Source: Sphingosinicella sp. LHD-64
GTDB taxonomy: Bacteria > Pseudomonadota > Alphaproteobacteria > Sphingomonadales > Sphingomonadaceae
NCBI RefSeq assembly: GCF_031157375.1
Contig: NZ_JAVIFV010000003.1
Span: 1,004,001 to 1,068,000, forward strand
Reading direction: 5' to 3'
Length of the DNA: 64,000 nt
Positions within the stretch are counted from its first letter, which is position 1. The number at the start of each line of letters is the position of its first letter. The notes beneath the pieces were generated by a model. It was not told the origin of the DNA and ran no database searches. It saw only the letters and a program-made list of their open reading frames with translations. A program made the translations under genes and the position numbers. Positions 1 through 64,000 of this stretch are shown here, piece by piece.

Positions 1-512
1 ACGAGGGCACCCCGACCCAGCGCAACGTGCTGATCGAGGACGGCATCCTCAAAGGCTATATCCAGGATCGCCTGAACGCCCGGCTGACGGGCGTCGCGCC
101 GACCGGCAATGGCCGGCGCGAAAGCTTCGCCCACGCGCCGATGCCGCGCATGACCAACACCTTCATGCTCGGCGGCCAAGATGATCCCGGCGAGATCCTC
201 GCTCGCGCGAAGAACGGCATCTACGCGAAGAGCTTCGGCGGCGGCCAGGTCGACATCACCAGCGGCAAGTTCGTCTTCTCCTGCACCGAGGCGTACCGGA
301 TCGAGAACGGCCGGCTCGGCGCCCCGATCAAGGGCGCGACCCTGATCGGCGACGGCCCGACCGTGCTCACCCGGGTCGCGGCGATCGGCAACGACATGGC
401 GCTCGACGAGGGTATCGGCATTTGCGGCAAGGGCGGCCAGTCCGTCCCCGCAGGTGTCGGCCAGCCGACCTTGCTGATCGAGGGCCTGACGGTCGGCGGC
501 ACCGCTGCATGA
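1..512 (+). CDS. tldD: TldD metalloprotease, C-terminal part (truncated by window start)
   Basis: The frame is open from base 3 and stops at 512, so only about the last 169 residues are present. TldD pairs with TldE/PmbA to form a cytoplasmic metalloprotease that degrades unfolded peptides and matures some modified peptides. The visible part carries the family's glycine-rich C-terminal barrel, including the stretches [19 protein letters not shown] and [18 protein letters not shown]. The last of these favours TldD over TldE. Its stop overlaps the start of the next gene (ATGA), so the two are probably translationally coupled. The metal-binding HExxxH region lies upstream of the window and cannot be checked. 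Confidence 0.9.
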
Positions 513-1045
513 GCCTTCCCTGGGCGCGCGAGGTGCTGGACTTCTGGTTCGGCCATGCCGACGACTGGTGGAGCGGTGCGGCCGAGTTCGACGCGGAGAT
601 CCGCGAGCGGTTCCTGCCGCTCTGGCAAAGCGAGCGCGGACGGCAGGTGATCGACTTTCTCTATTCGGAGGAGGATGCGCTCGCCGCCGTCATCCTGTTC
701 GACCAGTTCCCGCGCAACATGTTCCGGGGTCATGCCGACCAGTTCGCGACCGATCATATGGCACTCGCCATCGCCAAGAATGCGGTCGAGCTCGACTACG
801 ACCACGGCATGGACAAGGGCCAGCGCATCTTTCTCTACATGCCGTTCGAGCACAGCGAGGACATGAAGGACCAGCTCCAGTCGCTGCTCCTGTTCACCGC
901 CCTGGGCGATGAGGAGATGCTGCTCTACGCCCGCAAGCACCATGATGTCATCGAGCGGTTCGGGCGCTTCCCGCACCGAAACGCCGTGCTCGGCCGCAAG
1001 CCCACCGCGATGGAGCTGGCGGCCGGCGACGTGGTCCCCTGGTGA
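509..1045 (+). CDS. DUF924 family protein
   Basis: A 178-residue soluble protein of the DUF924 family, which has no established reaction. The start is the ATG at 509, which overlaps the tldD stop as ATGA. It opens with LDFWFG, typical of the family. The conserved middle shows [34 protein letters not shown] and the C-terminal [14 protein letters not shown]. The structure is expected to be all-helical, TPR-like. A longer reading from 422 only adds a segment lying in another frame of tldD and is not supported. It probably belongs to one transcript with tldD and the DUF2007 gene that follows after 5 bases. Confidence 0.9.
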
Positions 1046-1050
1046 CGTAA

Positions 1051-1269
1051 ATGGCGCTGGTCGAGCTCGGCAAATTCTACAACAGCCTGGAGGCGGGCAT
1101 CGTCCAGGGCCGGCTCGAGGCGGCCGGCATCGATTGCTTCATGTTCGACTTCAACATGACGCTGGAAGGCGTCGGCTTCCTGATCCCGGTGCGGCTGATG
1201 GTCGACGAGGACGATCTCGCCGAGGCCCGGCGGATCCTCAGCGAAGCAGGTGGTTCCGAAGCGGACTGA
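1051..1269 (+). CDS. DUF2007 domain small protein
   Basis: A 72-residue protein matching the DUF2007 (putative signal-transducing protein) family. It shows the N-terminal ALVELGKFYNSLEAGIVQGRLEAAGI pattern in pieces, a central aromatic/hydrophobic strand, and a C-terminal VDEDDLAEARRIL helix. The family fold resembles PII-like or ferredoxin-like small domains. No ligand or partner is known. It starts 5 bases after the DUF924 stop and its 3' end overlaps the convergent gene at 1238-1645 by 32 bases. Confidence 0.8.
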   Translation: MALVELGKFYNSLEAGIVQGRLEAAGIDCFMFDFNMTLEGVGFLIPVRLMVDEDDLAEARRILSEAGGSEAD

Positions 1270-1645
1270 GATCGTAGCCGGCTGCCGATGCCTGCACGAT
1301 CAGCGTCGCCCCAGCCACGCCCTGCGCGGCGCGGGCCAGCGCCCACAAATAGGCCGAGCGCGTCCCCGACCTGCAGAAGACGAGCGCCTCGCCTGCCGCT
1401 GCGTCCAGCGCTTCGGCCATCGCCGACACCTGATCGGGCGAGAACCCGCCCGCGACGGGAATGTAGCGATAATCAAGGCCAATCGCCCGCGCAGCCGTCT
1501 CTATGTCGGCCCCCGTCGGCTGGCCGAACTCCTCGCCGTCCGGGCGGTTGTTGACGATCAGGGTCACGCCGGTCGCGGCAATGGCGGGAAGATCGGAGGG
1601 AGCGATCTGCCCGGCGACGCGCACCTTCTCGTCGAGGGCGATCAC
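1238..1645 (-). CDS. TIGR01244 / DUF442 phosphatase-like sulfurtransferase
   Basis: A 135-residue protein of the DUF442 (TIGR01244) family, related to dual-specificity phosphatases and often found fused or next to Blh-type persulfide dioxygenases. The signature loop FCRSGTRSAYLW gives the C-x5-R active-site motif, and NNRPDGEEFGQP is the usual upstream loop. The start codon is GTG at 1645 (GTG ATC GCC), overlapping the upstream gene's TGA by four bases. The substrate cannot be read from sequence; phosphatase or sulfur-handling activity is a family-level inference. The 3' end overlaps the DUF2007 gene on the other strand. Confidence 0.85.
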   Translation of the reverse strand: MIALDEKVRVAGQIAPSDLPAIAATGVTLIVNNRPDGEEFGQPTGADIETAARAIGLDYRYIPVAGGFSPDQVSAMAEALDAAAGEALVFCRSGTRSAYLWALARAAQGVAGATLIVQASAAGYDLSPLRNHLLR

Positions 1646-1959
1646 TGGTCGAGCGCCTCGTAGCGCGCGATCCGCGCCAGCACCTCTTCATTGCCTGCGT
1701 AGCGCTCGCGCAGCGCGGCGCCGCGCGCATCGACGCCGGGGCAGATCTCGGCGACGGCTTCGTTGATCTGCCGCTGACGCTCCGCGTTCCAGGCCGGCTC
1801 GCCGATCCAGTGCGCGCAATCCTGCCACTGGACGATGAACTGCTGGACGTCCGCCGGCATGCCGCGCGCGTCCGGATAGGTGCGCAGCGTCGCCTCGTCG
1901 AGCGGCGCCGGCTGCGCGGTTCCGCTCGCCAGTGCGAGGCCAATCAGGATCGCCTTCAT
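1642..1959 (-). CDS. hypothetical exported protein
   Basis: An approximately 105-residue protein that I do not recognise. The first 18 or so residues (MKAILIGLALASGTAQPA) look like a Sec signal peptide. The mature part is acidic and helical with two cysteines (QDCAHW and EICPGV), which could form a disulfide in the periplasm. The start ATG at 1959 shares its A with the recQ stop (TGATG) and has GGAGG 7 bases upstream. A GTG one codon earlier at 1962 is also possible. It lies between recQ and the DUF442 gene with four-base or shorter overlaps, so the three are probably one operon. Confidence 0.6.
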   Translation of the reverse strand: MKAILIGLALASGTAQPAPLDEATLRTYPDARGMPADVQQFIVQWQDCAHWIGEPAWNAERQRQINEAVAEICPGVDARGAALRERYAGNEEVLARIARYEALDQ

Positions 1960-3728
1960 CACGCTGCCTCCATCGCTGCGATGACCTCGACGAACGCGGC
2001 GCCATAGCGTTCCAGCTTGGCCGCGCCCACGCCGGACACGTTGGCCAAAGTGTGCAGCGTTGTCGGTTTGAGCTCGGCCATCTCGCGCAAGGTGCTGTCG
2101 TGGAAGATCACATAGGGGGGTACGCTCGCTTCCTGGGCCAGCTCGCGCCGCCGCGCCCGCAGCGCCTCGAACAGCGGATCGTGCGGATAGTCCTGCGCGC
2201 CCTTGCGCGTCCGCCGCGTCGTTCGCTTCGGCGGCAGGACGATCTCCAGCCGCGCCTCACCCTTGAGGATCGGCTTCGCACCCGGCCCGAAGGAAAGCCC
2301 GCCGAACTCGTCGGCCCTGAGTGCGTCACGCGCCAGCAGCGCCCGCGCCACCGGCTTCACCAGCGCCAGCTCCTCGGAATCGGCGATTCCGAACACGCTC
2401 AGCCGATGATGGCCGAAATTATGGACCTTGTCGGTCTCCTTGCCCGCCAGCACATCGGTCAGATGGCCGAGCCCGAACCGCATCTCGGTGCGGAAGGCGG
2501 CGGAGAGAAGCTTCTGCGCCGTGGTTGTCGCATCCACGGCTTGGGGCGGCTCCAGGCAGTTGTCGCAATTGCCGCAGCGCTCCGGCGGATCCTCGCCGAA
2601 GTGCCGGAGCAGGATCGCGCGCCGGCAGCCGGCGGTCTCGACGAAGGCGGCGAGCGCATTGAGGCGATCGCGCTCGCCGGCGCGGCGGCCCTCCTCGACC
2701 TCGGTCTCGATCCGCCGCCGGGCGCGGGCGAAATCCTCGGCGCCCCAGAACAGCCAGGCCTCGGCCGGCTCGCCGTCGCGCCCCGCGCGGCCGGTCTCCT
2801 GATAATAGGCCTCGATCGATTTCGGCAGGCCGGCATGGGCGACGAAGCGCACGTCCGGCTTGTCGATCCCCATGCCGAAGGCGATGGTCGCCGCCATCAC
2901 CATCTCCTCCGACTGCACGAACGCCGCCTGGTTGCGCGCCCGCACCGGCGGCTCCAGCCCGGCATGGTAAGGCAGCACCGGACGGCCGTCCGCGCCGAGC
3001 TGCTCGGCGATCCGTTCGGTCTTGTCGCGGCTCGGCGCGTAGACGATGCCCGGCCCGGGCTGCTGGCCGAGCAGAGTCCTCAGCTGTCCCGTCACACCGT
3101 CGCGCGGACGGACATGGTAGCGGATGTTCGGCCGGTCGAAGCCGGCGACGATCAGGCCGTCGTCGGGAATGCCGAGCTGCCGCAGGATGTCGGCCCGGGT
3201 GCGCTTGTCCGCCGTCGCGGTGAGCGCCAGCCGCGGCACCTCCGGAAAGGAATCGAGCAAGGGCAGGAGCAGCCGGTAGTCCGGCCGGAAATCATGTCCC
3301 CATTCGGAAACGCAATGCGCTTCGTCGATCGCGATCAGCGCCAGCGGCAGACGCGCGATCAGCTCGCGGAAGCCCGCACCCGTCGCCCGCTCGGGCGCGA
3401 CATAAAGAAGATCGAGTGCGCCCTGCTTCAGTCGCTCGATCGTCTCGGCGCGATTGTTGTCGGCAGATGTCAGCGCCGCCGCGCGAATGCCGAAGCCTTC
3501 CGCCGCACGGATCTGGTCGTGCATCAGCGCGATCAGCGGCGAGATCACCAGCGCGGTCCCCGCCCGCGCCAACGCCGGCACCTGATAGCAGAGCGACTTG
3601 CCGGCCCCGGTCGGCATGACGGCCAGCGTATGCCTCCCGACCATGACCCGGCCGATCACCTCCTCCTGGACGCCCCGGAAATCCTGGAATCCGAAGACCC
3701 GGTGGAGAATGTCGTGCGGCGTCGTCAC
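1959..3728 (-). CDS. recQ: ATP-dependent DNA helicase RecQ
   Basis: A 3'-5' SF2 DNA helicase acting in recombination and stalled-fork repair. Domains in order: helicase core with Walker A MPTGAGKS (about residues 38-45), DEAH box AIDEAHCVSEWGHDF, second RecA-like lobe with the ETGRAGRDG motif VI, zinc-binding CRRAILLRHFGE...CGNCDNC, winged helix, and a C-terminal HRDC domain. I chose the GTG at 3728 (starting MTTPHDILHRVFGF). The 14 codons between it and an ATG at 3770 have poor GC at third positions, and a likely -10 (TATGAT, 3782-3777) puts the transcript start near 3770. The ATG at 3770 remains possible as a leaderless start. A LexA-type box overlaps the promoter. Confidence 0.95.
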   Translation of the reverse strand: MTTPHDILHRVFGFQDFRGVQEEVIGRVMVGRHTLAVMPTGAGKSLCYQVPALARAGTALVISPLIALMHDQIRAAEGFGIRAAALTSADNNRAETIERLKQGALDLLYVAPERATGAGFRELIARLPLALIAIDEAHCVSEWGHDFRPDYRLLLPLLDSFPEVPRLALTATADKRTRADILRQLGIPDDGLIVAGFDRPNIRYHVRPRDGVTGQLRTLLGQQPGPGIVYAPSRDKTERIAEQLGADGRPVLPYHAGLEPPVRARNQAAFVQSEEMVMAATIAFGMGIDKPDVRFVAHAGLPKSIEAYYQETGRAGRDGEPAEAWLFWGAEDFARARRRIETEVEEGRRAGERDRLNALAAFVETAGCRRAILLRHFGEDPPERCGNCDNCLEPPQAVDATTTAQKLLSAAFRTEMRFGLGHLTDVLAGKETDKVHNFGHHRLSVFGIADSEELALVKPVARALLARDALRADEFGGLSFGPGAKPILKGEARLEIVLPPKRTTRRTRKGAQDYPHDPLFEALRARRRELAQEASVPPYVIFHDSTLREMAELKPTTLHTLANVSGVGAAKLERYGAAFVEVIAAMEAA

Positions 3729-3785
3729 CAGTGTCCCAAAGTCAGTCCTGAGGGAAAAGTCGAGTCGCATTCGCGAATCATATCA

Positions 3786-3800
3786 GAACATAAGAAGAAC
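3786..3800 (-). promoter_or_regulatory. LexA (SOS) box upstream of recQ
   Basis: On the minus strand the sequence reads GTTC, seven bases, GTTC. This is exactly the direct-repeat LexA box known from alphaproteobacteria. It sits a few bases upstream of a TATGAT hexamer (3782-3777), where a bound repressor would block RNA polymerase. A further GTTC four bases upstream of the box gives a third half-site copy. Confidence 0.65.
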
Positions 3801-3818
3801 AAAAGAACTGATACGACC

Positions 3819-4238
3819 TCAACTGCCGATCGGCGGCGAATAGTCGGTAAGATGCAGCGTGCGATCCTGGATGCTTTCGACCATCGGCCCGTGTTCGGCC
3901 GCAGTCTGGCGCTTGATCTCGGCCCATTCCGCATCGGCCATGAAGCCTTCCCAGGCGCGCCGCATCGTCGCCTCGTCGGGCCAGCGCAGCACATAGACGA
4001 ACTCGGGCCGGCCGTCGCTCCGCGCCTCCCACATCGCGACGATGTCGAAGCCGTAGCGTGCCATGATCCGCGTCGCATGGGTGCGGAACCGCTCGTGGAA
4101 AGCAATCCGCGAGGCATCATAGAGCCGGTAGATCCTGAGCTGCTGGACGGGTCCGCTCCGCGGCACGGGGTCTTCCCGGGCCCCCGCGGCCGTCGCCGAT
4201 GCCAGGGCCGCCAGTGCAAGGGTCAGGGCAAGCTTCAT
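3819..4238 (-). CDS. NIPSNAP family protein with signal peptide
   Basis: A 139-residue protein. Residues 1-21 (MKLALTLALAALASATAAGA) form a Sec signal peptide. The rest is a NIPSNAP-type ferredoxin-like alpha+beta barrel domain: VQQLRIYRLYDAS, FHERFRTHATRIMARYGFDIVAMWEA, FVYVLRWPDEATMRRAWEGF. Such domains occur alone or in dimeric barrels, and their biochemical role in bacteria is unclear. The gene lies about 90 bases upstream of the recQ start on the same strand, but the recQ promoter and LexA box lie between, so it is probably transcribed separately. Confidence 0.85.
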   Translation of the reverse strand: MKLALTLALAALASATAAGAREDPVPRSGPVQQLRIYRLYDASRIAFHERFRTHATRIMARYGFDIVAMWEARSDGRPEFVYVLRWPDEATMRRAWEGFMADAEWAEIKRQTAAEHGPMVESIQDRTLHLTDYSPPIGS

Positions 4239-4311
4239 GGGGCGTCTCCACGAGATGGCGGAGCGTAACTAGTGGCGCATCGGCGCCGCGTCCATGGCGC
4301 CGCCGCAGCGC

Positions 4312-6378
4312 TCAGGCCGCCCGTTCGACTCCCAGGGCAGGCAGCATCCCGCCAGCCGCGGCGTGCGCCTGTCGGGCCGTCGCGTCGAAGGATGCGGGAT
4401 AGCCGAACAGGAAGCCCTGTACCTCGTCGCAGCCCTCGCGCAGCAGGATATCGAGCTGCGCGCGCGTCTCCACGCCTTCGGCCAGAACGGGAATGGCGAG
4501 GCTCTTGCCGAGCGCCAGCACCGCGCGGATGATCGCGGTCGCCTGCGGACTTCCCTCGAGCTCGGCGGTGAAGAAGCGATCGAGCTTGATCTTGTCGAAC
4601 GGGAAGACGCGCAGCGTCTCGAGCGACGAATAGCCGGTGCCGAAATCGTCGAGCGCGACGCCGACGCCGAGCGCCTTGATCTGCCGCAGCACGAACAGGG
4701 CCCGCTCGCGATCGGCCATGATCGCGCTCTCGGTCAGCTCGATTTCGAGCCGCCGTGGGGACAGGCCGGTCTCGACCATCACCTGGTGGAACAGCTGTGG
4801 CAGATCGGCGTGGGCGAGCTGCAGCGGCGAGACGTTCACCGCGACCTTGGACTCATGCTCCCAGCGTATCGCGTCGGCGCAGGCCCGGCGCAGCACCCAT
4901 TCGCCGAGCGCCAGGATCAGGCCGTGCTCCTCGGCGATCGCGATGAACACCGACGGCGCGATCGGACCCTTCGTTGGATGGGTCCAGCGCAAGAGTGCCT
5001 CATAGCCGGTGACGGCGCCGGTCGCGGCCCGGGTCTGCACATGGTAATGGACCTCGAGTTCGTTGCGTTCGATGGCGTGCCTGAGGTCGTTGGCGAGCTC
5101 GCGACGTTCGCGGACGGCCTCGTCGAGCTGCGAATTGTAGTAACGCGGGCCCGGCGCGCCCTCCGTCTTGGCGCGGTACATGGCGAGGTCGGCATTGTTG
5201 GCAAGCGTGCCCGCATCTTCCGCATCCTGCGGAAAGACCGCGACGCCGATGCTCGCGCCAAGCCGCGCCTCGAAATGCCCCAGCGACATCGGCGCCTTCA
5301 CGATCGTGCTCAGCCTGTTGGCGAAGGCGGTGAGGTGGGCGCGGTCGCTGAACCGTGTGACGGCGATGAACTCGTCGCCGCCGAGGCGGGCGACGAGGTC
5401 GCCGGGGCCGAGCGCCGTGCGCAGGCGATGGGCGATCAGCACGAGCACGTCGTCGCCGGCCTTGTGGCCGTAGAGATCGTTGATCTCCTTGAACCGGTTG
5501 AGGTCGATCGCACAGAGGCCGACCTGGGTTTCGGTGGTCCGCGCCATCTCGATCCGCCGCTCGAGCTCGCCCTGGAAGCCGCGCCGATTCGGCAGGCCCG
5601 TCAGCGTGTCGTTGAACGCCATGTAGGTGAGGTCGCGCCGCGCGTCGGATCGGGTCTGACGGTCGATCAGCGCCGCGAACACGGCGGCCGCGATCACGAT
5701 GGCGCCGACCAGCGCGGTCGCCAGCGCCAGCGCGCGCAGCTCTTCCGGCCGCAGCGGCGTCGCGTCCAGCGCGAGCGGCGCGATGTTCATCGCCGTCATC
5801 GCGACGAAATGGAGAGAGGCGATGGCGAGCACGATCAGGACGGTGCCGAGCGCGAGCCGGTGGCGTGCGACCTTGTTCGGCCGCAGGGCGGTGAGCGCCG
5901 CGCCGGCAAAGATCATGGCGCACAGCACCGACGCGACGACGTAGGGCTTGTCCCAGGTCACGATTCCGTCGACGCGATAGGCGGCCATGCCCGTATAATG
6001 CATCGCCGAAATCGCGAGGCCGAAGAGCGCGCCGCCAACGGCGCCGTAAATGTCCTTCGAACCCCAGGCGGCGGTGGCGAAGCCGACAAAGCAGCCGGTC
6101 ACCGCGACCACCAGCGAGGCGATCGTGAGCACCGGATCGAGCGTCACCGGCGCCCGTGCCTCGAAGGCGAGCATGGCGACGAAATGGGTGCACCAGATGG
6201 TGGCGCCGGCGGCGACCGAGGTCAGGAAGGCCCAGGCGAAGCGCTGGGCACCGGGCGTGCTGCGCGCGCGCTCGAACATCTGCACGATGGCGAACGCGCC
6301 GGCGCAGCAGATGATGACGGCCAGCGCCACCAGCCACGGATCATGCTCGACGGCGATGCAGAGCGCCACGTCGATCAA
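4312..6378 (-). CDS. MHYT-GGDEF-EAL membrane c-di-GMP signalling protein
   Basis: A 688-residue inner-membrane protein predicted to make and/or break cyclic di-GMP. The N-terminal third is an MHYT sensor with about seven membrane helices and the paired histidine motifs THFVAM, MHYTGM and LHFVAM, thought to bind a metal or sense a gas. Then comes a GGDEF domain with intact RLGGDEFIAV but no RxxD inhibitory site five residues upstream. The C-terminal EAL domain has YEALLRW, ELTESAIM, DDFGTGYSSLE and KIKLDRFF, so both active sites look complete. The start is taken as TTG at 6378 because AGGAGGT lies 5 bases upstream. The in-frame ATG at 6435 has no ribosome site. c-di-GMP may link this gene to the flagellar genes later in the window (inference). 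Confidence 0.92.
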   Translation of the reverse strand: MIDVALCIAVEHDPWLVALAVIICCAGAFAIVQMFERARSTPGAQRFAWAFLTSVAAGATIWCTHFVAMLAFEARAPVTLDPVLTIASLVVAVTGCFVGFATAAWGSKDIYGAVGGALFGLAISAMHYTGMAAYRVDGIVTWDKPYVVASVLCAMIFAGAALTALRPNKVARHRLALGTVLIVLAIASLHFVAMTAMNIAPLALDATPLRPEELRALALATALVGAIVIAAAVFAALIDRQTRSDARRDLTYMAFNDTLTGLPNRRGFQGELERRIEMARTTETQVGLCAIDLNRFKEINDLYGHKAGDDVLVLIAHRLRTALGPGDLVARLGGDEFIAVTRFSDRAHLTAFANRLSTIVKAPMSLGHFEARLGASIGVAVFPQDAEDAGTLANNADLAMYRAKTEGAPGPRYYNSQLDEAVRERRELANDLRHAIERNELEVHYHVQTRAATGAVTGYEALLRWTHPTKGPIAPSVFIAIAEEHGLILALGEWVLRRACADAIRWEHESKVAVNVSPLQLAHADLPQLFHQVMVETGLSPRRLEIELTESAIMADRERALFVLRQIKALGVGVALDDFGTGYSSLETLRVFPFDKIKLDRFFTAELEGSPQATAIIRAVLALGKSLAIPVLAEGVETRAQLDILLREGCDEVQGFLFGYPASFDATARQAHAAAGGMLPALGVERAA

Positions 6379-6495
6379 GGCCCACCTCCTCAACCGGAAC
6401 CCAAGAGACCCCCCGAACAAGGGGACCGGTGTCATGAGGGGCGGAGCGTTACGAGACCGTAAACAGGTAACGGATTATTTGTGCGCAAAGGCAGA

Positions 6496-8322
6496 CTATT
6501 CCGCGGCTTCGGCTTCCGCCTCGGCCTCGCGCTCGTTCTGCTGGCGGGCCCACATCTCGGCATAAAGGCCATTCCTGCGGAGCAATTCAGCATGGGTGCC
6601 GCGCTCGGCGACCCGGCCGGCATCGAGCACGACGATCTGGTCGGCATCGACGACGGTGGACAGGCGGTGGGCGATGACGATCGCGGTGCGGCGCGCAGCG
6701 ACGCCGCTCAGCGTTTCCTGGATCGCGGCCTCGGTGCGGCTGTCGAGCGCGCTGGTCGCCTCGTCGAGGATCAGGATCGGCGGATCCTTCAAAAGGGTGC
6801 GGGCGATCGCGACGCGCTGCTTCTCGCCGCCGGAGAGCTTGAGGCCGCGCTCGCCGACCGTCGAATCATAGCCGTCCGGCAGGCTGGCGATGAAGTCATG
6901 GATCGCGGCACCCTTCGCCGCCGCCTTGATCTCGGCCTGGCTCGCGCCTTCCCGGCCATAGCCGATATTGTAGCCGATCGTGTCGTTGAACAGCACCGTA
7001 TCCTGCGGAACGATGCCGATCGCGGCGCGGAGCGAGGATTGTTTCACACCTGAAATATCCTGCCCGTCGATCGTGATCCGGCCGGTCGTCGGCTCGTAGA
7101 ACCGGTAGAGCAGACGCGACAATGTCGACTTGCCCGCCCCCGACGGCCCGACCACAGCCACGGTCGTTCCCGACGGCACGTCGAGATCTATGCCCTTCAG
7201 GATCTCGCGTCCCGGTTCGTAGCCGAAACGCACGCCTTCGAAGCGGACATGGCCGGCGGTGACGGCAAGGTCCGCGGCGCCCGGCACGTCCTGGATCTCG
7301 GCCGGCGTATCCAGCAGATTGAACATCGCCGCCATGTCGATGAGGCCCTGACGCACCTCGCGATAGACGAAGCCGAGCATGTCGAGCGGCCGGAAGAGCT
7401 GGATCAGCAGCGTATTGACCAGCACCACGTCGCCGGTGGTGAACTGACCGCGGCTCCAGCCCCAGACGGTGTAGCCCATCGCGCCCGCCATCATCACGTT
7501 GGTGATCAGCGACTGGCCGATGTTGAGCGCTGCCAGCGAGGTCTCGACCTTGACCGTGGTGCGGGTCAGCCGCTCGATCGCCTCGTCGTAGCGCCGCCGC
7601 TCCATCTCCTCGGCATTGAAATATTTGATCGTCTCGTAGTTGAGCAGCGAATCCACCGCCCGCTGGGTCGAGCGCTGGTCATATTCGGTCCATTGCTTGC
7701 GGACCTTCAATCGCCATTCGGTCACCCGCCGGGTGAAGGACACATAGGCCGCGACCATCGCCAGCGTCGCCGCCACCAGCCCCCAGCCGAACTTGACGAA
7801 GAAGATGATGCAGACGGCGCCGAGCTCGAGCACCGTCGGCCCGATGTTGAAGACGAGGAAGTAAAGCATCGAATCGATGCTCTTGGTCCCGCGCTCGACG
7901 ATCCGGGTGAGCGCGCCGGTCCGCCGTTCGAGGTGGAAGCGCAGCGACAAGGCGTGGAGATGGCGGAAGACGTCGACCGACAGCCGCCGCGCCGCGTCCT
8001 GTCCGACGCTCTCGAAGACGCCGTTCCTCACATTGTCGAACAGCACCCCGCCGAAGCGCGCGCCGGCATAGGCGACGACCAAGGCGACGGCGAGCATCGC
8101 CGCCGGCTCCATGCCCGGCGCCATCCCGTCGATCACGCCCTTGTAGGCGAACGGCATCAACAGGGTGATGGCCTTGGCCGCGAGCACCAGCAGCAGCGCG
8201 ACGATCAGGCGGATTCTGAGGTTCAGGCTGTGGCGTGGCCAGAGATAGGGAAGAAAGCGCCGCAGCGTCCGCCATCCCGCCTCGTCGGGGATTCTCGTCG
8301 CCTCGGTCGCATCGCTTGCCAT
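6496..8322 (-). CDS. Atm1/ABCB7-type ABC exporter (permease-ATPase fusion)
   Basis: A 608-residue half-transporter: six membrane helices followed by one nucleotide-binding domain, acting as a homodimer. It shows Walker A GPSGAGKST, Q-loop VPQDTVLF, signature LSGGEKQRVAIAR, Walker B ILILDEATSALD and H-loop IAHRLST. The core region with FHLERRTGALTRIVERGTKSID and NYETIKYFNAEEMERRRYDEA is characteristic of mitochondrial Atm1 and its bacterial relatives, which export glutathione-linked or metal-linked compounds. The substrate here is an inference from family. Start at ATG 8322 (MASDATEA), because upstream in-frame codons lack ribosome sites and read poorly. Confidence 0.9.
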   Translation of the reverse strand: MASDATEATRIPDEAGWRTLRRFLPYLWPRHSLNLRIRLIVALLLVLAAKAITLLMPFAYKGVIDGMAPGMEPAAMLAVALVVAYAGARFGGVLFDNVRNGVFESVGQDAARRLSVDVFRHLHALSLRFHLERRTGALTRIVERGTKSIDSMLYFLVFNIGPTVLELGAVCIIFFVKFGWGLVAATLAMVAAYVSFTRRVTEWRLKVRKQWTEYDQRSTQRAVDSLLNYETIKYFNAEEMERRRYDEAIERLTRTTVKVETSLAALNIGQSLITNVMMAGAMGYTVWGWSRGQFTTGDVVLVNTLLIQLFRPLDMLGFVYREVRQGLIDMAAMFNLLDTPAEIQDVPGAADLAVTAGHVRFEGVRFGYEPGREILKGIDLDVPSGTTVAVVGPSGAGKSTLSRLLYRFYEPTTGRITIDGQDISGVKQSSLRAAIGIVPQDTVLFNDTIGYNIGYGREGASQAEIKAAAKGAAIHDFIASLPDGYDSTVGERGLKLSGGEKQRVAIARTLLKDPPILILDEATSALDSRTEAAIQETLSGVAARRTAIVIAHRLSTVVDADQIVVLDAGRVAERGTHAELLRRNGLYAEMWARQQNEREAEAEAEAAE

Positions 8323-8429
8323 CTTCGTCGCTAGATAGGCGCGTCGCGCGCGGATTCCAAAGTAACGGGGCCGCAACATGGGGAACCCGGCCGGAGTGCC
8401 GGGCATTGAGCCTCGTGAAGGAGCGGGTG

Positions 8430-8729
8430 ATGGAACCCCTGATCTATGTGATGGCGATCCTGGGCTGCGGCGAAGGCGATGCCGCCTGCCGCCTGCTCGC
8501 CGTCGTCGAGACGCGCTACCGGACCGAGGCCGCCTGCCTCGCCGCGACCGAAGACCAGCTGCTGCGCCGCGACGATCTCGCCTATCCGAACGTCGTCGCC
8601 GAATGCCGCCGTGCCGGCGCCGCGGCGCAACCGCTGCGCGGCCGTGATATCATGCAGCCCGAGGGCGGCCGGCTGCCGGTCGGGCGCGCGCAATATGCTG
8701 CATCCGGGTGGTTCAGATCGTCCCGCTGA
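8430..8729 (+). CDS. hypothetical small protein
   Basis: A 99-residue protein that I do not recognise beyond its general type. The first 12 residues (MEPLIYVMAILG) are hydrophobic, followed by CGEGDAACRLL and a helical stretch with two further cysteines (EAACLAA and AECRRAG). This suggests a short exported or membrane-anchored protein. The ATG at 8430 has AAGGAG six bases upstream, a good ribosome site. The last 17 bases overlap the 3' end of the convergent TonB-receptor gene. Confidence 0.6.
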   Translation: MEPLIYVMAILGCGEGDAACRLLAVVETRYRTEAACLAATEDQLLRRDDLAYPNVVAECRRAGAAAQPLRGRDIMQPEGGRLPVGRAQYAASGWFRSSR

Positions 8730-10851
8730 TCGAGAGCGTGAACACCGGGCCGTAGAAGCGGTCGCGGTCCTCGGTGAACAGGATGTTGCTCTCCGTCGGG
8801 TTGCGCCGTCCGTCGAAGAAGGTGCGGCTGAAGCTCTCGTTGGTGTCGAGGATGTTGTCGACGCTGGCCCGGACGGTCAGCCCCATCACGTCCTTGTGCT
8901 CGATGAAGACGCCCAGGCTCCCCGGTGTGTCGAGGAAGCGGAAGCGCTGGTCGAGCCGGAAGCCCGCCGACTGCCGGAACTGCTCGAACGTCGCGCCCCA
9001 CGCCCAAGCGGTGCGCGGCACGTCGTGGCGGAAGTTGACCTCGATCTCGCGCGTCTCGACCTCGTTGAATGCCCGGCGCCGGCCGGTGAGCGGGTCGCGC
9101 AGCGAGGTCCGTTCCAGCTCGATGTTCATGTCGACCTTGGCGCCGCGCCAGCCCAATGGATCGAAGTTGAACGTGCTGGTCCATTGCACGCCGTAGCGCC
9201 GCGCCGTGGCCTCCAGATTGCCGGGCGCCTGGCCGGTCTCGCCGATCGGGATGATGTCGACCACGTCGCTCACCAGCCGACCGAACACCCGCGCCGTCGC
9301 CGTGCCCCAAGGGCCCAGGTTGCGGGTCGCCTGGACCTGCGCATTCCAGCTCTGCGGCGGCACCAGATTGGCATTGCCGGCATCTTGCGTCCCGCCGCTC
9401 ACGTTGGCCGAGGCGACGAAGTCGAAGAAGTCGAGCTGGTCGACGGCCCGCTCGAGCCGGGCGCTCACGTCCCACCCATCGGCCGGCCGCCAGGCGAGGT
9501 TGAGGAAGCCCTTGGGCCGGTAGAAGGTGCGGTCGAGGCCGCCGGCGCCGTCCTGCACCAGGTTCGAATATTCCCCGCCGAGCGCGAGCTGCAGCGTCAG
9601 ATTGAGGGCAAGCTGGCGTCCGTAGGTCAGGATCGCCTCGCCGCGCCGCTCCTCGACGGTCGCCTCTGAATTGGGAAAGGGCACCGCCACGAACTCGCCC
9701 GCGGCGTTGAGGGCGAAGAGGCCGCTCTCGACGTCGAGCCGGTTGACCGCGCCTTCGAGGCTCACCTGCCAGTCGTTCGGCCCGCCACGCCAGCGATATT
9801 CGCCGCGCAGGATCGTTTCGGCCTCGTCGGCGGTCTGGGTGAAGCGCTCGCCCTCGGTCGGTCGGCCGTCGCTGAATTCGGTGACCAGGGTCTGGCGATA
9901 GGGGCTGTGTTCGGCGCGGTGCAGGCCGATCAGCTTCAGCCGTCCACCGCCCAGACCGAATTCATAGTCGCCGCCGAGCTCGTAATTATGTTCGCGCTCG
10001 CGTTCCCTCAGGCGCCGGTCGCGGTCGGGCTGGCCGGGGCCGGAGCGGAAGGAATCCTCGCCGAGATCGATGCTGTAGAGCGCGAAGGCGGCATTGGCGT
10101 TGAGGATCGATCCGTCGCCGAAGGTGCGCCGGATCGTGCCGGCCAGCCGCGGCTGCTCCTCATTGACGGACAGCACCTCGTCGCGCCGGTCGAGCACCAC
10201 GCCCGCGGGCGTCGTCACGATCTCCGGCCCGGCATTGCCGTTGCGGCGGCTCACATTGGCGAGGCTCAGCGTGTACTGGGTGCCGCCGAGCGACCCGTTG
10301 ATCGAGATCTCGCCGTCGAGCACGCGCGGCGGTGTTCGCCGGGCCCGGATCTGCGGCCGCCACACGAAATTGCCGGCGAGGCCCTGGCTCAGTGTCACGA
10401 CATTCGCGACCTGACCGGTCAGGCCGGAAATGTTCAGCGTCGCGCCGTCGACGATCTCGATCCGGGCGACATTGGCGGCGCTGATCCGCCCGAGCTCGGT
10501 GAAGATGTCGACCGACTTGGAATTGAACCGCTCGCCGTTGATCAGCACGTTGCCGGTGGCTTGGCCAAGCCCGCGCCGCTCCGTATCGCCCTCGTCGATC
10601 GCGAAGCCCGGGAGGTTGTTCAGCATGTCGAGTGCGCTGCGCGGCGCGAAGCGGGCGAAGTCGGCGGGCGCATAGGTGCGCGTGCCGTTGCTGGCGGTGC
10701 CTTGCGGCGCTGCGGCCTCGGCGGCGGACGGCGCGGGGACGGGCGGCGCCTCACTTGCTTCCTGCGCAAAGGCGGGCGCCCCCGATCCGAGCATGGCCAG
10801 CACGAGCATCGGACGTCCGTGCGGCGTTATGCGCGACCGCGCCGTCAGCAT
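8713..10851 (-). CDS. TonB-dependent outer-membrane receptor
   Basis: A 712-residue outer-membrane receptor. It has a signal peptide ending near AFAQEA, an acidic/proline linker, and a plug domain (FAPRSALDMLNNLPGF, then NGERFNSKSVDIFTELGRI, ANVARIEIVDGA). A long beta-barrel follows, with paired aromatic strands and periplasmic turns. The last residues are SISGTI, lacking the usual C-terminal Phe. The substrate is unknown. Start at ATG 10851 with a GGGAGGGG sequence about 8 bases upstream. The frame stays open 345 codons further upstream, but there it runs antisense to the divergent SDR gene, so I reject that extension. Confidence 0.88.
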   Translation of the reverse strand: MLTARSRITPHGRPMLVLAMLGSGAPAFAQEASEAPPVPAPSAAEAAAPQGTASNGTRTYAPADFARFAPRSALDMLNNLPGFAIDEGDTERRGLGQATGNVLINGERFNSKSVDIFTELGRISAANVARIEIVDGATLNISGLTGQVANVVTLSQGLAGNFVWRPQIRARRTPPRVLDGEISINGSLGGTQYTLSLANVSRRNGNAGPEIVTTPAGVVLDRRDEVLSVNEEQPRLAGTIRRTFGDGSILNANAAFALYSIDLGEDSFRSGPGQPDRDRRLREREREHNYELGGDYEFGLGGGRLKLIGLHRAEHSPYRQTLVTEFSDGRPTEGERFTQTADEAETILRGEYRWRGGPNDWQVSLEGAVNRLDVESGLFALNAAGEFVAVPFPNSEATVEERRGEAILTYGRQLALNLTLQLALGGEYSNLVQDGAGGLDRTFYRPKGFLNLAWRPADGWDVSARLERAVDQLDFFDFVASANVSGGTQDAGNANLVPPQSWNAQVQATRNLGPWGTATARVFGRLVSDVVDIIPIGETGQAPGNLEATARRYGVQWTSTFNFDPLGWRGAKVDMNIELERTSLRDPLTGRRRAFNEVETREIEVNFRHDVPRTAWAWGATFEQFRQSAGFRLDQRFRFLDTPGSLGVFIEHKDVMGLTVRASVDNILDTNESFSRTFFDGRRNPTESNILFTEDRDRFYGPVFTLSISGTI

Positions 10852-11058
10852 TCCCAGGTCCCCTCCCGCCTGCGCGCCAACCCGGCCGCTACGTATGTGG
10901 CATAGCGCGGGCGAACATGAATGCGAGCCTAACAGACACGCCTGCGAAACGATCCGCTCGACCAACCGGCGGCCATGTTCGACGAAGAGGTTATTGCGAA
11001 CGCCTGGCTTGGGAACGGCCGGCACGATGGTCGGTTCTGGCTTCGCAGGAGAGAAGCC

Positions 11059-11916
11059 ATGTCCGACACCGAAACCGTCGAACGGATCCGCGAGGATGCG
11101 CTGCCGGGCCATGAGAGCAAGCTCGAGCCCAAGCCCGATTGGGCGCCCTTCTATCCGGGCTCCGGCCGTCTCGCAGGCAAGGTCGCCATCGTCACCGGCG
11201 CCGACAGCGGCATCGGGCGCGCCGTCGCCGCCCTGTTCGCCCGCGAAGGCGCCGACATCGCCATCGTCTACCTCTGCGAACATGACGACGCGGCCAGGAC
11301 GAAGGCGATCGTCGAGGCCGAGGGTCGCAAGGCGATCACCCTCGCCGGCGATCTCGGCGGGAAGGATTTCTGCGACCGCGTCGTCGCCGAGACGGTGCAG
11401 CAGCTCGGCAGTCTCCATATCCTCGTCAACAATGCGGGCGAGCAGCACGCCGACAAGGAGATCACCGACATCACCGAGCAGCAGCTGAAGCGCACCTTCC
11501 AGACCAACATCTTCTCGATGTTCTTCCTGGTCCAAGCCGCGCGGCTCCACCTGGGGAAAGGCGCCGCCATCATCAATTGCACCTCGGTAACCAGCTATCA
11601 GGGCTCGAAGGAGCTGCTCGACTACAGTTCGACCAAGGGGGCGATCACCGCCTTCACGCGCGCCTTGTCGGAAAACCTCGTCGGCGACGGCATCCGCGTG
11701 AACGCGGTCGCGCCCGGCCCGATCTGGACGCCGCTCAACCCTTCCGGCGGTGCGAGCCCCGAGAAGCTCGCCACGTTCGGCGAGAAGACGCCGATGGGCC
11801 GCCCCGGCCAGCCCAACGAGGTCGCGCCGAGCTTCCTGTTCCTCGCCTGCGAGGACAGCCGCTACATGTCCGGTCAGGTGTTGCATCCCAATGGCGGCAC
11901 GATCGTCGGAAGCTAG
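11059..11916 (+). CDS. SDR family oxidoreductase (YghA/GsiB-type)
   Basis: A 285-residue NAD(P)-dependent dehydrogenase of the classical short-chain dehydrogenase type, with the N-terminal extension common in stress-related SDRs (PDWAPFYPGSGRLAGK). The Rossmann motif TGADSGIG is at residues 46-53, NNAG follows, and the catalytic YSSTK gives the YxxxK pair. The C-terminal VLHPNGG is typical of this subgroup. Start at ATG 11059 with AGGAG seven bases upstream. It is divergent from the TonB receptor at 8713-10851, with 207 bases between, in which I see no clear operator. The natural substrate is unknown. Confidence 0.9.
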   Translation: MSDTETVERIREDALPGHESKLEPKPDWAPFYPGSGRLAGKVAIVTGADSGIGRAVAALFAREGADIAIVYLCEHDDAARTKAIVEAEGRKAITLAGDLGGKDFCDRVVAETVQQLGSLHILVNNAGEQHADKEITDITEQQLKRTFQTNIFSMFFLVQAARLHLGKGAAIINCTSVTSYQGSKELLDYSSTKGAITAFTRALSENLVGDGIRVNAVAPGPIWTPLNPSGGASPEKLATFGEKTPMGRPGQPNEVAPSFLFLACEDSRYMSGQVLHPNGGTIVGS

Positions 11917-12006
11917 GGCCTGCAGCCCTAACCAGCGGCTGCCAAGGCCGCTTCCGCCGCTTCGCGTCTTGGGCTAGGCTGCGCACAAGCAGACAGGAGG
12001 GGCGCC

Positions 12007-12441
12007 TTGCGGACTTTTCTCGGAATTCTCGTTGGGCTCATCGCCGCGCTGGTGGTGCAGGCCTGTTCCGACATCGTCGGCAACCTGCTCTATCCGACCG
12101 GCGTCACCGACATGTTCAACCGCGCTCAGGTGACCGAGGCGTTCGCCAACCGTCCGGTCGGCGCGTTGCTCATCACCGTCGCCGGCTATTTCCTCGCCGC
12201 CCTGATCGGCGGCTGGCTCGCCCGGCGCATTTCGGCGCAGGGCTGGACGGTCTGGGTACCGGCCGGCCTCATGGTGCTGATGGCGATCATCATCGTCTTC
12301 GCCTATCCGCTGCCGGCCTGGACCTGGTTCGCCAGCCTTGCCGCGCCGCTGATCGGCGGGCTGATCGCCCGCCATCTCGGCCCCGATCCGGTCGCGGCGG
12401 CGCCGGCGGCCGAGGAGACCCCGGTTGACGCGGACCTATAG
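12007..12441 (+). CDS. hypothetical four-helix membrane protein
   Basis: A 144-residue protein with four predicted membrane helices: residues about 3-24, 50-70, 79-98 and 100-120. Between helices 1 and 2 lies a soluble loop ([21 protein letters not shown]), and the tail is Ala/Pro-rich and acidic. I do not recognise a family. The start is TTG at 12007, supported by AGGAGG six bases upstream. Its 3' end overlaps the DUF962 gene by 17 bases, so the two are likely co-translated. Confidence 0.7.
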
Positions 12442-12772
12442 CAGCTTCGCCGAATTCTGGCCTTTCTACCTGCGCGAGCATTCCCGCCCGCAAACCCGCG
12501 CGCTCCATTATATCGGCACCAGTCTGGTCGTGCTGCTCGCGGTCGCTGCCCCGATAACCGGCAATTGGTGGTTGCTCGCCGCGATCCCGGTCGCCGGCTA
12601 CGGCTTCGCCTGGGCCGCCCATTTCAGGGTCGAGCGCAACCGTCCTGCGACCTTCACCTATCCCCTGTGGTCGCTCGCCGCCGATTTCCGGATGTGGGCC
12701 CTCTGGCTCGCCGGCCGCCTCGGCCCCGAGCTCGAACGCGCGGGCGTCGCTCCGGAGCCGCACGCGCGCTGA
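12425..12772 (+). CDS. DUF962 / Mpo1-like membrane protein
   Basis: A 115-residue protein of the DUF962 family, whose yeast member Mpo1 is an iron-dependent dioxygenase of 2-hydroxy fatty acids. Conserved N-terminal [21 protein letters not shown] contains the family's first His pair. Then come two membrane helices, [20 protein letters not shown] with the second His region, and a short basic tail. The start is TTG at 12425, inside the end of the preceding gene. Enzyme activity is a family-level inference; only the conserved His/Glu pattern is seen here. Confidence 0.82.
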
Positions 12773-12987
12773 GCGTCCGCGAGTGGTCGAAACCGGCCAC
12801 CTGTCCGCCAGCGGACAACCAAGAACTGGGAAATCTCGCCGTTTGTTGGCGTCTGTTCATCGGCGCGAAAGATAGCGCCAAGCCAAGAATCGCAGTTTTC
12901 TGCCATTTTCAGCACTTGGCACGGTCCCTGCTGAGCTGTTGGCATGATCGCCGGATGGTCCGGGGATCAGGAAACAGGAGACCTCAA

Positions 12988-13098
12988 ATGTCGCTGTCTT
13001 ACGCCAATCTGCAGAACGTCGCTCTCTCGGTCCTCGGTGCGCTGGTCGCGAGCAGCATGTTCGTTTCCGCGGCGGTGGGTTCGGCCACGCTCATCTGA
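12988..13098 (+). CDS. tiny single-helix membrane protein
   Basis: A 36-residue open frame starting at an ATG with AGGAG seven bases upstream. It encodes a polar head (MSLSYANLQNVA), one hydrophobic helix (LSVLGALVASSMFVSAAVG) and a three-to-five-residue tail. The ribosome site and a 66-base gap to the PspC gene on the same strand support it as a real gene, possibly in one transcript with pspC. No function is known to me. The 215 bases upstream (12773-12987) hold no gene that I can see and probably contain the promoter. Confidence 0.55.
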   Translation: MSLSYANLQNVALSVLGALVASSMFVSAAVGSATLI

Positions 13099-13164
13099 CG
13101 GGGCCGTTCCTTCCACCAGCTTCCAACCGATTTCGAACCCAGAAAGACCACAGGACTTACGACC

Positions 13165-13353
13165 ATGAACAGCGGTTATGCCCTCGACAGAAGCAACGGC
13201 AAGGTGCTCGGTGTGTGCGCGGGCCTTGCGCGGACCACCGGCTGGGATCCCCTCGTGATCCGGATCGGCGTGGTGCTCGCCACCCTGTTCGCCTTGGGGC
13301 CGTTGGCGATCGTCGCCTACGTCCTCATCGCCTGGCTCGCCAACGATCGCTGA
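13165..13353 (+). CDS. PspC domain protein
   Basis: A 62-residue stand-alone PspC domain. The N-terminal YALDRSNGKVLGVCAGLARTTGWDPLVIRIG is the family signature, followed by a single membrane segment (VVLATLFALGPLAIVAYVLIAWL in part). PspC domains sense or respond to envelope stress with PspB and PspA, but no other psp gene is visible nearby. This short version is common in alphaproteobacteria, where it may act independently. It follows the tiny membrane protein at 12988-13098. Confidence 0.85.
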   Translation: MNSGYALDRSNGKVLGVCAGLARTTGWDPLVIRIGVVLATLFALGPLAIVAYVLIAWLANDR

Positions 13354-13383
13354 GCCAGATCCGTCAAAGCCCTGCCGGTCCGG

Positions 13384-13515
13384 CTAACGGATCGGCAGGA
13401 AGAGACCCAGGATCGCAAGCGCAGCCCCAATTGCCGAGACGATCAGGGCCACCCGCGAAATCTGTGCCGCCCGCCGCGCCTCGGCGATCGCTTCTTCCAG
13501 CTCCTCTTCGGAAAT
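13384..13515 (-). CDS. possible small tail-anchored protein with non-standard start
   Basis: The minus frame ending in TAG at 13386-13384 encodes a convincing small protein: an acidic helix (SEEELEEAIAEARRAAQISR), then a hydrophobic segment (VALIVSAIGAALAILGLFL) and PIR at the end. The frame has no ATG, GTG or TTG upstream of the acidic helix before it is closed by a stop. The best candidate start is ATT at 13515 with GGAG six bases upstream, giving 43 residues; a CTG at 13530 is the alternative. It begins 11 bases after the HicB-like gene. It could equally be the tail of a gene broken by a frameshift. Confidence 0.35.
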   Translation of the reverse strand: MSEEELEEAIAEARRAAQISRVALIVSAIGAALAILGLFLPIR

Positions 13516-13526
13516 GACCCGCTCCG

Positions 13527-13769
13527 TCAGGCCGGAATCGGGCGCGCCGTCAGCCCGGGGCTCACCATCGTGCCGCTTTTCGCCGCCGGCGCCGGCGGCT
13601 CCACCCCGTCGGTCGCATAGCCGGCCAGCGCCTCGTCGAGCGCCCGCCTCGCCTCGTGCAGCGCCTCGTCATGATCGGATCCGAGCGCGGTAACGCCCGG
13701 CAGGTCCGGGAAGGTGGCGATCACCAGCCCGTCGTAACGCGTTGCAAGCTGAACGGCATAGCTGACCAT
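13527..13769 (-). CDS. HicB-like antitoxin domain protein, short and without a HicA partner
   Basis: An 80-residue protein. Residues 1-60 are a HicB-type partial RNase-H fold: YAVQLATRYDGLVIATFPDLPG, then SDHDEALHEARRALDEAL and the DG turn. Full HicB antitoxins continue into a DNA-binding domain, but here the protein ends after a short Pro-rich tail (SPGLTARPIPA). Start ATG 13769 has AAGGAG about 7 bases upstream. No HicA toxin gene is seen on either side. It may be a truncated antitoxin or a HicB-fold protein with another role. Confidence 0.7.
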   Translation of the reverse strand: MVSYAVQLATRYDGLVIATFPDLPGVTALGSDHDEALHEARRALDEALAGYATDGVEPPAPAAKSGTMVSPGLTARPIPA

Positions 13770-13888
13770 CGTCAGTCTCCTTGAACCGTCCGATCGCCCC
13801 CAAAACGCGACTCGCGGCGAGCGGCCCCTAGCGAAACAAATCCTTCATGTTGATGGAGGCGGAGTCAAATCGCCCCGCCTCCGCATCC

Positions 13889-16321
13889 TCAGAATTGCGT
13901 CCGGACGGTCACGCCCCACGTCCGGGGGTCGCCCGGCTGGCCGACGACGAGGCCGGTATTGCCGGACTGGGTGGCGAGCACCTCGAAATAGTCCTCGTCG
14001 AAGGCGTTGCGGACCCAGGCCATCACCTCCCAGCCGTCATCCACCCGGAAACCGAGCCGGAAATTGGCGAGGCCATAGCCTGCGATGTCGGTATAGGCCG
14101 AGCGCGACGGGTTGGACGAGAAGCGCGAGCGGTAGCTGGCGTCGAACCCGAGGTAGATTTCGCCGTCGAGGCCGAACAGCCGCTGCGGCAGCGCATATTC
14201 GCCGCCGAACGCGCCCGCCCAGCGCGACACGCCCGGCAGCCATTGCCCGGAAATGTCGCAATTGGGCGGGCTGACCCCGCCGGGCGTCCCCGGCGCGCTC
14301 GGCACCGGCCCGCTCGCGCCGCCGGACAGCTCGGGCGGGCAGGGGGCGTCGGTGAAGCGCACGTAGCTGGCGTCGGTGAAGGCGCCGTTGAAGTAGAGGC
14401 TGAGGCCGCGGACCGGCCGAGCCGAGACCTCGAGCTCGAAGCCGCGCGTGCGCACCTTGTCCGCATTGGCGAGATAGCCGCGCAGCACGCCCAGCTGGCC
14501 GTTGGTGACGGTCGCCTGGTAATCCTCGATCTCGGTCCAGAAGCCGGTGAAGTTCACCGTCAGCCGCCGGTCGAAGAACTGGGTCTTCAGCCCCGCCTCG
14601 AAATGGTTGACCGTCTCCGGATCGACCGTCGCGACGGCGAGGATCGGATTGTTGTTCGCATCGAGCGGGAGGCCGGAGAGGTTGATGCCGCCCGATTTGA
14701 ACGCCCGCGCATAGGTCGCATAGGCGAGGATGTCGTCGGTGAGGTCGTACGACACCGTGAAGTCCCACGAGAAGTTCCAGTCGGAGAAGCTCGGCTCGTA
14801 GCTCTGCGGCGCGAGCACCCCGCGCTGGTCGCTGGTGAGCGGCGTGCCGGTGCCATTGGTCACCACCGCCACATAGGATCCGTCCTTCTTGTCGTAGTTG
14901 ATCCGGATGCCCGGCTGGAGCCGCAGTCGGTCGGTCACCCGCCAGCCGATCTGGGCGAAGGCGGCGAGGCTGGTCGTCCTCAGCCAGATGTCGTTCTCCG
15001 ACCTCAGGCCGTCGAGCACCGCGGGGTTGCAGGCATTGGCGGTCGGCGGGTTGCAGCCGCTGGAGCCCGGCGGAACGTTGCCGGGGTTCAAAAGCCAGCG
15101 GCTCGCCGCCGGCCCCTGTTCCTGGGCGCCGGTCGTGTGCTGGCGCTGGTAGTAAGCGAAGGCGCCTGCCACATAGTCGAGCCGGCCGCTGGACCCGGCA
15201 TAGCGCAGCTCCTGCGAATACTGGTTCTGCCGGGAGGGGTTGGCCGACACGGTGGTGATCGGCAGGCCGGTGAAGTCGCGGTCGTTCGACGGTCCCCAGT
15301 TCCAGAACCGCCACGCCGAGACCGAGGTCAGCGTGCCCGGCCCGATGTTCCATTCGGCCCTGAGCGCGACGCCGCCGATCTCCTGGAAGGCCGAGAGCGG
15401 CGTGTCGAGGTCGGTCAGGCGGTCGAACGGATCGGTGCTCGGTGGCGCATAGCCGAAGGCGGCGGCGAGCCCGGCGAACTGCCGGTTCAGCGGCCGCTGC
15501 GTCGCGCCCTCGCGCACGTAGATCTGGACGCAGCATTCCGGGTCCTGGCGGTTGTAATCGGCGGACAGGGTCAGGTTGAGGTTGTCGGTCGCCCGCCACA
15601 GCAGCTGGCCGCGCAGGCCGAGATTGTCCTGCTCGTTGACCCAGCGATCGGTGGTGACGTTGTAGACCGTGCCGCGCCGGTGCGAGCGCGCGGCGGCGAC
15701 GCGGAAGGCGAGGACGTCGTCGACGATCGGCCCGGAAAAGGACGCGCCCGCGTTCACATAATCGAGATTGCCGATCGTCACCTGCGCCCGCCCTTCGAAA
15801 TCGAAGCTCGGCGCCCGGGTGGTGACGTTGACCGCGCCGGCGGTCGTGTTCTTGCCGTAGAGCGTGCCCTGCGGCCCGCGCAGCACCTCGATCCGCTCGA
15901 CGTCGAGGAAATCGAAGGTCGTGACCGCGATACGGCTGTAATAGACCTGGTCGATATAGACGCCGACGCCCTGCTCGATGCCGTCATTGGTGAGGCCGAA
16001 CGGTGCGCCCAAACCGCGGATATTGGCCGCCGAGTTGCGCGGATTGGTCGAGTAGAATTGCAGGCTCGGCTGAATCTGGGTCAGCCGCAGCACGTTGACG
16101 CTGCCGGTCGCATCGAGCTGCTCGCTGCCGATCACCGAAACCGCGATCGGCACGTCCTGCAGGTTCTCGTTCCGGCGCCGCGCAGTGATGACGATGTCGT
16201 CGTTCGGTCCGGCCGCGACCGGCGTGGCGGGCGGCGGCTCCTCGTTCTGGGCGAAGGCGGGGACGGCGCCCAGCGCGAGCGCCGAGGCGGTGGACGACAG
16301 AAGAACGGTGCGTGCGATCAT
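13889..16321 (-). CDS. TonB-dependent outer-membrane receptor
   Basis: An 810-residue receptor with all expected parts. Residues 1-25 are a signal peptide ending PAFAQ. A TonB-box-like DIVITARRRNENLQDVPIAV follows at residues 42-61. The plug domain has NIRGLG, VYIDQVYYSR and VERIEVLRGPQGTLYGKNTTAGAVNV. A 22-strand barrel then ends in WGVTVRTQF with C-terminal Phe. This Sphingomonas-rich subgroup often takes up complex organic compounds, but no substrate can be named. AGGAG lies upstream of ATG 16321. It is separated by 62 bases from the upstream transporter gene on the same strand. Confidence 0.93.
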   Translation of the reverse strand: MIARTVLLSSTASALALGAVPAFAQNEEPPPATPVAAGPNDDIVITARRRNENLQDVPIAVSVIGSEQLDATGSVNVLRLTQIQPSLQFYSTNPRNSAANIRGLGAPFGLTNDGIEQGVGVYIDQVYYSRIAVTTFDFLDVERIEVLRGPQGTLYGKNTTAGAVNVTTRAPSFDFEGRAQVTIGNLDYVNAGASFSGPIVDDVLAFRVAAARSHRRGTVYNVTTDRWVNEQDNLGLRGQLLWRATDNLNLTLSADYNRQDPECCVQIYVREGATQRPLNRQFAGLAAAFGYAPPSTDPFDRLTDLDTPLSAFQEIGGVALRAEWNIGPGTLTSVSAWRFWNWGPSNDRDFTGLPITTVSANPSRQNQYSQELRYAGSSGRLDYVAGAFAYYQRQHTTGAQEQGPAASRWLLNPGNVPPGSSGCNPPTANACNPAVLDGLRSENDIWLRTTSLAAFAQIGWRVTDRLRLQPGIRINYDKKDGSYVAVVTNGTGTPLTSDQRGVLAPQSYEPSFSDWNFSWDFTVSYDLTDDILAYATYARAFKSGGINLSGLPLDANNNPILAVATVDPETVNHFEAGLKTQFFDRRLTVNFTGFWTEIEDYQATVTNGQLGVLRGYLANADKVRTRGFELEVSARPVRGLSLYFNGAFTDASYVRFTDAPCPPELSGGASGPVPSAPGTPGGVSPPNCDISGQWLPGVSRWAGAFGGEYALPQRLFGLDGEIYLGFDASYRSRFSSNPSRSAYTDIAGYGLANFRLGFRVDDGWEVMAWVRNAFDEDYFEVLATQSGNTGLVVGQPGDPRTWGVTVRTQF

Positions 16322-16383
16322 GATCTTGCTCCTGGATCATGCTCGCCTCCGGTCGTCCGGTCGGCAGCGGGATGTGAACGGTT

Positions 16384-17154
16384 TCAGGCCGAAAGGGCGC
16401 GATAGACTCCGTAGAGGCTGGTCAGGGTCAGCAGCACGCCGACCAGCACCAGCAATATCTTCGGCCGCGCCTTCTTGGCGAAGATCGCGCCCAGCGGCGC
16501 GGCGGCGATACCGCCGATCAGGAGGCCGACCGTCGCGGTGGTGAAGGCGGCCCAGCCCAGCTGGGTGATGAAAGTGGCCGAGATCGTGGCGGTGACGAAG
16601 AACTCGGCGCTGTTGACGGTACCGATCGTCCGGCGCGGCTCGGTGCCCTGGACGAGCAGGTTGCCGGTCACCACCGGTCCCCAGCCGCCGCCGCCCGCCG
16701 CGTCGAGGAAGCCGCCGGCGAGGCCCAGCGGCTCGACCACCTTGGGCGGCTTGTGCTGCGGCGGATAGGGGCGCAGGCCCCGCCAGAGCAGGAAGAGGCC
16801 GATGAGGGCGAGATAGGCGAGCACGGCCGGCCGCGCGGCGTCCGCATGGATGTTGCTCAGCACATAGGCGCCAAGCGCCCCGCCGATCGTGCCCGGGACG
16901 GCGATCCGCGCGAACAGCCGCCAGTCGACATTCTTGTGGATCGCATGACTGATTCCGGACGCGCCGGTGGTGAAGGTCTCGACCGTGTGCACGCCCGCCG
17001 AGGCCGCAGCCGGCGGCACGCCGAGCCCGAGCAGGATCGAAGTCGAGATGACGCCGAAGGCCATGCCGAGCGCGCCGTCGATCAGCTGGGCGGCAAAGCC
17101 GGCGGCGATGAAGGCGAGCAGGCTGGCGACATCGATCGCCGCGAGATCGGGCAT
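16384..17154 (-). CDS. TSUP family transporter (TauE/SafE type)
   Basis: A 256-residue inner-membrane protein with about seven to eight helices in two repeats. The family's GALGMAFGVISTS and SAGVHTVETFTTGASG lie in the first half, and GGFLDAAGGGGWGPVVTGNLL with TVNSAEFFVT in the second. TSUP proteins carry small anions, often sulfite, sulfonates or organic acids. The gene lies 43 bases after a YezD-family gene, a pairing consistent with sulfur metabolism (inference). The start is the ATG at 17154. Confidence 0.88.
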   Translation of the reverse strand: MPDLAAIDVASLLAFIAAGFAAQLIDGALGMAFGVISTSILLGLGVPPAAASAGVHTVETFTTGASGISHAIHKNVDWRLFARIAVPGTIGGALGAYVLSNIHADAARPAVLAYLALIGLFLLWRGLRPYPPQHKPPKVVEPLGLAGGFLDAAGGGGWGPVVTGNLLVQGTEPRRTIGTVNSAEFFVTATISATFITQLGWAAFTTATVGLLIGGIAAAPLGAIFAKKARPKILLVLVGVLLTLTSLYGVYRALSA

Positions 17155-17197
17155 GCGAGAACCCTTCGGTGGATTGCGGGGCGAAAGCCCGGTGGCG

Positions 17198-17365
17198 CTA
17201 TTTCGCCAGTCGTCGTTTCTCGGTCACGTCGAGCTGGACGACGCGGCCCTCATGGATGGTGACCGCGATCGAGCCGAAGCGGATGCGCTGCAGACAGTCG
17301 CGAATCGCCGCCAAAGCGTCCTCCGGGGCTGCGGCCGAAGGGAGGGCGCGGGTGAGCTGGGACAT
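17198..17365 (-). CDS. YezD family small protein (DUF2292)
   Basis: A 55-residue protein. The core ALAAIRDCLQRIRFGSIAVTIHEG followed by RVVQLDVTEKRRL matches the YezD family, often encoded with sulfur-assimilation genes in other bacteria. I chose ATG 17365, with AGGAG seven bases upstream. The ATG two codons earlier lies directly against the same AGGAG and is unlikely. Longer upstream readings have no ribosome site. A possible -35 TTGTCA is seen upstream, but no clear -10. It probably shares a transcript with the TSUP gene. Confidence 0.78.
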   Translation of the reverse strand: MSQLTRALPSAAAPEDALAAIRDCLQRIRFGSIAVTIHEGRVVQLDVTEKRRLAK

Positions 17366-17576
17366 CGGCATTCTCCTGGTCTGGAGGGTAGCGACTCGCG
17401 GTACGCGCAGGCATAGAAGATACTCTACCTGTGCAGTTGACAATGCTCGGGCGACCAGCCGATGTCAATTTGAGCCGGGCCGCGACTGCAAGTTTGGAGG
17501 AATCTTGCCCTCGGCGTCGTCTGGAGAGTGATTAACCGCGGATAACAGCGTCATTCAGGACGGTTTCAATCGCGGT

Positions 17577-17757
17577 GGCTCATTGAAGGACGCGACGGGC
17601 TCAGCGCGGTTCGCGTCCGTTCAGTTCCCATGAATGAGGTGGGATTGCCCCCGGCGATCCCAGCCATGCCTGGGAGGCATGGCGACCTCAATCATTCCCT
17701 CGGGTGGCGTATCGAGGGGAGGCCGGCATTCCGCAACGGGTGCCGGCCTCACTGTTT
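17577..17757 (+). ncRNA. candidate structured small RNA, unknown family
   Basis: A roughly 180-base stretch without a protein gene folds into consecutive strong helices. Hairpin 1 has arms 17583-17595 and 17611-17624, about 13 pairs with one bulge and a GGACGCGA/TCGCGTCC core. A closing stem (17632-17640 with 17685-17697) encloses two hairpins: 17641-17649 with 17653-17661 (9 pairs, loop CCC) and 17663-17670 with 17676-17683 (8 perfect pairs, loop TGGGA). Next is 17698-17702 with 17713-17717. The last is a perfect 10-pair terminator-like stem followed by ACTGTTTT. A weak promoter, ATAACA (17542) and TTCAAT (17565) 17 bases apart, fits a start near 17577. Both flanking genes are on the other strand, so it would be a stand-alone RNA. 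I do not recognise it as 6S, tmRNA, SRP RNA or a known riboswitch. Confidence 0.55.
17719..17757 (+). terminator. intrinsic terminator of the candidate RNA
   Basis: Perfect 10-base-pair stem (GAGGCCGGCA at 17719-17728 with TGCCGGCCTC at 17741-17750), 12-base loop, then ACTGTTTT on the + strand. It lies 13 bases from the stop of the convergent xylC gene and may also slow minus-strand transcripts, but no T-run follows in that direction. Confidence 0.65.
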
Positions 17758-17769
17758 TCCGGACTTCGA

Positions 17770-18645
17770 TCACGGCACCTTCGCCGGCGTCACGGGAACG
17801 CCGGGGACATCCGCGCGGAAGCTGAACAGGTTGCCGGCGTCTGGTTGGGCATCGCGGGCGGCCGCGTCGAGATCCTTGGCGGCGGTGGTGGCGTAGACGG
17901 TCCTGAGATCCGCGCCGCCGAACGCGAGCTTGGTGATGTTGGCGGTGGGGAAGCGGGCCGTCTCGACGAGCCGGCCGTCCGGCGCGTAGCGGCGTGCGGC
18001 CCAGCCGGCGAACAGACCGATCCAGACATGGCCCTCACCGTCGACGGTCGGACCATCGGGATACCCGGCGCCGTCTTCGATCCGGGCGAAAAGCCGCGAG
18101 GGGCCGAGCGTACCGTCTTGGCTCAGATCGCAGACGTGGATCGTCCGGCCGAGCGTGTCGACATGGTAGAACAGGCGCCCGTCGGGCGACACGGCGGGGC
18201 CGTTGGTGATGCTGACCGGCGGCAAGCCCGCATCGGTCACGCGGCCGTCCTCGAACCGGTAGAAACGGCCCGTCTCCGCCCGCTCGCCATCGTCCATCGA
18301 GCCCAGCCAGATCCGTCCTTCGGGATCGGTGCAGGCGTCGTTGAGCCGGTTGCCCGGCCGATCCGCCTCGACCTGTGCGATCATCGTGAACCTGCCGGTG
18401 CCGGGATCGAAGCGATGGATGCCGCCCTGCAAACCGATCAGGAGATCGCCGCCTTCTGCGGGTAGCACCCAGCCGGGTTGCGCCGGGGCGTCCCAGCTCC
18501 GCAAATGCCCGCCTTCCTGATCGAAGCGATGAATGCGGCGGCCCTTGATGTCGACGAACCAGAGCGCCTGATCCCGTGCAATCCAGACCGGCCCCTCGCC
18601 CAGCGTCGCGCCGACTGGCGCGACCGAAACGGGGTCGTACCCCAT
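17770..18645 (-). CDS. xylC: SMP-30/gluconolactonase family sugar lactonase (XylC-like)
   Basis: A 291-residue six-bladed beta-propeller lactonase. In the Weimberg pathway it opens xylonolactone (or arabinonolactone) to the aldonic acid. Metal-site residues expected for SMP-30 enzymes are present: Glu17 in GEGPVW, Asn102-Asp103 in LNDACTD, Asn148 in ITNGP and Asp197 in YPDG. The ATG at 18645 shares one base with the upstream dehydrogenase stop (TGATG), so the two are translationally coupled. Gene order xylX-A-B-C is that of Caulobacter, which supports the name. Sugar specificity (xylose or arabinose) is not readable. Confidence 0.85.
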   Translation of the reverse strand: MGYDPVSVAPVGATLGEGPVWIARDQALWFVDIKGRRIHRFDQEGGHLRSWDAPAQPGWVLPAEGGDLLIGLQGGIHRFDPGTGRFTMIAQVEADRPGNRLNDACTDPEGRIWLGSMDDGERAETGRFYRFEDGRVTDAGLPPVSITNGPAVSPDGRLFYHVDTLGRTIHVCDLSQDGTLGPSRLFARIEDGAGYPDGPTVDGEGHVWIGLFAGWAARRYAPDGRLVETARFPTANITKLAFGGADLRTVYATTAAKDLDAAARDAQPDAGNLFSFRADVPGVPVTPAKVP

Positions 18646-19427
18646 CAGCGCCAGCCGGCGTCGACGAAATATTCGTGCGCGGTCACGAGCCGCGCATCGT
18701 CCGAGGCGAGGAACAGAACCATCGCGGCGATGTCCTCCGGCAGCAGCCGCCCATGCAGCGCCTGCGCGGCGACGATTTCCGCTTCGCCTTCCGGCGTGAA
18801 CCATTGCAGCTGGCGCGGGGTACGGACATTGCCGGGCACGACGCAGGTGACCCGGATGCCGTCGCCGCCGAGATCGCGGGCGAGCGCGCGGGTCAGTCCC
18901 TCGATGCCCGCCTTGGCGGTCTGGTAGAGCGCCAGCTTCTCGATCGCGAGATGCCAGGAGATCGAGCCCAGATTGACGATCGCGCCCGCGCCCTTCTCTC
19001 GCATGCCGGGGATCACCGATTGGGCGGCGAAGAACATGTGGCGCAGGTTCACGTTGATCCGCTCGTCCCAATAGGCCTCGGTCACCGTGTCGATCTCGTG
19101 CCGGTCGTCATTGGCCGCGTTGTTGACGAGCACGTCGAACGCCCCGCCGCCGTCGATCGCCCCGGATATGGCCGATTGCAGGGCGGCGACGTCGGTCAGG
19201 TCCACGTGCTGGAACACCGGCCCTGAATTGCGGCCGTTGGTCAGCCGCTGGGCGAGCGCGCGCGATTCCTCCTCCTGGATGTCGAAGAAGGTGACGCGCG
19301 CGCCCTGCCGGACGAAGCCCTCGACGATTCCCGCCCCGATTCCCGAGCCGCCGCCGGTGACGAGCACGCGACGCCCGCGAAGGCTCGGATAGAGAGCGCG
19401 CTGCTCGCTCGGGACGGGGTAGTTCAC
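18645..19427 (-). CDS. xylB: NAD-dependent pentose 1-dehydrogenase, SDR family (XylB-like)
   Basis: A 260-residue classical SDR. The cofactor motif TGGGSGIG is at residues 24-31. The catalytic triad is Ser155, Tyr168 and Lys172 with S-x12-Y-x3-K spacing. The protein resembles Caulobacter D-xylose dehydrogenase closely through NNA-NDDRH, AYWDERINVNLRHM, GSISWHL, IRVTCVVPGNV, FTPEGEAEIVAAQ and the C-terminal HEYFVDAGWR. It oxidises a pentose at C1 to the lactone with NAD. It lies 6 bases after the aldehyde dehydrogenase stop. Some homologues prefer L-arabinose, so the sugar is an inference. Confidence 0.87.
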   Translation of the reverse strand: MNYPVPSEQRALYPSLRGRRVLVTGGGSGIGAGIVEGFVRQGARVTFFDIQEEESRALAQRLTNGRNSGPVFQHVDLTDVAALQSAISGAIDGGGAFDVLVNNAANDDRHEIDTVTEAYWDERINVNLRHMFFAAQSVIPGMREKGAGAIVNLGSISWHLAIEKLALYQTAKAGIEGLTRALARDLGGDGIRVTCVVPGNVRTPRQLQWFTPEGEAEIVAAQALHGRLLPEDIAAMVLFLASDDARLVTAHEYFVDAGWR

Positions 19428-19433
19428 CTGGGG

Positions 19434-20870
19434 TCAGCCTCCGATGTAGACCGTCTTGGTCTGGGTGTAGAATTCGATCGCGGCGAAGCCCTGCTCGCGC
19501 GCGCCGTAGCTCGACTTGCGGGTGCCGCCGAAGGGGACGTGATAGTCGACGCCCGCGGTCGGCAGGTTCACCATCACCATGCCGGCGCGGACGTGGCGGC
19601 GGAAATGACGGGCATGCTTCAGGCTGTCGGTGACGATGCCCGCGGAGAGGCCGAACTCGCCGCGATTGGCGACATCGAGCGCCTCCTCATAGGTTTTGAC
19701 GCGCACCGTGCTGACGACGGGCCCGAACACTTCCTCGTTGTTGATGCGCATGTCGGGGGCCGTGTCGGCGATCACCGCCGGCGACATGAAGTAGCCCGGA
19801 TTGGCGAGGCTCAGCAGCTCGCCGCCGGTGACGAGGCGGCCGCCCTCGTCGGTCGCGACCTTCACATAGCGCATGTCCTGGTCGAGCTGGGTCTGGCTGA
19901 CCACCGGCCCGATCTGGCTGGCCGGATCGAGCGCGTCGCCGACCTTGAGCGACCGGGCCTTCTCGGCAAGCGCCGCGACGAAGCGGTCGTGAATGCCCTC
20001 GGTGACGATCACCCGCGACGAGGCGGTGCAGCGCTGGCCGGTGCCGAAGAAGGCGCCGTCGACCGCCACCGCGACGGCGCGGTCGAGATCGGCGTCGTCG
20101 AGCACGACGAGCGGGTTCTTGCCGCCCATTTCGAGCTGGATCCGCGCCTGGCGCCGGACCGCGGCCTCGGCGACCTTCGCGCCGACGCCCTGCGAGCCGG
20201 TGAAGGAGACGGCATCGACCTCCCGGTGATCGACGAGGGTGCTGCCCATGCCGCCCTCGCCGATCAGCAGGTTGAACACGCCCGCGGGCGCGCCGCATTC
20301 GTGGATGATGTCCGCGAGTGCCCAGGCGATCGCCGGGGTGGAGCTGGCGGGCTTCAGGACGACGGTGTTGCCGAAGGCGAGCGCGGGCGCGGCCTTCCAG
20401 GCGGGAATCGCGATCGGGAAGTTCCACGGAGTGATCAGGCCGACGACGCCCAACGGCTCGCGATGGGTCTCGACGTCGATGCCGGGCCGGACCGAGTCGA
20501 GCGTCTGGCCGTGGCGGCGGATTGCCTCGCCGGCGAAATATTTGAAGATGCGCGCGGCACGCATCACCTCGCCCTTGCCCTCGGGCAGGGTCTTGCCCTC
20601 CTCGCGCGACAGCAATTCGCCTAGCTCGGTCGCGCGGGCCATGATCGTCGTGCCGACCTTGTCGAGCAGGTCGGAGCGCACCTCCGGCGTCGCGCCTGCC
20701 CAGCCCGGGAAGGCCGCCCGCGCCGCCGCCACCGCCTCGTCGACCTCGCCGCGGCCGCCGGCCGGATAATGGGCGATCACCTCATTGGTGTTGGAGGGGT
20801 TGAGGCTCTGATGGGGCGTGTCGGCCGCCACCTTCTCGCCGTTGATGAAATGGGTGAGCGTCTGGGTCAT
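19434..20870 (-). CDS. xylA: 2-oxoglutarate semialdehyde dehydrogenase (XylA of the Weimberg pathway)
   Basis: A 478-residue aldehyde dehydrogenase that oxidises 2-oxoglutarate semialdehyde to 2-oxoglutarate, the last step of the Weimberg route. Active-site residues are Asn150 (TPWN), Glu247 (LEMGGKNP) and Cys281 (GTGQRCTASS). FTGSQGVG is the cofactor loop. The C-terminal GVDYHVPFGGTRKSSYG is typical of keto-glutarate semialdehyde dehydrogenases. Its ATG overlaps the xylX stop by four bases. The symbol follows Caulobacter usage and must not be confused with xylose isomerase, also called xylA. Confidence 0.87.
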   Translation of the reverse strand: MTQTLTHFINGEKVAADTPHQSLNPSNTNEVIAHYPAGGRGEVDEAVAAARAAFPGWAGATPEVRSDLLDKVGTTIMARATELGELLSREEGKTLPEGKGEVMRAARIFKYFAGEAIRRHGQTLDSVRPGIDVETHREPLGVVGLITPWNFPIAIPAWKAAPALAFGNTVVLKPASSTPAIAWALADIIHECGAPAGVFNLLIGEGGMGSTLVDHREVDAVSFTGSQGVGAKVAEAAVRRQARIQLEMGGKNPLVVLDDADLDRAVAVAVDGAFFGTGQRCTASSRVIVTEGIHDRFVAALAEKARSLKVGDALDPASQIGPVVSQTQLDQDMRYVKVATDEGGRLVTGGELLSLANPGYFMSPAVIADTAPDMRINNEEVFGPVVSTVRVKTYEEALDVANRGEFGLSAGIVTDSLKHARHFRRHVRAGMVMVNLPTAGVDYHVPFGGTRKSSYGAREQGFAAIEFYTQTKTVYIGG

Positions 20871-22063
20871 GCCGCGTGGTCCTGTCCTCTGTCGCCGCCG
20901 CCGATCAGGCCGCGACCGGCGAGATTCGCGATCAGGCCGCGAATGCCGAGCCGCCAGGGCGGCGCCGCCTTCGAGGTCGTGACCCGGTTCACCAGGCTGC
21001 CCAGTTTCGGCGAGGAGATCCGCACGACATCGCCCCGCTTGTGGGTGAAGCCGCGGCCCGGCTCGTCCCGGTCCTGGACCGGTGCGAACAGGGTGCCGAG
21101 GAACAGAACGAATCCGTCGGGATAGTCGTGCTCGCTCATCGCCTGGCGGACCAGCTCCTCCGGCGAACGGCTGATTTCGCGCATGGAGCTGACGCCGCGG
21201 AGCAGATAGCCGTCGGTGCCCCGGATTTCCAGTTGCACTTCGGCCGCACGCACGTCGTCCAGGGTGAATTCGTCGTCGAACAGGCGGATGAATGGCCCGA
21301 GCGCGCAGGACGCATTGTTGTCCTTGGCCTTGCCGAGCAGAAGCGCGCTGCGCCCCTCGAAATCGCGCAGGTTGACGTCATTGCCGAGCGTCGCGCCGGC
21401 CGGCCGGCCGGCGCTGTCGACGATCAGCACCACTTCCGGCTCGGGATTGTTCCAGTCGGAGTCGGAGCGCACACCGATCTCGGCGCCCCAACCGACGGTG
21501 GAAAGCACCGGCGCCTTGGTGAAGATTTCCGCGTCCGGCCCGATCGCGACCTCGAGATATTGCGACCAGAGGCCATCCTCGATCAGCGCCGCCTTGAGCC
21601 GTGCCGCTTCGGGCGAACCCGGCACCACGGCGCGAATCTCACCGCCGATCCGACCCTCGATGCGGCCGCGGATGTCAGCGGCGGCCGATGCGTCGCCGCG
21701 CGCGCGTTCCTCGATCACCCGCTCGATCGCCGAGCGCGCGAAGGTGACCCCGGCCGCCTTCACCACCTGAATGTCGATCGGCGAGAGCAGGACGGGAGAC
21801 TCAGACCTCGGCGCGGCCAGATGCGCGATCAGTTCCTCGACGCCGAACAGGCGGTCGCCGCGAATCGCGTCGAGGTCCGTGCGCTCGGCCAGATCGGCGA
21901 CGGTCGGGGCGTGGCGCGACATGTCTTCGACCGCACCTTTGCGCAGCAGCACCGGCGTCGGCCCCGCACCGAGATCGAGTCGCCCGGCAAGCAGCGCCCG
22001 TTCTGCATCGGCGGGAAGAATCGACCCTGTGTCAGCGACTTCCAAGCGTTCCACCCCTCGCAT
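20867..22063 (-). CDS. xylX: FAH-fold 2-keto-3-deoxy-pentonate dehydratase (XylX-like)
   Basis: A 398-residue protein whose C-terminal two-thirds carries the fumarylacetoacetate-hydrolase fold. It is expected to dehydrate 2-keto-3-deoxyxylonate to 2-oxoglutarate semialdehyde. Conserved stretches include LSPIDIQVVKAAGVTFARS, EIFTKAPVLSTVGWGAEIGV, NNPEPEVVLIVDS with the metal-binding Glu pair, and GNDVNLRDFEGRSALLLGKAKDNN. Position at the head of the xylXABC operon matches Caulobacter. Start ATG 22063 has only a weak ribosome site; a GTG three codons later is an alternative. The promoter region shared with the divergent receptor holds operator candidates. Confidence 0.85.
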   Translation of the reverse strand: MRGVERLEVADTGSILPADAERALLAGRLDLGAGPTPVLLRKGAVEDMSRHAPTVADLAERTDLDAIRGDRLFGVEELIAHLAAPRSESPVLLSPIDIQVVKAAGVTFARSAIERVIEERARGDASAAADIRGRIEGRIGGEIRAVVPGSPEAARLKAALIEDGLWSQYLEVAIGPDAEIFTKAPVLSTVGWGAEIGVRSDSDWNNPEPEVVLIVDSAGRPAGATLGNDVNLRDFEGRSALLLGKAKDNNASCALGPFIRLFDDEFTLDDVRAAEVQLEIRGTDGYLLRGVSSMREISRSPEELVRQAMSEHDYPDGFVLFLGTLFAPVQDRDEPGRGFTHKRGDVVRISSPKLGSLVNRVTTSKAAPPWRLGIRGLIANLAGRGLIGGGDRGQDHAA

Positions 22064-22144
22064 TCTTGTTAGCGGTCACATGCAGCCGCGACGGCTTTCC
22101 TGTCAAGGAGAAGCGCATTTCCTCTCTTGCGTGAAGGAAAATCG

Positions 22145-22156
22145 CAATCGCGATTG
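22145..22156. promoter_or_regulatory. 12-base perfect palindrome overlapping a -35-like TTGACA
   Basis: CAATCG followed by CGATTG, a perfect inverted repeat in the xylX/receptor intergenic region. It overlaps TTGACA at 22154-22159, which could be a + strand -35 element, so a bound regulator could control the receptor promoter. No well-spaced -10 is obvious. Confidence 0.4.
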
Positions 22157-22189
22157 ACAGCGCCGCGCGTTGGAGTCACACCAATAAAT

Positions 22190-22213
22190 GTGAGCGCTAC
22201 CATTAGCACTCAC
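22190..22213. promoter_or_regulatory. 24-base imperfect palindrome, LacI-family-like operator
   Basis: Arms GTGAGCGCTA (22190-22199) and TAGCACTCAC (22204-22213) are inverted repeats with one mismatch around CCAT. The left arm holds the AGCGCT core common in LacI-family operators, and the overlapping 22189-22202 reads TGTGAGCGCTACCA. It lies between xylX and the divergent receptor. Caulobacter controls its xyl operon with a LacI-type repressor (XylR), so a similar regulator is likely. No regulator gene is in the window. Confidence 0.5.
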
Positions 22214-22264
22214 CAAACACCGTTTCCGACAAGTGCGAAAAGCACGGGACCGAGGGGAGGATTG

Positions 22265-25200
22265 ATGACCACACGGACTTCGCGCCGCGTGCGCGCGCAA
22301 CGATCGTTCAGAACCGCAACCATTCTCGCCACCGGCATGCTGGCGATCGCGGCGACGCCGGCACGGGCGCAGAACCAGTCGGTGGACGACCAGGGAACAT
22401 CGCCGAGCGCCTCGGCCGAGGACCAGATCGTTATCACCGGCATCCGCGGCAGCCTTGCGAGCTCGGCACGCGCCAAGCGCGAGGCGACCGGCTTCACCGA
22501 GTCGGTCTTCGCCGAGGACATCGGCGATTTCCCCGACACCAACCTCGCCGAATCCTTCAATCGCGTGCCCGGCATCACGATCAGTCGCGAGATCACCGGC
22601 GAGGGCCTCAACATCGCGATCCGCGGCCTCGGCACGAACTTCACCCGCATCCTGCTGAACGGCGCACCGGTCGCCATCGCCTCGACCGGCCGGACCGACG
22701 CGCAGAACACCAACCGCGAGGTCGACCTCGACCTCTTCCCAAGCGAGCTCTTCACCCAGCTCACGGTCTTCAAGAGCCCGATGGCAAGCATGATCGAGGG
22801 CGGTGCCGCCGGCACCGTTAACATGCGCACCGCGCGGCCGTTCGACAATCCGGGCCTGAGGCTCAACTATTCGGCGCAGCTCACCACCAACAACAACAGC
22901 GACCGCTGGGGTGGCCGTGGTTCGCTGATTGCAAGCGGCACCTGGGGCGATTTCGGCATTCTCGCCGGCGTCGCCGCGGTGCGCAACGAAGTGCGCGTCA
23001 CCGGTTTCGAGACGATCGGCTGGACCAACGCCAACCTGTCGGCGGCGCAGAGCAGCAGCGCGACCCGCAACAATACCGGCGGCGGCAACTGGACAATCCC
23101 CGGAACGGTGCCGGTGAATGCCGGCAACGGGCTGACTCCAGGCGCTACGATCGACGAGGCCTTCCTGCTCGCCAACAACCCAGGCCTCAACATCACCCAG
23201 ATCGACAATGCCCTCATACCACGGCTCGGCCGCCCGTCGGACGAGTTTGGCCGCAGGGATCGGATCAGCGCGATCCTTGCGCTCGAGTGGCGGCCTTCGG
23301 ACGATCTGCACTTCTACATCGATGGCATGTACGGGCGCCGCGAGAACGATCTGGAGCGGATCGACATGAACTGGGTCGGCCGCAACGGCGTGATGATCCC
23401 GCTCGACATGCAGGTCGACCGCGAGGATTGCAGCAACGGCTGCGTCGTCACCGAGGGCACCTTCGCCAACGCGCAGTTCTTTCTCGAGTATCGACCGTTC
23501 CTCGAGGAGACCGAGTTCTGGGGCGTGAATCCCGGCCTCGAATTCCGCATCAACGACCGGTTGCGCGGCGACATCCAGGGCAACTGGACGGAAAGCACCT
23601 TCCGGCGCGAATCACCGACTGTCCTCGTCAACACGGCGGCCGGCTCCGGCGTGACCGTCGAATATAGCAACGACGGCTCCATCCCCGACATCCAGAGCAA
23701 TGTCGACCTCAACGACCCGGCGAACTTCATCTGGACGGGCGGTCGAGTGAACATCCAGAGCGAGGAGCGCAAGACCTTCACTCGTGGCATCCGCGGCAAC
23801 CTCGTCTGGGGCGACGACGAATTCAACATCCGCGTCGGCGGCGCCTATGACGACATCCAGCGCCGCATCGAGGCGTTCGACAACAGCCAGGCATGGCAGA
23901 ATGCCGTCTGCGGCAACGATCCCAGCGTCTTCCTGCCCAACCCCAATACGCAGCCGCCCTGCCAGGGGCTGGACGCGCCCGGCGCCGCGCCGCCCGGCTA
24001 TCCGACCTATCCGGGCTATGGCACCGGCTTCACCGCCGGCCAGACCGGTCCGGTCACCTATAACGGCTCCCTGATCCCGCAAGCGGCGCTGGCCTCCTAT
24101 TTGCGGCCTGGCCCGAGCGGTTTCGTCACCCTCGACTGGGATCGTTTCCGGCGCGATTCCAACTACGACGCCTTCAACGACGCCGCGCCCCAGGTCGGCG
24201 CGTCGAACACCGGCGCCAACGGCGGCCTGGTGCGGGAGAAGACGCTCGGCATCTATGGCGAGATCAACGGCGATACCGAGCTCGGCGGCAACCGTCTGCG
24301 CTACAATGCCGGCCTGCGCTGGGTGGAGACGCGGCAGACGATCGCCGGACTGGTGGCGGTCGGCGATCCGCGCAATGCGGATCCGGACGGCAATGGCCCG
24401 CTGCGCGGCTGTCCCGGCGGCGCTACGCCCGCCCCGGCCAATCCGAACGACGGCGCCTGCTTCCCCAATATCGACAATTTCGACGCGACGACCCGGAACA
24501 CCTACGACAACTGGCTGCCGTCGGCGAGCGTTGCCTACAACGTGTCCGGCAATGCCGTGGTCCGCGTGGCACTGTCGCGAACGATGACCCGCCCGAATCC
24601 GAATACGATGCTGCCGGGCGTCAACTTCTCGAGCCCGTCGGCTGATACCGGCACGCGCGGCAATCCGGCACTCGAACCGTTCATTTCCGACAATCTCGAT
24701 CTCGGCTTCGAATATTATCTGGGCGGGGAAAGCTATCTCGCCGTCGCGGCGTTCCGCAAGACCGTGTCCGGTTTCACCGTCAACGGCAACGTCACTGTGC
24801 CGTTCAGCGATCTCGCCCAGTACGGCATCACTTTCGAAACGCTTTCACCGACCCAGCAGGCCGCGATCAACTCCCGCGGTGGTCCGGACCAGGCGACCGT
24901 CGTGCTGACGCAGCAGGTCAATGCCGATGGCGACCTTACGGTCAACGGCCTCGAAGGGACTTGGGTCCAATCGCTCGATTTCCTGCTCGGCCGGCACCTG
25001 GGGCTCAACGGCTTCGGCTTCTCGGTCAACGGCACGATCATCGACCAGAAGGGCGAGGGCGCCGCGCCGGCGGTGGCGATCGGTGTCGCGCGCTACTCAT
25101 ACAACGCATCGGTCTATTACGAGAATCACGGCTTCAGCGCGCGCCTGTCGACGACATGGAACGAGGGATCGCAATCGTCAGGCACCAATCAGAACGGCAT

Positions 25201-25423
25201 TCCCGCCGCAGCCCTGTTCACGGACGACTATCAGCAATGGGACTTCTCCTCGAGCGTCGACCTCGCCGAAGTCTTCGACAGCCCGATGCTGCCCACCTTG
25301 ACCTTCGACGTGGTCAACATCTTCGAGGCGGAGCAGCGCGCCTACTTCCAGTTCGAGAATGCCGCCTTCACCGTCTATCAGCCCGGCCGGACGGTCCTGA
25401 TCGGCCTGCGCGGCCGGTTCTAG
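22265..25423 (+). CDS. TonB-dependent receptor, likely for pentose-containing oligosaccharides
   Basis: A 1052-residue outer-membrane receptor of the large sugar-linked type common in Caulobacter and sphingomonads. The signal peptide ends near PARAQ. A TonB-box-like DQIVITGIRGSLASS follows. The plug has GDFPDTNLAESFNRVPGITI, NIAIRGLG and FKSPMASMIEGGAAGTVNMRTARPFD. The barrel ends LIGLRGRF. Start ATG 22265 has GGAGG 4 bases upstream (GGAGGATTG then ATG); TTG at 22262 is also possible. It is divergent from xylXABC and shares its operator region, so import of xylan or arabinan fragments is a context-based inference. Confidence 0.9.
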   Translation: MTTRTSRRVRAQRSFRTATILATGMLAIAATPARAQNQSVDDQGTSPSASAEDQIVITGIRGSLASSARAKREATGFTESVFAEDIGDFPDTNLAESFNRVPGITISREITGEGLNIAIRGLGTNFTRILLNGAPVAIASTGRTDAQNTNREVDLDLFPSELFTQLTVFKSPMASMIEGGAAGTVNMRTARPFDNPGLRLNYSAQLTTNNNSDRWGGRGSLIASGTWGDFGILAGVAAVRNEVRVTGFETIGWTNANLSAAQSSSATRNNTGGGNWTIPGTVPVNAGNGLTPGATIDEAFLLANNPGLNITQIDNALIPRLGRPSDEFGRRDRISAILALEWRPSDDLHFYIDGMYGRRENDLERIDMNWVGRNGVMIPLDMQVDREDCSNGCVVTEGTFANAQFFLEYRPFLEETEFWGVNPGLEFRINDRLRGDIQGNWTESTFRRESPTVLVNTAAGSGVTVEYSNDGSIPDIQSNVDLNDPANFIWTGGRVNIQSEERKTFTRGIRGNLVWGDDEFNIRVGGAYDDIQRRIEAFDNSQAWQNAVCGNDPSVFLPNPNTQPPCQGLDAPGAAPPGYPTYPGYGTGFTAGQTGPVTYNGSLIPQAALASYLRPGPSGFVTLDWDRFRRDSNYDAFNDAAPQVGASNTGANGGLVREKTLGIYGEINGDTELGGNRLRYNAGLRWVETRQTIAGLVAVGDPRNADPDGNGPLRGCPGGATPAPANPNDGACFPNIDNFDATTRNTYDNWLPSASVAYNVSGNAVVRVALSRTMTRPNPNTMLPGVNFSSPSADTGTRGNPALEPFISDNLDLGFEYYLGGESYLAVAAFRKTVSGFTVNGNVTVPFSDLAQYGITFETLSPTQQAAINSRGGPDQATVVLTQQVNADGDLTVNGLEGTWVQSLDFLLGRHLGLNGFGFSVNGTIIDQKGEGAAPAVAIGVARYSYNASVYYENHGFSARLSTTWNEGSQSSGTNQNGIPAAALFTDDYQQWDFSSSVDLAEVFDSPMLPTLTFDVVNIFEAEQRAYFQFENAAFTVYQPGRTVLIGLRGRF

Positions 25424-25443
25424 GAGATCCGGCACTCCCCCTT

Positions 25444-25474
25444 GGCGCCTCCTTCACGGGAGGCGCCGATTTTT
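25444..25474 (+). terminator. intrinsic terminator after the TonB receptor
   Basis: Perfect 9-pair stem GGCGCCTCC/GGAGGCGCC (25444-25452 and 25459-25467) with loop TTCACG, then GATTTTT. It lies 20 bases after the receptor stop. Confidence 0.85.
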
Positions 25475-25531
25475 CGGAACGGAGGGTCGGGTTCCGATGT
25501 TGTTCCTGTCTCGCCGAAAGGAGGCCGGTGC

Positions 25532-25921
25532 ATGATCCGCACACTGGCAGTTTCGCTCGCCGCGCTGGTGCTCTCGGCCGCGAGCGCGCAGGAGCCGCAA
25601 GCGAAAGCATCCGCCGCGACGGACGGAACGCGCAACTGCATCGACCTGTCGGCCGTCACCAGCCGGCAGGCGGAGGACGGGCAGACCATTCGCTTCGAGG
25701 CGATCGGCGGCAGGACCTACCGCAACCATCTGCCGGGCCGCTGCCCGGGCCTCCAGCAAAGCAGTCGCGGCTTCGGCACGCTCGCGTTCGAGGTGCACGG
25801 CGCCCAGATCTGCCGCGGCGACCGGGTCCGCGTCCTCGACCCATCCAGCCCGGCGAGCGTCAGCACCTCCGTTCCCTGCGTGCTCGGTACCTTCACCGAG
25901 GTCCGGACGCCCGCGCGCTAG
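25532..25921 (+). CDS. exported protein resembling DUF6491
   Basis: A 129-residue protein with a signal peptide (MIRTLAVSLAALVLSAASAQ). Its mature domain has four cysteines, seen in RNCIDLSAVT, PGRCPGLQ, AQICRGDRVRV and VPCVLGTF, with the strand FEAIGGRTYRNHLPGRCPG between. The pattern resembles DUF6491 periplasmic proteins; no activity is known. AGGAGG lies about 7 bases before ATG 25532. It follows the receptor's terminator and is probably transcribed on its own. The 170 bases after it hold no gene. Confidence 0.65.
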   Translation: MIRTLAVSLAALVLSAASAQEPQAKASAATDGTRNCIDLSAVTSRQAEDGQTIRFEAIGGRTYRNHLPGRCPGLQQSSRGFGTLAFEVHGAQICRGDRVRVLDPSSPASVSTSVPCVLGTFTEVRTPAR

Positions 25922-26091
25922 CGGCTGCCCGCAACCGCCGGTTGACGGAATGGTAACGCCAGGCTGCGAATGTAACCGTGCGTAAAGCAGGCGTTAACCA
26001 TTGTCGGTCAGAGCTGTCTTCCAAGAAAATTCGGGGGCCTGGGGGCAAAATTGGACAATCGTGACGGCTTCCGCCGGACGGGAGCAACTTC

Positions 26092-27207
<1,116 letters not shown>

Positions 27208-27220
27208 GCGCCGCCCTCGC

Positions 27221-27622
27221 TCAGCCCTTCACCACGATCGCATCCCAGGCGGTGGCGATTTCGTAGAGCATGTCGCGGGCCTGCTTGATGCGATCGGCAT
27301 CGTTCTCGCGGCCGGCGGCAAGCACCAGGCGGCGCGCTTCCCGATAGATGGCGACCAGGCCGGTGGCGATCTCGCCGCCCTTCTCGAAATCGAGGCTGGT
27401 TTCGAGGCCGGTGAGGATCGCGAGCGCACGCGACTGACGCTCGCCGCGCTGGCTGAAATCGTTGCGGCGAACGGCGACCGCCATCGCGTCGAGCGCCTTG
27501 AGCAGCTCCTCATACATCACCTGCACCAGCTGGTGCGGGCTGGCGCCCTCGATCCGGCTGACCAGATCGACGCTCTTGTACTGCGCGCTGGCCGCGCCGA
27601 ATTTGCCCCGCGAAACGTACAT
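27221..27622 (-). CDS. fliS: flagellar export chaperone FliS
   Basis: A 133-residue four-helix chaperone that binds flagellin C-termini and keeps them unfolded for export. Family features are the N-terminal AQYKSVDLVSRIEGASPHQLVQVMYEELLKALDAM in pieces and the helix with KGGEIATGLVAIYREARRLV. It lies 34 bases downstream of fliD on the same strand and should be expressed from the FliA-type promoter in front of fliD. Start ATG 27622 with GGGAG about 6 bases upstream. Confidence 0.9.
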   Translation of the reverse strand: MYVSRGKFGAASAQYKSVDLVSRIEGASPHQLVQVMYEELLKALDAMAVAVRRNDFSQRGERQSRALAILTGLETSLDFEKGGEIATGLVAIYREARRLVLAAGRENDADRIKQARDMLYEIATAWDAIVVKG

Positions 27623-27656
27623 GATTCACTCCCGCCACAAACTGGATGCGCCCGGC

Positions 27657-29258
27657 CTAGTCGTTGCTGTTGGTCCACATCTTGATCTGCTGATCGAGAT
27701 AGGACTGGGTCGCTTTGAAGGATGAAACCTGCCGCTCCATGTTGGTGAAGGTGGTGAGCAGCTGGTTGTAATATTTCTCCGAGCGCGTCTCGAGCGTCTC
27801 GCGATCCTCGGCGATCTTCTTCGCTTCCGCGCTCAGCCGCTCCTCGGTTCCGGCGAACGGACCGCTTCGTGCACGCAGCGAGTCACGAATACCCTGCAGG
27901 GCGCCACCGAGGCCGGGATCGATCGTGATCGTGACGCTCGAGACCGTGCCGCTGACGCCGAGGATCAGGCCGACGGCGTCAGAGCCTGCCGGCGCGACGA
28001 GATTGCCGCCGATGCCGGTCATCGCCACGCCGTTGATCTTGCCCGACGCCGGGGTGTCGCCCGATGCCGGAACGATATCGGTGATCGTGTAGGTGCCGGG
28101 CTTCACCTTGCCGATGCCGCTCTTGATCGTGACGAACGGGCTCGAGCTGGACTGGGTCGGGTTGAACAGTGCCTCGACCCCGTCGGGATCGTTGGCCAGC
28201 ATCTCCTGCAGCCGCACCGCGTCGACGCTGAGCGTGCCGTCACGATTGGTGCGAACACCGATCTCGGCCAGCGTCTTCGGGCCGGCGCCCGAGGAAGACA
28301 GCGTCATCGTCGAAATCTGGCGCAGCTGACGCTGCATCTCGCGCACGCCAAGGTCGCCGCGCAGCGCCCCGCCGTCACCCTCGACACCGGCGGCGGTCGC
28401 CTCGGCGATCATGCCCATCAGTTCGTTATAGGCGGCGACGAAGTCCTGAACGCCCTGGGTGATCGCCGCAGTCGGGCGGCTGACGCCGACCGACACGAGC
28501 GTGCCGGGCGAGGCCTGCTTGAGGTCGATCTGCACACCCTCGATCAGGTCGCTGAAGCTGTTGCTGGCACGGGTCACGGTGACGCCGTCCATGTTGAGGA
28601 TCGCGTCCTGTGCGGACTGCGCCACCGTCATGCCGGCGGAGGCGAAGCGCTCCAGACCGCTCGTCGTCCCGCCCGGCACGGTGAGGGTGAAGGCATTGGC
28701 GGCGCCGGTCGCGCCCTTGAGCACGAGCCGCGCACCCGAGGCATCGGTGACGACGCTCGCCTTCACGCCGGTATTCTTGTCGTTGATCGCCTTCGCAAGT
28801 CCGTCGAGGCTGTTGTTGCTCGCGTCGATCGTGATGTCGTGGCTGGCGCCGCCGACGGTCAGGGTCAGCGTGCCTTCGCCGACCGGCGCGGTGCGCGCGG
28901 CGAGTGAGGCCGAGGACAGGGTCTGCGCCTGGGCAAGCTGCTCGACAGTGATCGAGGCGGAAAGGCCGCCGATGCGCGAGCCCGGCAGCGCCGACGCGGT
29001 GAAGATGTTGGTGTTGGAGACGCTTGGCTGGCTGTAGAGCGTGCCGCCGGAGATCAGCGAGGTCAGCGCCGAAGCGAAGGAATCGATCGCGTTGCTGACC
29101 GAGGCCAGGGTCGAGACCTTGGCGGCGTTCGCGTCCTCGCGCTTCTTGAGCAGCGCTTCCTTCGGGCCCTTGGCGGCCGCGGCGAGATCTTCGACCAGCG
29201 ACTTGACGTCGAGGCCGGAGCCGATGCCGAGTTGAAAACCGATGGAGGAGGTCGCCAT
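27657..29258 (-). CDS. fliD: flagellar filament cap protein FliD
   Basis: A 533-residue hook-associated protein 2 that caps the filament and inserts flagellin subunits. FliD_N is at the start (GSGLDVKSLVEDLAAAAKGPKEALLKKR), a central region follows, and FliD_C contains VQDFVAAYNELMGMIAEAT, GDLGVREMQRQLRQIST and the C-terminal coiled coil (SEKYYNQLLTTFTNMERQVSSF in part). Start ATG 29258 with AAGGA 8 bases upstream. A FliA-type promoter lies 28 bases before the start. Confidence 0.93.
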   Translation of the reverse strand: MATSSIGFQLGIGSGLDVKSLVEDLAAAAKGPKEALLKKREDANAAKVSTLASVSNAIDSFASALTSLISGGTLYSQPSVSNTNIFTASALPGSRIGGLSASITVEQLAQAQTLSSASLAARTAPVGEGTLTLTVGGASHDITIDASNNSLDGLAKAINDKNTGVKASVVTDASGARLVLKGATGAANAFTLTVPGGTTSGLERFASAGMTVAQSAQDAILNMDGVTVTRASNSFSDLIEGVQIDLKQASPGTLVSVGVSRPTAAITQGVQDFVAAYNELMGMIAEATAAGVEGDGGALRGDLGVREMQRQLRQISTMTLSSSGAGPKTLAEIGVRTNRDGTLSVDAVRLQEMLANDPDGVEALFNPTQSSSSPFVTIKSGIGKVKPGTYTITDIVPASGDTPASGKINGVAMTGIGGNLVAPAGSDAVGLILGVSGTVSSVTITIDPGLGGALQGIRDSLRARSGPFAGTEERLSAEAKKIAEDRETLETRSEKYYNQLLTTFTNMERQVSSFKATQSYLDQQIKMWTNSND

Positions 29259-29285
29259 GTCCCGAGTCCTTGCCGTTCAATATCC

Positions 29286-29312
29286 AGAACGGCCGCGACG
29301 GCCGGAAATTTA
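29286..29312 (-). promoter_or_regulatory. FliA (sigma-28) promoter for fliD-fliS
   Basis: On the minus strand TAAA (29312-29309), exactly 15 bases, then GCCGTTCT (29293-29286). This matches the sigma-28 pattern TAAA-N15-GCCGATAA in the first part of the -10. Confidence 0.7.
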
Positions 29313-29330
29313 GCGAAAAGCCGGAGAAAA

Positions 29331-29579
29331 TCAGTCTTTGAGGACGCGGAGCGCCGAGGCGTCGAGACGGGCCTGCGCATGGAGCGAGCGACCGGGATCG
29401 CGGCGCATGCGTCCGGCCACCTCCGCGCCCTCCTGGGTGGTGCTGGAACGCTCGGCACGCAGGTCGCGGGCGAGCTCCTCGACCCACGGTTCGACCGGGA
29501 CGCCGATGCGGGTCGCCATCGCGAGGAGCCGTTCGATCTCCTCGAGCGAATAGCGAAGATTGCGTGCCCGTCCGTCCAC
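29331..29579 (-). CDS. unknown small protein between flhB and fliD
   Basis: An 82-residue charged, mostly helical protein without signal peptide or membrane segment: an N-terminal helix (RYSLEEIERLLAMATRI), PVEPWVEELARDLRAE, and a basic C-terminal half. I do not recognise a family. The start is GTG 29579 with a GAAGGG sequence about 9 bases upstream. It follows flhB by 62 bases on the same strand and ends just before the fliD promoter, so it probably closes the long fli-flhB operon. A flagellar role is only a guess from position. Confidence 0.55.
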   Translation of the reverse strand: MDGRARNLRYSLEEIERLLAMATRIGVPVEPWVEELARDLRAERSSTTQEGAEVAGRMRRDPGRSLHAQARLDASALRVLKD

Positions 29580-29641
29580 TTTGCCGCCCTTCTTTTTCTG
29601 CTTTCCTTATCAGGCAGGATAACGGCGGCGGAACGTCCTGC

Positions 29642-30781
29642 TTAAGCCTCCGGGCGACCTTCGGTGTCGAAGCGCATCGCGGGCGGCAGATCGACCTCGG
29701 GCTGGCGCGTGCCGGCGGCGAGCGCGGCATCGAGGTTGAACACGAAGGCGAGGATGGTGGCGACCGCCATATAGAGATCCTCGCGGATGATCTGGCCCGG
29801 CTGCGACGTGTAGTAGAGCGCGCGGGTGAGCTGCGGGTAGCTCAGCATCGGCACCTGATGCTCGCCGGCGAGCTCGCGGATCGCCTCGGCGGTGATGCCC
29901 CGGCCGCGGGCGACGACGACCGGCGCCGCATCCATGCCCTGACGGTAGCGCAGCGCCACCGCGAAATGGGTCGGGTTGGTGAGCACCACCGTCGCCTCGG
30001 CGATCGCGGCGCGGGCGGAGTTGCGCGCGACCTCCATCTGGCGGCGGCGGATGGCGCCCTTGATCTCGGGCGAGCCCTCGGTCTGCTTGTGCTCGTCCTT
30101 CGCTTCCTGCTTGGTCATCTTCAGCCGCTGGAAGCGCTGGTACATCTGGGCCGGCACGTCGATCATCGCGATGACGACGAGCGCGGCCGCCATCACCAGC
30201 ACCGCAAGCACGAAGGTGCTGCCGACATTGGCGAGCGCGGGGCGGATTTCCTGCGAGGACAGGCCGATCATCGAGCGCGCCTCGCTCATCAGCAGCCAGG
30301 CGCCGACCGCGCCCAGCAGCACGACCTTGGCGATCGACTTGCCGAGCTCGATCAAGCCCTGGATGCCGAAGATGCGCTTCACGCCGGCGATCGGATCGAG
30401 CTTGCCGCCCTTGAACGCGAAGGCGCCGCTGCGGAAGCCGAGCGAGCCGAGCAAGGCCGGCGTCCCGACCGCGGCGACGAGGGTGAGCGCGAACAGGGCG
30501 ATCACCGGCAGCGCGACCAGCCCGAGCAGGCGCAGCACCTGGCTCAGCGGATCGAAATGGCGGACGTCGGAGGCATCGAAGGTGAGCGCGTCGCTCATCA
30601 TCGTGCTCAGCGCTTCCATCATCATCGGCCCGGCGACCGCGATCCAGGCGGCGCCGCACAGGACGACGAGTGCGGTGCCCAGTTCGCGGGACTGAAGGAC
30701 GTCACCCTTTTCCGCCGCGTCGCGCTTGCGCTTCGGCGTCGGGGCTTCGGTCTTCTGGTCCCGATCGGCGGTGTCGGCCAT
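29642..30781 (-). CDS. flhB: flagellar export gate switch protein FlhB
   Basis: A 379-residue inner-membrane component of the flagellar type III export apparatus. It switches substrate class from rod/hook to filament. An N-terminal basic head (DQKTEAPTPKRKRDAAEKGDV) is followed by four membrane helices and a cytoplasmic domain with the self-cleaving NPTH motif in VLTNPTHFAVALRY. The C-terminal tail is longer than minimal. It starts 3 bases after the fliR stop, in the common fliR-flhB order. Confidence 0.95.
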   Translation of the reverse strand: MADTADRDQKTEAPTPKRKRDAAEKGDVLQSRELGTALVVLCGAAWIAVAGPMMMEALSTMMSDALTFDASDVRHFDPLSQVLRLLGLVALPVIALFALTLVAAVGTPALLGSLGFRSGAFAFKGGKLDPIAGVKRIFGIQGLIELGKSIAKVVLLGAVGAWLLMSEARSMIGLSSQEIRPALANVGSTFVLAVLVMAAALVVIAMIDVPAQMYQRFQRLKMTKQEAKDEHKQTEGSPEIKGAIRRRQMEVARNSARAAIAEATVVLTNPTHFAVALRYRQGMDAAPVVVARGRGITAEAIRELAGEHQVPMLSYPQLTRALYYTSQPGQIIREDLYMAVATILAFVFNLDAALAAGTRQPEVDLPPAMRFDTEGRPEA

Positions 30782-30784
30782 GGC

Positions 30785-31567
30785 TCAGTTTCCCGCCGCC
30801 AGCAGGCGCGACTGCTCGAGGCCCATGCGGATCGCGGCAATGATGCCTTCGCCCATCACCGGCGCGGCGATCGCGAGCAGGATCACCCCGGCGAGCAGGG
30901 CCGCCGGGAAGCCGACCGCGAACAGGTTGAGCTGCGGCGCCGAGCGGGCGAGCATGCCCATCACGATCTGGACGAGGATGATCGCGAAGGCGACCGGCAA
31001 AGCGATCGACAGCCCGGCCGAGAACAGCACGCCGCCGAACAGGACGAGGCCGCGAATGCTGTCCGCGCTCATCCACGCATCGCCCGGCGGCAGCGCGCGA
31101 TAGCTTTCCACGATGGTGGAGGCGAGCGCGAGATGGCCGTCGACGGCGAGGAAGAGGAAGGTCGCGAGGATCGAGAGGAACTGGCCGAGCACCGGATTCT
31201 GCTGGCCGCTCGCCGGATCCATCATCGCCGCGAAGCCGAGGCCCATGGCGTTGCCGATCACCTCGCCCGCCACGACGGCGGCGGAGAAGCCGATCTGGAC
31301 CGCGAAGCCGAGCGCGAGCCCCGCCATCACCTCGCCGGCGATCAGCATGAAACCCTCGATCGAGGCGAGCCCGTTGGCGGGCAAGGCGAAGGGCGCCGCC
31401 GACAAAGCCGGAATGCCGAGCGCGAGCGCGATGACGAGGCGGAGTTGGACCGGGACCGCCGGTGCGCCGAAGATCGGGGCGGCAAGCATCGCAGCACCGG
31501 GCCGAAGCATCGCGACCATCCACAGCCAGAGCTGCGCCTCGACGCCCGCGAATCCGGCCGGGATCAT
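30785..31567 (-). CDS. fliR: flagellar export protein FliR
   Basis: A 260-residue six-helix inner-membrane protein of the export gate, forming the FliP5Q4R1 channel. It opens with LWLWMVAMLRPGAAMLAAPIFGAPAVP, the family's first helix, and has the conserved SILATFLFLAVDGHLAL. Its ATG overlaps the fliQ stop by four bases (ATGA), showing coupled translation. Confidence 0.93.
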   Translation of the reverse strand: MIPAGFAGVEAQLWLWMVAMLRPGAAMLAAPIFGAPAVPVQLRLVIALALGIPALSAAPFALPANGLASIEGFMLIAGEVMAGLALGFAVQIGFSAAVVAGEVIGNAMGLGFAAMMDPASGQQNPVLGQFLSILATFLFLAVDGHLALASTIVESYRALPPGDAWMSADSIRGLVLFGGVLFSAGLSIALPVAFAIILVQIVMGMLARSAPQLNLFAVGFPAALLAGVILLAIAAPVMGEGIIAAIRMGLEQSRLLAAGN

Positions 31568-31836
31568 CTCACCAGCTCAGGGATCTGCGCGAAGATGTCC
31601 TGGGTGAAATCGACGAGCAGCATCAGGATCGCGCTGCCGAAGAAGGCGAGGCAGACGCCGACCACGATGAGCTTCGGCACGAAGGTCAGGGTCTGCTCGT
31701 TGATCGAGGTCGCGGCCTGGAACATGCCGAGGACGAGACCGGCGACCAGCGCCGGGATCAGGATCGGCGCGCAGGCCAGAGCGAGGATCCACAAGGCCTG
31801 CTGGGCGACTCCGATGAAATAAGCGGGACCGTCCAT
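31564..31836 (-). CDS. fliQ: flagellar export protein FliQ
   Basis: A 90-residue two-helix export gate subunit, the normal FliQ length. The signature LVLGMFQAATSINEQTLTFVPKL is present in pieces, between hydrophobic helices. The start is ATG 31836, preceded by GGAGG about 7 bases upstream. A longer reading from 31902 would run back into fliP and is rejected. It lies 4 bases after fliP. Confidence 0.93.
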   Translation of the reverse strand: MDGPAYFIGVAQQALWILALACAPILIPALVAGLVLGMFQAATSINEQTLTFVPKLIVVGVCLAFFGSAILMLLVDFTQDIFAQIPELVR

Positions 31837-31840
31837 CAGG

Positions 31841-32683
31841 CTATCCTCCGCCCGCGAAGGACGCGGCGAGCGAGCCCATGGTGAGCGCCCAGCCGTCGAC
31901 AAGGACGAAGAGCAACAGCTTGAATGGCATCGAGACGATCGTCGGCGACAGCATCATCATGCCGAGCGACATCAGGGTCGAGGAGACGACGAGATCGATG
32001 ATGAGGAAGGGCAGGAAGATCAGGAAGCCGATCTGGAACGCGGTCTTGAGCTCGCTCGTGACGAAGGCCGGGAGCAGGATCGAGAACGGCACCGCCTGGC
32101 GCGATTCGAAGCGCTGGACGCCGGCGAGATCGGCGAAGAGCCTGAGATCGGTTTCCCGGGTCTGGCGCATCATGAAGCCATGCAGCACCGTTCCGGAGCG
32201 CGAGACCGCCTCCTCGATGCTGATCTGGCCGTTGCCATAGGGCGTGTAGGCGGTCTCGTTGATCTGATCGACGACCGGCCGCATCACAAACAGCGACAGG
32301 AACAGCGCGAGGCCGACCAGCACCTGGTTGGGCGGCGTCTGCTGCAGTCCGATCGCGGTGCGCAGGATCGACAGGACGATGATGATCCGGGTGAAGCTGG
32401 TCATCATGAGCAGCAGCGACGGCAGCACCGTCAGCAGGCTCATGAGCAGCAGGATCTGCAAGGAAAGCGACAACGGGCGCCCGTCGCCCGAGATGGTGTT
32501 CAACGCGCGATCGAGCGCGCCCGGCTGGCCCGGCCCCGGCGCAGCCGCCGGTGCAGGCGCTGCCGCCGCCGGCGCGGCGGGCGCCGCCTGGGCCTGCGCG
32601 ACGTCCGGCACGACGAGGATCAGCGCGAGAAGGAAGGCGGTGAGGAGGCCGAACAGCGCCGGCCGCGCCAGAAGCCTAGGCAT
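31841..32683 (-). CDS. fliP: flagellar export gate protein FliP
   Basis: A 280-residue protein with a cleavable signal peptide (to about VAQAQA), an Ala/Pro-rich linker and four membrane helices. Conserved family parts are [41 protein letters not shown] in pieces and the C-terminal [23 protein letters not shown]. It forms the core export channel with FliQ and FliR. Its start lies inside the fliO end (8-base overlap). Confidence 0.95.
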
Positions 32684-32951
32684 CGGCCGCGGTCTCCGCG
32701 GGCCTGGCTTCGGTGATCAGCTGCACCTGGCCGCGCGACATCGAGAGAAGGAGATGCTTGCCGCCGAATTCGACGACGGCGAGGCGACCGGTGGCGCCGA
32801 GCGGGATCGCGTCGACCAGCTTCACCAGCCGGTCGCGCTGGCCCATCGCCATGCCGGGCTGCACCTTGCGCCACAGCCAGAGCGCGCCGAACGCCAGCCC
32901 CGCGACGAGCGGGACCAGGAAGACCAGCTTCAGGATATAGGCCCACATCAT
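32676..32951 (-). CDS. fliO: flagellar protein FliO
   Basis: A 91-residue protein. One N-terminal membrane helix ([22 protein letters not shown]) is followed by a small beta-rich cytoplasmic domain ([27 protein letters not shown]) typical of FliO/FliZ, which helps assemble the FliP ring. Its start overlaps the fliN stop (ATG 32951 as ATGA; the next codon is also ATG). The short length is normal for alphaproteobacterial FliO. Confidence 0.85.
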
Positions 32952-33268
32952 TTGCGGCGCTCGGACCCCGGGAGACCTTCGAGCGCGACGACCTCGACGA
33001 CGCGGATGCCGAAGCGGCCGTTGACGGTCACGACCTCGCCCTTCGCGATCAGCGTGCCGTTCGCCATGATGTCGAGCAGTTCGTGCGCCTGGCGGTCCAA
33101 TTCGACGACGCTGCCTTCGGCGAGGTCCATCAGCTCGGAGAGCTTCATCGCCGCACTGCCGACCTCGACCGAGAGACGCACGGGGATGTCCGCGAGCAGG
33201 CCGTAATTGCGGCGCCCCAGCGCCTCGTCCAGCGGGCTGGCCTCGACGATGTCCTGGGCTTCCTTCAC
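32948..33268 (-). CDS. fliN: flagellar C-ring switch protein FliN
   Basis: A 106-residue SpoA-domain protein of the C-ring. The core DIPVRLSVEVGSAAMKLSELMDLAEGSVVELDR and the C-terminal LIAKGEVVTVNGRFGIRVVEV, given in part, are highly typical. It forms the lower C-ring with FliM and binds FliH of the export ATPase. ATG 33268 overlaps the fliM stop by four bases. Confidence 0.94.
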   Translation of the reverse strand: MKEAQDIVEASPLDEALGRRNYGLLADIPVRLSVEVGSAAMKLSELMDLAEGSVVELDRQAHELLDIMANGTLIAKGEVVTVNGRFGIRVVEVVALEGLPGSERRK

Positions 33269-34236
33269 GACACGAACCTCCTCTGTTCAATCTTTTCAAT
33301 CTTGAGTGCGGCACGCCCGTCATGCTCGCCGATCGTGCCGATCGCGAAGCGGCGGCCCTCGACGAGCAGCGGGACATGGGTAGGCAGGCTGACCGGGATG
33401 ACGTCGCCCGGCCGCAACTGCATGAGTTCGGAGAGCGGCAGCTCCGGCCGCGCGAGCACGGTGCGCGCCTTGATCCGCACTTCGCCGACGGCCGTGCCCA
33501 TCCGGCGGCGCCAGTCGCTGCCGGTGAGGCCGACATCGTCGCTCGGCTTGGCCGCGAGCAGATGCTCGAGCGATCTCAGGCCCGCGACGGGATAGAGAAT
33601 CTCGATGGTCGCGCCCTGGCCCGGCCATGGCGCGATGGTGAACTGGGAGACCGCGATCGCCTCCTCGGCCTTGGCGAGGCCGGCAAAGCCCGCATGGGTC
33701 TCGCGCGAGCGCAGCAGCGGCTGGGCCGGCACGACCTCCGACCAGACCTGGCCGAGCGCAGCGGCGAGCGTGTCGGCGAGCCGCGACGCGACGCTTTCCT
33801 CGGTCGCGGTGAACTCGCGCGCCCGCCGGGTGGGCAGGGCGCCGGTGCCGCCATAATAGGCATCGACCAGGCGACTGACGAATTCGGGTTCGATCCGGAT
33901 CAGGATCGCGCCCTTCATCGGCTTGAAGCTGTAGAGGCTGAGGCTGGCGAACTCGCCCTGTTCCGCCTGCCAGTCGCCGAAGCTGCGCACCACCGTCGGC
34001 TCCACCGTCACGTTGGGCTTGGCGCGCGCGAACGGCTCGATCAGGTCGCGCACGCGGCGGACCATGCGTTCATTCAGCCGATCGACCGCCGGGAGGACCG
34101 CCATCGGGCGTCCGGCGTCGCCGCCGAACGGAAACGGCCGCGCGGCGCCGGAAGACCCGGCGCCGTCAGGCTCGCCCTGGGCCCCGCTCATCAGGGCCGA
34201 GATTTCTTCACCCGATAGGGTCGGTTGGTCGGTCAT
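33265..34236 (-). CDS. fliM: flagellar motor switch protein FliM
   Basis: A 323-residue C-ring protein. The N-terminal LSGEEISALM resembles the CheY-P-binding EIDALL motif. A CheC-like middle domain (VNVTVEPTVVRSFGDWQ in similar form, then RIEPEFVSRLVDAYYGG) and a C-terminal SpoA domain (RIKARTVLARPELPLSELMQLRPGDVIPV) follow. It binds FliG and transmits the chemotaxis signal. Overlaps fliL and fliN by four bases each. Confidence 0.94.
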   Translation of the reverse strand: MTDQPTLSGEEISALMSGAQGEPDGAGSSGAARPFPFGGDAGRPMAVLPAVDRLNERMVRRVRDLIEPFARAKPNVTVEPTVVRSFGDWQAEQGEFASLSLYSFKPMKGAILIRIEPEFVSRLVDAYYGGTGALPTRRAREFTATEESVASRLADTLAAALGQVWSEVVPAQPLLRSRETHAGFAGLAKAEEAIAVSQFTIAPWPGQGATIEILYPVAGLRSLEHLLAAKPSDDVGLTGSDWRRRMGTAVGEVRIKARTVLARPELPLSELMQLRPGDVIPVSLPTHVPLLVEGRRFAIGTIGEHDGRAALKIEKIEQRRFVS

Positions 34237-34832
34237 TGCGTGACGAAGCTCGTGAAGTACACGTCGTCTATGCCGCCGAATCCTTCCCGATTGGTTAACA
34301 CGTTGTTTATCGCGTTCTTTAATTCCTGCTTGAGTTGCTGCTTGCCTTCGGTGGTCGTGATGAACACCGGATCCTGCTCGGACAGGGCCATTAGCACGGC
34401 GGAACGGATCGCCATGTCGTGGGTGCGGATGCGCTCGGTCAGCGGCTCGCCATAATAGGTCGAGACGCCGAGCCCGATCTGGACGAAGGAATCGCCGCCG
34501 CGCAGGTTCGAGGTGAAGCTGCCTTCCAGCGGGACGTAGGTCGCCTGGAAGACGCGCGGATCGGGCGATGCGTTGGGCGCGCGGGCGCGGGCCTTCGCTT
34601 CCTCGGCGGCGGACCCGCTCACCCCTTCGCGCACGACGAGCTGCGGCTGGTTGGCATCCTCGTCCTCGGCATGGCCGCCCCCGCCGAAGACGGAGCCGGT
34701 CATCGCATAGAGGCCGCCAGCCGCGCCGCCGCCGCCGACCACGATCAGGAGGACGAGGATCACGAGGATCTTCTTCAGCTTGCCGCTTTTCTTCTTCGGC
34801 GCCTCGTCGGCCGTGTTGGTGGTGTCGCTCAT
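34233..34832 (-). CDS. fliL: flagellar basal body protein FliL
   Basis: A 199-residue inner-membrane protein. A Lys-rich cytoplasmic head (EAPKKKSGKLKK) is followed by one membrane helix (ILVILVLLIVVGGGGAAGGLYAM) and a periplasmic stomatin-like domain ending in GIDDVYFTSFVTQ. FliL rings surround stator units and support torque. It starts 11 bases after fliK with AAGGA upstream. Confidence 0.92.
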   Translation of the reverse strand: MSDTTNTADEAPKKKSGKLKKILVILVLLIVVGGGGAAGGLYAMTGSVFGGGGHAEDEDANQPQLVVREGVSGSAAEEAKARARAPNASPDPRVFQATYVPLEGSFTSNLRGGDSFVQIGLGVSTYYGEPLTERIRTHDMAIRSAVLMALSEQDPVFITTTEGKQQLKQELKNAINNVLTNREGFGGIDDVYFTSFVTQ

Positions 34833-34843
34833 GTCACATTCCT

Positions 34844-36286
34844 TCAGGCGTAGCGGTCGGCGTGGCCACGGGCCGGCGCGGCCGTCTCGTCGGCCTCCCC
34901 GGCGGATCCGCGCGCGGTCCGGATCAAAACGGTCTGGCGCGCATCGTCCTGATGGCGCCGCGGATCGCCGGACGCGGCCTGGTGGCCCTGTCCGGCAAGG
35001 TCGATGTGGCTCTCGCCGATGCGCACGCCCTGCGCGCGCGCCTCGGCCATCAGCCGCGGCTGGGCGTCGGCGAGGATGGAGCGCGCCGCTTCGGTTTCGA
35101 CGGTGAGGCGGACGCTGGTGCCGAGATCGCCCTGGGTCAGCTCGACCTGGAGATGGCCGAGCGTGGCCGGGTTCAGCTTGAAGCGCATCGGCCCGTCATT
35201 CGCGCCAGTGCGGGCAATGTCGCGGGCGAGGCGATCGAGCCATTCGCTGTCATGGGCAAGGTCGAGCTCGCGGGCGATCGCTGCGTCGGCGGCGGCCGGT
35301 GCCGGCTGCGACGCGGCAGTCCCAGCCGGCACGGTCTGAAGCGCGGCCGCCGGATCGCTCATCACGACCACCGGCGTTACGGTCCCCCCGATTGGAGCCT
35401 GCACGGTCGGGGCTTGCGCGGGGGCGGCAACCGGCGCGACCGGCTTCTCGGCCGATCCCGAGCGATCCGTCACGGGGTCGCTACCGGCAGTTGCCGAGGG
35501 CACAGCCGGGGCAGGAACCCCAACACCAGCCGGCAGCCTGACCGGCTGAACCATGTCGCCCTTTGCGACCTCGCCAGTCTTTGCGGATGCTGGCGACGCA
35601 GCGCCCTCTCCTTCACCCTTGGCGACCTCGCCCGTCTTGGCTGACGCCGGCGGATCGCCGCTCTCCGTTTGGCCCTTGGCAGAAAGAGTCCGGACCGCCT
35701 CGCGCACCGCCACCGTAACGGCCGGATCGCCGGCCACCATGGCGTCGGCTGCCGGCATGGACAGTGCCGCCGGCAGCGGCAAGGGCGTCGCGGCGAGCGT
35801 GACGGGTGGCTGCGGCACCGTGGTCGCGATCGGTTGGGAGGCGGGGCTCGGCGGAGCGGCCTCCGAACCCTCGGACGCAGGCGCCGTCGCCCGCGCGGGA
35901 ACCGGGGCCGTCACGACCGTCACCGGAAACATGCTCTGCGCCTGAAGGAGGGGCAGAAGATCCGCCTCCGGCGACGGCGCCGCATCGTCCGCCGCAGCCG
36001 CCTCGCCGGTTTCGCGCCCGTCCCCTTCGGTCTTCGGGGCGGCGGCATGGAGATCGATGGCGAGGGCCGGCGCCTCGACGATGCCGGGCTGGGGCACGCC
36101 GGGGCCCGCGCCGCCGGTCGTTACCGGCCGGGCCGTCGCATCCGGCGCAGCGGTTTTGGGCGCGGCCGTACCGGTCACGATCGGCAGCAGGCTGGCGAAG
36201 AGATCGCCCCCCTCTCCCTCGACGGACGGCGGCAGGCCGACCTGCGGGACCATGGGCGCCACGTTCATGTTCGGGGCCGTCGCCAT
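34844..36286 (-). CDS. fliK: flagellar hook-length control protein FliK
   Basis: About 480 residues. The N-terminal three quarters is low-complexity, rich in Ala, Pro and Thr, as expected for a secreted molecular ruler. It includes a duplicated 12-residue unit PASAKTGEVAKG at 35615-35650 and 35558-35593. The C-terminal Flg_hook domain shows PMRFKLNPATLGHLQVELTQGD and ARSILADAQPRLMAEARAQGVRIGE, in pieces. The start is ATG 36286 (TGATG with the fliJ stop) or GTG 36289 one codon earlier; GGGAG lies suitably for either. It triggers the FlhB switch when the hook is complete. Confidence 0.88.
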   Translation of the reverse strand: MATAPNMNVAPMVPQVGLPPSVEGEGGDLFASLLPIVTGTAAPKTAAPDATARPVTTGGAGPGVPQPGIVEAPALAIDLHAAAPKTEGDGRETGEAAAADDAAPSPEADLLPLLQAQSMFPVTVVTAPVPARATAPASEGSEAAPPSPASQPIATTVPQPPVTLAATPLPLPAALSMPAADAMVAGDPAVTVAVREAVRTLSAKGQTESGDPPASAKTGEVAKGEGEGAASPASAKTGEVAKGDMVQPVRLPAGVGVPAPAVPSATAGSDPVTDRSGSAEKPVAPVAAPAQAPTVQAPIGGTVTPVVVMSDPAAALQTVPAGTAASQPAPAAADAAIARELDLAHDSEWLDRLARDIARTGANDGPMRFKLNPATLGHLQVELTQGDLGTSVRLTVETEAARSILADAQPRLMAEARAQGVRIGESHIDLAGQGHQAASGDPRRHQDDARQTVLIRTARGSAGEADETAAPARGHADRYA

Positions 36287-36714
36287 CACTCGTCATCTCC
36301 CTGGTTCATGCGCCGGCGCCGACGCGCCAGTTGCTGCAGCCGCCGTTCCGCCGCGTCCTCGGCGAGGCCGACCGCAGCCGCCTCGAGCTTCTCGGCGCTT
36401 TCCTGATCGCGCCGCGCGCCGCGCCGCTCGCCTTCCAGGCTGGCGGCGAGCGCCCTGGCATTCTCGATTGAGGGATCGAGGCCATAGCGGGCGGTATCAA
36501 GCCGCATGGCGAGCTCGCCCATGCGGGCAAGCGCGGCGCCCGAGGTCAGGCCCTCGATCGGCCTGAGGTCACGGCGCATGCGCGCCAGCCGCTCGCGATT
36601 GGTTTCCAGCAGCGCGACGCGCTCCGCCGCCTCGGCCGCCGCGGTGGCGGCGAGACCGTGCTGGATGCGGCGCACCCGGACGATGCGCGCGCGCTGACGG
36701 ACAAGGCTATTCAT
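36286..36714 (-). CDS. fliJ: flagellar export protein FliJ
   Basis: A 142-residue, almost entirely helical, charged protein without membrane segments, fitting the FliJ coiled-coil stalk that inserts into the FliI hexamer and contacts FlhA. Sequence identity is weak, as usual for FliJ. Identification rests on position (immediately after fliI with an 8-base overlap), size and heptad-like helices (AEAAERVALLETNRERLARM, ENARALAASLEGERRGARRD). Confidence 0.8.
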   Translation of the reverse strand: MNSLVRQRARIVRVRRIQHGLAATAAAEAAERVALLETNRERLARMRRDLRPIEGLTSGAALARMGELAMRLDTARYGLDPSIENARALAASLEGERRGARRDQESAEKLEAAAVGLAEDAAERRLQQLARRRRRMNQGDDE

Positions 36715-38038
36715 GGCTGAACATCCCGGTCAGGGCGGCGATCGATTCCTCGAACGGGGCGCGCTCGCCCGGCGCCTGGCGCAGGAAATCGAGAATCTCG
36801 GGCCGGCGAATGATCGCCTCGTCGATCAGCGGATCGCCGCCGGCGGCATAGGCGCCCATCAGGATGAGGTCGCGATTCTCCTCGAACGCCGACCAGAGGC
36901 GACGCAGCGCCGCCGCGGCGATGGCGTGGTCGGGGCCGACGATATCGGCCATCACGCGCGAGAGCGAGCGGCCGATGTCGATCGCCGGATAGACGCCCTG
37001 TTCGGCGAGCGAGCGCGACAGGATGATGTGGCCGTCGACGATCGCGCGGGCGGCGTCGACGATCGGGTCCGACGTGTCGTCGCCGTCGGCGAGGACGGTG
37101 TAGAGTGCCGTGATCGATCCGCCGGTCTCTGCATCGGCGCCGGCGCGCTCGACCAGGCGCGGGATGAGGCCGAGCGCGGAGGGCGGGTAGCCCTTGACGG
37201 TCGGTGGCTCGCCCAGTGACAGGCCGATCTCGCGCTGCGCATGGGCGACGCGGGTGAGGCTGTCGACGAGCAGCAGCACCCGGAGTCCCCGGGCGCGGAA
37301 GTCCTCGGCGATCGCGGTCGCCCGCATCGCGGCGCGCAGGCGCAGCAACGGCGCATGATCGGCCGGCACCGCGACGACCACCGCCTTGCGGCGCACTTCC
37401 GGCGGCAGCTTGGTGGCGAGAAAATCGCTGACTTCACGGCTGCGCTCGCCGATCAGCCCGACGACGATCACGTCGGCATCAGCGCCAGCGATCATCTGCC
37501 CCATCAGCACCGACTTGCCGACGCCGGAGCCGGCGACGATCGCGATGCGCTGGCCGACCCCGGCGGTGAGCAGGGAATTCACGGCGCGCACGCCGGTGTC
37601 GAAGATTTCGGTGACCCGGTCGCGGGCGAGCGGATTGCCCTGGCGGCCGGCGAGCGGCCATTTGTCGACCGACGCGATCGGCCCCAGCCCGTCGAGCGGC
37701 TGGCCGAGCCCGTCGACGACACGGCCGAGCAGGCCCGGGCCGACCTCGACCATCGAGCCGCTCGCGTCGGGCTCGATCCGGGCGCCATGGGCGTAGGCGG
37801 CCTCGGCATCGAGCGCCATCAGCAGGGTGCGCTCGCCGCGGAAGCCGACGACCTCGGCGCGGGTCACATGATTGTCCGCCGTGATGATCCTGGCGCCCGA
37901 CCCCACTGGCCGCTTGAAGCCGGTCGCTTCCAGCATCAGGCCGTCATAGGCCGCGAGCCGGCCGACGCGGCGCGGACCCGCCTCGTCCGGCTGAACCCGT
38001 TCCAGCAGGTTCCGGGCTTCGGTCAATATCGCGCTCAT
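36707..38038 (-). CDS. fliI: flagellum-specific ATPase FliI
   Basis: A 443-residue F1-beta-like ATPase that powers and organises flagellar export. Walker A is AGSGVGKS in QRIAIVAGSGVGKSVLMGQM. VGLIGERSREVSDF follows, then Walker B region LRVLLLVDSLTRVAHAQREIG and GGSITALYTVLADGDD. The C-terminal dodecamer region is normal. ATG 38038 overlaps the fliH stop by four bases. Confidence 0.95.
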   Translation of the reverse strand: MSAILTEARNLLERVQPDEAGPRRVGRLAAYDGLMLEATGFKRPVGSGARIITADNHVTRAEVVGFRGERTLLMALDAEAAYAHGARIEPDASGSMVEVGPGLLGRVVDGLGQPLDGLGPIASVDKWPLAGRQGNPLARDRVTEIFDTGVRAVNSLLTAGVGQRIAIVAGSGVGKSVLMGQMIAGADADVIVVGLIGERSREVSDFLATKLPPEVRRKAVVVAVPADHAPLLRLRAAMRATAIAEDFRARGLRVLLLVDSLTRVAHAQREIGLSLGEPPTVKGYPPSALGLIPRLVERAGADAETGGSITALYTVLADGDDTSDPIVDAARAIVDGHIILSRSLAEQGVYPAIDIGRSLSRVMADIVGPDHAIAAAALRRLWSAFEENRDLILMGAYAAGGDPLIDEAIIRRPEILDFLRQAPGERAPFEESIAALTGMFSHE

Positions 38039-38673
38039 TGCGGCGCCGCCATCTTGTCGAGCGCCGCGCGCAGCCGTTCGAGGCGGATCTGCGGGCCGTC
38101 TTCGACCCAGCCATGGCCGGTCTCCAGCACGAGCGATCCACGTGGCAGCGTCGGGTCCGGCTGCAGGGCAAGCTCAAGCCCGGCCGGCGCCAGATAGGGA
38201 ATGTCGTCGGGATGAGCGCGCAGCTTCGACGGCTCGACATTCTCGCCGATCAGCTCGGCGGCGGCGCGGGCGCGGGCCAGCAGCCGGTGTGCGTCGACCT
38301 CGACCTCGCCGACCACTTCGCGCACCAGCCGATCCACGGTCTCGGCGAGCAGCAGCGCCAGCGCGTTGGTCGGCTCGGGCTTGAGTAGTTCCAGCGCCGA
38401 GACGAGGCGCACCAGTGCGTCACGCTCGGCGGCGAATTCCAGCTCGACCGTCCGGCGCGCCTCGGCATAGCCCTGGTCGTAGGCGGCGGAGCGGGCGCGC
38501 AGATGCTCCTGTTCGGGCGTCATCGGCGGCGTATCGATCTCGGCGCTCGGCTCGGTGCCGGCGCCCGATCCGCGCGCGCGGAAGCCGGCATTGGCGCGGC
38601 GCAGCACGAAACTGCCGAGACTGGTCGGCTCGTCGGCGGGCAGCCCGCCATTGGCACGCATCACTCTAGACAT
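38035..38673 (-). CDS. fliH: flagellar assembly protein FliH
   Basis: A 212-residue soluble protein, identified by position between fliG and fliI and by family features. The N-terminal part is Gly/Ala-rich. A long helical middle (EHLRARSAAYDQGYAEARR) is followed by the C-terminal V-ATPase-E-like domain with VEVDAHRLLARARAAAELIGE and GSLVLETGHGWVEDGPQIRLERL. FliH binds and restrains FliI. Start ATG 38673 follows a GGGGGAAG ribosome site and overlaps the fliG end by 8 bases. Confidence 0.85.
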   Translation of the reverse strand: MSRVMRANGGLPADEPTSLGSFVLRRANAGFRARGSGAGTEPSAEIDTPPMTPEQEHLRARSAAYDQGYAEARRTVELEFAAERDALVRLVSALELLKPEPTNALALLLAETVDRLVREVVGEVEVDAHRLLARARAAAELIGENVEPSKLRAHPDDIPYLAPAGLELALQPDPTLPRGSLVLETGHGWVEDGPQIRLERLRAALDKMAAPQ

Positions 38674-39697
38674 AATCTTCCCCCCGGCCGGCGAGCATGA
38701 TCGCGCCCGAATCGGACAGGCGGCGGGCGATGCTGAGCACTTCCTTCTGGGCCTCGTGCACCTCGGCGAGGCGCATCGGGCCGCGTTCGGCCATTTCGTC
38801 GCGGATCGAATCGGCGGCACGCGCCGACATGCAACCGAGCATCTTCTCGCGCAGCTTCTCGTCTGCGCCCTTGAGCGCGACGACCAGCACCTCGTTCTCG
38901 ATGTTCCTCAAGAGGATGCCGAGATTCTTCTCGTCCAGTTCGTTGAGGTTGTCGAAGATGAACATCTCGTCCTCGATCCGCGCCGCCAGCTGGCGGTCGA
39001 CCTTGCCCAATGTGCGGATGATCCGCTGGTCCGAGCCGGGGCGCAGGTTGTTCATGATCTTGGCGGCCTCGCTCGCGCCGCCGCGGATCGTCGCCGGCGA
39101 TGAGGAGACGCGGGCCACCTCGCTCACCAGGATCTTCTCGAGCTCGTCCATCGCCTCGGCGGTGACTGCCTCGAGCTTGGCGATGCGGTAGACGATGTCG
39201 GGCTGCTGGTCCGCCGGCAGGAGCTGGAGGACGTCGGCCGCGATCGGCGGCTCGAGATGGGCAAGCACGACGGCGGCGATCTGGGGATGCTCATGCTCGA
39301 TCAGCGCGGCGATCGTCTTCGCGTCCATCCAGCGCAGCGCATCGAGCGCGCGGCTGCGGGTCGCCGGGGTGATGCGGGCGAGCACATTCTCGGCGCGCTC
39401 GGCGCCCAGCGCGTGTTCCATCACCGCACGGATGCGCGGCGCCGCACCGAAGCCGATCGTGGTGCGCGCCTTGGCGCGGCCCATGAAGGTGTTGAAGACC
39501 TGCGCGACCTCGTTCTCCGAGACGTCGGCGACGTTGAACATCGCCGAGCCCAGATGCTGGACCTCGTGCGGCTCGAGGTGGCTGAGGATTTCAGCCGCCT
39601 CGGCGTCGCCGAGCATCATCAACAGGATCGCCGCGGCCTCGCTGCCGTTCGGCTCGGGGCCGGCATTGGCCGGCGCCATTTCGGCGGGGCTATCCAT
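38666..39697 (-). CDS. fliG: flagellar motor switch protein FliG
   Basis: A 343-residue C-ring rotor protein. Three armadillo-like domains are seen: N-terminal EAAAILLMMLGDAEAAEILSHLEPHEV (FliF binding), middle EHPQIAAVVLAHLEPPIAADVLQLLP (FliM binding), and C-terminal FDNLNELDEKNLGILLRNIENEVLVVALKGADEKL with the charged torque residues. Quoted stretches are partial. I chose ATG 39697 (MDSPAEMAP) because GGAG lies six bases upstream. It overlaps the fliF end by 8 bases. Confidence 0.94.
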   Translation of the reverse strand: MDSPAEMAPANAGPEPNGSEAAAILLMMLGDAEAAEILSHLEPHEVQHLGSAMFNVADVSENEVAQVFNTFMGRAKARTTIGFGAAPRIRAVMEHALGAERAENVLARITPATRSRALDALRWMDAKTIAALIEHEHPQIAAVVLAHLEPPIAADVLQLLPADQQPDIVYRIAKLEAVTAEAMDELEKILVSEVARVSSSPATIRGGASEAAKIMNNLRPGSDQRIIRTLGKVDRQLAARIEDEMFIFDNLNELDEKNLGILLRNIENEVLVVALKGADEKLREKMLGCMSARAADSIRDEMAERGPMRLAEVHEAQKEVLSIARRLSDSGAIMLAGRGEDYV

Positions 39698-41420
39698 TCT
39701 GAGCTCCATCCTTGGCATCGGCGCGGATCAGGTCGCGCACGACCAGCGCGGCGCGGGCGGGATCCTGGCGGACGAACGAGCGGATCAGGGCGGCGCGCTG
39801 CTCATAGTCGCGGGTCGCCTCGATCATCTCCAGGCTGACCTTCATCTCGAGGTCCGAGCGGGCGCGGTCGGCGAGCACCGAAGCGATCTCGCCGCCGACC
39901 TGGCTGCGGGCGGCGCGGCTGGTCTCGGCGCGCTGGGCGAGCGCGGTGGTCGCCTTCTTCATCATCGGCCGGCCGAGGCCGAACACGACGATGAGGGCGA
40001 TGAGAATGGCCGTCAGGTTGCGGGCGAGCGGCGAGGCCCACAGGCCCTCGGCGGTCTCGGTCCAGGTGACCGGCGTTTCCTCGGCCGACGCGAAGGCGCG
40101 GGCCGACAGGGCGACGACGTCGCCGCGGTTCTGGTCGAAGCCGACCGCGCCCTTGACCAGGGCCTCGAGCTGCTGGAGCTCCTGCTGGCTGCGCGGACGG
40201 GCGCCTTCCGGATTGCGCAGCGCCACTGCGACGGTGATCCGCTTGACGACCCCGCTCTGCTGACGGGTCACGGAGACCTCGCGGCCGACGGCGAAGTTGC
40301 GCTGATAGTTCTCGGTGCGGCGACCGCCGGCCGCCGTGGCGCCCTCGGCTTCCGCCGCGGCGGGCGTGACCGCCCCGCCCGGCGCCGCAGCGACCTGGGT
40401 GGCGGGCGGCGGCTCGTTGGAGAGCGCGCCGGGCACGCCGCCGGGCGCACCGGCACCGCCCGCGGCGTCGGTGGAGAGCTGGCCCTCCTCGCTGGCAAGC
40501 GCGCGGGCGTTTTCGGGGAATCCTTCGCGGGTCGACTGGACTTCCGAGAAGTCCATTTCGGCATGGACCTCGGTGGTGAAATTGTCGGCGCCGACGATCG
40601 GGGTCAGCATGGTGACGATCGCCTGGCGATAGCGATCCTCGATCGCGGTCTGGGTGGCGAGCTGACGCTCGGCAACGGCACTTTCGCCGCCGCGGCGCGA
40701 CAGCAGCCGGCCGTTCTGGTCGACCACCGAGACGTCGTCCGGCGACAGGCCGGGGACGGACGAGCCGACGAGGTGGACGATCGCCTGGACCTGCGCGTCG
40801 CTCAGCGTGCGGCCGGGGGCCAGGGTCAGCATCACCGACGCGCCGGGCTGGCGCTGCTCGCGGACGAACACGCTGGGCTGCTCGACGGCGAGATGGACGC
40901 GGGCCGACTGGACGACGTCGATCCCCTCGATCGTGCGGGCGAGATCAAGCTCGCGGGCGGAACGGATACGCTCGGTCTCGACCGCGCGGCTGGCGCCGAG
41001 CGGCATGTTGGAAATGACCTCGCTGCCCTGCTGGCCGCCACGCGGCAGGCTCTGCGAGGCGAGCAGCATGCGGGCGCGATGATAATCGTCTTCCCCGACG
41101 GTGACCGCGCCGGTGCCGTTGTCGATGCCGTTGGCGATGCCGGCGGTGTTCAGCGCCTCGACCACCGCCGCCTTCTCCTCGTCGGGCAGTCCCGAAAAGA
41201 GCGTGCGGCTCGGCGGCGCGCTCAGCGCCACCCAGATGATCGCGGCAAGGCCGGCAAGCGCGATGAAGCCGAGCAGCGGCAGGCTTTTCACCACCGCAGG
41301 CTGGGACAGGAGGTTGCGGGCGCCCTGGACGACGCCGCGCAGCGGCGTGCCACCCGCGGGCGCGGGGGCCAGCGTGCGGGCCGGCATCGGGGCGAGATCG
41401 TTGGCTGTCGTGTCGCTCAT
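39690..41420 (-). CDS. fliF: flagellar MS-ring protein FliF
   Basis: A 576-residue protein with membrane helices near residues 50-70 and 470-490. Between them are ring-building motifs (YOABN_FliF domain: RTLFSGLPDEEKAAVVEALNTAG, DEVQ-like SQSLPRGGQQGSEV) and a periplasmic Ala/Gly/Pro-rich insert near residues 320-370. The cytoplasmic C-terminus (VRDLIRADAKDGAQNG) binds FliG. It starts 6 bases after fliE. Confidence 0.94.
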   Translation of the reverse strand: MSDTTANDLAPMPARTLAPAPAGGTPLRGVVQGARNLLSQPAVVKSLPLLGFIALAGLAAIIWVALSAPPSRTLFSGLPDEEKAAVVEALNTAGIANGIDNGTGAVTVGEDDYHRARMLLASQSLPRGGQQGSEVISNMPLGASRAVETERIRSARELDLARTIEGIDVVQSARVHLAVEQPSVFVREQRQPGASVMLTLAPGRTLSDAQVQAIVHLVGSSVPGLSPDDVSVVDQNGRLLSRRGGESAVAERQLATQTAIEDRYRQAIVTMLTPIVGADNFTTEVHAEMDFSEVQSTREGFPENARALASEEGQLSTDAAGGAGAPGGVPGALSNEPPPATQVAAAPGGAVTPAAAEAEGATAAGGRRTENYQRNFAVGREVSVTRQQSGVVKRITVAVALRNPEGARPRSQQELQQLEALVKGAVGFDQNRGDVVALSARAFASAEETPVTWTETAEGLWASPLARNLTAILIALIVVFGLGRPMMKKATTALAQRAETSRAARSQVGGEIASVLADRARSDLEMKVSLEMIEATRDYEQRAALIRSFVRQDPARAALVVRDLIRADAKDGAQNG

Positions 41421-41426
41421 CGTCGA

Positions 41427-41771
41427 TTACACCGGCATGCTCATGATGTCCTTGTAGGCGGTCAGGAGTCGGTTCCTGACTTGGAGGGTCGCCTCGAAAC
41501 CGATCGACGCCTGCTGGCGGGCCAGCATCACCGCGGCGATGTCGGTCGTCTCGCCGCGCTCATAGGCCTCGGTGATCGCCGAGGACTGGGACTGCGCCTC
41601 GTTGACGCGGGCGAGCGCGCTGCGCATCGCGTCGCCGAAACCGGCGGCATTGGTGCCGCCCGTCGCGTTCGCACCGCCCGCCTGGCCGATGCCGGCGGCG
41701 CGCTGCAACGCGCTGTTCTGTTCGAGGATGGCGGATCTCAGCGCCATCAGGCGGCTGGCTTCGATGGACAT
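41427..41771 (-). CDS. fliE: flagellar hook-basal body protein FliE
   Basis: A 114-residue rod/MS-ring adaptor. The family's FGDAMRSALARVNEAQSQSSAITEAYERGE and the C-terminal QASIGFEATLQVRNRLLTAYKDIMSMPV are clear; both are given here in overlapping short form. The start is ATG 41771 with AGGAG seven bases upstream. It lies 10 bases after the flbD-like gene, so it probably shares that gene's sigma-54 promoter. Confidence 0.9.
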   Translation of the reverse strand: MSIEASRLMALRSAILEQNSALQRAAGIGQAGGANATGGTNAAGFGDAMRSALARVNEAQSQSSAITEAYERGETTDIAAVMLARQQASIGFEATLQVRNRLLTAYKDIMSMPV

Positions 41772-41781
41772 GCCTTAACTC

Positions 41782-43002
41782 CTAGGCGGCCACGGCGCGC
41801 ATTTCGGCGAGCCGGTAGCGAAGGGTGCGTTCGGAAATACCGAGCCGGCGGGCGGCGCGCAGGCGGTGGCCACCGGCCTCGTCGAGCGCGGCGCGGATCG
41901 CGTCGGCCTCGGCGGAGCGGGCGGCGGCGCCCAGCGACAAGGCGGCAGCCTCGGGCGCCGTGGCGGCACGGTCGATGATGAGGTCGGGCGCGTGGATCCG
42001 CTCGCCGGAATGGAGCAGCAAAGCGCGCTGGATGACGTTCTCGAGCTCGCGGCAGTTGCCGGGCCAGGCGTGATTCATCAGCCGGTCCAGCGCGGCGGCG
42101 GTCGGGAACGGCATCGCCATCCCGGCCGGCGTGTGGCGCAGCAGCATCGCGGCGGCGATCGCCCGGATATCGAGCCGGCGCGCGCGCAGCGGCGACAGGT
42201 TCACCGGAACGACGTTGAGACGCCAGTAGAGATCGGCCCGGAAGCGGCCGGCCTCGACCTCGGCGGCGAGATCGCGGTTCGCGCAGGCGATGATGCGCAC
42301 GTCGATCGGCTCCGGCCGGACGGCGCCGACCGGGAGGATCTCGCGCTCCTGCAGCGCGCGCAGCAGCTTCGCCTGCAGCGACAGCGGGATTTCGGCAATT
42401 TCGTCGAGCAGCAGGGTGCCGCCGTCGGCGGCGCGGAACAGGCCTTCGCCGTCGCCGCTGGCGCCGGTGAAGCTGCCCTTGCGATGCCCGAACAGGATCG
42501 CCTCCAGCATCGTTTCGGGAAGCGCGGCACAGTTGACCGCGGTGAACGGACCCGAAGCGCGCGGCGAAACGGCATGGATGTAGCGGGCCATGCCTTCCTT
42601 GCCGGTCCCGGTCTCGCCGAGCAGCAGGACCGACGCGTCGCTGGCGGCGATGCGCGCGGCGAAGATGAGCGTGGCGGCGCTTTCGGGCTCGCCGGCGGCC
42701 GGCCGGAAGGCGGGTCGAACCAGTTCGGCCACCAGCGCATTGCCGAAGGCAAGGTCCTCATAACCGTAGGCGAGCAGGGCGGGCGTGGCCGCTGTCGCGC
42801 GGACGAGCGTGGGCGCGGCGCCGAAATCGATCACGACGTCGCGGCCCGTCGCCTGGGCGGCGTCCGCACGCGCATAGATGGCCGGACCCGCGGTCCTGCC
42901 ACCCTCGCTTGCCCTGAAGAGCGTGACGGCGAGGCCGCACCCGTCCAGCCATGCGGCCAGCGCGGGATTGGCTTCGGCTGCCTTGTCGCTCAATCCGATC
43001 AT
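41782..43002 (-). CDS. sigma-54 activator, FlbD-like, with variant GSFTGA loop
   Basis: A 406-residue enhancer-binding protein heading the fli operon. The first 115 or so residues are a degenerate regulatory region without a clear receiver aspartate pocket. The AAA+ domain has Walker A GETGTGKE, the sigma-54 loop as GSFTGA (HRKGSFTGAS) instead of GAFTGA, Walker B GTLLLDEIAEI and ACANRDL. The C-terminal Fis helix-turn-helix is LRAARRLGISERTLRYRLAEM. Start ATG 43002 with GGGGAG five bases upstream. The open frame upstream to 43530 covers the promoter and antisense flagellin and is rejected. It has its own sigma-54 promoter, suggesting autoregulation or control by the activator at 26092. Confidence 0.88.
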   Translation of the reverse strand: MIGLSDKAAEANPALAAWLDGCGLAVTLFRASEGGRTAGPAIYARADAAQATGRDVVIDFGAAPTLVRATAATPALLAYGYEDLAFGNALVAELVRPAFRPAAGEPESAATLIFAARIAASDASVLLLGETGTGKEGMARYIHAVSPRASGPFTAVNCAALPETMLEAILFGHRKGSFTGASGDGEGLFRAADGGTLLLDEIAEIPLSLQAKLLRALQEREILPVGAVRPEPIDVRIIACANRDLAAEVEAGRFRADLYWRLNVVPVNLSPLRARRLDIRAIAAAMLLRHTPAGMAMPFPTAAALDRLMNHAWPGNCRELENVIQRALLLHSGERIHAPDLIIDRAATAPEAAALSLGAAARSAEADAIRAALDEAGGHRLRAARRLGISERTLRYRLAEMRAVAA

Positions 43003-43035
43003 CGACGCTCCCCGGAGTTGGTCGATCCATCGGAA

Positions 43036-43050
43036 GCAAGCTGCGTGCCA
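43036..43050 (-). promoter_or_regulatory. sigma-54 promoter of the flbD-like/fli operon
   Basis: Minus strand TGGCACGCAGCTTGC (43050-43036), an exact match to TGGCAC-N5-TTGC. It lies 34 bases before the flbD-like ATG. Confidence 0.85.
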
Positions 43051-43102
43051 GATGAGAGCGGGCGCCCGTTCCCTCTCTGCACCCACGCATGCGCGCGCGG
43101 CT

Positions 43103-43152
43103 CGTCGGGAAATCGACGTTCCGCCGGCGTTCACCACGTCGGAAAACCGACG
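43103..43152. repeat. pair of related palindromes, candidate enhancer sites
   Basis: CGTCG-N6-CGACG at 43103-43118 and CGTCGG-AAAA-CCGACG at 43137-43152 agree at 14 of 16 positions and are 34 bases apart. They lie about 53 to 102 bases upstream of the sigma-54 promoter at 43050 (minus) and just before the flagellin promoter (plus), where an enhancer-binding activator would sit. Confidence 0.45.
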
Positions 43153-43169
43153 CGTCAGAAAAAAGCGAT

Positions 43170-43196
43170 TAAAGCCCCCGGAGAACCGGCCGTTAC
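43170..43196 (+). promoter_or_regulatory. FliA (sigma-28) promoter of flagellin
   Basis: TAAA (43170-43173), exactly 15 bases, then GCCGTTAC (43189-43196). This fits TAAA-N15-GCCGATAA with two mismatches in the last four bases. It lies 62 bases before the flagellin ATG. Confidence 0.75.
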
Positions 43197-43258
43197 TGCA
43201 ATCGTGGCACGCTCGGGATCGACCCGGCAGCCTCGAATGAGCGGGAAAGGAACCCAAA

Positions 43259-44077
43259 ATGGCTGTTATCAACACCAATACGGCTGCGCTGCGTGCGCAG
43301 AATGGTAGCCGGGTCGCCAACCAGGCCCTCCAGGTCGCCATGGAGCGTCTGTCGACCGGCAAGCGCATCAACACCTCCAAGGACGACGCCGCCGGCCTCG
43401 CCATCGCGAGCTCGATGACGTCGCAGATCCGCGGCCTGAGCCAGGCGATCCGCAATGCCAATGACGGCATTTCGCTCGCCCAGACCGCGGAAGGCGCGCT
43501 CGGCGAAGTCACCAACATGCTGCAGCGCATCCGCGAGCTCGCGGTGCAGAGCGCCAGCGGCAGCTACTCCGCCGACGACCGCGCCAACCTCGACTCCGAA
43601 GTCCAGGCGCTGAAGACCCAGATCACCGACATCCTGTCCGACACGACGTTCAACGGCGTCACCCTGTTCGGTTCGGGCGCCGCCGACGTGGCCATCCAGG
43701 TCGGCTCCAATGCCGGCGAGACCGTCGATGTGGAACTGTCGCAGATCACCCTCACCCTCGGTGACGTGACCTCGGTCGCCAACGCCAATACGCTGCTCGG
43801 CGCGTCCACCGCGTCGGGTTCGGTCGCTGCGGCGCTGAAGACGGTGAGCGACACGCGCGCCGACCTCGGTGCGGCGCAGAGCCGGCTCGACTCGGTTGTC
43901 AACAACCTGACCAGCAACGTCACCAACTTGAGCGACGCGCGTTCGCGGATCGAGGACGCCGATTTCTCGGCCGAGACGACCAACCTGGCGAAGGCCCAGA
44001 TCCTGAACCAGGCGTCCACGGCGATGCTGGCCCAGGCCAATCAGAGCCAGCAGGGCGTGCTGAGCCTGCTCCGCTAA
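43259..44077 (+). CDS. fliC: flagellin
   Basis: A 272-residue filament subunit consisting almost only of the conserved D0/D1 domains. The N-terminal half has [41 protein letters not shown] and [15 protein letters not shown]. The C-terminal half has [21 protein letters not shown] and [16 protein letters not shown]. The variable surface domain is reduced to about 40 residues, as in alphaproteobacterial flagellins. AAAGGA upstream of ATG 43259. It has its own FliA promoter and terminator. Confidence 0.96.
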
Positions 44078-44104
44078 GCGTACAAGCAAGAAGCGGAAAA
44101 TCGG

Positions 44105-44141
44105 GAGCCCGGTGCGGATGTCCGCGCCGGGCTCTTCTTTT
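44105..44141 (+). terminator. strong intrinsic terminator after flagellin, probably bidirectional
   Basis: Arms 44105-44118 and 44121-44134 pair over about 13 bases with one G-T wobble (GAGCCCGGTGCGGA with TCCGCGCCGGGCTC), followed by TTCTTTT. On the minus strand the stem is followed by CCCGATTTTCC, so it may also end the methyltransferase operon that stops at 44151. Confidence 0.88.
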
Positions 44142-44150
44142 GCATGGAGA

Positions 44151-44981
44151 TCAGGCGGCGCGCCGGCCGGCGGCCACGCGGTCCTGCCATTCGAGGACGG
44201 TGAGATAATTGGCGAGCCGGTTCTCCTCGAGCCGGCGCAGCAGCTTGTTCTCGTGCCACGGGATGACGAGCCCGGCCATGTCCGGCCCCCAGGGCGCATC
44301 GGTGTCGAACAGGATGCCGAGGCCGAACACGGCGGGCACCTCGGCAAAGGCGATGCCGCGTCCTTCGGCCCGCAGCTCCTCGATGAAATCCTCGATCGCG
44401 GTCATCACGCCGTTGCGCGGACCGCCCTCATGCAGCGCGCAGGCGAACTGACCCATGCCGCGAAACCCCCGGTTCGGGATCGGCGCGCTGATGCCCGGGA
44501 AGACACCCCCCTCGAACGTATAGGCGTGCCGGAACTCCGCCGGGATCCGGTCCGGCGCATAATAGAGATCGCGACGCGCGCACGGCCAAGCGATGTCGTG
44601 AAGGAACGCGAGCAGCGGCTTGCCATCGCGCCGACAGGCCGCATCGACGCCTTTCAGCTCATGGTAGACGGTGTACCAATTGTGGTCGCCGTCGATGATC
44701 CACGCATCGACGTTCACGACCTCATCAAACGCCTCAAGACTCGGCTTGGCGACGTGGCGGAAATGATCGCGCGTCGCGCCCCAATCGAGAAATTCCTGCT
44801 TGGGCGACGGATCGATGCTGGTCAGCCGGCCGCCCTGCGCCTCGGCATGGTCCGCCAGTAGAAACGACATGCCGCCGAACTCGGCGCCGATCTCGACGAT
44901 CTCGCGCGCTTCGGCGAGCGCGAGTGCCTTGAGGATGATGTCGGAAAATTCGGACATCGAATGAATCAGGAGATTGGTCAT
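44151..44981 (-). CDS. class I SAM-dependent methyltransferase in the flagellar island
   Basis: A 276-residue protein. The SAM-binding motif I is IVEIGAEFGGMSFLLADHA, motif II LTSIDPSP and motif IV DAWIIDGDHNWYTVYHEL, matching the Methyltransf_24-like group. The C-terminal 150 residues include AFLHDIAWPCARRDLYYAPD and resemble sugar or glycan methylases loosely. It shares one base with the stop of the upstream HAD gene (TGATG) and is the last gene of the transglycosylase-flhA-flhG-fliA operon. Modification of flagellin or its glycan is an inference from position next to fliC. Confidence 0.75.
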   Translation of the reverse strand: MTNLLIHSMSEFSDIILKALALAEAREIVEIGAEFGGMSFLLADHAEAQGGRLTSIDPSPKQEFLDWGATRDHFRHVAKPSLEAFDEVVNVDAWIIDGDHNWYTVYHELKGVDAACRRDGKPLLAFLHDIAWPCARRDLYYAPDRIPAEFRHAYTFEGGVFPGISAPIPNRGFRGMGQFACALHEGGPRNGVMTAIEDFIEELRAEGRGIAFAEVPAVFGLGILFDTDAPWGPDMAGLVIPWHENKLLRRLEENRLANYLTVLEWQDRVAAGRRAA

Positions 44982-47320
44982 CAGGCAGCCTTTCTCAGGG
45001 CCTGCCGGTCCCCAAAGGCCAGCGGGCGGAAGGTGAATGCGATGAGGTGCGGCTCGGCTCCTAGGCCGGGCACCGGCGGCACCAAGAGCAAGGCGGCGGG
45101 GGTGCAGCGCAGCAGGCCGGGCGCCTCCTCGATCAGACCCTCGCGGATCACGGTCGCGGGGATCGGCGCGGCCGCCTTGGTCGGCAAATCGGGCGAGAAG
45201 CCCTCCACGGCATAGAAGACGACTTCGTCGACCTCGGCCCAATCGCAGAGCGCGCCCAGCTGGATCCCGGCGGCGAAGCGGCCGGCACCGACCGGGATCG
45301 TCGCCAGATAATAGCCGTCGTGCGTCGGATAGGCCTCGATCTCGATCATGGTCTGGCTGCGATCATCGGCGAGGATGACCGGCAGCTTCAGCGCAGGCCC
45401 GCGGAAATCGGCGCCGCGCAGATCGAGCGAGAAGCGGTTGGCGCTGAACAGCGACAGGTTGAGCGGCAGGCCGTGCGGCTGCAGCTCGCCGGGCAGGAAG
45501 ACCCGCTTGGCTGTGTTGAGATAGAAGAAGCCGCGCCGGCGCAGGCCCAGGGTGGCGGCCTCCGGATCGAGCAGGTCGATGAGGTCGCCCGTGCCGAGAT
45601 TGACGTCGTGCTCGAACGCCTGGAGCAGCGCGACCTCCTCGGGGATCGGCATGAACAGCAGGCGGGCGAGGCTGGCTGCGGCCATTGCCTGCCGTGAAGA
45701 CGCGTCGTCCGATGCGGGGGCGCGATGGATGCCGTGCGCGGCATTGCGGGCGAAGGCGACGCAGCCCGCCTGCACCCGGTCGCGGATGTCGTTCTGCGCG
45801 CCCTTGGCGCCGGCCGCCGTGCGGATCGGCTCGCCATTGGGCGAATAGTTCTCGACCGAGCCCAGGGCGATCGTCGACAGCTGCTCGATGAGCGCGATCG
45901 GGCCGGACAAAGCGTGAAGTGCGTTGTAGTCGAAGTGGCGCGGGTCGAGGAAACCCTTCTTGTCGTATCCGGTCTCGGCCTCCTCGCGCAGCAGCAGGTA
46001 GCGGCCGACCAGCCTGAGGTCGAACCGCTCGGAGAGCGCATCCTCGAGATAGTCCTGGACGGTGCCGTTATAGCCCAGATCGACGAGCATCACGGTGTCG
46101 CCGCGTGCGATCCCCAGGCGCTCGAGATGGGCGAACAGCTTCTTGCCGAAGGCGTGCGACCGCTCGACGATCTTGCGGACGTTTTGGGGCTGCAGCGCGG
46201 CGCGCTCGAACCCGGCCTGGCCGCCGCGGCCGAGCTTCTCGCTTTCCTCGCGGCTGAGGCCGAGCTGGCGGCCGAGCAGCGAGACGCGCCCGTGCTGGAT
46301 CTCGCCGGTCAGGAAGCCGGCAATCGCATCCGCATTGGCGAAGCCCGCGCGGCGCGCGGTGAAACGGCTGATCTCGGCGGCGGCCGTGGCCTTGCCGGTC
46401 ACCGCTTCGAACACGCGCTGCGGCAGATGGCCGTCGCGGAGCAGGAAAACGATCTTCGCGTCACCGAGCGCCGCGGCCTCCGCCTCGACCCACGTGATGA
46501 AGGCATGCATCAGCGGGCCGAGCACGTCGTGGCCGAGCGTCCAGGCTGGATCCTTCTCGGCGCGCAGCGACAGAGGCGCGCGGTGCGGCTGGAAGACCGG
46601 ACGGGTGGTGCGCGCGGCGGGATCGAGGATCGCCGCCGCGGCCGCTTCGAGCCGCAGACGTTGCTCGGCCGCCGCGTCGAACTGGCGGAAATGGACGGCG
46701 TGGATGCCGAGCGCATCCGGCGCGTCATGGTCGGCCTTCTTGTTGTCGCCCACATGCAGGATCGTCTGCGGCGGCACGCCGAGCTCGGCGAGCACCGGCT
46801 CGAACAGACCGCCGGCCTTGGTGACGCCGTAGGTCGCGGAGCAGAAGATGCGATCGATGAGCCCGGTGACGTCCGGCCCCGCCGCCGCTTCGATAAGGGC
46901 GCGCAGCTGGGCTTCGGCGAGATAGGTGTCGCTGACGATGATGACCTCGAGGCCCTTGGCCTTCGCGGCCTTCATCAGCGCGACGGTCGGCGCGAAGGCG
47001 TAGCAGTGGCGCGCCTCGGCGGCGAGCTCGGCGGCAACCGCCTCGGCGACGCGCGCCTCGTCCGCGCGCGGGCGGAGCGCCCGGTGGATCTGCTCGATCG
47101 TGACTTCGGTCCTGCCGTCGATGAAGCGGCGCTGCTTGCGGGCCCGGCGCTCGGCGCGGGTGCGCTGCCAGATGCCGCCGCAATCGGTGAAGACATCGAC
47201 CGGCGCCTGGCAGTTGCGCCAGAGCAGGGTGTCGAAGCAGTCGAGCGAGAGGATGCGCACCCCTTGGGGTGCAGTGTCCAGCAGGTCGGCAATTCCGGTG
47301 GCGGTGACGGTCATCTTCAT
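44981..47320 (-). CDS. large HAD-superfamily protein (COG5610-like)
   Basis: A 779-residue cytoplasmic protein. The N-terminal 240 residues form a HAD domain: motif I SLDCFDTLLWR (Asp27), motif II IIVSDTYL and motif IV LHVGDNKKADHDAPDALG. The middle contains FLLRDGHLPQRVFEAV and MLVDLGYNGTVQDYLED. These pairings are typical of the COG5610 proteins found in surface-polysaccharide loci. The C-terminal 180 residues look beta-rich and could bind carbohydrate. It begins 12 bases after fliA with GAGGAG upstream and is coupled to the methyltransferase. Its role is unknown; flagellin glycan processing is a guess from context. Confidence 0.75.
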   Translation of the reverse strand: MKMTVTATGIADLLDTAPQGVRILSLDCFDTLLWRNCQAPVDVFTDCGGIWQRTRAERRARKQRRFIDGRTEVTIEQIHRALRPRADEARVAEAVAAELAAEARHCYAFAPTVALMKAAKAKGLEVIIVSDTYLAEAQLRALIEAAAGPDVTGLIDRIFCSATYGVTKAGGLFEPVLAELGVPPQTILHVGDNKKADHDAPDALGIHAVHFRQFDAAAEQRLRLEAAAAAILDPAARTTRPVFQPHRAPLSLRAEKDPAWTLGHDVLGPLMHAFITWVEAEAAALGDAKIVFLLRDGHLPQRVFEAVTGKATAAAEISRFTARRAGFANADAIAGFLTGEIQHGRVSLLGRQLGLSREESEKLGRGGQAGFERAALQPQNVRKIVERSHAFGKKLFAHLERLGIARGDTVMLVDLGYNGTVQDYLEDALSERFDLRLVGRYLLLREEAETGYDKKGFLDPRHFDYNALHALSGPIALIEQLSTIALGSVENYSPNGEPIRTAAGAKGAQNDIRDRVQAGCVAFARNAAHGIHRAPASDDASSRQAMAAASLARLLFMPIPEEVALLQAFEHDVNLGTGDLIDLLDPEAATLGLRRRGFFYLNTAKRVFLPGELQPHGLPLNLSLFSANRFSLDLRGADFRGPALKLPVILADDRSQTMIEIEAYPTHDGYYLATIPVGAGRFAAGIQLGALCDWAEVDEVVFYAVEGFSPDLPTKAAAPIPATVIREGLIEEAPGLLRCTPAALLLVPPVPGLGAEPHLIAFTFRPLAFGDRQALRKAA

Positions 47321-47332
47321 CGCGGCGGCTCC

Positions 47333-48061
47333 TCAGGCCCAGTCGGCGAGCGACGTGCGCAGGCGGTCCAGGGCGGCTTTCTTGATCTGGCAGATGCGGG
47401 CGGCGCCGACGCCGAGCGTCTGGCCGATCTCCTCGAGGTTCATCTCCTCGACGAAGTAGAGCTGGAGCACCAGCCCGTCGCGCTCAGGGAGAGTACGGAT
47501 CGCCTCGGCGATCGCGTCTTTCAGCCGGTCGCGGTCGAGCGCCTCGTCGGCGCGCTCCTCGACATCGGCGAACCATATCGAATGGTCGGAATAGACCTCG
47601 TCGATCGATTCGTGGTGCACGGCCTGGCTGTCGTCGACCATCTCGCGATAGTCGGCGGCCCCCATGCCGAGCTCTTCGGCCATTTCGGCGTCGAGCGCGG
47701 CGCGGCCGAGCCGGGCCTCCAGTCGCTGACGGGCAGCGGCCAGCTCGCGCCGGCGCACCATGGCGGAGCGGCAGATCGAGGCGTGGCGACGCAGATGATC
47801 GATCATCGCGCCGCGGATGCGCAGCGTCGCATAGGTCGCAAAAGCGTGGCCACGGTCCTCGAAGCCGTTTGCGGCCTCGACGAGGGCGACCATGCCGATC
47901 TGGACGAGATCCTCGACGTCGATCGCGGACGCGACGCGGCCGTGCACGTGCCAGGCGATCTTGCGCACCAGCTGCATGTGGCTGCGCACCAGCGCTTCCG
48001 GCGTCGGCCGCGCCTGACGCTGATAGGTCGCCGCGCCCTGCTGGGGGTCAATAAGTGCCAT
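47333..48061 (-). CDS. fliA: flagellar sigma factor FliA (sigma-28)
   Basis: A 242-residue sigma-70-family factor. Region 2 reads HVHGRVASAIDVEDLVQIGMVALVEAANGF and ATYATLRIRGAMIDHLR. Region 3 follows, and region 4 has LPERDGLVLQLYFVEEMNLEEIGQTLGVGAARICQIKK; these are given in part. It directs late flagellar genes; four matching promoters lie in this window. GGGGGAGG precedes ATG 48061, and the gene overlaps flhG by 14 bases. Cotranscription with flhA places fliA under the sigma-54 promoter at 51814. FlgM in this window is its expected anti-sigma factor. Confidence 0.93.
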   Translation of the reverse strand: MALIDPQQGAATYQRQARPTPEALVRSHMQLVRKIAWHVHGRVASAIDVEDLVQIGMVALVEAANGFEDRGHAFATYATLRIRGAMIDHLRRHASICRSAMVRRRELAAARQRLEARLGRAALDAEMAEELGMGAADYREMVDDSQAVHHESIDEVYSDHSIWFADVEERADEALDRDRLKDAIAEAIRTLPERDGLVLQLYFVEEMNLEEIGQTLGVGAARICQIKKAALDRLRTSLADWA

Positions 48062-48869
48062 TGGCCTCCCCCATCAGGCGCAGTTCGGCCGGTGCCGGCA
48101 CCGGCTGGATGTCGGGCCGCGCGAGACGGCGGGCGATCCGCCCGAACGCCTTGGACGCGCCCGAGCCCGGGAAGGCCTCGAGGCAGCAGCGCTTCCTCAG
48201 CACCGCCTCGCGCACATAGGGATCGTCGGGAATCGCGCCGGCATAATCGAGATTGAGATCGAGAAAGCGGGTGACGACGCCGCGGAAGCGGTCGAACAGC
48301 TCGCGGCCCGCAATGTCGTGGCGGACCATGTTGGCGACGACCTGGAAACGCTGCAGGCCTTGGGCGACGGCCAGCGCCTTCACCAGCGCATAGGCGTCGA
48401 TGAACGAGGTCGGCTCGGGCGTGACCACGATCATCGGCATGTCGGCTTCGGCGATCAGCGCGAGCGCCGAGGCCTCGATGCCGCTGCCGGTGTCGATCAC
48501 GACATGGTCGAAATCGTCGAGCCAGGGTCCGAGCGCCTCGATCAGGCGGGTGCGTTCGCTGTGAGTCAGGGTCGATCCGCTGCCGGTGCCGCTGTGACCG
48601 GGCACGAAGCTGATCCCGCCGGGGCCGGGCCGGATCAGGTCGTCCATCGTGCAGCGGCCGGCGAGCAGGTCGCCGATCGTGAACGTCGCGTCGATTCCCA
48701 TCAGGATCGCCGCATTGGCCAGGCCCATGTCGCAATCGATCAGCATCACGCGCCCGCCCGCCCTGGCGAGGGCGACCGCCAGATTGACGCTCACATTGGT
48801 CTTGCCGACGCCGCCCTTGCCGCTCGCAACGGCAATGATTTGGGCGCGGCCGGAACGCTGAAAACTCAC
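48048..48869 (-). CDS. flhG: MinD-like ATPase FlhG (FleN/YlxH)
   Basis: A 273-residue ParA/MinD-type ATPase that limits flagellar number. The deviant Walker A ASGKGGVGKTNVSVN starts at about residue 15, with IDCDMGLANAAI and VIDTGSGI following. The N-terminus is only about 10 residues and lacks the DQAxxLR helix that activates FlhF in other bacteria, and flhF itself is not next to it. The C-terminus may carry the membrane-targeting helix. It overlaps flhA by four bases. Confidence 0.88.
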   Translation of the reverse strand: MSFQRSGRAQIIAVASGKGGVGKTNVSVNLAVALARAGGRVMLIDCDMGLANAAILMGIDATFTIGDLLAGRCTMDDLIRPGPGGISFVPGHSGTGSGSTLTHSERTRLIEALGPWLDDFDHVVIDTGSGIEASALALIAEADMPMIVVTPEPTSFIDAYALVKALAVAQGLQRFQVVANMVRHDIAGRELFDRFRGVVTRFLDLNLDYAGAIPDDPYVREAVLRKRCCLEAFPGSGASKAFGRIARRLARPDIQPVPAPAELRLMGEANGTY

Positions 48870-50974
48870 GCGACCTCCGATTCAAGCATGGGATGATTGT
48901 TGTTGGCTTCACCGCCGACGACGGCGACGACCTCGACCGCCTTGCCGTCGGGGATTTCGAGAAAGGACAGGACGGGGGCGTCGGGCACATGCGGCGCAAG
49001 CAGGCGGGCCAGCGCCCGGCGTGCGATCGGCGAGGTGACGACGGCGAAACGGCGGCCCTGCTGAAGCAGCGGCCCGGCGACGCCGCCGATCGCCTGGACG
49101 ATCTTCTGGCCCAGACCCGGCTCGATCGGATGGACCGCGTCGCGGCCGGTGCGCACCGCCTGGGCAAGCAGGCCTTCGAGGCTGGCGTCGAGGGTGACGA
49201 CGGGGAGCGGCAGCTTCACCGGCACGATGGTCTGAACGATCAGGGCGCCGATCCGCTGGCGGACCGCCTCGACGAGCTGGACCGGATCGGTCTCTTCGCG
49301 CGCTGCGTCGGCCATCGCCTCGGCGATGCGGCGGAAGTCCTTGAGCGGCACGCCTTCGATCAGCAGCGCGCGGCACAGCGCGGCGAGGCTGACCAGCGGC
49401 AGCGGCTGCGGCGTCAGGTTGGCGGCGAGCTGCGGCGCCGTCTCCTTGAGCGCGTCGATCAGCTTCTGGGCCTCGTCCATACCAAACAGGTCGGCGGCGG
49501 CGGACTGGATGACCTGATTGAGATGCGTGGCGATCACGGTCGCCGGATCGACGACGGTGTAGCCCGCGACCACCGCCTCGGCGCGCTGCGCCGGCGGAAT
49601 CCAGACCGCGTCGAGACCGAAGGTCGGATCCTTGACCTGGCGGCCATCGATCCGGTCGAGCAGGTCGCCGCTGTCGAGCGCGAGCAGCTCGTCCGGCCAG
49701 ATCTCGTCCTCGGCCACAACGACGCCGGCGACGGTGATGCGATAGGTGTTGGGGGCGAGCGCCAGATCGTCGCGCACGCGGACCATCGGGATGACGAAGC
49801 CGAGCTCGCGCGACAGCTGGCGGCGGATGCCGGTGATCCGCGCCATCAGCGGCGCGCCCTTGCGTTCGTCGACCAGGCCGACCAGCGCGAAACCGAGTTC
49901 GAGGCCGAGGGCGGCATCGTCGCTGACCTCGTCCCAGCCGATCGTGGTCGGCGCCGGAGCTGGCGGCGCCTCGACCGGGGCATTGGCCTTGGCCTGCGCG
50001 GCCTTGTGCAGCTTCCACGCGATCGCGGCGGCGCCGGCAGCGGCGACGAGAATGATGAAGTGCGGCATGCCGGGCAGGAGGCCGAGGATCAGCAGGATCG
50101 CGGCGACCGGCACCCACGCCTTGGCCGAACCGAACTGGTGGGTGATCTGGCCCGATAGGTCGAGCGGCGAGCTGACCCGGGTGACGATCGAGGCGGCGGC
50201 GATCGAGAGCAGCAGTGCCGGCACCTGCGCGACCAGCGCGTCGCCGATCGCGAGCACGATATAGGTCGAGGCCGCCTCGCTCATCGACAGGCCGTGGCTC
50301 AGCATGCCGAGGATCAGGCCGCCGACGATGTTGACGACGAGGATCAGCACGCCGGCGATGGCGTCCCCCTTCACGAACTTGGAGGCGCCGTCCATCGAAC
50401 CGTAGAAATCGGCCTCGGTCGCGACTTCCTGGCGACGGAGCTTGGCTTCCTCGGGGGTCAGCAGGCCCGCGTTCAGATCGGCGTCGATCGCCATCTGCTT
50501 GCCGGGCATGGCATCGAGGGTGAAGCGCGCCGAGACTTCGGAGACGCGGCCGGCGCCCTTGGTGATGACCACCAGGTTGATGATCATCAGGATCATGAAG
50601 ACGAACAGGCCGACGGCATAGTCGCCGCCGATCAGGAAATTGCCGAACGCCTCGATCACATAGCCGGCGGCATGCGAGCCCTCATGGCCGTCGACCAGCA
50701 CGACGCGGGTCGAGGCGACATTGAGCGCGAGCCGGAACAGGGTCGCGAACAGAAGCACCGTCGGGAAGGAGGAGAAATCGAGCGGCCGGGCGACGTTCAG
50801 CGCCACCATCAGCACCGCGAGGCTGATCATGATGTTGGTGACGAAGCCGATGTCCAGCATCATCGCCGGCATCGGCACGATCATCAGCATGACGAGCAGC
50901 AGCGTCGCGAAGGGCAGGACCGCGCCCCGGCCCGCGCCGAGCCATACCTTGCGGTTCACGGTAGCGCGGCTCAT
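48866..50974 (-). CDS. flhA: flagellar export gate protein FlhA
   Basis: A 702-residue export apparatus protein. Eight membrane helices fill the first 330 residues, including the FHIPEP-type region (DIGFVTNIMISLAVLMVALN, FPTVLLFATLFRLALNVASTRVVL, KGAGRVSEVSARFTLDAMPGKQMAIDADLNAG, quoted in part). The cytoplasmic domain for chaperone docking makes up the rest. ATG 50974 lies 2 bases before the transglycosylase stop's end and has GGGAG nine bases upstream. It is normally followed by flhF, but here flhG follows directly. Confidence 0.95.
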   Translation of the reverse strand: MSRATVNRKVWLGAGRGAVLPFATLLLVMLMIVPMPAMMLDIGFVTNIMISLAVLMVALNVARPLDFSSFPTVLLFATLFRLALNVASTRVVLVDGHEGSHAAGYVIEAFGNFLIGGDYAVGLFVFMILMIINLVVITKGAGRVSEVSARFTLDAMPGKQMAIDADLNAGLLTPEEAKLRRQEVATEADFYGSMDGASKFVKGDAIAGVLILVVNIVGGLILGMLSHGLSMSEAASTYIVLAIGDALVAQVPALLLSIAAASIVTRVSSPLDLSGQITHQFGSAKAWVPVAAILLILGLLPGMPHFIILVAAAGAAAIAWKLHKAAQAKANAPVEAPPAPAPTTIGWDEVSDDAALGLELGFALVGLVDERKGAPLMARITGIRRQLSRELGFVIPMVRVRDDLALAPNTYRITVAGVVVAEDEIWPDELLALDSGDLLDRIDGRQVKDPTFGLDAVWIPPAQRAEAVVAGYTVVDPATVIATHLNQVIQSAAADLFGMDEAQKLIDALKETAPQLAANLTPQPLPLVSLAALCRALLIEGVPLKDFRRIAEAMADAAREETDPVQLVEAVRQRIGALIVQTIVPVKLPLPVVTLDASLEGLLAQAVRTGRDAVHPIEPGLGQKIVQAIGGVAGPLLQQGRRFAVVTSPIARRALARLLAPHVPDAPVLSFLEIPDGKAVEVVAVVGGEANNNHPMLESEVA

Positions 50975-50975
50975 C

Positions 50976-51770
50976 TCAGGCGTCTCCCAGCTGCGCGAGC
51001 ATCAGATAGGCGAGGCGCGCATATTCGGGCGACGGGCGGGCGAGGTTGATTTCCTCGGGCGCATCGACCGCCTCCTCGCTGCCGAGCGCCATGCGCAGCG
51101 CGAGCATGTCGTTGGTCGGCGCGCTCGGCGGCGCAACCGGCGTGTCGCCGAAGCGGCGGGCGAAATGGGTGCGGATCTCGGCGAAGCTCTTCGGCGAACC
51201 GTCGCGATCGTAGAAGATCGAACGGTTGGCGCGCGCCGCTGCCGGCAGCAGGCGGGCCGCGGCGCCGTCCGGGTTGGCATCATGGGCGCGCAGGAACTGT
51301 GCTGCGCCGCCGGCGCCTAGGAAATGGGCGAGGTAGAGATCGACCGGCTCGGCGCGGCGGCCGATCCGGCTTTCGAGATGGTCGCGATTGTCGGAGGCGA
51401 ATTCGGCCGCCATGGCCGAGGCGGCTTCGGGCTGGCGCCTGAGGTCAAGAATCGCACGGCGCATTCCCGGATCGGCGACATGATAGCGGCCGCCGGGGGT
51501 GCGGCGGATCGCGTTCGCGGCCCAGCCGAGGCCATGATCGGCGCCGTGCCGCTGGACGGTGCCGAGCCAGGTCTGGTCGATGAACTGGAAGAGGCCGGTC
51601 GCGCTCGAGGTGCGCGCGCGCGCATTGGGATCGAGGCCGCTTTCGACGCGGGCCTGATTCATCAGATAGCCGAAATCCATGCCGGTGCGGGCGGCGGCCT
51701 GCTGGATGGCGGCACCGATGCGGTCGCGGCCTTGAGGGCCCGATGCACCGGTGATCGTCGTCGGAATCAT
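50976..51770 (-). CDS. lytic transglycosylase-like protein, flagellar peptidoglycan remodelling
   Basis: A 264-residue protein with an SLT-type fold: LMNQARVESGLDPNARARTSSATGLFQFIDQTWL (partial) holds the catalytic Glu (VESG) and the ATGLFQF motif. LYLAHFLGAGGAAQFL follows, the second family block. There is no obvious signal peptide, so it may be exported by the flagellar system or another path. FlgJ in this window consists only of the rod-binding domain, and this enzyme is a good candidate for the missing muramidase role. It heads the flhA-flhG-fliA operon behind a sigma-54 promoter. Confidence 0.85.
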   Translation of the reverse strand: MIPTTITGASGPQGRDRIGAAIQQAAARTGMDFGYLMNQARVESGLDPNARARTSSATGLFQFIDQTWLGTVQRHGADHGLGWAANAIRRTPGGRYHVADPGMRRAILDLRRQPEAASAMAAEFASDNRDHLESRIGRRAEPVDLYLAHFLGAGGAAQFLRAHDANPDGAAARLLPAAARANRSIFYDRDGSPKSFAEIRTHFARRFGDTPVAPPSAPTNDMLALRMALGSEEAVDAPEEINLARPSPEYARLAYLMLAQLGDA

Positions 51771-51799
51771 GACGCCCCTTTCTCTTCAGGGACATCGAA

Positions 51800-51814
51800 G
51801 CAATTGCCGTGCCA
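51800..51814 (-). promoter_or_regulatory. sigma-54 promoter of the transglycosylase-flhA-fliA operon
   Basis: Minus strand TGGCACGGCAATTGC (51814-51800), an exact TGGCAC-N5-TTGC match, 30 bases before the gene start. Confidence 0.85.
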
Positions 51815-51849
51815 GATCGTGCATTAGCTGGGCGGGTGACGCATGTAGC

Positions 51850-51921
51850 ATGTTCCGGTGAAAGCCGGAACCCAAGGCTGACTCTGCAACTGGGCCCCGG
51901 CCTTCGCCGGGGAACGAGATA
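51850..51921. repeat. REP-like intergenic repeat with two hairpins
   Basis: Two palindromes close together: GTTCCGG/CCGGAAC (51852-51858, 51865-51871) and CCCCGGC/GCCGGGG (51895-51901, 51906-51912), separated by a GACTCTGCAACTGG-type linker. The arrangement looks like the interspersed repeats common between genes in sphingomonads (recollection, not checked). It lies between flgN and the sigma-54 promoter of the transglycosylase. Confidence 0.5.
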
Positions 51922-51928
51922 CTACAAC

Positions 51929-52240
51929 CTAACGCGCGTGTGGGCGGTAGGTGAGGCCCTGCGGACGGCCGGCGAGGGTCGCGAGCGTGTCGATCCGGCG
52001 GCGGACATGGTCCGTCAGAAAATTGACGCGGGCCTGCGCGGCCTGGGCGAGAACCGCAAGGCTGGAGATGCGGTCCTTGAGATCCGGCGCGAGGCCCACG
52101 CCCTGGAGCGCGCGCGCGCCGGCGACCGCGTCGGAAAGGTCAGTGGTCGCGGCTTCGATGCCGGCGAGATCACCGGAATCGAGCGCGATGATCAGTGCCT
52201 CATGCGCGACAGCAAGGCGGTCGAGAACCTGAAGGCTCAT
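51929..52240 (-). CDS. FlgN-like flagellar chaperone candidate
   Basis: A 103-residue all-helical protein without membrane segments: LQVLDRLAVAHEALIIALD, IEAATTDLSDAVAGARAL and LAVLAQAAQARVNFLTDHVRRR. Size, fold and position directly after flgM (TAATG overlap) fit FlgN, the export chaperone for FlgK and FlgL, although FlgN sequences are poorly conserved. The open frame upstream to 52543 runs through flgM and is not part of it. Start ATG 52240. Confidence 0.6.
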   Translation of the reverse strand: MSLQVLDRLAVAHEALIIALDSGDLAGIEAATTDLSDAVAGARALQGVGLAPDLKDRISSLAVLAQAAQARVNFLTDHVRRRIDTLATLAGRPQGLTYRPHAR

Positions 52241-52512
52241 TACCGGACCGGCAGATCGAGCGCGATCATCCGTTCGGCGATGCGATCCGCATCGACCGGA
52301 TAGCGGCCTTCGGCGATCGCGGCACGGATCGCGGACACCTTGGCGGAATCGACCGGGGCGCCGCCGCTCACCAGCTCGAACACGGCGCTTTCGACCGGGC
52401 CGTTCCGGCCGCGCGACGTGGCATGGCCGGTGGCCGCAGCCGCCTGGCTTTTCTCGGTGCCACGGGTCAGCTCGATGCGTCCCGGACCGGTTTTTCCCAC
52501 ACCGTCGATCAT
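52240..52512 (-). CDS. flgM: anti-sigma-28 factor FlgM
   Basis: A 90-residue protein with a disordered Gly/Ala/Thr-rich N-terminal half and a C-terminal FliA-binding region: DSAKVSAIRAAIAEGRYPVDADRIAERMIAL. It holds FliA inactive until exported through the finished hook. The ribosome site AGAGG precedes ATG 52512. A FliA-type promoter lies upstream, giving the usual feedback loop. Confidence 0.88.
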   Translation of the reverse strand: MIDGVGKTGPGRIELTRGTEKSQAAAATGHATSRGRNGPVESAVFELVSGGAPVDSAKVSAIRAAIAEGRYPVDADRIAERMIALDLPVR

Positions 52513-52559
52513 CTCGAATTCCTCTTGCCCGAAGGCGCTTCAAGAAAGTTACTCAACCT

Positions 52560-52585
52560 ATAACGGCCGCTTCACGCGGCCTTTA
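52560..52585 (-). promoter_or_regulatory. FliA (sigma-28) promoter of flgM
   Basis: Minus strand TAAA (52585-52582), 14 bases, GCCGTTAT (52567-52560). The spacer is one base shorter than the consensus. The spacer and -10 also form a GGCCGC/GCGGCC hairpin, which on the + strand precedes a T-rich run. Confidence 0.6.
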
Positions 52586-52594
52586 AATTCTTTT

Positions 52595-53104
52595 TCAGTT
52601 GAACCCGGGCAGCGCGACCCGGCCGTCCTGCGTGACCTGGCCGATGAACGGCGCCGAGCGCCGTTCGGTGCGCACGCGGATGCGGTCGCCGGGCGCGCCA
52701 TCCTGTTCGGCGATACCCGTGGTGCTGACCGAGAAGCTGCGCGAGAGCGCTACGACCTCGACCTGATCCCCGCGCCGGATCACCGGCTCGGCGCGGACGG
52801 CCGCCGCCCGGGTCACGGTCGCGCCGCCGCCGGCCAGCGGCACGCGGATGCGCCATCCCTGCGCCGGACAGCGCACCGTCACGGCATTCATCGCCGGCTC
52901 CTCGATCGTCGCCGGCTCCGGGCAGGCGGCAAGGCGCAGGCGCCGGTCGAGAGGTGCGGCCGGACCGCCCGGCTCGCCGACATTGGCGCCGAGCGCCGCG
53001 GCGACGCGGCTGTCCAGCATCTCCAGATTCTCGAAGCCTTGCCCGAGAGCGGGAGCCGCGATGGCCGCGGACAACAGCAGTGCGCGTCGGAAAATCGTCA
53101 CCAT
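52595..53104 (-). CDS. flgA: flagellar P-ring chaperone FlgA
   Basis: A 169-residue periplasmic protein with a signal peptide (VTIFRRALLLSAAIAAPALGQ) and a C-terminal SAF-like domain (VIRRGDQVEVVALSRSFSVSTTG and GDRIRVRTERRSAPFIGQV, in part). It assists FlgI assembly into the P ring. Start ATG 53104 with GGAG eight bases upstream. The upstream open frame to 53152 contains the promoter itself, so earlier starts are rejected. It has its own sigma-54 promoter just after the MotB-like gene. Confidence 0.9.
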   Translation of the reverse strand: MVTIFRRALLLSAAIAAPALGQGFENLEMLDSRVAAALGANVGEPGGPAAPLDRRLRLAACPEPATIEEPAMNAVTVRCPAQGWRIRVPLAGGGATVTRAAAVRAEPVIRRGDQVEVVALSRSFSVSTTGIAEQDGAPGDRIRVRTERRSAPFIGQVTQDGRVALPGFN

Positions 53105-53136
53105 GATGGTCGCTCCAGTCATTTCGCGGGAGCGAA

Positions 53137-53151
53137 GCAACTGCCGTGCCA
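53137..53151 (-). promoter_or_regulatory. sigma-54 promoter of flgA
   Basis: Minus strand TGGCACGGCAGTTGC (53151-53137), an exact TGGCAC-N5-TTGC match, 33 bases before the flgA ATG. Confidence 0.85.
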
Positions 53152-53155
53152 AATG

Positions 53156-53602
53156 TCAGCGAGGCAGGATCGCCAGCGTCTGGCCTGCGCCACCATCGGC
53201 CTGCTCGACGCGGAGTTCGATATCGTTTTCACGAACGCCGCTATCCCGGAGCGCGCGTGCCGCCGCCGCGCTGCGGGCGGCCGCAAGCTCGAAACGTTCG
53301 AGCCGGGCGTTGCCCTCGGCCGCGCCGCGGCTCACGATCCGGATCGGCCGACCGGCCCAGCGGCGACCTTCGGCCCGCAACTCGGTCAGCGCCGCAGGGG
53401 TCAGACGCGCTTCCCCGGGTTCGAACATCTGGGTGGCGCTCAGCACCCGTCCGGGCCTGGCCTCACTTTCGGCGCGCGTTCCCGCGTCGGCCTTCGGTCG
53501 GGCGGCCTGCATCGCATTCAGCATGACGAAGCAGGCGATCAGGACGAGGCCCAGATCGGCGAAGCTGACCGCCCAGCGCGGGACCGGGAGCGCGATCCTC
53601 AT
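53156..53602 (-). CDS. short MotB-like stator protein
   Basis: A 148-residue protein with one N-terminal membrane helix containing a possible proton-binding Asp (WAVSFADLGLVLIACFVMLNA). A linker and a reduced OmpA-like domain follow (LTPAALTELRAEG, RIVSRGAAEGNARLERFELAAARSAAAARAL, in part). Canonical MotB is about twice as long. The start ATG 53602 overlaps the MotA-like stop by four bases. Together the two resemble a compact stator or a MotAB-derived proton channel; rotation of this flagellum by it is unproven. Confidence 0.72.
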   Translation of the reverse strand: MRIALPVPRWAVSFADLGLVLIACFVMLNAMQAARPKADAGTRAESEARPGRVLSATQMFEPGEARLTPAALTELRAEGRRWAGRPIRIVSRGAAEGNARLERFELAAARSAAAARALRDSGVRENDIELRVEQADGGAGQTLAILPR

Positions 53603-54279
53603 CCCACCTGCCGCGCAGTCTTGCGCGCGCGCCACAGGCTGTAGGCCTCCTCCTCGGAACGGGCGAGCTCGATCAGCCGGTCGACGACGCGGGTCTGCCA
53701 CTGGCATTCGGCCTGCGACAGCCGCTCCAGCCGCGCGGCGACCGGTCCGGCAATCACGGCGGAGAGGAACAGGCCGTAAAGCGTGGTCAGCATTGCGGTC
53801 GCCATCGCCGGGCCCATCGCCGACGGGTCGTTCATCTGCGCGAACATGCCGATGAGGCCCAGGACGGTGCCGATCATGCCCATAGAGGGCGCGACCTCGG
53901 CGGCGTGACGCCAGACCGAAATCGCGCCCTCGTGGCGCGTGCGTCGTTCCTCCAGCTCCGCACGCGCCCAAAGGGAGAAACTGCTGCTGCCGTCTGCATC
54001 GGCGAGCCGGCAGGCCAGCCGGTGGACGAACTCGACCGGCGTGTTGACCCGGTCGGCAAAGACGATGCCGCGATATTCCGAAACACTCTCGATCCGGCGC
54101 ACCGCCTGCTCGGCCGTCCGGGCGTCCGTATCGGGCTTGGCAATGAAGAGAGTCCGAAGCGCGCCGAGCGCGCGGCGCCGGTCGGCGCGGGTCGCGGAGA
54201 CGATCACGGTGACGAGGGTGCCGCCGAGCACGATGAGGAGCGAAAGAGGGTCGATCACCCGATCCAGATACACGACCAC
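53599..54279 (-). CDS. MotA/ExbB-like stator protein
   Basis: A 226-residue membrane protein. Helices lie near residues 8-28, 130-150 and 165-190, with the proton-channel stretch VAPSMGMIGTVLGLIGMFAQM and TLYGLFLSAVIAGPVAARLERL. The start GTG 54279 follows GGAGG five bases upstream; other GTGs nearby are possible. It differs from the canonical MotA at the end of this window in length and sequence. It is coupled to the MotB-like gene and divergent from flgB. Confidence 0.78.
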   Translation of the reverse strand: MVVYLDRVIDPLSLLIVLGGTLVTVIVSATRADRRRALGALRTLFIAKPDTDARTAEQAVRRIESVSEYRGIVFADRVNTPVEFVHRLACRLADADGSSSFSLWARAELEERRTRHEGAISVWRHAAEVAPSMGMIGTVLGLIGMFAQMNDPSAMGPAMATAMLTTLYGLFLSAVIAGPVAARLERLSQAECQWQTRVVDRLIELARSEEEAYSLWRARKTARQVG

Positions 54280-54295
54280 ACGACCCTCCTCGCCG

Positions 54296-54333
54296 CCGGC
54301 AAGATCCTGCCGGCCCCGGCAAGACGTTGCCGG
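54296..54333. repeat. tandem 18-base palindromes between motA-like gene and flgB
   Basis: CCGGCA-N6-TGCCGG at 54296-54313 and CCGGCAA-N4-TTGCCGG at 54316-54333, 20 bases apart, nearly identical. They lie 65 to 102 bases upstream of the flgB sigma-54 promoter, a usual enhancer distance, and within the leader of the MotA-like gene. Confidence 0.5.
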
Positions 54334-54397
54334 TCCTGCCCCCATTCCCTCGCAACGGCAAAGAGCGCGCGCTGTCGGGCGCATGCCGCGCACAAAT

Positions 54398-54412
54398 TGG
54401 CACGGCATTTGC
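54398..54412 (+). promoter_or_regulatory. sigma-54 promoter of the flgB-L operon
   Basis: TGGCACGGCATTTGC (54398-54412), an exact TGGCAC-N5-TTGC match followed by A, 75 bases before the flgB ATG. Confidence 0.85.
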
Positions 54413-54486
54413 AGCGACATGGGCGAGCGCCTCTGCCTGTCAAAATAACGGCGGACGGAGGCGGAGCTTTAGAGGAGTTTTCGATC

Positions 54487-54840
54487 ATGGCCGGAAATGA
54501 AGGCCTGTTCGGCATACACGGGACCGCGCTGGCGCTGCGCTCGCAGCGCCTGTCGCTGCTGGCGTCGAACATCGCCAATGCCGCGACCCCGGGCTACCAG
54601 GCGCGCGACATCGATTTCGGCCAGGCCCTCGCACGCGCGTCGCGCGGCATGGATGCCGGCTCGGCCGCCGAGAGCAGCGTCGCCTATCGCGTGCCGCTGA
54701 CCCCGTCGGTCGACGGCAACACGGTCGAGCTTTCCACCGAGCAGACGCTCTTCGCCGAAAATGCGGTCCAGTACCGCACCACCCTCACCTTCCTCGAAGG
54801 CCGGATCTCGACGATCCGCCGCGCGCTCAAGGGAGAATAA
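54487..54840 (+). CDS. flgB: flagellar rod protein FlgB
   Basis: A 117-residue proximal rod subunit. It contains the rod-family N-terminal block ALALRSQRLSLLASNIANAATPGYQARDIDF and a C-terminal amphipathic helix (FAENAVQYRTTLTFLEGRISTI). Start ATG 54487 with GAGGAG nine bases upstream. First gene of flgBCDEFGHIJKL. Confidence 0.93.
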   Translation: MAGNEGLFGIHGTALALRSQRLSLLASNIANAATPGYQARDIDFGQALARASRGMDAGSAAESSVAYRVPLTPSVDGNTVELSTEQTLFAENAVQYRTTLTFLEGRISTIRRALKGE

Positions 54841-54842
54841 CG

Positions 54843-55247
54843 ATGGAACGGTCCATGTCGGTGTTCGACATCGCCGGGCGCGCCATGTCGGCGCAGCTCG
54901 TGCGGCTCAACACCACCGCCTCCAATCTCGCCAATGCCGGCGCCGTCTCGGGCAGCCGCGAAACTTCGTTCCGCGCGCTGCGGCCGGTGTTCCGCACCGT
55001 CGAGACCGAGCCCGGCATCGCCACCGTCCGGGTCGAGAATGTCGTGCAGTCGCGCACCGAGCCGACCCGCCGCCACGATCCCAACCACCCGCTTGCCGAC
55101 GCGAACGGCGATGTCTGGGAAGCCGGCGTCGACAGCTCGGCGGAGCTCATCGACATGATCGAAGCGGCTCGCCAGTACCAGAACAACGTGCAGGTCCTCC
55201 AGACCGCCAAGACCCTCACCCTCGACACGATAAGGCTCGGCCAATGA
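54843..55247 (+). CDS. flgC: flagellar rod protein FlgC
   Basis: A 134-residue proximal rod subunit. It has the N-terminal block FDIAGRAMSAQLVRLNTTASNLANAGAVSG and C-terminal ELIDMIEAARQYQNNVQVLQTAKTLTLDTIRLG, given in part, where FlgC has its DMI/ASRSYQ-like motif. It begins 2 bases after flgB and overlaps flgD by four bases (ATGA). Confidence 0.93.
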   Translation: MERSMSVFDIAGRAMSAQLVRLNTTASNLANAGAVSGSRETSFRALRPVFRTVETEPGIATVRVENVVQSRTEPTRRHDPNHPLADANGDVWEAGVDSSAELIDMIEAARQYQNNVQVLQTAKTLTLDTIRLGQ

Positions 55248-55906
55248 CGACCTCTGCGATCAACGGGCTGAACAACCCGTCCACCACCAACACCTCCACC
55301 CAATCGAGCCAGACGCTCGGCCAGGCGGAATTCCTGCGGCTGATGACGACCCAGCTCACCACCCAGGATCCGTTCAACCCGATGGACAACACCCAGATGG
55401 TCGCCCAGATGGCGCAGTTCTCGCAGGTCGCCGGCATCGCCGAGATGAACGCGAGCCTGCAGACCATCGCGGCTGGCCTCGGCGGCAACCGCCTGTCCGA
55501 CGCGGCGAGCTGGATCGGCCATTCGATGCTGGTCGAAAGCGATGTCGCGACGCCGCTGCGCGACGGCACCTATGCCGGCGAGTTCACGCTGGAGAAAGAC
55601 GCGACAAACGTCACCGTCAGCTTCGTCAACGCGGACGGCGCGGTCGTTCACAGCCAGGCCCTGGGCGAAGTCGATTCCGGCGAGGCCGCCTTCGCTTGGG
55701 ACGGCAAGAACGAAGCCGGCGAATATATCGGCGGCGGCCCGCTGCGCATGGTCGTCACCGCGACGGTGGGTGGTCAGACGGTCACTCCGAAGACCGCCAC
55801 CTGGACCACCATCGCCGGCATCCAGTCTCCGGCCAACGGCGGCGAGAGCCGCCTCGTTACCGGCCTCGGCCTCCTCACCCCCGACAAGGCGATCCGCCTC
55901 GCCTGA
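55244..55906 (+). CDS. flgD: hook cap protein FlgD
   Basis: A 220-residue hook scaffolding protein. The N-terminal LGQAEFLRLMTTQLTTQDPFNPMDNTQMVAQMAQFS region (partial) is the FlgD signature. It is followed by the FlgD Tudor-like and FnIII-like domains (GEAAFAWDGKNEAGEYIGGG). Start ATG 55244 overlaps the flgC stop. It caps growing hook during FlgE assembly. Confidence 0.92.
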   Translation: MTTSAINGLNNPSTTNTSTQSSQTLGQAEFLRLMTTQLTTQDPFNPMDNTQMVAQMAQFSQVAGIAEMNASLQTIAAGLGGNRLSDAASWIGHSMLVESDVATPLRDGTYAGEFTLEKDATNVTVSFVNADGAVVHSQALGEVDSGEAAFAWDGKNEAGEYIGGGPLRMVVTATVGGQTVTPKTATWTTIAGIQSPANGGESRLVTGLGLLTPDKAIRLA

Positions 55907-55933
55907 GGCAGACTTTCACAAGGAGCAGATTCC

Positions 55934-57229
55934 ATGTCCTTCTACACTTCGCTCTCCGGCCTCCGCGGCGCCCAGACCGACCTGTCGGTCCTCGCCAACA
56001 ACATCGCGAACGTCGGCTCGATCGGCTTCAAGCGCAGCCGCGCCCAGTTCGGCGACATCGCCCCGGCGTCCAACACGACCGCCGGCCAGGGTGCGCGCCT
56101 CAAGGGCATCGAACAGCAGTTCACGCAGGGCGGTTTCGAGACCTCGTCGCGCGAGCTCGACCTCGCGATCAGCGGGGCCGGCTTCTTCGTGACCCGCGAC
56201 GCGGTCGCCAACGGCACCACTTTCTTCTCGCGCAACGGCTCGCTGTCGGTCGACGGCCAGCGCTACCTGCGCGATTCGAACGGCGGTTATCTCCAGGTCC
56301 TTCCCGTCGACAATGAAGGCAATGTCACGGCCACCGGCCTCGAGGCGGCGCAGAACCTGCAGCTGCCGCTGACCTCCGGTACGCCGCGTGCGACGAACCT
56401 GCTCCAGCTCACCGCCAACATGCCGGCGACAGCGGAGAAGCCCGAGGATCGCGCCGTCTTCAGCCCGAGCAATCCCTATGTCTTCGACCGGCTCGACCCG
56501 AACAGCTACAATTTCTCGCAGCAGACCACGGTCTATGACAGCCAGGGCAATGCCCAGTCGGCGACGCTCTATTTCGTCCGCACCGGCTCGACCACCGCGG
56601 GCGACACCGCCGACACCTGGGACGTGCACCTGTTCGTCGGCAACACCGAGGCCTCGGCCGGCGGCACCGCGACGACCCCGGCGACGCCGCTCGAGCTGAC
56701 CTTCGACGGCGCCGGCGTGCTGACCGCACCCACCGGCGCGGTCGCGTTCAGCAGCGTCTTCCCGTCGGGTGCCTCGGCGCCGCTGACGCTCAGCCTCGAC
56801 TTCGGCACCGCAACCACCCAGTCGCCGGGGACGTTCAACGTCTCCTCGCTGGTCCAGGACGGCGTCGCCTCGGCCAAGTTCAGCGACATCTCGATCGGCG
56901 AGGACGGCCTCATCACTGCAGCGTTCAGCGACGGCTCGATCAAGGCGCTGGGCAAGCTGCTCATCGCCACCTTCTCCAACCCCGATGGCCTGCGCGAACG
57001 CGGCGACGGGCGCTGGTCGGTGACCGGCGAGAGCGGCCCGGCGACGGTCGGCGTGGCCGGCTCGGACGCCTTCGGCCGCATCCAGTCGGGTGCGCTCGAG
57101 CGGTCCAACGTCGACCTCACCGAAGAGCTGGTCGCGCTGATCGCGGCGCAGCGCAACTTCCAGGCCAACGCCAAGGCGATCGAGACCTCCAACTCGATGG
57201 CCCAGTCGATCATCAACCTGCGGAGCTAA
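55934..57229 (+). CDS. flgE: flagellar hook protein FlgE
   Basis: A 431-residue hook subunit. The N-terminal [35 protein letters not shown] and the C-terminal [39 protein letters not shown], in pieces, frame variable D1/D2 domains. AAGGAG lies upstream of ATG 55934. It is built outside FlgD up to the length set by FliK. Confidence 0.94.
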
Positions 57230-57255
57230 GGCCCCCGGGCCTGAGGAGCTGAGCC

Positions 57256-57999
57256 ATGGACCGGCTGATCCACACCTCCCTGTCGGGCCTGCGCGGGGCA
57301 ATGGCCCGCCAGGCGACGACGGCGAACAACCTCGCCAACGCGAACACGGTCGGCTTCCGCGCCGAGCTGTCGACCGCGCGGGCGCTGTGGGTTCAGGGCG
57401 GGGGCTTCGGCGCGCGCGCGCCGTCCTCGCAGGAGGTGACCGCGGCGAACATGCATGGCGGCACGGTCACCGAAACCGGTCGCGACCTCGACATTGCGCT
57501 CCGGGGGGAGGCCCTGCTCGCGGTGCAGGCCGCGGACGGCAGCGAAGCCTATACGCGGCGGGGCGACCTCCAGGTCAGCCCCTCCGGCCTCCTCACCACC
57601 GGCGACGGTCGCCCCGTCCTCGGCGACGGCGGCCCGATCACGCTGCCGCCCGCCGATTCCGTCCGCATCGCCGATGACGGCGCGGTCTGGATCGTGCCGA
57701 GCGGCGGCGATCCCAACGTGCCGCAGCAGGTCGACCGGCTGAAGCTCGCCAACCCGACGGGCTCGCGCGTGCTCAAGGCGGTGGACGGCCTGTTCCGGGT
57801 CGAGAATGGCGGCATCCTGCCGTCGGATCCGGACGGGCGCCTCACCCCGCGCAGCCTGGAAGGCTCGAACGTCGAGGTCAGCCAGGCGCTGATCGACATG
57901 ATCGACGCCAGCCGCGCCTGGGATACCCAGCTCAATCTCATCACCACGGCGCGCGACCTCGACACGTCCGCCGCCGATCTCATGCGCCTGCCCAGCTAG
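57256..57999 (+). CDS. flgF: flagellar rod protein FlgF
   Basis: A 247-residue proximal rod subunit. The N-terminal SGLRGAMARQATTANNLANANTVGFRAEL and C-terminal TPRSLEGSNVEVSQALIDMIDASRAWDTQLNLI (partial) match FlgF. It starts 26 bases after flgE with GAGGAG upstream. Confidence 0.92.
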   Translation: MDRLIHTSLSGLRGAMARQATTANNLANANTVGFRAELSTARALWVQGGGFGARAPSSQEVTAANMHGGTVTETGRDLDIALRGEALLAVQAADGSEAYTRRGDLQVSPSGLLTTGDGRPVLGDGGPITLPPADSVRIADDGAVWIVPSGGDPNVPQQVDRLKLANPTGSRVLKAVDGLFRVENGGILPSDPDGRLTPRSLEGSNVEVSQALIDMIDASRAWDTQLNLITTARDLDTSAADLMRLPS

Positions 58000-58021
58000 G
58001 CGCAAGCGAAGGAGCAAAGAC

Positions 58022-58810
58022 ATGGCCAATTCAGCCCTCCAGGTCGCCCGCACCGGGCTCGATGCCCAGTCCGAGCGGATGCGTGTCATCGCCAACAACC
58101 TGGCGAACGTGAACACGACCGGCTTCAAGCGCGACCGTGCCGATTTCGAGACGCTCGCCTATCAGGTGATGACCGCCGCCGGCGCCCGCTCCTCGGGCGA
58201 CAACCAATATGCGGTCGGCCTCAATCTCGGCACCGGCGTCCGACTGGTCGGCACCAGCCGGATCACCAGCCAGGGTTCGATCAACAATACCGAGAACCCG
58301 CTGGACCTCGCGATCGAGGGCGACGGCTTCTTCCAGATCTCGCGGCCGGACGGGACCACCGCCTATACCCGCGCCGGCAATTTCCACCGGTCCAACGAGG
58401 GCACGCTGGTTACGGCCGACGGATCGCCGATCCAGCCGCAGATCCAGATCCCGGAGAACGCCCAGTCGATCACGATCGGCGCCGACGGGACCGTCTCGGT
58501 GACCCTGCCCGGACAACCCGAGCTCGCCGAGGTCGGCCGGCTCGAGATCGCGACCTTCATCAACCCGGCGGGCCTGCGCGCGCTCGGCGGCACGCTCTAT
58601 GCGGAATCCTCCGCCAGCGGCACGCCGCAGGTCGGACCGCCCGCCGAGGAAAGCCGCGGCGCGATCCGCCAGGGGGCGCTCGAAGCCTCGAACGTCAACG
58701 TCGTTCAGGAGCTGGTCGACATGATCGAGACGCAGCGCGCCTACGAGGTCAACTCGAAGATGGTCTCGGCGACGGACGAGATGCTCCGCAACGCGAACCA
58801 GCAGCTGTAA
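58022..58810 (+). CDS. flgG: flagellar distal rod protein FlgG
   Basis: A 262-residue distal rod subunit, the usual length. ALQVARTGLDAQSERMRVIANNLANVNTTGFKRDRADFE and NPLDLAIEGDGFFQI are diagnostic, as is the C-terminal ASNVNVVQELVDMIETQRAYEVNSKM; all are quoted in part. AAGGAG precedes ATG 58022. Confidence 0.94.
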   Translation: MANSALQVARTGLDAQSERMRVIANNLANVNTTGFKRDRADFETLAYQVMTAAGARSSGDNQYAVGLNLGTGVRLVGTSRITSQGSINNTENPLDLAIEGDGFFQISRPDGTTAYTRAGNFHRSNEGTLVTADGSPIQPQIQIPENAQSITIGADGTVSVTLPGQPELAEVGRLEIATFINPAGLRALGGTLYAESSASGTPQVGPPAEESRGAIRQGALEASNVNVVQELVDMIETQRAYEVNSKMVSATDEMLRNANQQL

Positions 58811-58813
58811 CCC

Positions 58814-59455
58814 ATGGCCCACGCTTTGCTCATCGCCGCCTGCCTGTTCTGCGCGAGCCGCGCGCAGCCGCAGGAGGAATTTCGTCCGGCCCCGCCACCG
58901 GCGCCGCCGCCGGCTGCTGCCAACGGCGCGATCTTCCAGGCGTCCAACGGCTTCTCGCCGCTGACCAGCGGCCAGCGCGCCGGCGCGGTTGGCGACGTGC
59001 TGACCATCGTCCTTGTCGAGCGCACCCAGGGGTCGTCCTCGAGCTCGTCGGGCACGAACCGGGAGGGCAATATCGGCCTGACGCCGCCTTCGACGGGACC
59101 GCTCTCCTTCTTCCAGCCGTCCGACGTAGCCGCGGGCGGCCAGTCCGAGTTCGACGGGCGCGGCCAGACCGGCCAGTCGAACAGCCTGGTCGGCGAGATC
59201 ACCGTCACCGTCCATGAGGTCTTTCCGAACGGGGTGATGCGGGTGCGCGGCGAGAAGCAGCTCCGGATCAACCGCGGCCACGAGTTCATCCGCCTGTCGG
59301 GTCTCATCCGCTTCGCCGACGTCGGCCCGGACAACCGCGTCCCCTCGACCCGTGTGGCGGACGCCCAGATCGAATATCTCGGCCGCGGCGAGATCGCGCG
59401 CGCCAGCCGCCAGGGCTGGCTGCAGCGCTTCTTCTCGATGCTGAGCCCGTTTTGA
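58814..59455 (+). CDS. flgH: flagellar L-ring protein FlgH
   Basis: A 213-residue outer-membrane ring protein. The N-terminus is very short before a lipobox-like LIAAC (Cys10), without the usual positive residues, so the true start may be elsewhere or lipidation may be weak. The conserved part includes GDVLTIVLVERTQGSSSSSS and VTVHEVFPNGVMRVRGEKQLRINRGHEFIRLSG (partial). It begins 3 bases after flgG. Confidence 0.9.
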   Translation: MAHALLIAACLFCASRAQPQEEFRPAPPPAPPPAAANGAIFQASNGFSPLTSGQRAGAVGDVLTIVLVERTQGSSSSSSGTNREGNIGLTPPSTGPLSFFQPSDVAAGGQSEFDGRGQTGQSNSLVGEITVTVHEVFPNGVMRVRGEKQLRINRGHEFIRLSGLIRFADVGPDNRVPSTRVADAQIEYLGRGEIARASRQGWLQRFFSMLSPF

Positions 59456-59463
59456 GGTGTGAC

Positions 59464-60561
59464 ATGATCCGTTCGATTTTCTTCGCACTCGCGGTTTTGT
59501 TCGCGGTCGCCGCGCCGGCCGATGCAGCGACGCGGATCAAGGATCTCGGCGCGTTCCAGAGCGTGCGCCCGAACCAGCTGATCGGCTACGGCATCGTCGT
59601 CGGCCTCGCCGGCACGGGCGACGACAATCTCGAATATGCCACTCAGGGCATGAACGGCGTCGCCGCGCGCTTCGGCCTCACCTTGCCGCCCGGCGTCAAT
59701 CCGGCGCTCAAGAATGCGGCGGCGGTGATGATCACGGCAGAACTGCCCGCCTTCGCCCGGCCCGGCCAGCGGCTCGACATCACCGTCTCGGCACTCGGTC
59801 GCGCCCGCAGCTTGCGCGGCGGCACACTCATTCTCACCCCGCTGCGCGGCGCCGACAACCAGATCTATGCGATGGCGCAGGGCAACCTCGCCGTCGGCGG
59901 CCTCGGCGTCTCCGCGCAGGACGGCAGCCAGGTCTCGGTCAACGTGCCGTCGGCCGGCCGCATCCCCGGCGGCGCCACGGTCGAGCGTGCCGTCGACACC
60001 GGCTTCGCCACTGCGCCGACGCTGACCTTCAACCTCGCCGAAGCCGATTTCACGACCGCCCAGCGCGTCGCCGACGCGATCAACCGCCAGCTCGGCCCGG
60101 TCGCACGCGCCACCGACGCCGTCTCGATCGCGATCGAGGCCGCGCCCGGCGCCGAGATACGCACCCAGCTGATGAGCCGGATCGAGAACATTTCGGTCGA
60201 GCCGGGCGACGCGCCGGCACGCGTCATCGTCAACGCCCGCACCGGTACCGTCGTCATCAACGGCGCGGTCCGGATCAGCCCGGCCGCGGTCAGCCACGGC
60301 CGCCTCACCGTCGCGGTGCAGGAGAATCCGACCGTCGTGCAGCCCGCGCCCTTCTCGCGCGGCCAGACCGCGGTCGAGCCGAACAGCGACATCGAGGTCG
60401 AGGAGCAGCGCTCGCCGATGTTCGATTTCGCGCCCGGCGCCTCGCTTTCCGAGATCGTCCGCGCCGTGAATGCGATCGGTGCGGCGCCGTCGGATCTCGT
60501 CGCGATCCTCGAGGCGCTCAAGCAGGCCGGCGCGCTGCGCGCCGAGCTGGTCGTCCTGTGA
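59464..60561 (+). CDS. flgI: flagellar P-ring protein FlgI
   Basis: A 365-residue periplasmic ring protein with signal peptide (IRSIFFALAVLFAVAAPADA). The family blocks are RIKDLGAFQSVRPNQLIGYGIVVGLAGTGDD, MNGVAARFGL, ALGRARSLRGGTLILTPLRGADNQIYAMAQGNLAVGG and FDFAPGASLSEIVRAVNAIGAAPSDLVAILEALKQAGAL (all partial). I chose ATG 59464, preceded by GAGGTGTG, over a TTG at 59452 that overlaps the flgH stop. Confidence 0.94.
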   Translation: MIRSIFFALAVLFAVAAPADAATRIKDLGAFQSVRPNQLIGYGIVVGLAGTGDDNLEYATQGMNGVAARFGLTLPPGVNPALKNAAAVMITAELPAFARPGQRLDITVSALGRARSLRGGTLILTPLRGADNQIYAMAQGNLAVGGLGVSAQDGSQVSVNVPSAGRIPGGATVERAVDTGFATAPTLTFNLAEADFTTAQRVADAINRQLGPVARATDAVSIAIEAAPGAEIRTQLMSRIENISVEPGDAPARVIVNARTGTVVINGAVRISPAAVSHGRLTVAVQENPTVVQPAPFSRGQTAVEPNSDIEVEEQRSPMFDFAPGASLSEIVRAVNAIGAAPSDLVAILEALKQAGALRAELVVL

Positions 60562-60863
60562 CCGGGCCGGTCTCCGTCCCGCCGTCCGCCGCCACGCCGG
60601 CGCCGGGCGCGCCGATCCAGAGCGACCGGCAGCAGGCGCAGATGCGCGAGGCGGCGCAGGCGTTCGAGGCGATCTTCTTGCGCCAGATGATCGGCTCGAT
60701 GCGCCAGGCCAGGCTCGCCGAGGACGCCTTCGGCAGCGCGGCGACCGACCAGTTCCGCGACTTGGGCGACGCCCAGCTCGCCGAGAGCATGTCGCGCCAG
60801 GGCAGCTTCGGCATCGCCGAACTCCTCATGAACCAGTTCCAACGTGGCGGAGGCCAGAGATGA
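60558..60863 (+). CDS. flgJ: rod-binding protein (FlgJ N-terminal domain only)
   Basis: A 101-residue protein with only the rod-binding half of FlgJ: REAAQAFEAIFLRQMIGSMRQ and LAESMSRQGSFGIAELLM. The muramidase half of enteric FlgJ is absent, as usual in alphaproteobacteria. The separate transglycosylase at 50976-51770 could supply it. The start is GTG 60558 overlapping the flgI stop (GTGA). Its stop overlaps flgK (ATGA). Confidence 0.87.
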   Translation: MTGPVSVPPSAATPAPGAPIQSDRQQAQMREAAQAFEAIFLRQMIGSMRQARLAEDAFGSAATDQFRDLGDAQLAESMSRQGSFGIAELLMNQFQRGGGQR

Positions 60864-62206
60864 GCGACCTTCTCAGCATCGGTTCGTCGGGCCTTGCCGC
60901 CTATCGCAGCGCCCTGAACGCGATCGGCGAGAACGTCTCGAACGCCGAGACGCCCGGCTTCTCGCGCCGCAACGTACGGCTCGAGCAGCTGAGCCTCACC
61001 GGCAATGGCGAGATCGGCTATCGCGAGCAGGTCATGTTCAACGGCGTGCGGACCGCCGGCGTCGAACGGGCCTGGGACGCCTTCCGCGCCACCGAAGCGC
61101 GGCTCGCGACCAGCGCCGCCGGCCGCGCCGGGGTACGCGAGCAATGGCTGACCGGCGTCGAGACGGCGCTGGGTGACGGACCGGCGGGGATCGGCTCCTC
61201 GCTCACCAGATTCTTCAATGGCGCGACCTCGCTGGCCGCGGACCCGAGCGACCGGCTCGGCCGCTCGTCGATGCTGGCCGCGCTCGAGGACGTCGCGGTC
61301 GGCTTCCGCAACACCGCCGACGCGCTGGCGCGCGTTTCGACCGGAATGAAGGAGGCCGCCGGCCTCGATGTCAACGCGGTCAACAGTGCATTGAGGGCGT
61401 TGCAGGACATAAACGGCACGATCCGCACCGCCGGCCCCGGCACCAGCGCGCGCGCCGGCCTTGAGGACGAGCGCGACAAGCTGATCGGCATGATCGCCGA
61501 GCGGCTCGACATCAACGTCACGACCAACGGCGACGGCACGGTCGCCATCAGCGCGGCCAGCGACGGCAGCGTCAAGCTGCTGGACGGCCAGGGCCCCGGC
61601 CTGATCAGTCTCGTCCCGGCCGCGGACGGCCGGCTCTCGTACCAGCTCTCGAAGGACGGCACGACCGCCCCGCTGCCGACGCTCGCCGGCAAGCTCGCCG
61701 GCCTTGCCGAGACTGCCTCGTCGACCGCCGACCGGCGCAGCGCGCTCGATGCGATGGCGGCCGACTTCGTTTCCCTGGTGAACACCTGGTCGGCCGGCGG
61801 CACCGACGCGAACGGCAATCCGGGCGGCAATCTCCTGGAAGCGCCCACCGGTGCCGTCTCGATGCGTGCGCTGGTCACCGATCCGGACCTCGTCGCCGCA
61901 GCCGGCGGCGGCACCGCCAACGGCAATCTCGCCGCGCTCGACGGCCTGCGCACATCGAGCGGCATCGAGAATCGCTGGGGCGACCTCGTCTCGGACAATG
62001 CCCAGGTGCTGGCCTCGGCCAAGGCGGAAGCGTCGGCCGCGAATTCGTGGCGCGACCTCAGTCGCGCCTCGCTCGACGGCGTCACCGGCGTCGACCTCGA
62101 CTATGAGGCGGCCGAGCTGCTCCGTTTCCAGCAGGCCTACAATGCGTCGGCGCGGATCGTGCAGGTCGCGCGCGAGACGATCGAAGCGCTGTTCAACGCG
62201 CTGTGA
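60860..62206 (+). CDS. flgK: hook-filament junction protein FlgK
   Basis: A 448-residue hook-associated protein 1. It shows LSIGSSGLAAYRSALNAIGENVSNAETPGFSRRNV at the N-terminus, the long helical region with FFNGATSLAADPSDRLGRSSML, and C-terminal GVDLDYEAAELLRFQQAYNASARIVQVARETIEALF (partial). Start ATG 60860 overlaps the flgJ stop. The open frame upstream belongs to other genes. Confidence 0.93.
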   Translation: MSDLLSIGSSGLAAYRSALNAIGENVSNAETPGFSRRNVRLEQLSLTGNGEIGYREQVMFNGVRTAGVERAWDAFRATEARLATSAAGRAGVREQWLTGVETALGDGPAGIGSSLTRFFNGATSLAADPSDRLGRSSMLAALEDVAVGFRNTADALARVSTGMKEAAGLDVNAVNSALRALQDINGTIRTAGPGTSARAGLEDERDKLIGMIAERLDINVTTNGDGTVAISAASDGSVKLLDGQGPGLISLVPAADGRLSYQLSKDGTTAPLPTLAGKLAGLAETASSTADRRSALDAMAADFVSLVNTWSAGGTDANGNPGGNLLEAPTGAVSMRALVTDPDLVAAAGGGTANGNLAALDGLRTSSGIENRWGDLVSDNAQVLASAKAEASAANSWRDLSRASLDGVTGVDLDYEAAELLRFQQAYNASARIVQVARETIEALFNAL

Positions 62207-62222
62207 TGAGGGAGATTGAACG

Positions 62223-63080
62223 ATGATCAGCGGCACCCGCTACCAGCTGACGCTGGAGATCAACCGGCAGGCGACGCTGGCCCGCGACATCGCCCGCGCC
62301 CAGTCCGAAATCTCGACGACGAAGCGCATCCTCGCGCCGTCGGACGATCCGGTCGCGGCGGCGCGTGTCTCCGACATCGCACGTACCCAGGCCGACTCCA
62401 CCGCCTGGAAACGCAATCTCGATCTCGCCGCGTCGCTGAGCGCCCGCGCCGACACGACGCTGAAAGCGATCGAGACCGCGATCGGCCGCGCCGCCGAACT
62501 GATGGTGACCGCGGCGAACGGCACCATGTCGGACGAGAACCGGGCAACCGTCGCGCAGGAGCTGCGCTCGATCGCGCAGGAGCTCGAATCGCTGAAGGAC
62601 GTCAAGGATTCGCGCGGCAACGCGCTCTTCATGTCCGGCACGACGCTTCAGATTCCGGTGGCGCCGGGCTTCTCCGTTGCGGCGGTCGCCACCCGCGAGG
62701 ATGTGTTCGAGACGGTCGCGACCAGCTCGGGTCCGCAGGATATCGCCGCGATCGTCCAGGCCGCGGCCGACGCGATCGTCGAGCCCGACCCAGCAGTGCG
62801 CGGCCCCGCGATCCAGCAGGCGCTCGACGACGTCAACGCCGCAGTCAGCCACGCTGCCACCGTCCGCGGCGAGCAGGGCGCCCGCGGCAACCGGATCGAT
62901 GCGATGCTCGAGCGGCTGGCCGACACCGACATCCAGCTCGAGGAAGAGCGCGGTCTGCTCGAAGGCACCGACATTCCGGCCACCGTCGCGCGGCTCAGCG
63001 CCAAGCAGCTCTCGCTCGATGCCGCGCAGGCGGTCTTCGCGCGCATCAACCAGAACACCCTGTTCGATATCCTGCGGTAA
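62223..63080 (+). CDS. flgL: hook-filament junction protein FlgL
   Basis: A 285-residue hook-associated protein 3 of the flagellin fold: YQLTLEINRQATLARDIARAQSEISTTKRILAPSDDPVAAARV at the N-terminus and LSAKQLSLDAAQAVFARINQNTLFDIL at the end (partial). It lies 16 bases after flgK and closes the operon, followed by a terminator. Confidence 0.92.
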   Translation: MISGTRYQLTLEINRQATLARDIARAQSEISTTKRILAPSDDPVAAARVSDIARTQADSTAWKRNLDLAASLSARADTTLKAIETAIGRAAELMVTAANGTMSDENRATVAQELRSIAQELESLKDVKDSRGNALFMSGTTLQIPVAPGFSVAAVATREDVFETVATSSGPQDIAAIVQAAADAIVEPDPAVRGPAIQQALDDVNAAVSHAATVRGEQGARGNRIDAMLERLADTDIQLEEERGLLEGTDIPATVARLSAKQLSLDAAQAVFARINQNTLFDILR

Positions 63081-63112
63081 GCTGGCGGCGACACGGATCG
63101 GGTTTCGAGCAG

Positions 63113-63143
63113 GGGCGTCCCGGCTTTGGCCGAGGCGCCCTTT
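63113..63143 (+). terminator. intrinsic terminator after flgL
   Basis: Arms 63113-63124 and 63129-63140 (GGGCGTCCCGGC with GCCGAGGCGCCC) pair over 12 positions with one mismatch and one wobble, loop TTTG, then TTT. Confidence 0.65.
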
Positions 63144-63203
63144 CGCTGCGTCGGGACCGCAAGGCCACAGGTCCAAATTACGTCGTAACCCTCCCGTTAA
63201 CCC

Positions 63204-63229
63204 TAAAGTCCGGCGACGCCTGCCGTTAA
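63204..63229 (+). promoter_or_regulatory. FliA (sigma-28) promoter of motA
   Basis: TAAA (63204-63207), 14 bases, then GCCGTTAA (63222-63229), a seven-of-eight match to the sigma-28 -10. The spacer is one base short, as at flgM. It lies 55 bases before the motA ATG. Confidence 0.65.
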
Positions 63230-63284
63230 TCCACAAGGGCGAGACGCTCTTATTCCTCCAGGGAACGGCTTCGCGGGGTTCATA

Positions 63285-64000
63285 ATGTTTGCAGGTATCG
63301 GCATCGTCGTTCTGCTCGTGATGGTGTTCGGCGGCTATATCATCGCCGGCGGCAACATCGGCGTGATCCTGCACGCTCTGCCGATCGAGATGACGATCAT
63401 CGGCGGTGCCGCGATCGGCGCCACGCTGGCCGGCAATTCCGCCGCGGAGCTCAAGGCGCTGGCCGGCGGCCTCGCCAAGGTCTTCAAGGGGCCGCAATAC
63501 GGCAAGCAGGATTTCCTCGATACCATCTTCCTGGTCTCGAAGCTTATGAAGATGCTGCGCGTCGACGGCCCGGTCGCGGTCGAGCCGCATATCGAGGATC
63601 CGAAATCGAGCGCGATCTTCGCCGAATATCCCAAGCTCCTGAAGGACGACACGCTGGTCCACCTGATCTGCGACACGCTGCGGCTGGTCGTCGTGTCCTC
63701 GGGCACGCTCGATCCGCGCGCGGTCGAGGACGTGATGGACAATTCGATCAAGACCCATCACCACCACGCGCTCGCGCCGGCAAACAACCTCCAGACTCTG
63801 GCCGACGCGCTGCCCGCGCTCGGCATCGTCGCCGCGGTGCTCGGCGTGGTGAAGACCATGGCCTCGATCGATCAGCCGCCCGCCATCCTCGGCGCGATGA
63901 TCGGCTCGGCGCTGGTCGGCACCTTTTTGGGCGTGCTCCTGTCCTACGGCTTCGCCGGGCCATTCGCGAACCGTGCGAAGCAGGTCATCGAGGCGGATTC
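63285..64000 (+). CDS. motA: flagellar motor stator protein MotA (truncated by window end)
   Basis: The first 238 residues of canonical MotA; the frame is still open at 64000. Helix 1 reads GIGIVVLLVMVFGGYIIAGG, then VILHALPIEMTIIGGAAIGA. The large cytoplasmic loop contains FLDTIFLVSKLMKMLRVDGP and EDPKSSAIFAEYP. Helices 3-4 contain ADALPALGIVAAVLGVVKTMASI and LVGTFLGVLLSYGFAGP. It forms the proton channel with MotB, presumably encoded just beyond the window. It is expressed from a FliA promoter. Confidence 0.95.
   Translation, partial: MFAGIGIVVLLVMVFGGYIIAGGNIGVILHALPIEMTIIGGAAIGATLAGNSAAELKALAGGLAKVFKGPQYGKQDFLDTIFLVSKLMKMLRVDGPVAVEPHIEDPKSSAIFAEYPKLLKDDTLVHLICDTLRLVVVSSGTLDPRAVEDVMDNSIKTHHHHALAPANNLQTLADALPALGIVAAVLGVVKTMASIDQPPAILGAMIGSALVGTFLGVLLSYGFAGPFANRAKQVIEAD

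Follow-up and report, generated by a model that had tools for sequence, protein, structure and literature searches.

What occupies the 181 nt (17577-17757, + strand) that separate the 5' end of yezD from the 3' end of an SMP-30 gene in Sphingosinicella sp. LHD-64? The stretch lies in a window of 64,000 nt, by which is meant the whole piece of DNA that was analysed, and it was singled out from its letters as a likely dedicated small RNA of five strong helices, with a plausible promoter and a terminator, matched to no named family and standing beside pentose and sulfur genes.

Fold, neighbourhood and subdivision of the stretch

Folding of the stretch gave a minimum free energy of -105.6 kcal/mol, against a mean of -75.8 (sd 4.4) for 200 dinucleotide shuffles (z -6.79), and 0/200 shuffles reached the native stability. 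The helices of the original prediction were all found where they had been placed, and the parts gave z values of -2.0 for the 5' hairpin, -5.7 for the three-way junction, -2.8 for the small hairpin and -4.6 for the terminator hairpin. A search of the window against Rfam gave no match at the gathering threshold or at E<=1, in agreement with the view that the RNA belongs to no named family. The neighbours were also as described, with DUF2292 (YezD) and TauE genes to the left and an SMP-30/gluconolactonase gene to the right, all on the - strand. The significance attached to them did not stand, since the locus travels with neither the pentose nor the sulfur gene set and its neighbours in relatives are GST, PilZ-domain, AMP-ligase or oxidoreductase genes. 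A functional tie to pentose or sulfur genes was therefore rejected and the adjacency is incidental.

The idea that all five helices form a single RNA failed as well. BLAST searches of 99 related genomes revealed no conserved 180-nt locus; two sub-stretches (17637-17688 and 17696-17752) instead matched many separate places in the same genus. Because the two parts are dispersed separately, a single conserved 180-nt RNA was rejected, and covariance models were built of the three-way junction (R1, element A, with the window left out of the seeds) and of the last two hairpins (R2, module B). The features of the window are given in Table 1.

Table 1. Features in and around the structured stretch of the window
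Feature	Position	Strand	Basis and remarks
Operator TTAACCGCGGATAACAGCGTCATTCAGGACGGTTTCAAT	17532-17570	+	Half-sites ~11 bp apart: TTAAC, TAAC, TTCAG, TCAA; PWM 36.8, shuffled maximum 0.8
Putative -10-like box TCATTG	17580-17585	+	Aligned by position with CATAAG/CATTGG of stand-alone copies in relatives
5' hairpin GGACGCGA..TCGCGTCC	17588-17618	+	Fold; sequence varies between copies
Element A, dispersed three-way-junction repeat	17630-17695	not assigned	R1 66.2 bits
Module B	17696-17750	+	Hairpin CCCTCGnGTnGCGTAnCGAGGG, almost invariant, and covarying terminator
B hairpin 1 CCCTCGGGTGGCGTATCGAGGG	17697-17718	+	Stem and loop nearly invariant across family
Terminator hairpin	17719-17750	+	z -4.6; two-sided changes at 9/10 helix pairs, 74 copies
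T-run TTTT	17755-17758	+	Sequence

Module B, its operator and its two arrangements

The R2 search found module B in every one of the 26 genomes of the genus, at 1-4 copies each. A 22-bp pattern of the B core occurred in at least 118 stretches in public genomes, mostly of named Sphingomonadaceae; among the matches listed were the genera Sphingomonas, Sphingosinicella, Allosphingosinicella, Sphingomicrobium, Stakelama, Hephaestia and Sphingobium, together with some MAGs named only to higher rank. A third B model under strict filters had a match in at least 25 of 200 genomes of the family and at least 16 of 96 genera. Rfam 15 gave no match at B or at its operator in 17 loci.

The two hairpins of B are conserved in different ways. 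Over 74 aligned copies the terminator helix exhibited compensated variation at nine of its ten pairs, whereas hairpin 1 was nearly unchanged in stem and loop. Loci fetched by exact pattern are biased to the B core, including the loop of hairpin 1, but the copies found only by R2 gave much the same picture. The second B copy of the same genome had outer stem pairs of hairpin 1 that had changed together and a loop, GTTGCGTATC, that had been kept. Retention of the hairpin 1 sequence while the terminator covaries is the pattern expected of a seed or a binding site. The motif GCGTA(T/A)C is also repeated in the 5' regions of the stand-alone transcripts (11 occurrences against 0.4 in shuffles), which would suit several seeds or the titration of a protein. 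This second B copy has a further neighbour, a cobalamin riboswitch (L261:1294-1497, contig C3, 124 bits) that starts shortly 3' of it and its glycine-zipper gene; in relatives the same B locus adjoins cobT.

Alignment of B copies revealed an upstream operator, TGAAC-n6-TRNC-n7-TTCAG-n7-TCAA, with half-sites spaced about 11 bp apart and followed in many copies by a -10-like CATAAG. A promoter ATAACA/TTCAAT had been proposed at this place; the place was right, but the boxes, starting at 17542 and 17566, are parts of operator half-sites and not a -35/-10 pair. The terminator hairpin is likewise present, with a T-run that is short. Overall, a + strand RNA gene with a promoter and terminator of its own was supported, and both ends are kept in relatives.

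The operator lies no more than 320 nt upstream of 61 of 128 distinct B modules, with scores of 12.9-44 and a shuffled maximum of 0.8. A model trained on this stand-alone class alone was then applied further upstream of the others, and 58 of 63 carried the operator at a distance of 449-667 nt from B, against a shuffled maximum of 0.5. Thus 119 of the 128 lie under the common operator, 61 directly and 58 behind an ORF, and nine have no recognisable operator. In most of the 58 the intervening ORF encodes an exported glycine-zipper protein, matching PF05433 in the examples tested, and module B is its 3' UTR. The stand-alone class has no consistent conserved ORF, and a short ORF as its product was rejected on that ground. 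Of the 54 B copies in the genus, 45 had a strict site, at 75-164 nt (25 copies) or 491-628 nt (20 copies), where about 0.02 were expected by chance.

At nine loci of Sphingomonas and Sphingomicrobium the 5' hairpin of the stand-alone RNA is conserved, approximately GACGGGG-TTTTCCCCCTTTTT-CCCCGTC, and its pyrimidine loop is a possible anti-Shine-Dalgarno element.

Strict operator sites number 2-8 per genome and the reversed pattern gave almost none. Those without B precede genes for exported proteins (other glycine-zipper, small coiled-coil and SIMPL-domain proteins), and a few fall outside this set. The genome studied here has four strict sites: that of the window RNA, one at a glycine-zipper gene with B (C3:300044), one at a glycine-zipper gene without B (C1:128908) and one at a coiled-coil gene (C1:940745). 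The coiled-coil proteins make up a family whose members are exported and small (~110-150 aa), seen under the same operator at six loci, and the one member tested had no Pfam match above cut-off.

As to what binds the operator, an EcfG promoter has the form GGAAC-N16/17-CGTT and was considered for its likeness to TGAAC-N16-RTTC. It was disfavoured, since the variable position accepts A as readily as G and the conserved TCAA and the -10 boxes are found further 3'. The operator is probably bound by an OmpR-type response regulator. Its first two half-sites often fit TGA-N8-TGA, the site of CenR in Rhodobacter and relatives, where the regulon consists of envelope proteins (PMC9275681); the window copy reads TTA-N8-TAA. 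CenK and CenR themselves have been reported absent from Sphingomonadales (PMC9275681). ChvI was rejected as the regulator, since its published sites (PMC9731502) differ from the operator.

The predicted RNA and the repeat within it

The stretch probably encodes a regulatory small RNA belonging to a sphingomonad envelope regulon, an RNA that is also made as an mRNA 3' end. A regulator would bind the operator half-sites and transcription would run from about 17590 to an intrinsic terminator at 17719-17758, with the conserved hairpin CCCUCGnGUnGCGUAnCGAGGG directly before that terminator as the probable active part. B may be regarded as the working part of the RNA because nearly all B modules that had sufficient sequence upstream for the examination stand under one operator and the stand-alone ones are without a conserved ORF. 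The same operator is predicted to drive the exported glycine-zipper proteins, whose mRNAs would carry this hairpin and terminator at their 3' ends. With operator and 3' module in common, one signal would therefore yield a protein and a 3'-end RNA at one locus and the RNA alone elsewhere. Most likely the RNA would tune mRNAs of envelope proteins through base pairing of its loop; alternatively it may titrate an RNA-binding protein. Judged from sequence features, the putative promoter, structured noncoding body and terminator would place the locus among intrinsically terminated regulatory sRNAs, and the glycine-zipper class, with its conserved element at the mRNA 3' end and a terminator in common, would count as 3'-UTR-derived in the manner of CpxQ. 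The nine B modules without a recognisable operator and the weak -10 box and T-run of the window count against this explanation. Only tentatively can it be widened to a clade-wide response in which one regulator produces the RNA in two ways, the stand-alone form arose by loss of the ORF and the repeated GCGUA loops serve as several seeds or as a sponge that takes up an RNA-binding protein.

Alternatively, B would do no more than terminate and stabilise the mRNAs of the regulon as their common 3' end, and the stand-alone copies would be functionless remnants of glycine-zipper genes that have lost their ORF. Such copies do carry the operator and the 3' end of those genes with nothing conserved between. 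This is nevertheless unlikely, as a terminator has no need of a further, nearly invariant hairpin whose loop is fixed and beside which the terminator itself varies freely, and stand-alone copies that occur in many genera with intact operators, as many as three per genome, are unlike the products of decay.

The preferred reading, a functional RNA gene, has also to accommodate element A. The R1 search found 14 copies in the same genome. Of the 26 genomes of the genus, 23 had between 1 and 41, and outside it a single copy was found, in one further genus of the family. Standard pairs filled 98% of the pair cells in 38 distinct copies, and two-sided compensatory changes were counted in 197 cells; shuffling of the 3' letters left 44 (maximum 64). 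Within an outer stem stand a CCC-loop arm and, after it, a GGG-loop arm, a layout that is the same on both strands. The three-way junction noticed in the original prediction is this repeat lying inside the probable small-RNA gene, which we infer it reached by insertion. With A taken out, the distance from TTCAG to B is ~76 nt, within the usual 53-102 nt, and the remaining sequence folds into the usual hairpins; A, between the 5' hairpin and B, would lengthen the transcript from ~106 to ~172 nt and leave the operator, B hairpin and terminator intact. The copy in the window is flanked on both sides by TCCC, as an insertion might leave, and since flank repeats over all A copies were only slightly commoner than expected, target-site duplication was set aside. 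An assignment of A to the REPINs with a resident RAYT was also rejected: A has two dispersed hairpins in inverted arrangement, as REPINs do, but despite the 14 copies no hit to the Y1 transposase family (PF01797) was obtained in the same genome; this family was matched in 11 of the 26 genus members.

Two further observations were made on element A. At four loci several copies lie within a few kilobases of one another, and at a further locus A (1501-1566 of L010) takes up the position of the variable arm in a tRNA-like sequence (L010:1455-1588, G014:C3) that scores 35.4 bits over the full Rfam tRNA model and in which ARAGORN finds no tRNA. Two readings fit this sequence, a tRNA that has been broken or one whose variable arm is giant.

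Such an insertion raises the question of whether the window holds a dead sRNA gene, broken by A. The position of A in the transcribed part, the TCCC repeats and a -10 box and T-run weaker than in several relatives would all fit with this, yet it appears rather improbable, for the terminator hairpin is intact and the operator, at 36.8, and the B module, at 61.5 bits with R3, are among the best of all copies. These scores favour a surviving gene. A single RNA family spanning the entire 180 nt, with the junction as its functional domain, is highly improbable, for although the stretch folds as a whole (z -6.8) the junction occurs without B in the same genome (the 14 copies), 60 B loci have no junction and A and B are distributed independently.

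Relation to known systems

The RNA of the window and its operator would make up a previously unnamed small-RNA gene. Searches of the openly accessible literature, in which few subscription journals are represented, gave no description of either, so an earlier description is possible. Sphingomonads are reported to be without CenKR, and their own envelope control and small RNAs have been little described. Operator and RNA module together would define a regulon that has a few sites in each genome and includes an RNA arm of its own, and the two arrangements offer a natural series for studying the possible interconversion of 3'-UTR RNAs and stand-alone sRNA genes. The locus also illustrates that a dispersed structured repeat inside an RNA gene can mislead structure-based RNA finding.

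Element A resembles the REPINs (PMC3116915) in being short and dispersed and in having two inverted hairpins with the same architecture on either strand; it differs in its two unlike arms, long outer stem, lower copy number and the absence of a Y1 transposase from its own genome. The LhrC sRNAs of Listeria are multi-copy envelope-stress sRNAs under a two-component system (PMC4132741), and their multiple copies and repeated loop motif may be a parallel to the RNA described here, although phylum, sequence and genes are different. The CenR regulon (PMC9275681) has a site, TGA-N8-TGA, that the first two half-sites resemble, and has envelope proteins as targets, whereas the operator here has the further half-sites TTCAG and TCAA. 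ChvR of Caulobacter is, similarly, an alphaproteobacterial sRNA with several stem-loops, is under a two-component system and acts on the mRNA of an outer-membrane receptor (PMC6237742). The operator here differs from ChvI sites (PMC9731502), and ChvR, unlike the window RNA, has no described glycine-zipper twin. The nearest analogue of the 3'-UTR form is CpxQ, the 3'-end sRNA of cpxP (PMC4817254, PMC9438474), where in an envelope regulon one mRNA likewise gives a small exported protein and an RNA at its 3' end with the terminator. The sequence and proteins are unrelated, and the system here differs from CpxQ also in its stand-alone twin, which has the same operator and 3' module.

Follow-up and report, generated by a model that had tools for sequence, protein, structure and literature searches.

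Organization of the flagellar locus

The window analysed here, a 64,000-nucleotide stretch of the genome of Sphingosinicella sp. LHD-64, contains a compact gene array that runs on the reverse strand and ends convergently with the flagellin gene fliC. The features of this locus are as follows.

43259–44077 (+): fliC, flagellin of 272 amino acids and proposed acceptor (PF00669, 145.6 bits; PF00700, 87.5 bits)
44103–44136 (+): hairpin terminator separating the convergent fliC and methyltransferase genes (15-pair stem, 11 G-C pairs)
44151–44981 (−): SAM-dependent O-methyltransferase (MT) of 276 amino acids, Methyltransf_24 (PF13578), terminal gene of the operon
44981–47320 (−): large HAD protein of 779 amino acids, a putative dual-domain ribofuranosyltransferase
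47333–48061 (−): fliA, flagellar sigma factor, directly upstream of the large HAD gene (Pfam Sigma70 regions 2, 3 and 4)
48048–48869 (−): flhG, MinD/ParA-type ATPase (assigned by Pfam and position)
48866–50974 (−): flhA (the PF00771 match of its own genome lies here)
50976–51770 (−): SLT lytic transglycosylase (PF01464), first gene of the operon
51799–51814 (−): sigma-54 promoter-like site TGGCACGGCAATTGCT ahead of the operon, an exact consensus match

The initial annotation had described a 779-residue HAD protein and a SAM methyltransferase joined by a TGATG overlap at the end of a flhA–fliA operon beside fliC, and the open reading frames lie as it stated, with an overlap of 1 bp at position 44981. 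The genes follow one another in the order SLT, flhA, flhG, fliA, HAD, MT at spacings of 1, −4, −14, 12 and −1 bp. It had also placed the pair under a sigma-54 promoter shared with flhA and fliA. The site itself is confirmed, as TGGCACN5TTGCW is matched exactly about 29 bp ahead of the SLT gene (one of four exact matches in the 64 kb) and a sigma-54 activator is encoded within the window; cotranscription of all six genes is suggested by their spacing. A further exact sigma-54 site lies at 43035–43050 (−), ahead of a FleQ-type activator gene, and the anti-sigma-28 factor FlgM is encoded at 52240–52512 (−), upstream of the operon.

Domain architecture of the large HAD protein

The large HAD protein, hereafter the transferase, divides into three parts.

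Residues about 18–225: PRP domain (HAD phosphatase)
Residues about 240–575: gPRT domain (PRPP-dependent transferase)
Residues about 590–779: extra C-terminal beta domain

In a Pfam scan, the protein matched PF00702 at 32.7 bits (cut-off 26.4) and neither PF01973 nor PF13844, and NCBIfam returned sub-threshold HAD names and nothing else. With the sequence as query, phmmer matched both the Haemophilus influenzae type b capsule polymerase Bcs3 and the Thermobacillus composti enzyme 7shg. A profile built from 11 relatives matched 7shg over both domains (E 1.6e-20) and Bcs3 (E 1.2e-19), and a gPRT-centred profile starting past the HAD domain still matched 7shg (E 2.3e-12). The AlphaFold2 model (pLDDT 76, pTM 0.69) superimposes on 7shg with Z 23.8 over 493 residues (residues 19–569; rmsd 12.9) and on Bcs3 with Z 23.5 over 545 residues (residues 20–623; rmsd 6.5), while HAD-only proteins score Z of about 13. 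The rmsd to 7shg indicates that the PRP and gPRT domains are differently placed in the model.

Residues of both domains are strictly conserved. Among 84 sphingomonad-type sequences, the HAD motif residues D27/D30/T31, S130/D131, K168, G191-D192-N193 and D197 are identical in all 84, as are R295, D296, S318, R319, D414, Q422, E479 and S488 of the gPRT domain. R295, D296, S318, R319 and D414 align with R679, D680, S707, R708 and E818 of the Bcs3 PRPP site (PMC10299916); D414 is an aspartate where Bcs3 has a glutamate, and 7shg also carries aspartate here. R323, the counterpart of Bcs3 R712, varies among relatives. The protein is thus most likely a dual-domain ribofuranosyltransferase that combines a HAD phosphatase (PRP) with a PRPP-dependent gPRT. 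The initial annotation had seen no glycosyltransferase in the window, a statement that no longer holds, as the large HAD protein itself carries such a domain.

The C-terminal beta domain was present in all seven Sphingomonadales proteins tested and was found in none of 13 distant loci. We consider these C-terminal 190 residues to be probably an acceptor-binding domain.

A gPRT protein from another alphaproteobacterial family (locus L185, 9027–11477, +) lies beside genes for a flagellin (13506–14327) and FliD (15604–17616). Its HAD motifs are seemingly ruined (D27S, D30G, D192A, N193E) and its gPRT residues R, D, E and S are kept; judged from these substitutions, it would leave the 5-phosphate in place.

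Association with flagellar genes in the genus and the order

The transferase gene or a remnant of it occurs in 11 of 25 other species of the genus. In eight of these it follows fliA, with fliC nearby where the contig or cluster includes it, so that nine genus members, the present one counted, have the gene or a remnant after fliA. Because congeners repeat this position, the HAD–MT pair is not a chance arrangement. Seven flagellated congeners lack the gene (G006, G008, G013, G017, G019, G020, G025); in these, fliA and fliC are neighbours oriented towards each other, and the interval separating them holds no recognised gene for flagella or glycans. In one species (L025:7731–11281), a second flagellar cluster includes a divergent flagellin of its own and, beside it, a divergently transcribed transferase paralogue.

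An order-wide sample of 297 Sphingomonadales genomes contained 26 with a full-length transferase gene. FlhA was present in all 26 carriers against 197 of the 297 genomes overall (66%; hypergeometric p 1.3e-5, genomes treated as independent). All 26 also have flagellin, which lies within 3 kb of the transferase gene in 14. The statistical link between the transferase and flagella is strong. The wider loci take several forms (X denoting the transferase), namely fliC-MT-X-MotB-MotA, FlaF|X-MT-MotA-CheY-CheA and FliS-FliD-X-MT. The Ser/Thr content of the flagellin variable region is 27% in carriers versus 20% (Mann-Whitney p 0.004), a post hoc comparison uncorrected for kinship.

Homologues lie in motility clusters by a narrow majority. 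A core motility gene was found within 7 kb in 41 of 80 genome-scan loci, the other 39 being outside recognised motility clusters; of 27 sampled loci, 15 belong to such clusters and 12 are orphans outside them. With the genes of the window as the only references, most homologues had appeared non-flagellar; this reading was dropped once MotA, CheA, FlaF and FliD were counted as references. Most of the non-motility loci stand alone amid housekeeping genes. In the 297-genome sample, the orphan loci are all in flagellated genomes and none is in a capsule cluster. Distant relatives of the transferase often occur in polysaccharide loci.

The methyltransferase and its replacement by a Kdo cassette

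MT matches Methyltransf_24 at 39.4 bits (cut-off 26.3) in the Pfam scan, with Methyltransf_3 as its other, sub-threshold match; the FliB family domain was not found. A PDB search with the single sequence gave nothing useful, and a profile gave a weak O-methyltransferase match (E 0.011). The MT model folds like the Mg-dependent O-methyltransferases, and its matches include MycF (Z 15.8) and SpnH (Z 14.6), both of which act on sugars. The invariant residues D97-G-D99-H100 and H128-D129 would suit a metal-dependent O-methyltransferase.

MT orthologues occur in 14 of the 297 genomes, 13 of which also carry the transferase (p 8e-15, genomes treated as independent), and the two genes are adjacent in 11. 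Genome G328 has MT without the transferase. In genome G022 (L028:9600–10900), the transferase lacks residues 129–687 and MT is split; since the neighbouring flhA is broken too, decay or poor assembly may account for this state.

The nearest relative (75% identity) and Sphingosinicella terrae carry a four-gene Kdo cassette at the position of MT; its genes encode an uncharacterised protein, KdsD, a fusion of a CMP-sugar synthetase with RraA, and KdsA. Other genera (G208, G260) also have this cassette alongside the transferase.

L023:11258–15616, L018:12126–16607, L174:11390–15807 and L161:11196–15826: Kdo cassette standing in for MT beside the transferase

The first gene of the cassette had no Pfam, NCBIfam or PDB match; it presumably resembles KpsC/KpsS and may encode a Kdo transferase. 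On the tree, MT loci and Kdo-cassette loci fall in sister pairs, and two close species pairs show the swap. In two congeners, fliA and fliC flank a solitary transferase gene, with neither MT nor the cassette. That MT and the Kdo cassette replace one another at a fixed slot, after a transferase that does not change, points to the transferase product as the substrate of both.

Beyond the family, a transferase of 30% identity (L155:7104–10837) adjoins a CMP-sugar synthetase-RraA fusion (50% identical), and the coupling of ribose and Kdo may therefore be old. In Sphingomonas deserti (L021:12110–14708), genes for a GtrA-like membrane protein and an acyltransferase-3/SGNH protein lie between MT and fliC, possibly serving a further decoration step.

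Proposed mechanism and alternative readings

We favour, as a fairly probable reading, that the transferase–MT pair constitutes a flagellin-modification module in which ribofuranose would be taken from PRPP and then methylated; family, fold, intact catalytic residues, operon position, co-occurrence and module swaps are observed, and the activity and the flagellin acceptor are deduced. The gPRT domain would move ribose-5-phosphate from PRPP, beta-linked, onto flagellin in the cytoplasm prior to export, with the C-terminal beta domain probably gripping the acceptor. The HAD domain would then strip the 5-phosphate, leaving ribofuranosyl-flagellin. MT would in turn O-methylate the ribofuranose, our presumed site of methylation, yielding O-methyl-ribofuranosyl-flagellin. 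Sister species lack MT or carry the Kdo cassette in its place, and the cassette would extend the ribose instead. The timing of the modification would be set by the flagellar hierarchy. That the gPRT domain places ribofuranose straight onto Ser/Thr of flagellin, with interchangeable cassettes then methylating it or adding Kdo, we put forward tentatively, as a plausible proposal.

The flagellum-linked role proposed by the initial annotation, which had left making, trimming or methylating a flagellin modification side by side, is upheld by synteny, co-occurrence and module swapping. Making is now favoured over trimming, because the protein appears to be a ribofuranosyltransferase that depends on PRPP and brings a phosphatase of its own.

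Against the flagellin module stand the loci outside recognised motility clusters, the MT of G328 that occurs with no transferase, and the fact that every characterised gPRT enzyme we found acts on glycans and not on proteins (PMC10299916, PMC11127046, PMC12096443). This last point would fit a transferase that does not start the glycan and extends a sugar already set on flagellin by another glycosyltransferase, an arrangement that we judge rather unlikely. In L185, a gene upstream of the flagellin-side relative encodes a TPR protein that weakly matches glycosyltransferase-9, and this speaks for such a primer; however, this FlmG-like protein matches the carrier genomes over its repeats only, and was rejected as a primer in carriers. 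Maf-type and GT41 enzymes were likewise rejected as primers, as PF01973 was absent from 13 congeners and PF13844 from 11 carriers, with a Caulobacter control giving a match for PF13844. The two congeners with the transferase alone between fliA and fliC also argue against glycan extension. A separate priming glycosyltransferase of another kind may be encoded elsewhere in the genome.

It is improbable that MT methylates flagellin itself, for instance at lysine as FliB does, with no relation to a sugar. Methylation of Salmonella flagellin is known, as cited in PMC7591256, but MT exceeds the cut-off for PF13578 and for no other family, its fold matches include sugar O-methyltransferases, and it is nearly confined to transferase carriers and swapped for the Kdo cassette. 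Slightly less probable still is a role of the pair on another surface glycan, exopolysaccharide or glycosphingolipid, that shares only the timing of flagellar expression. The numerous orphan loci and the polysaccharide loci of distant relatives would agree with such a role, but the orphan loci examined sit among housekeeping genes rather than in polysaccharide clusters, no full-length carrier without flagellar genes occurred among the 297 genomes, and the transferase repeatedly lies beside several kinds of flagellar cluster. That the large protein no longer makes glycan and serves as a HAD phosphatase or regulator of flagellar assembly is very improbable: it shares an operon with the regulators fliA and flhG, but the PRPP-site residues R295, D296, S318, R319, D414, E479 and S488 are identical in 84 of 84 sequences.

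Significance

The PRPP-dependent ribofuranosyltransferases found in the literature searched all build polysaccharides, either capsule or O-antigen. The same search yielded no work linking ribose or ribofuranosyltransferases to flagellin and nothing relevant on COG5610, both weak absences, as most subscription papers lay outside it. Were flagellin the acceptor, these enzymes would gain a protein substrate and flagellin a new modification, which one enzyme would make with no nucleotide sugar; direct attachment of ribose to flagellin, if true, would represent a novel modification of proteins. Plant-associated Sphingomonas divide swimming and immune recognition between two flagellins, and flagellin glycans are removed by plant glycosidases ahead of recognition (PMC13015449). 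The swap of MT and Kdo cassette at one slot constitutes a natural experiment on the role of flagellin decoration in sphingomonads.

Comparison with known systems

The transferase resembles the PRP-gPRT enzymes (7shg from Thermobacillus composti and the Klebsiella prototypes) in the order of HAD phosphatase and gPRT domains, the HAD motifs, the PRPP-site residues and the fold. Unlike these enzymes, which act on polysaccharides, it adjoins flagellin and has the extra C-terminal beta domain. Bcs3, with its CriT-CrpP domains, and Cj1432 of Campylobacter jejuni likewise combine a phosphatase followed by a PRPP-dependent ribose transferase (PMC10299916, PMC12096443), but the present protein is without their N-terminal ribitol-phosphate or glucuronic acid transferase domain and does not lie in a capsule locus. 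MT shares its predicted fold with MycF, SpnH and COMT (Z about 14.6–16), although it is only 10–13% identical to those chains. Caulobacter FlmG is an unrelated enzyme, with a TPR domain, a different glycosyltransferase domain and pseudaminic acid as its sugar (PMC7591256). In contrast to these differences, the proposed logic would be shared: by analogy with FlmG, a soluble cytoplasmic enzyme with a separate acceptor-binding domain would modify flagellin before its export.
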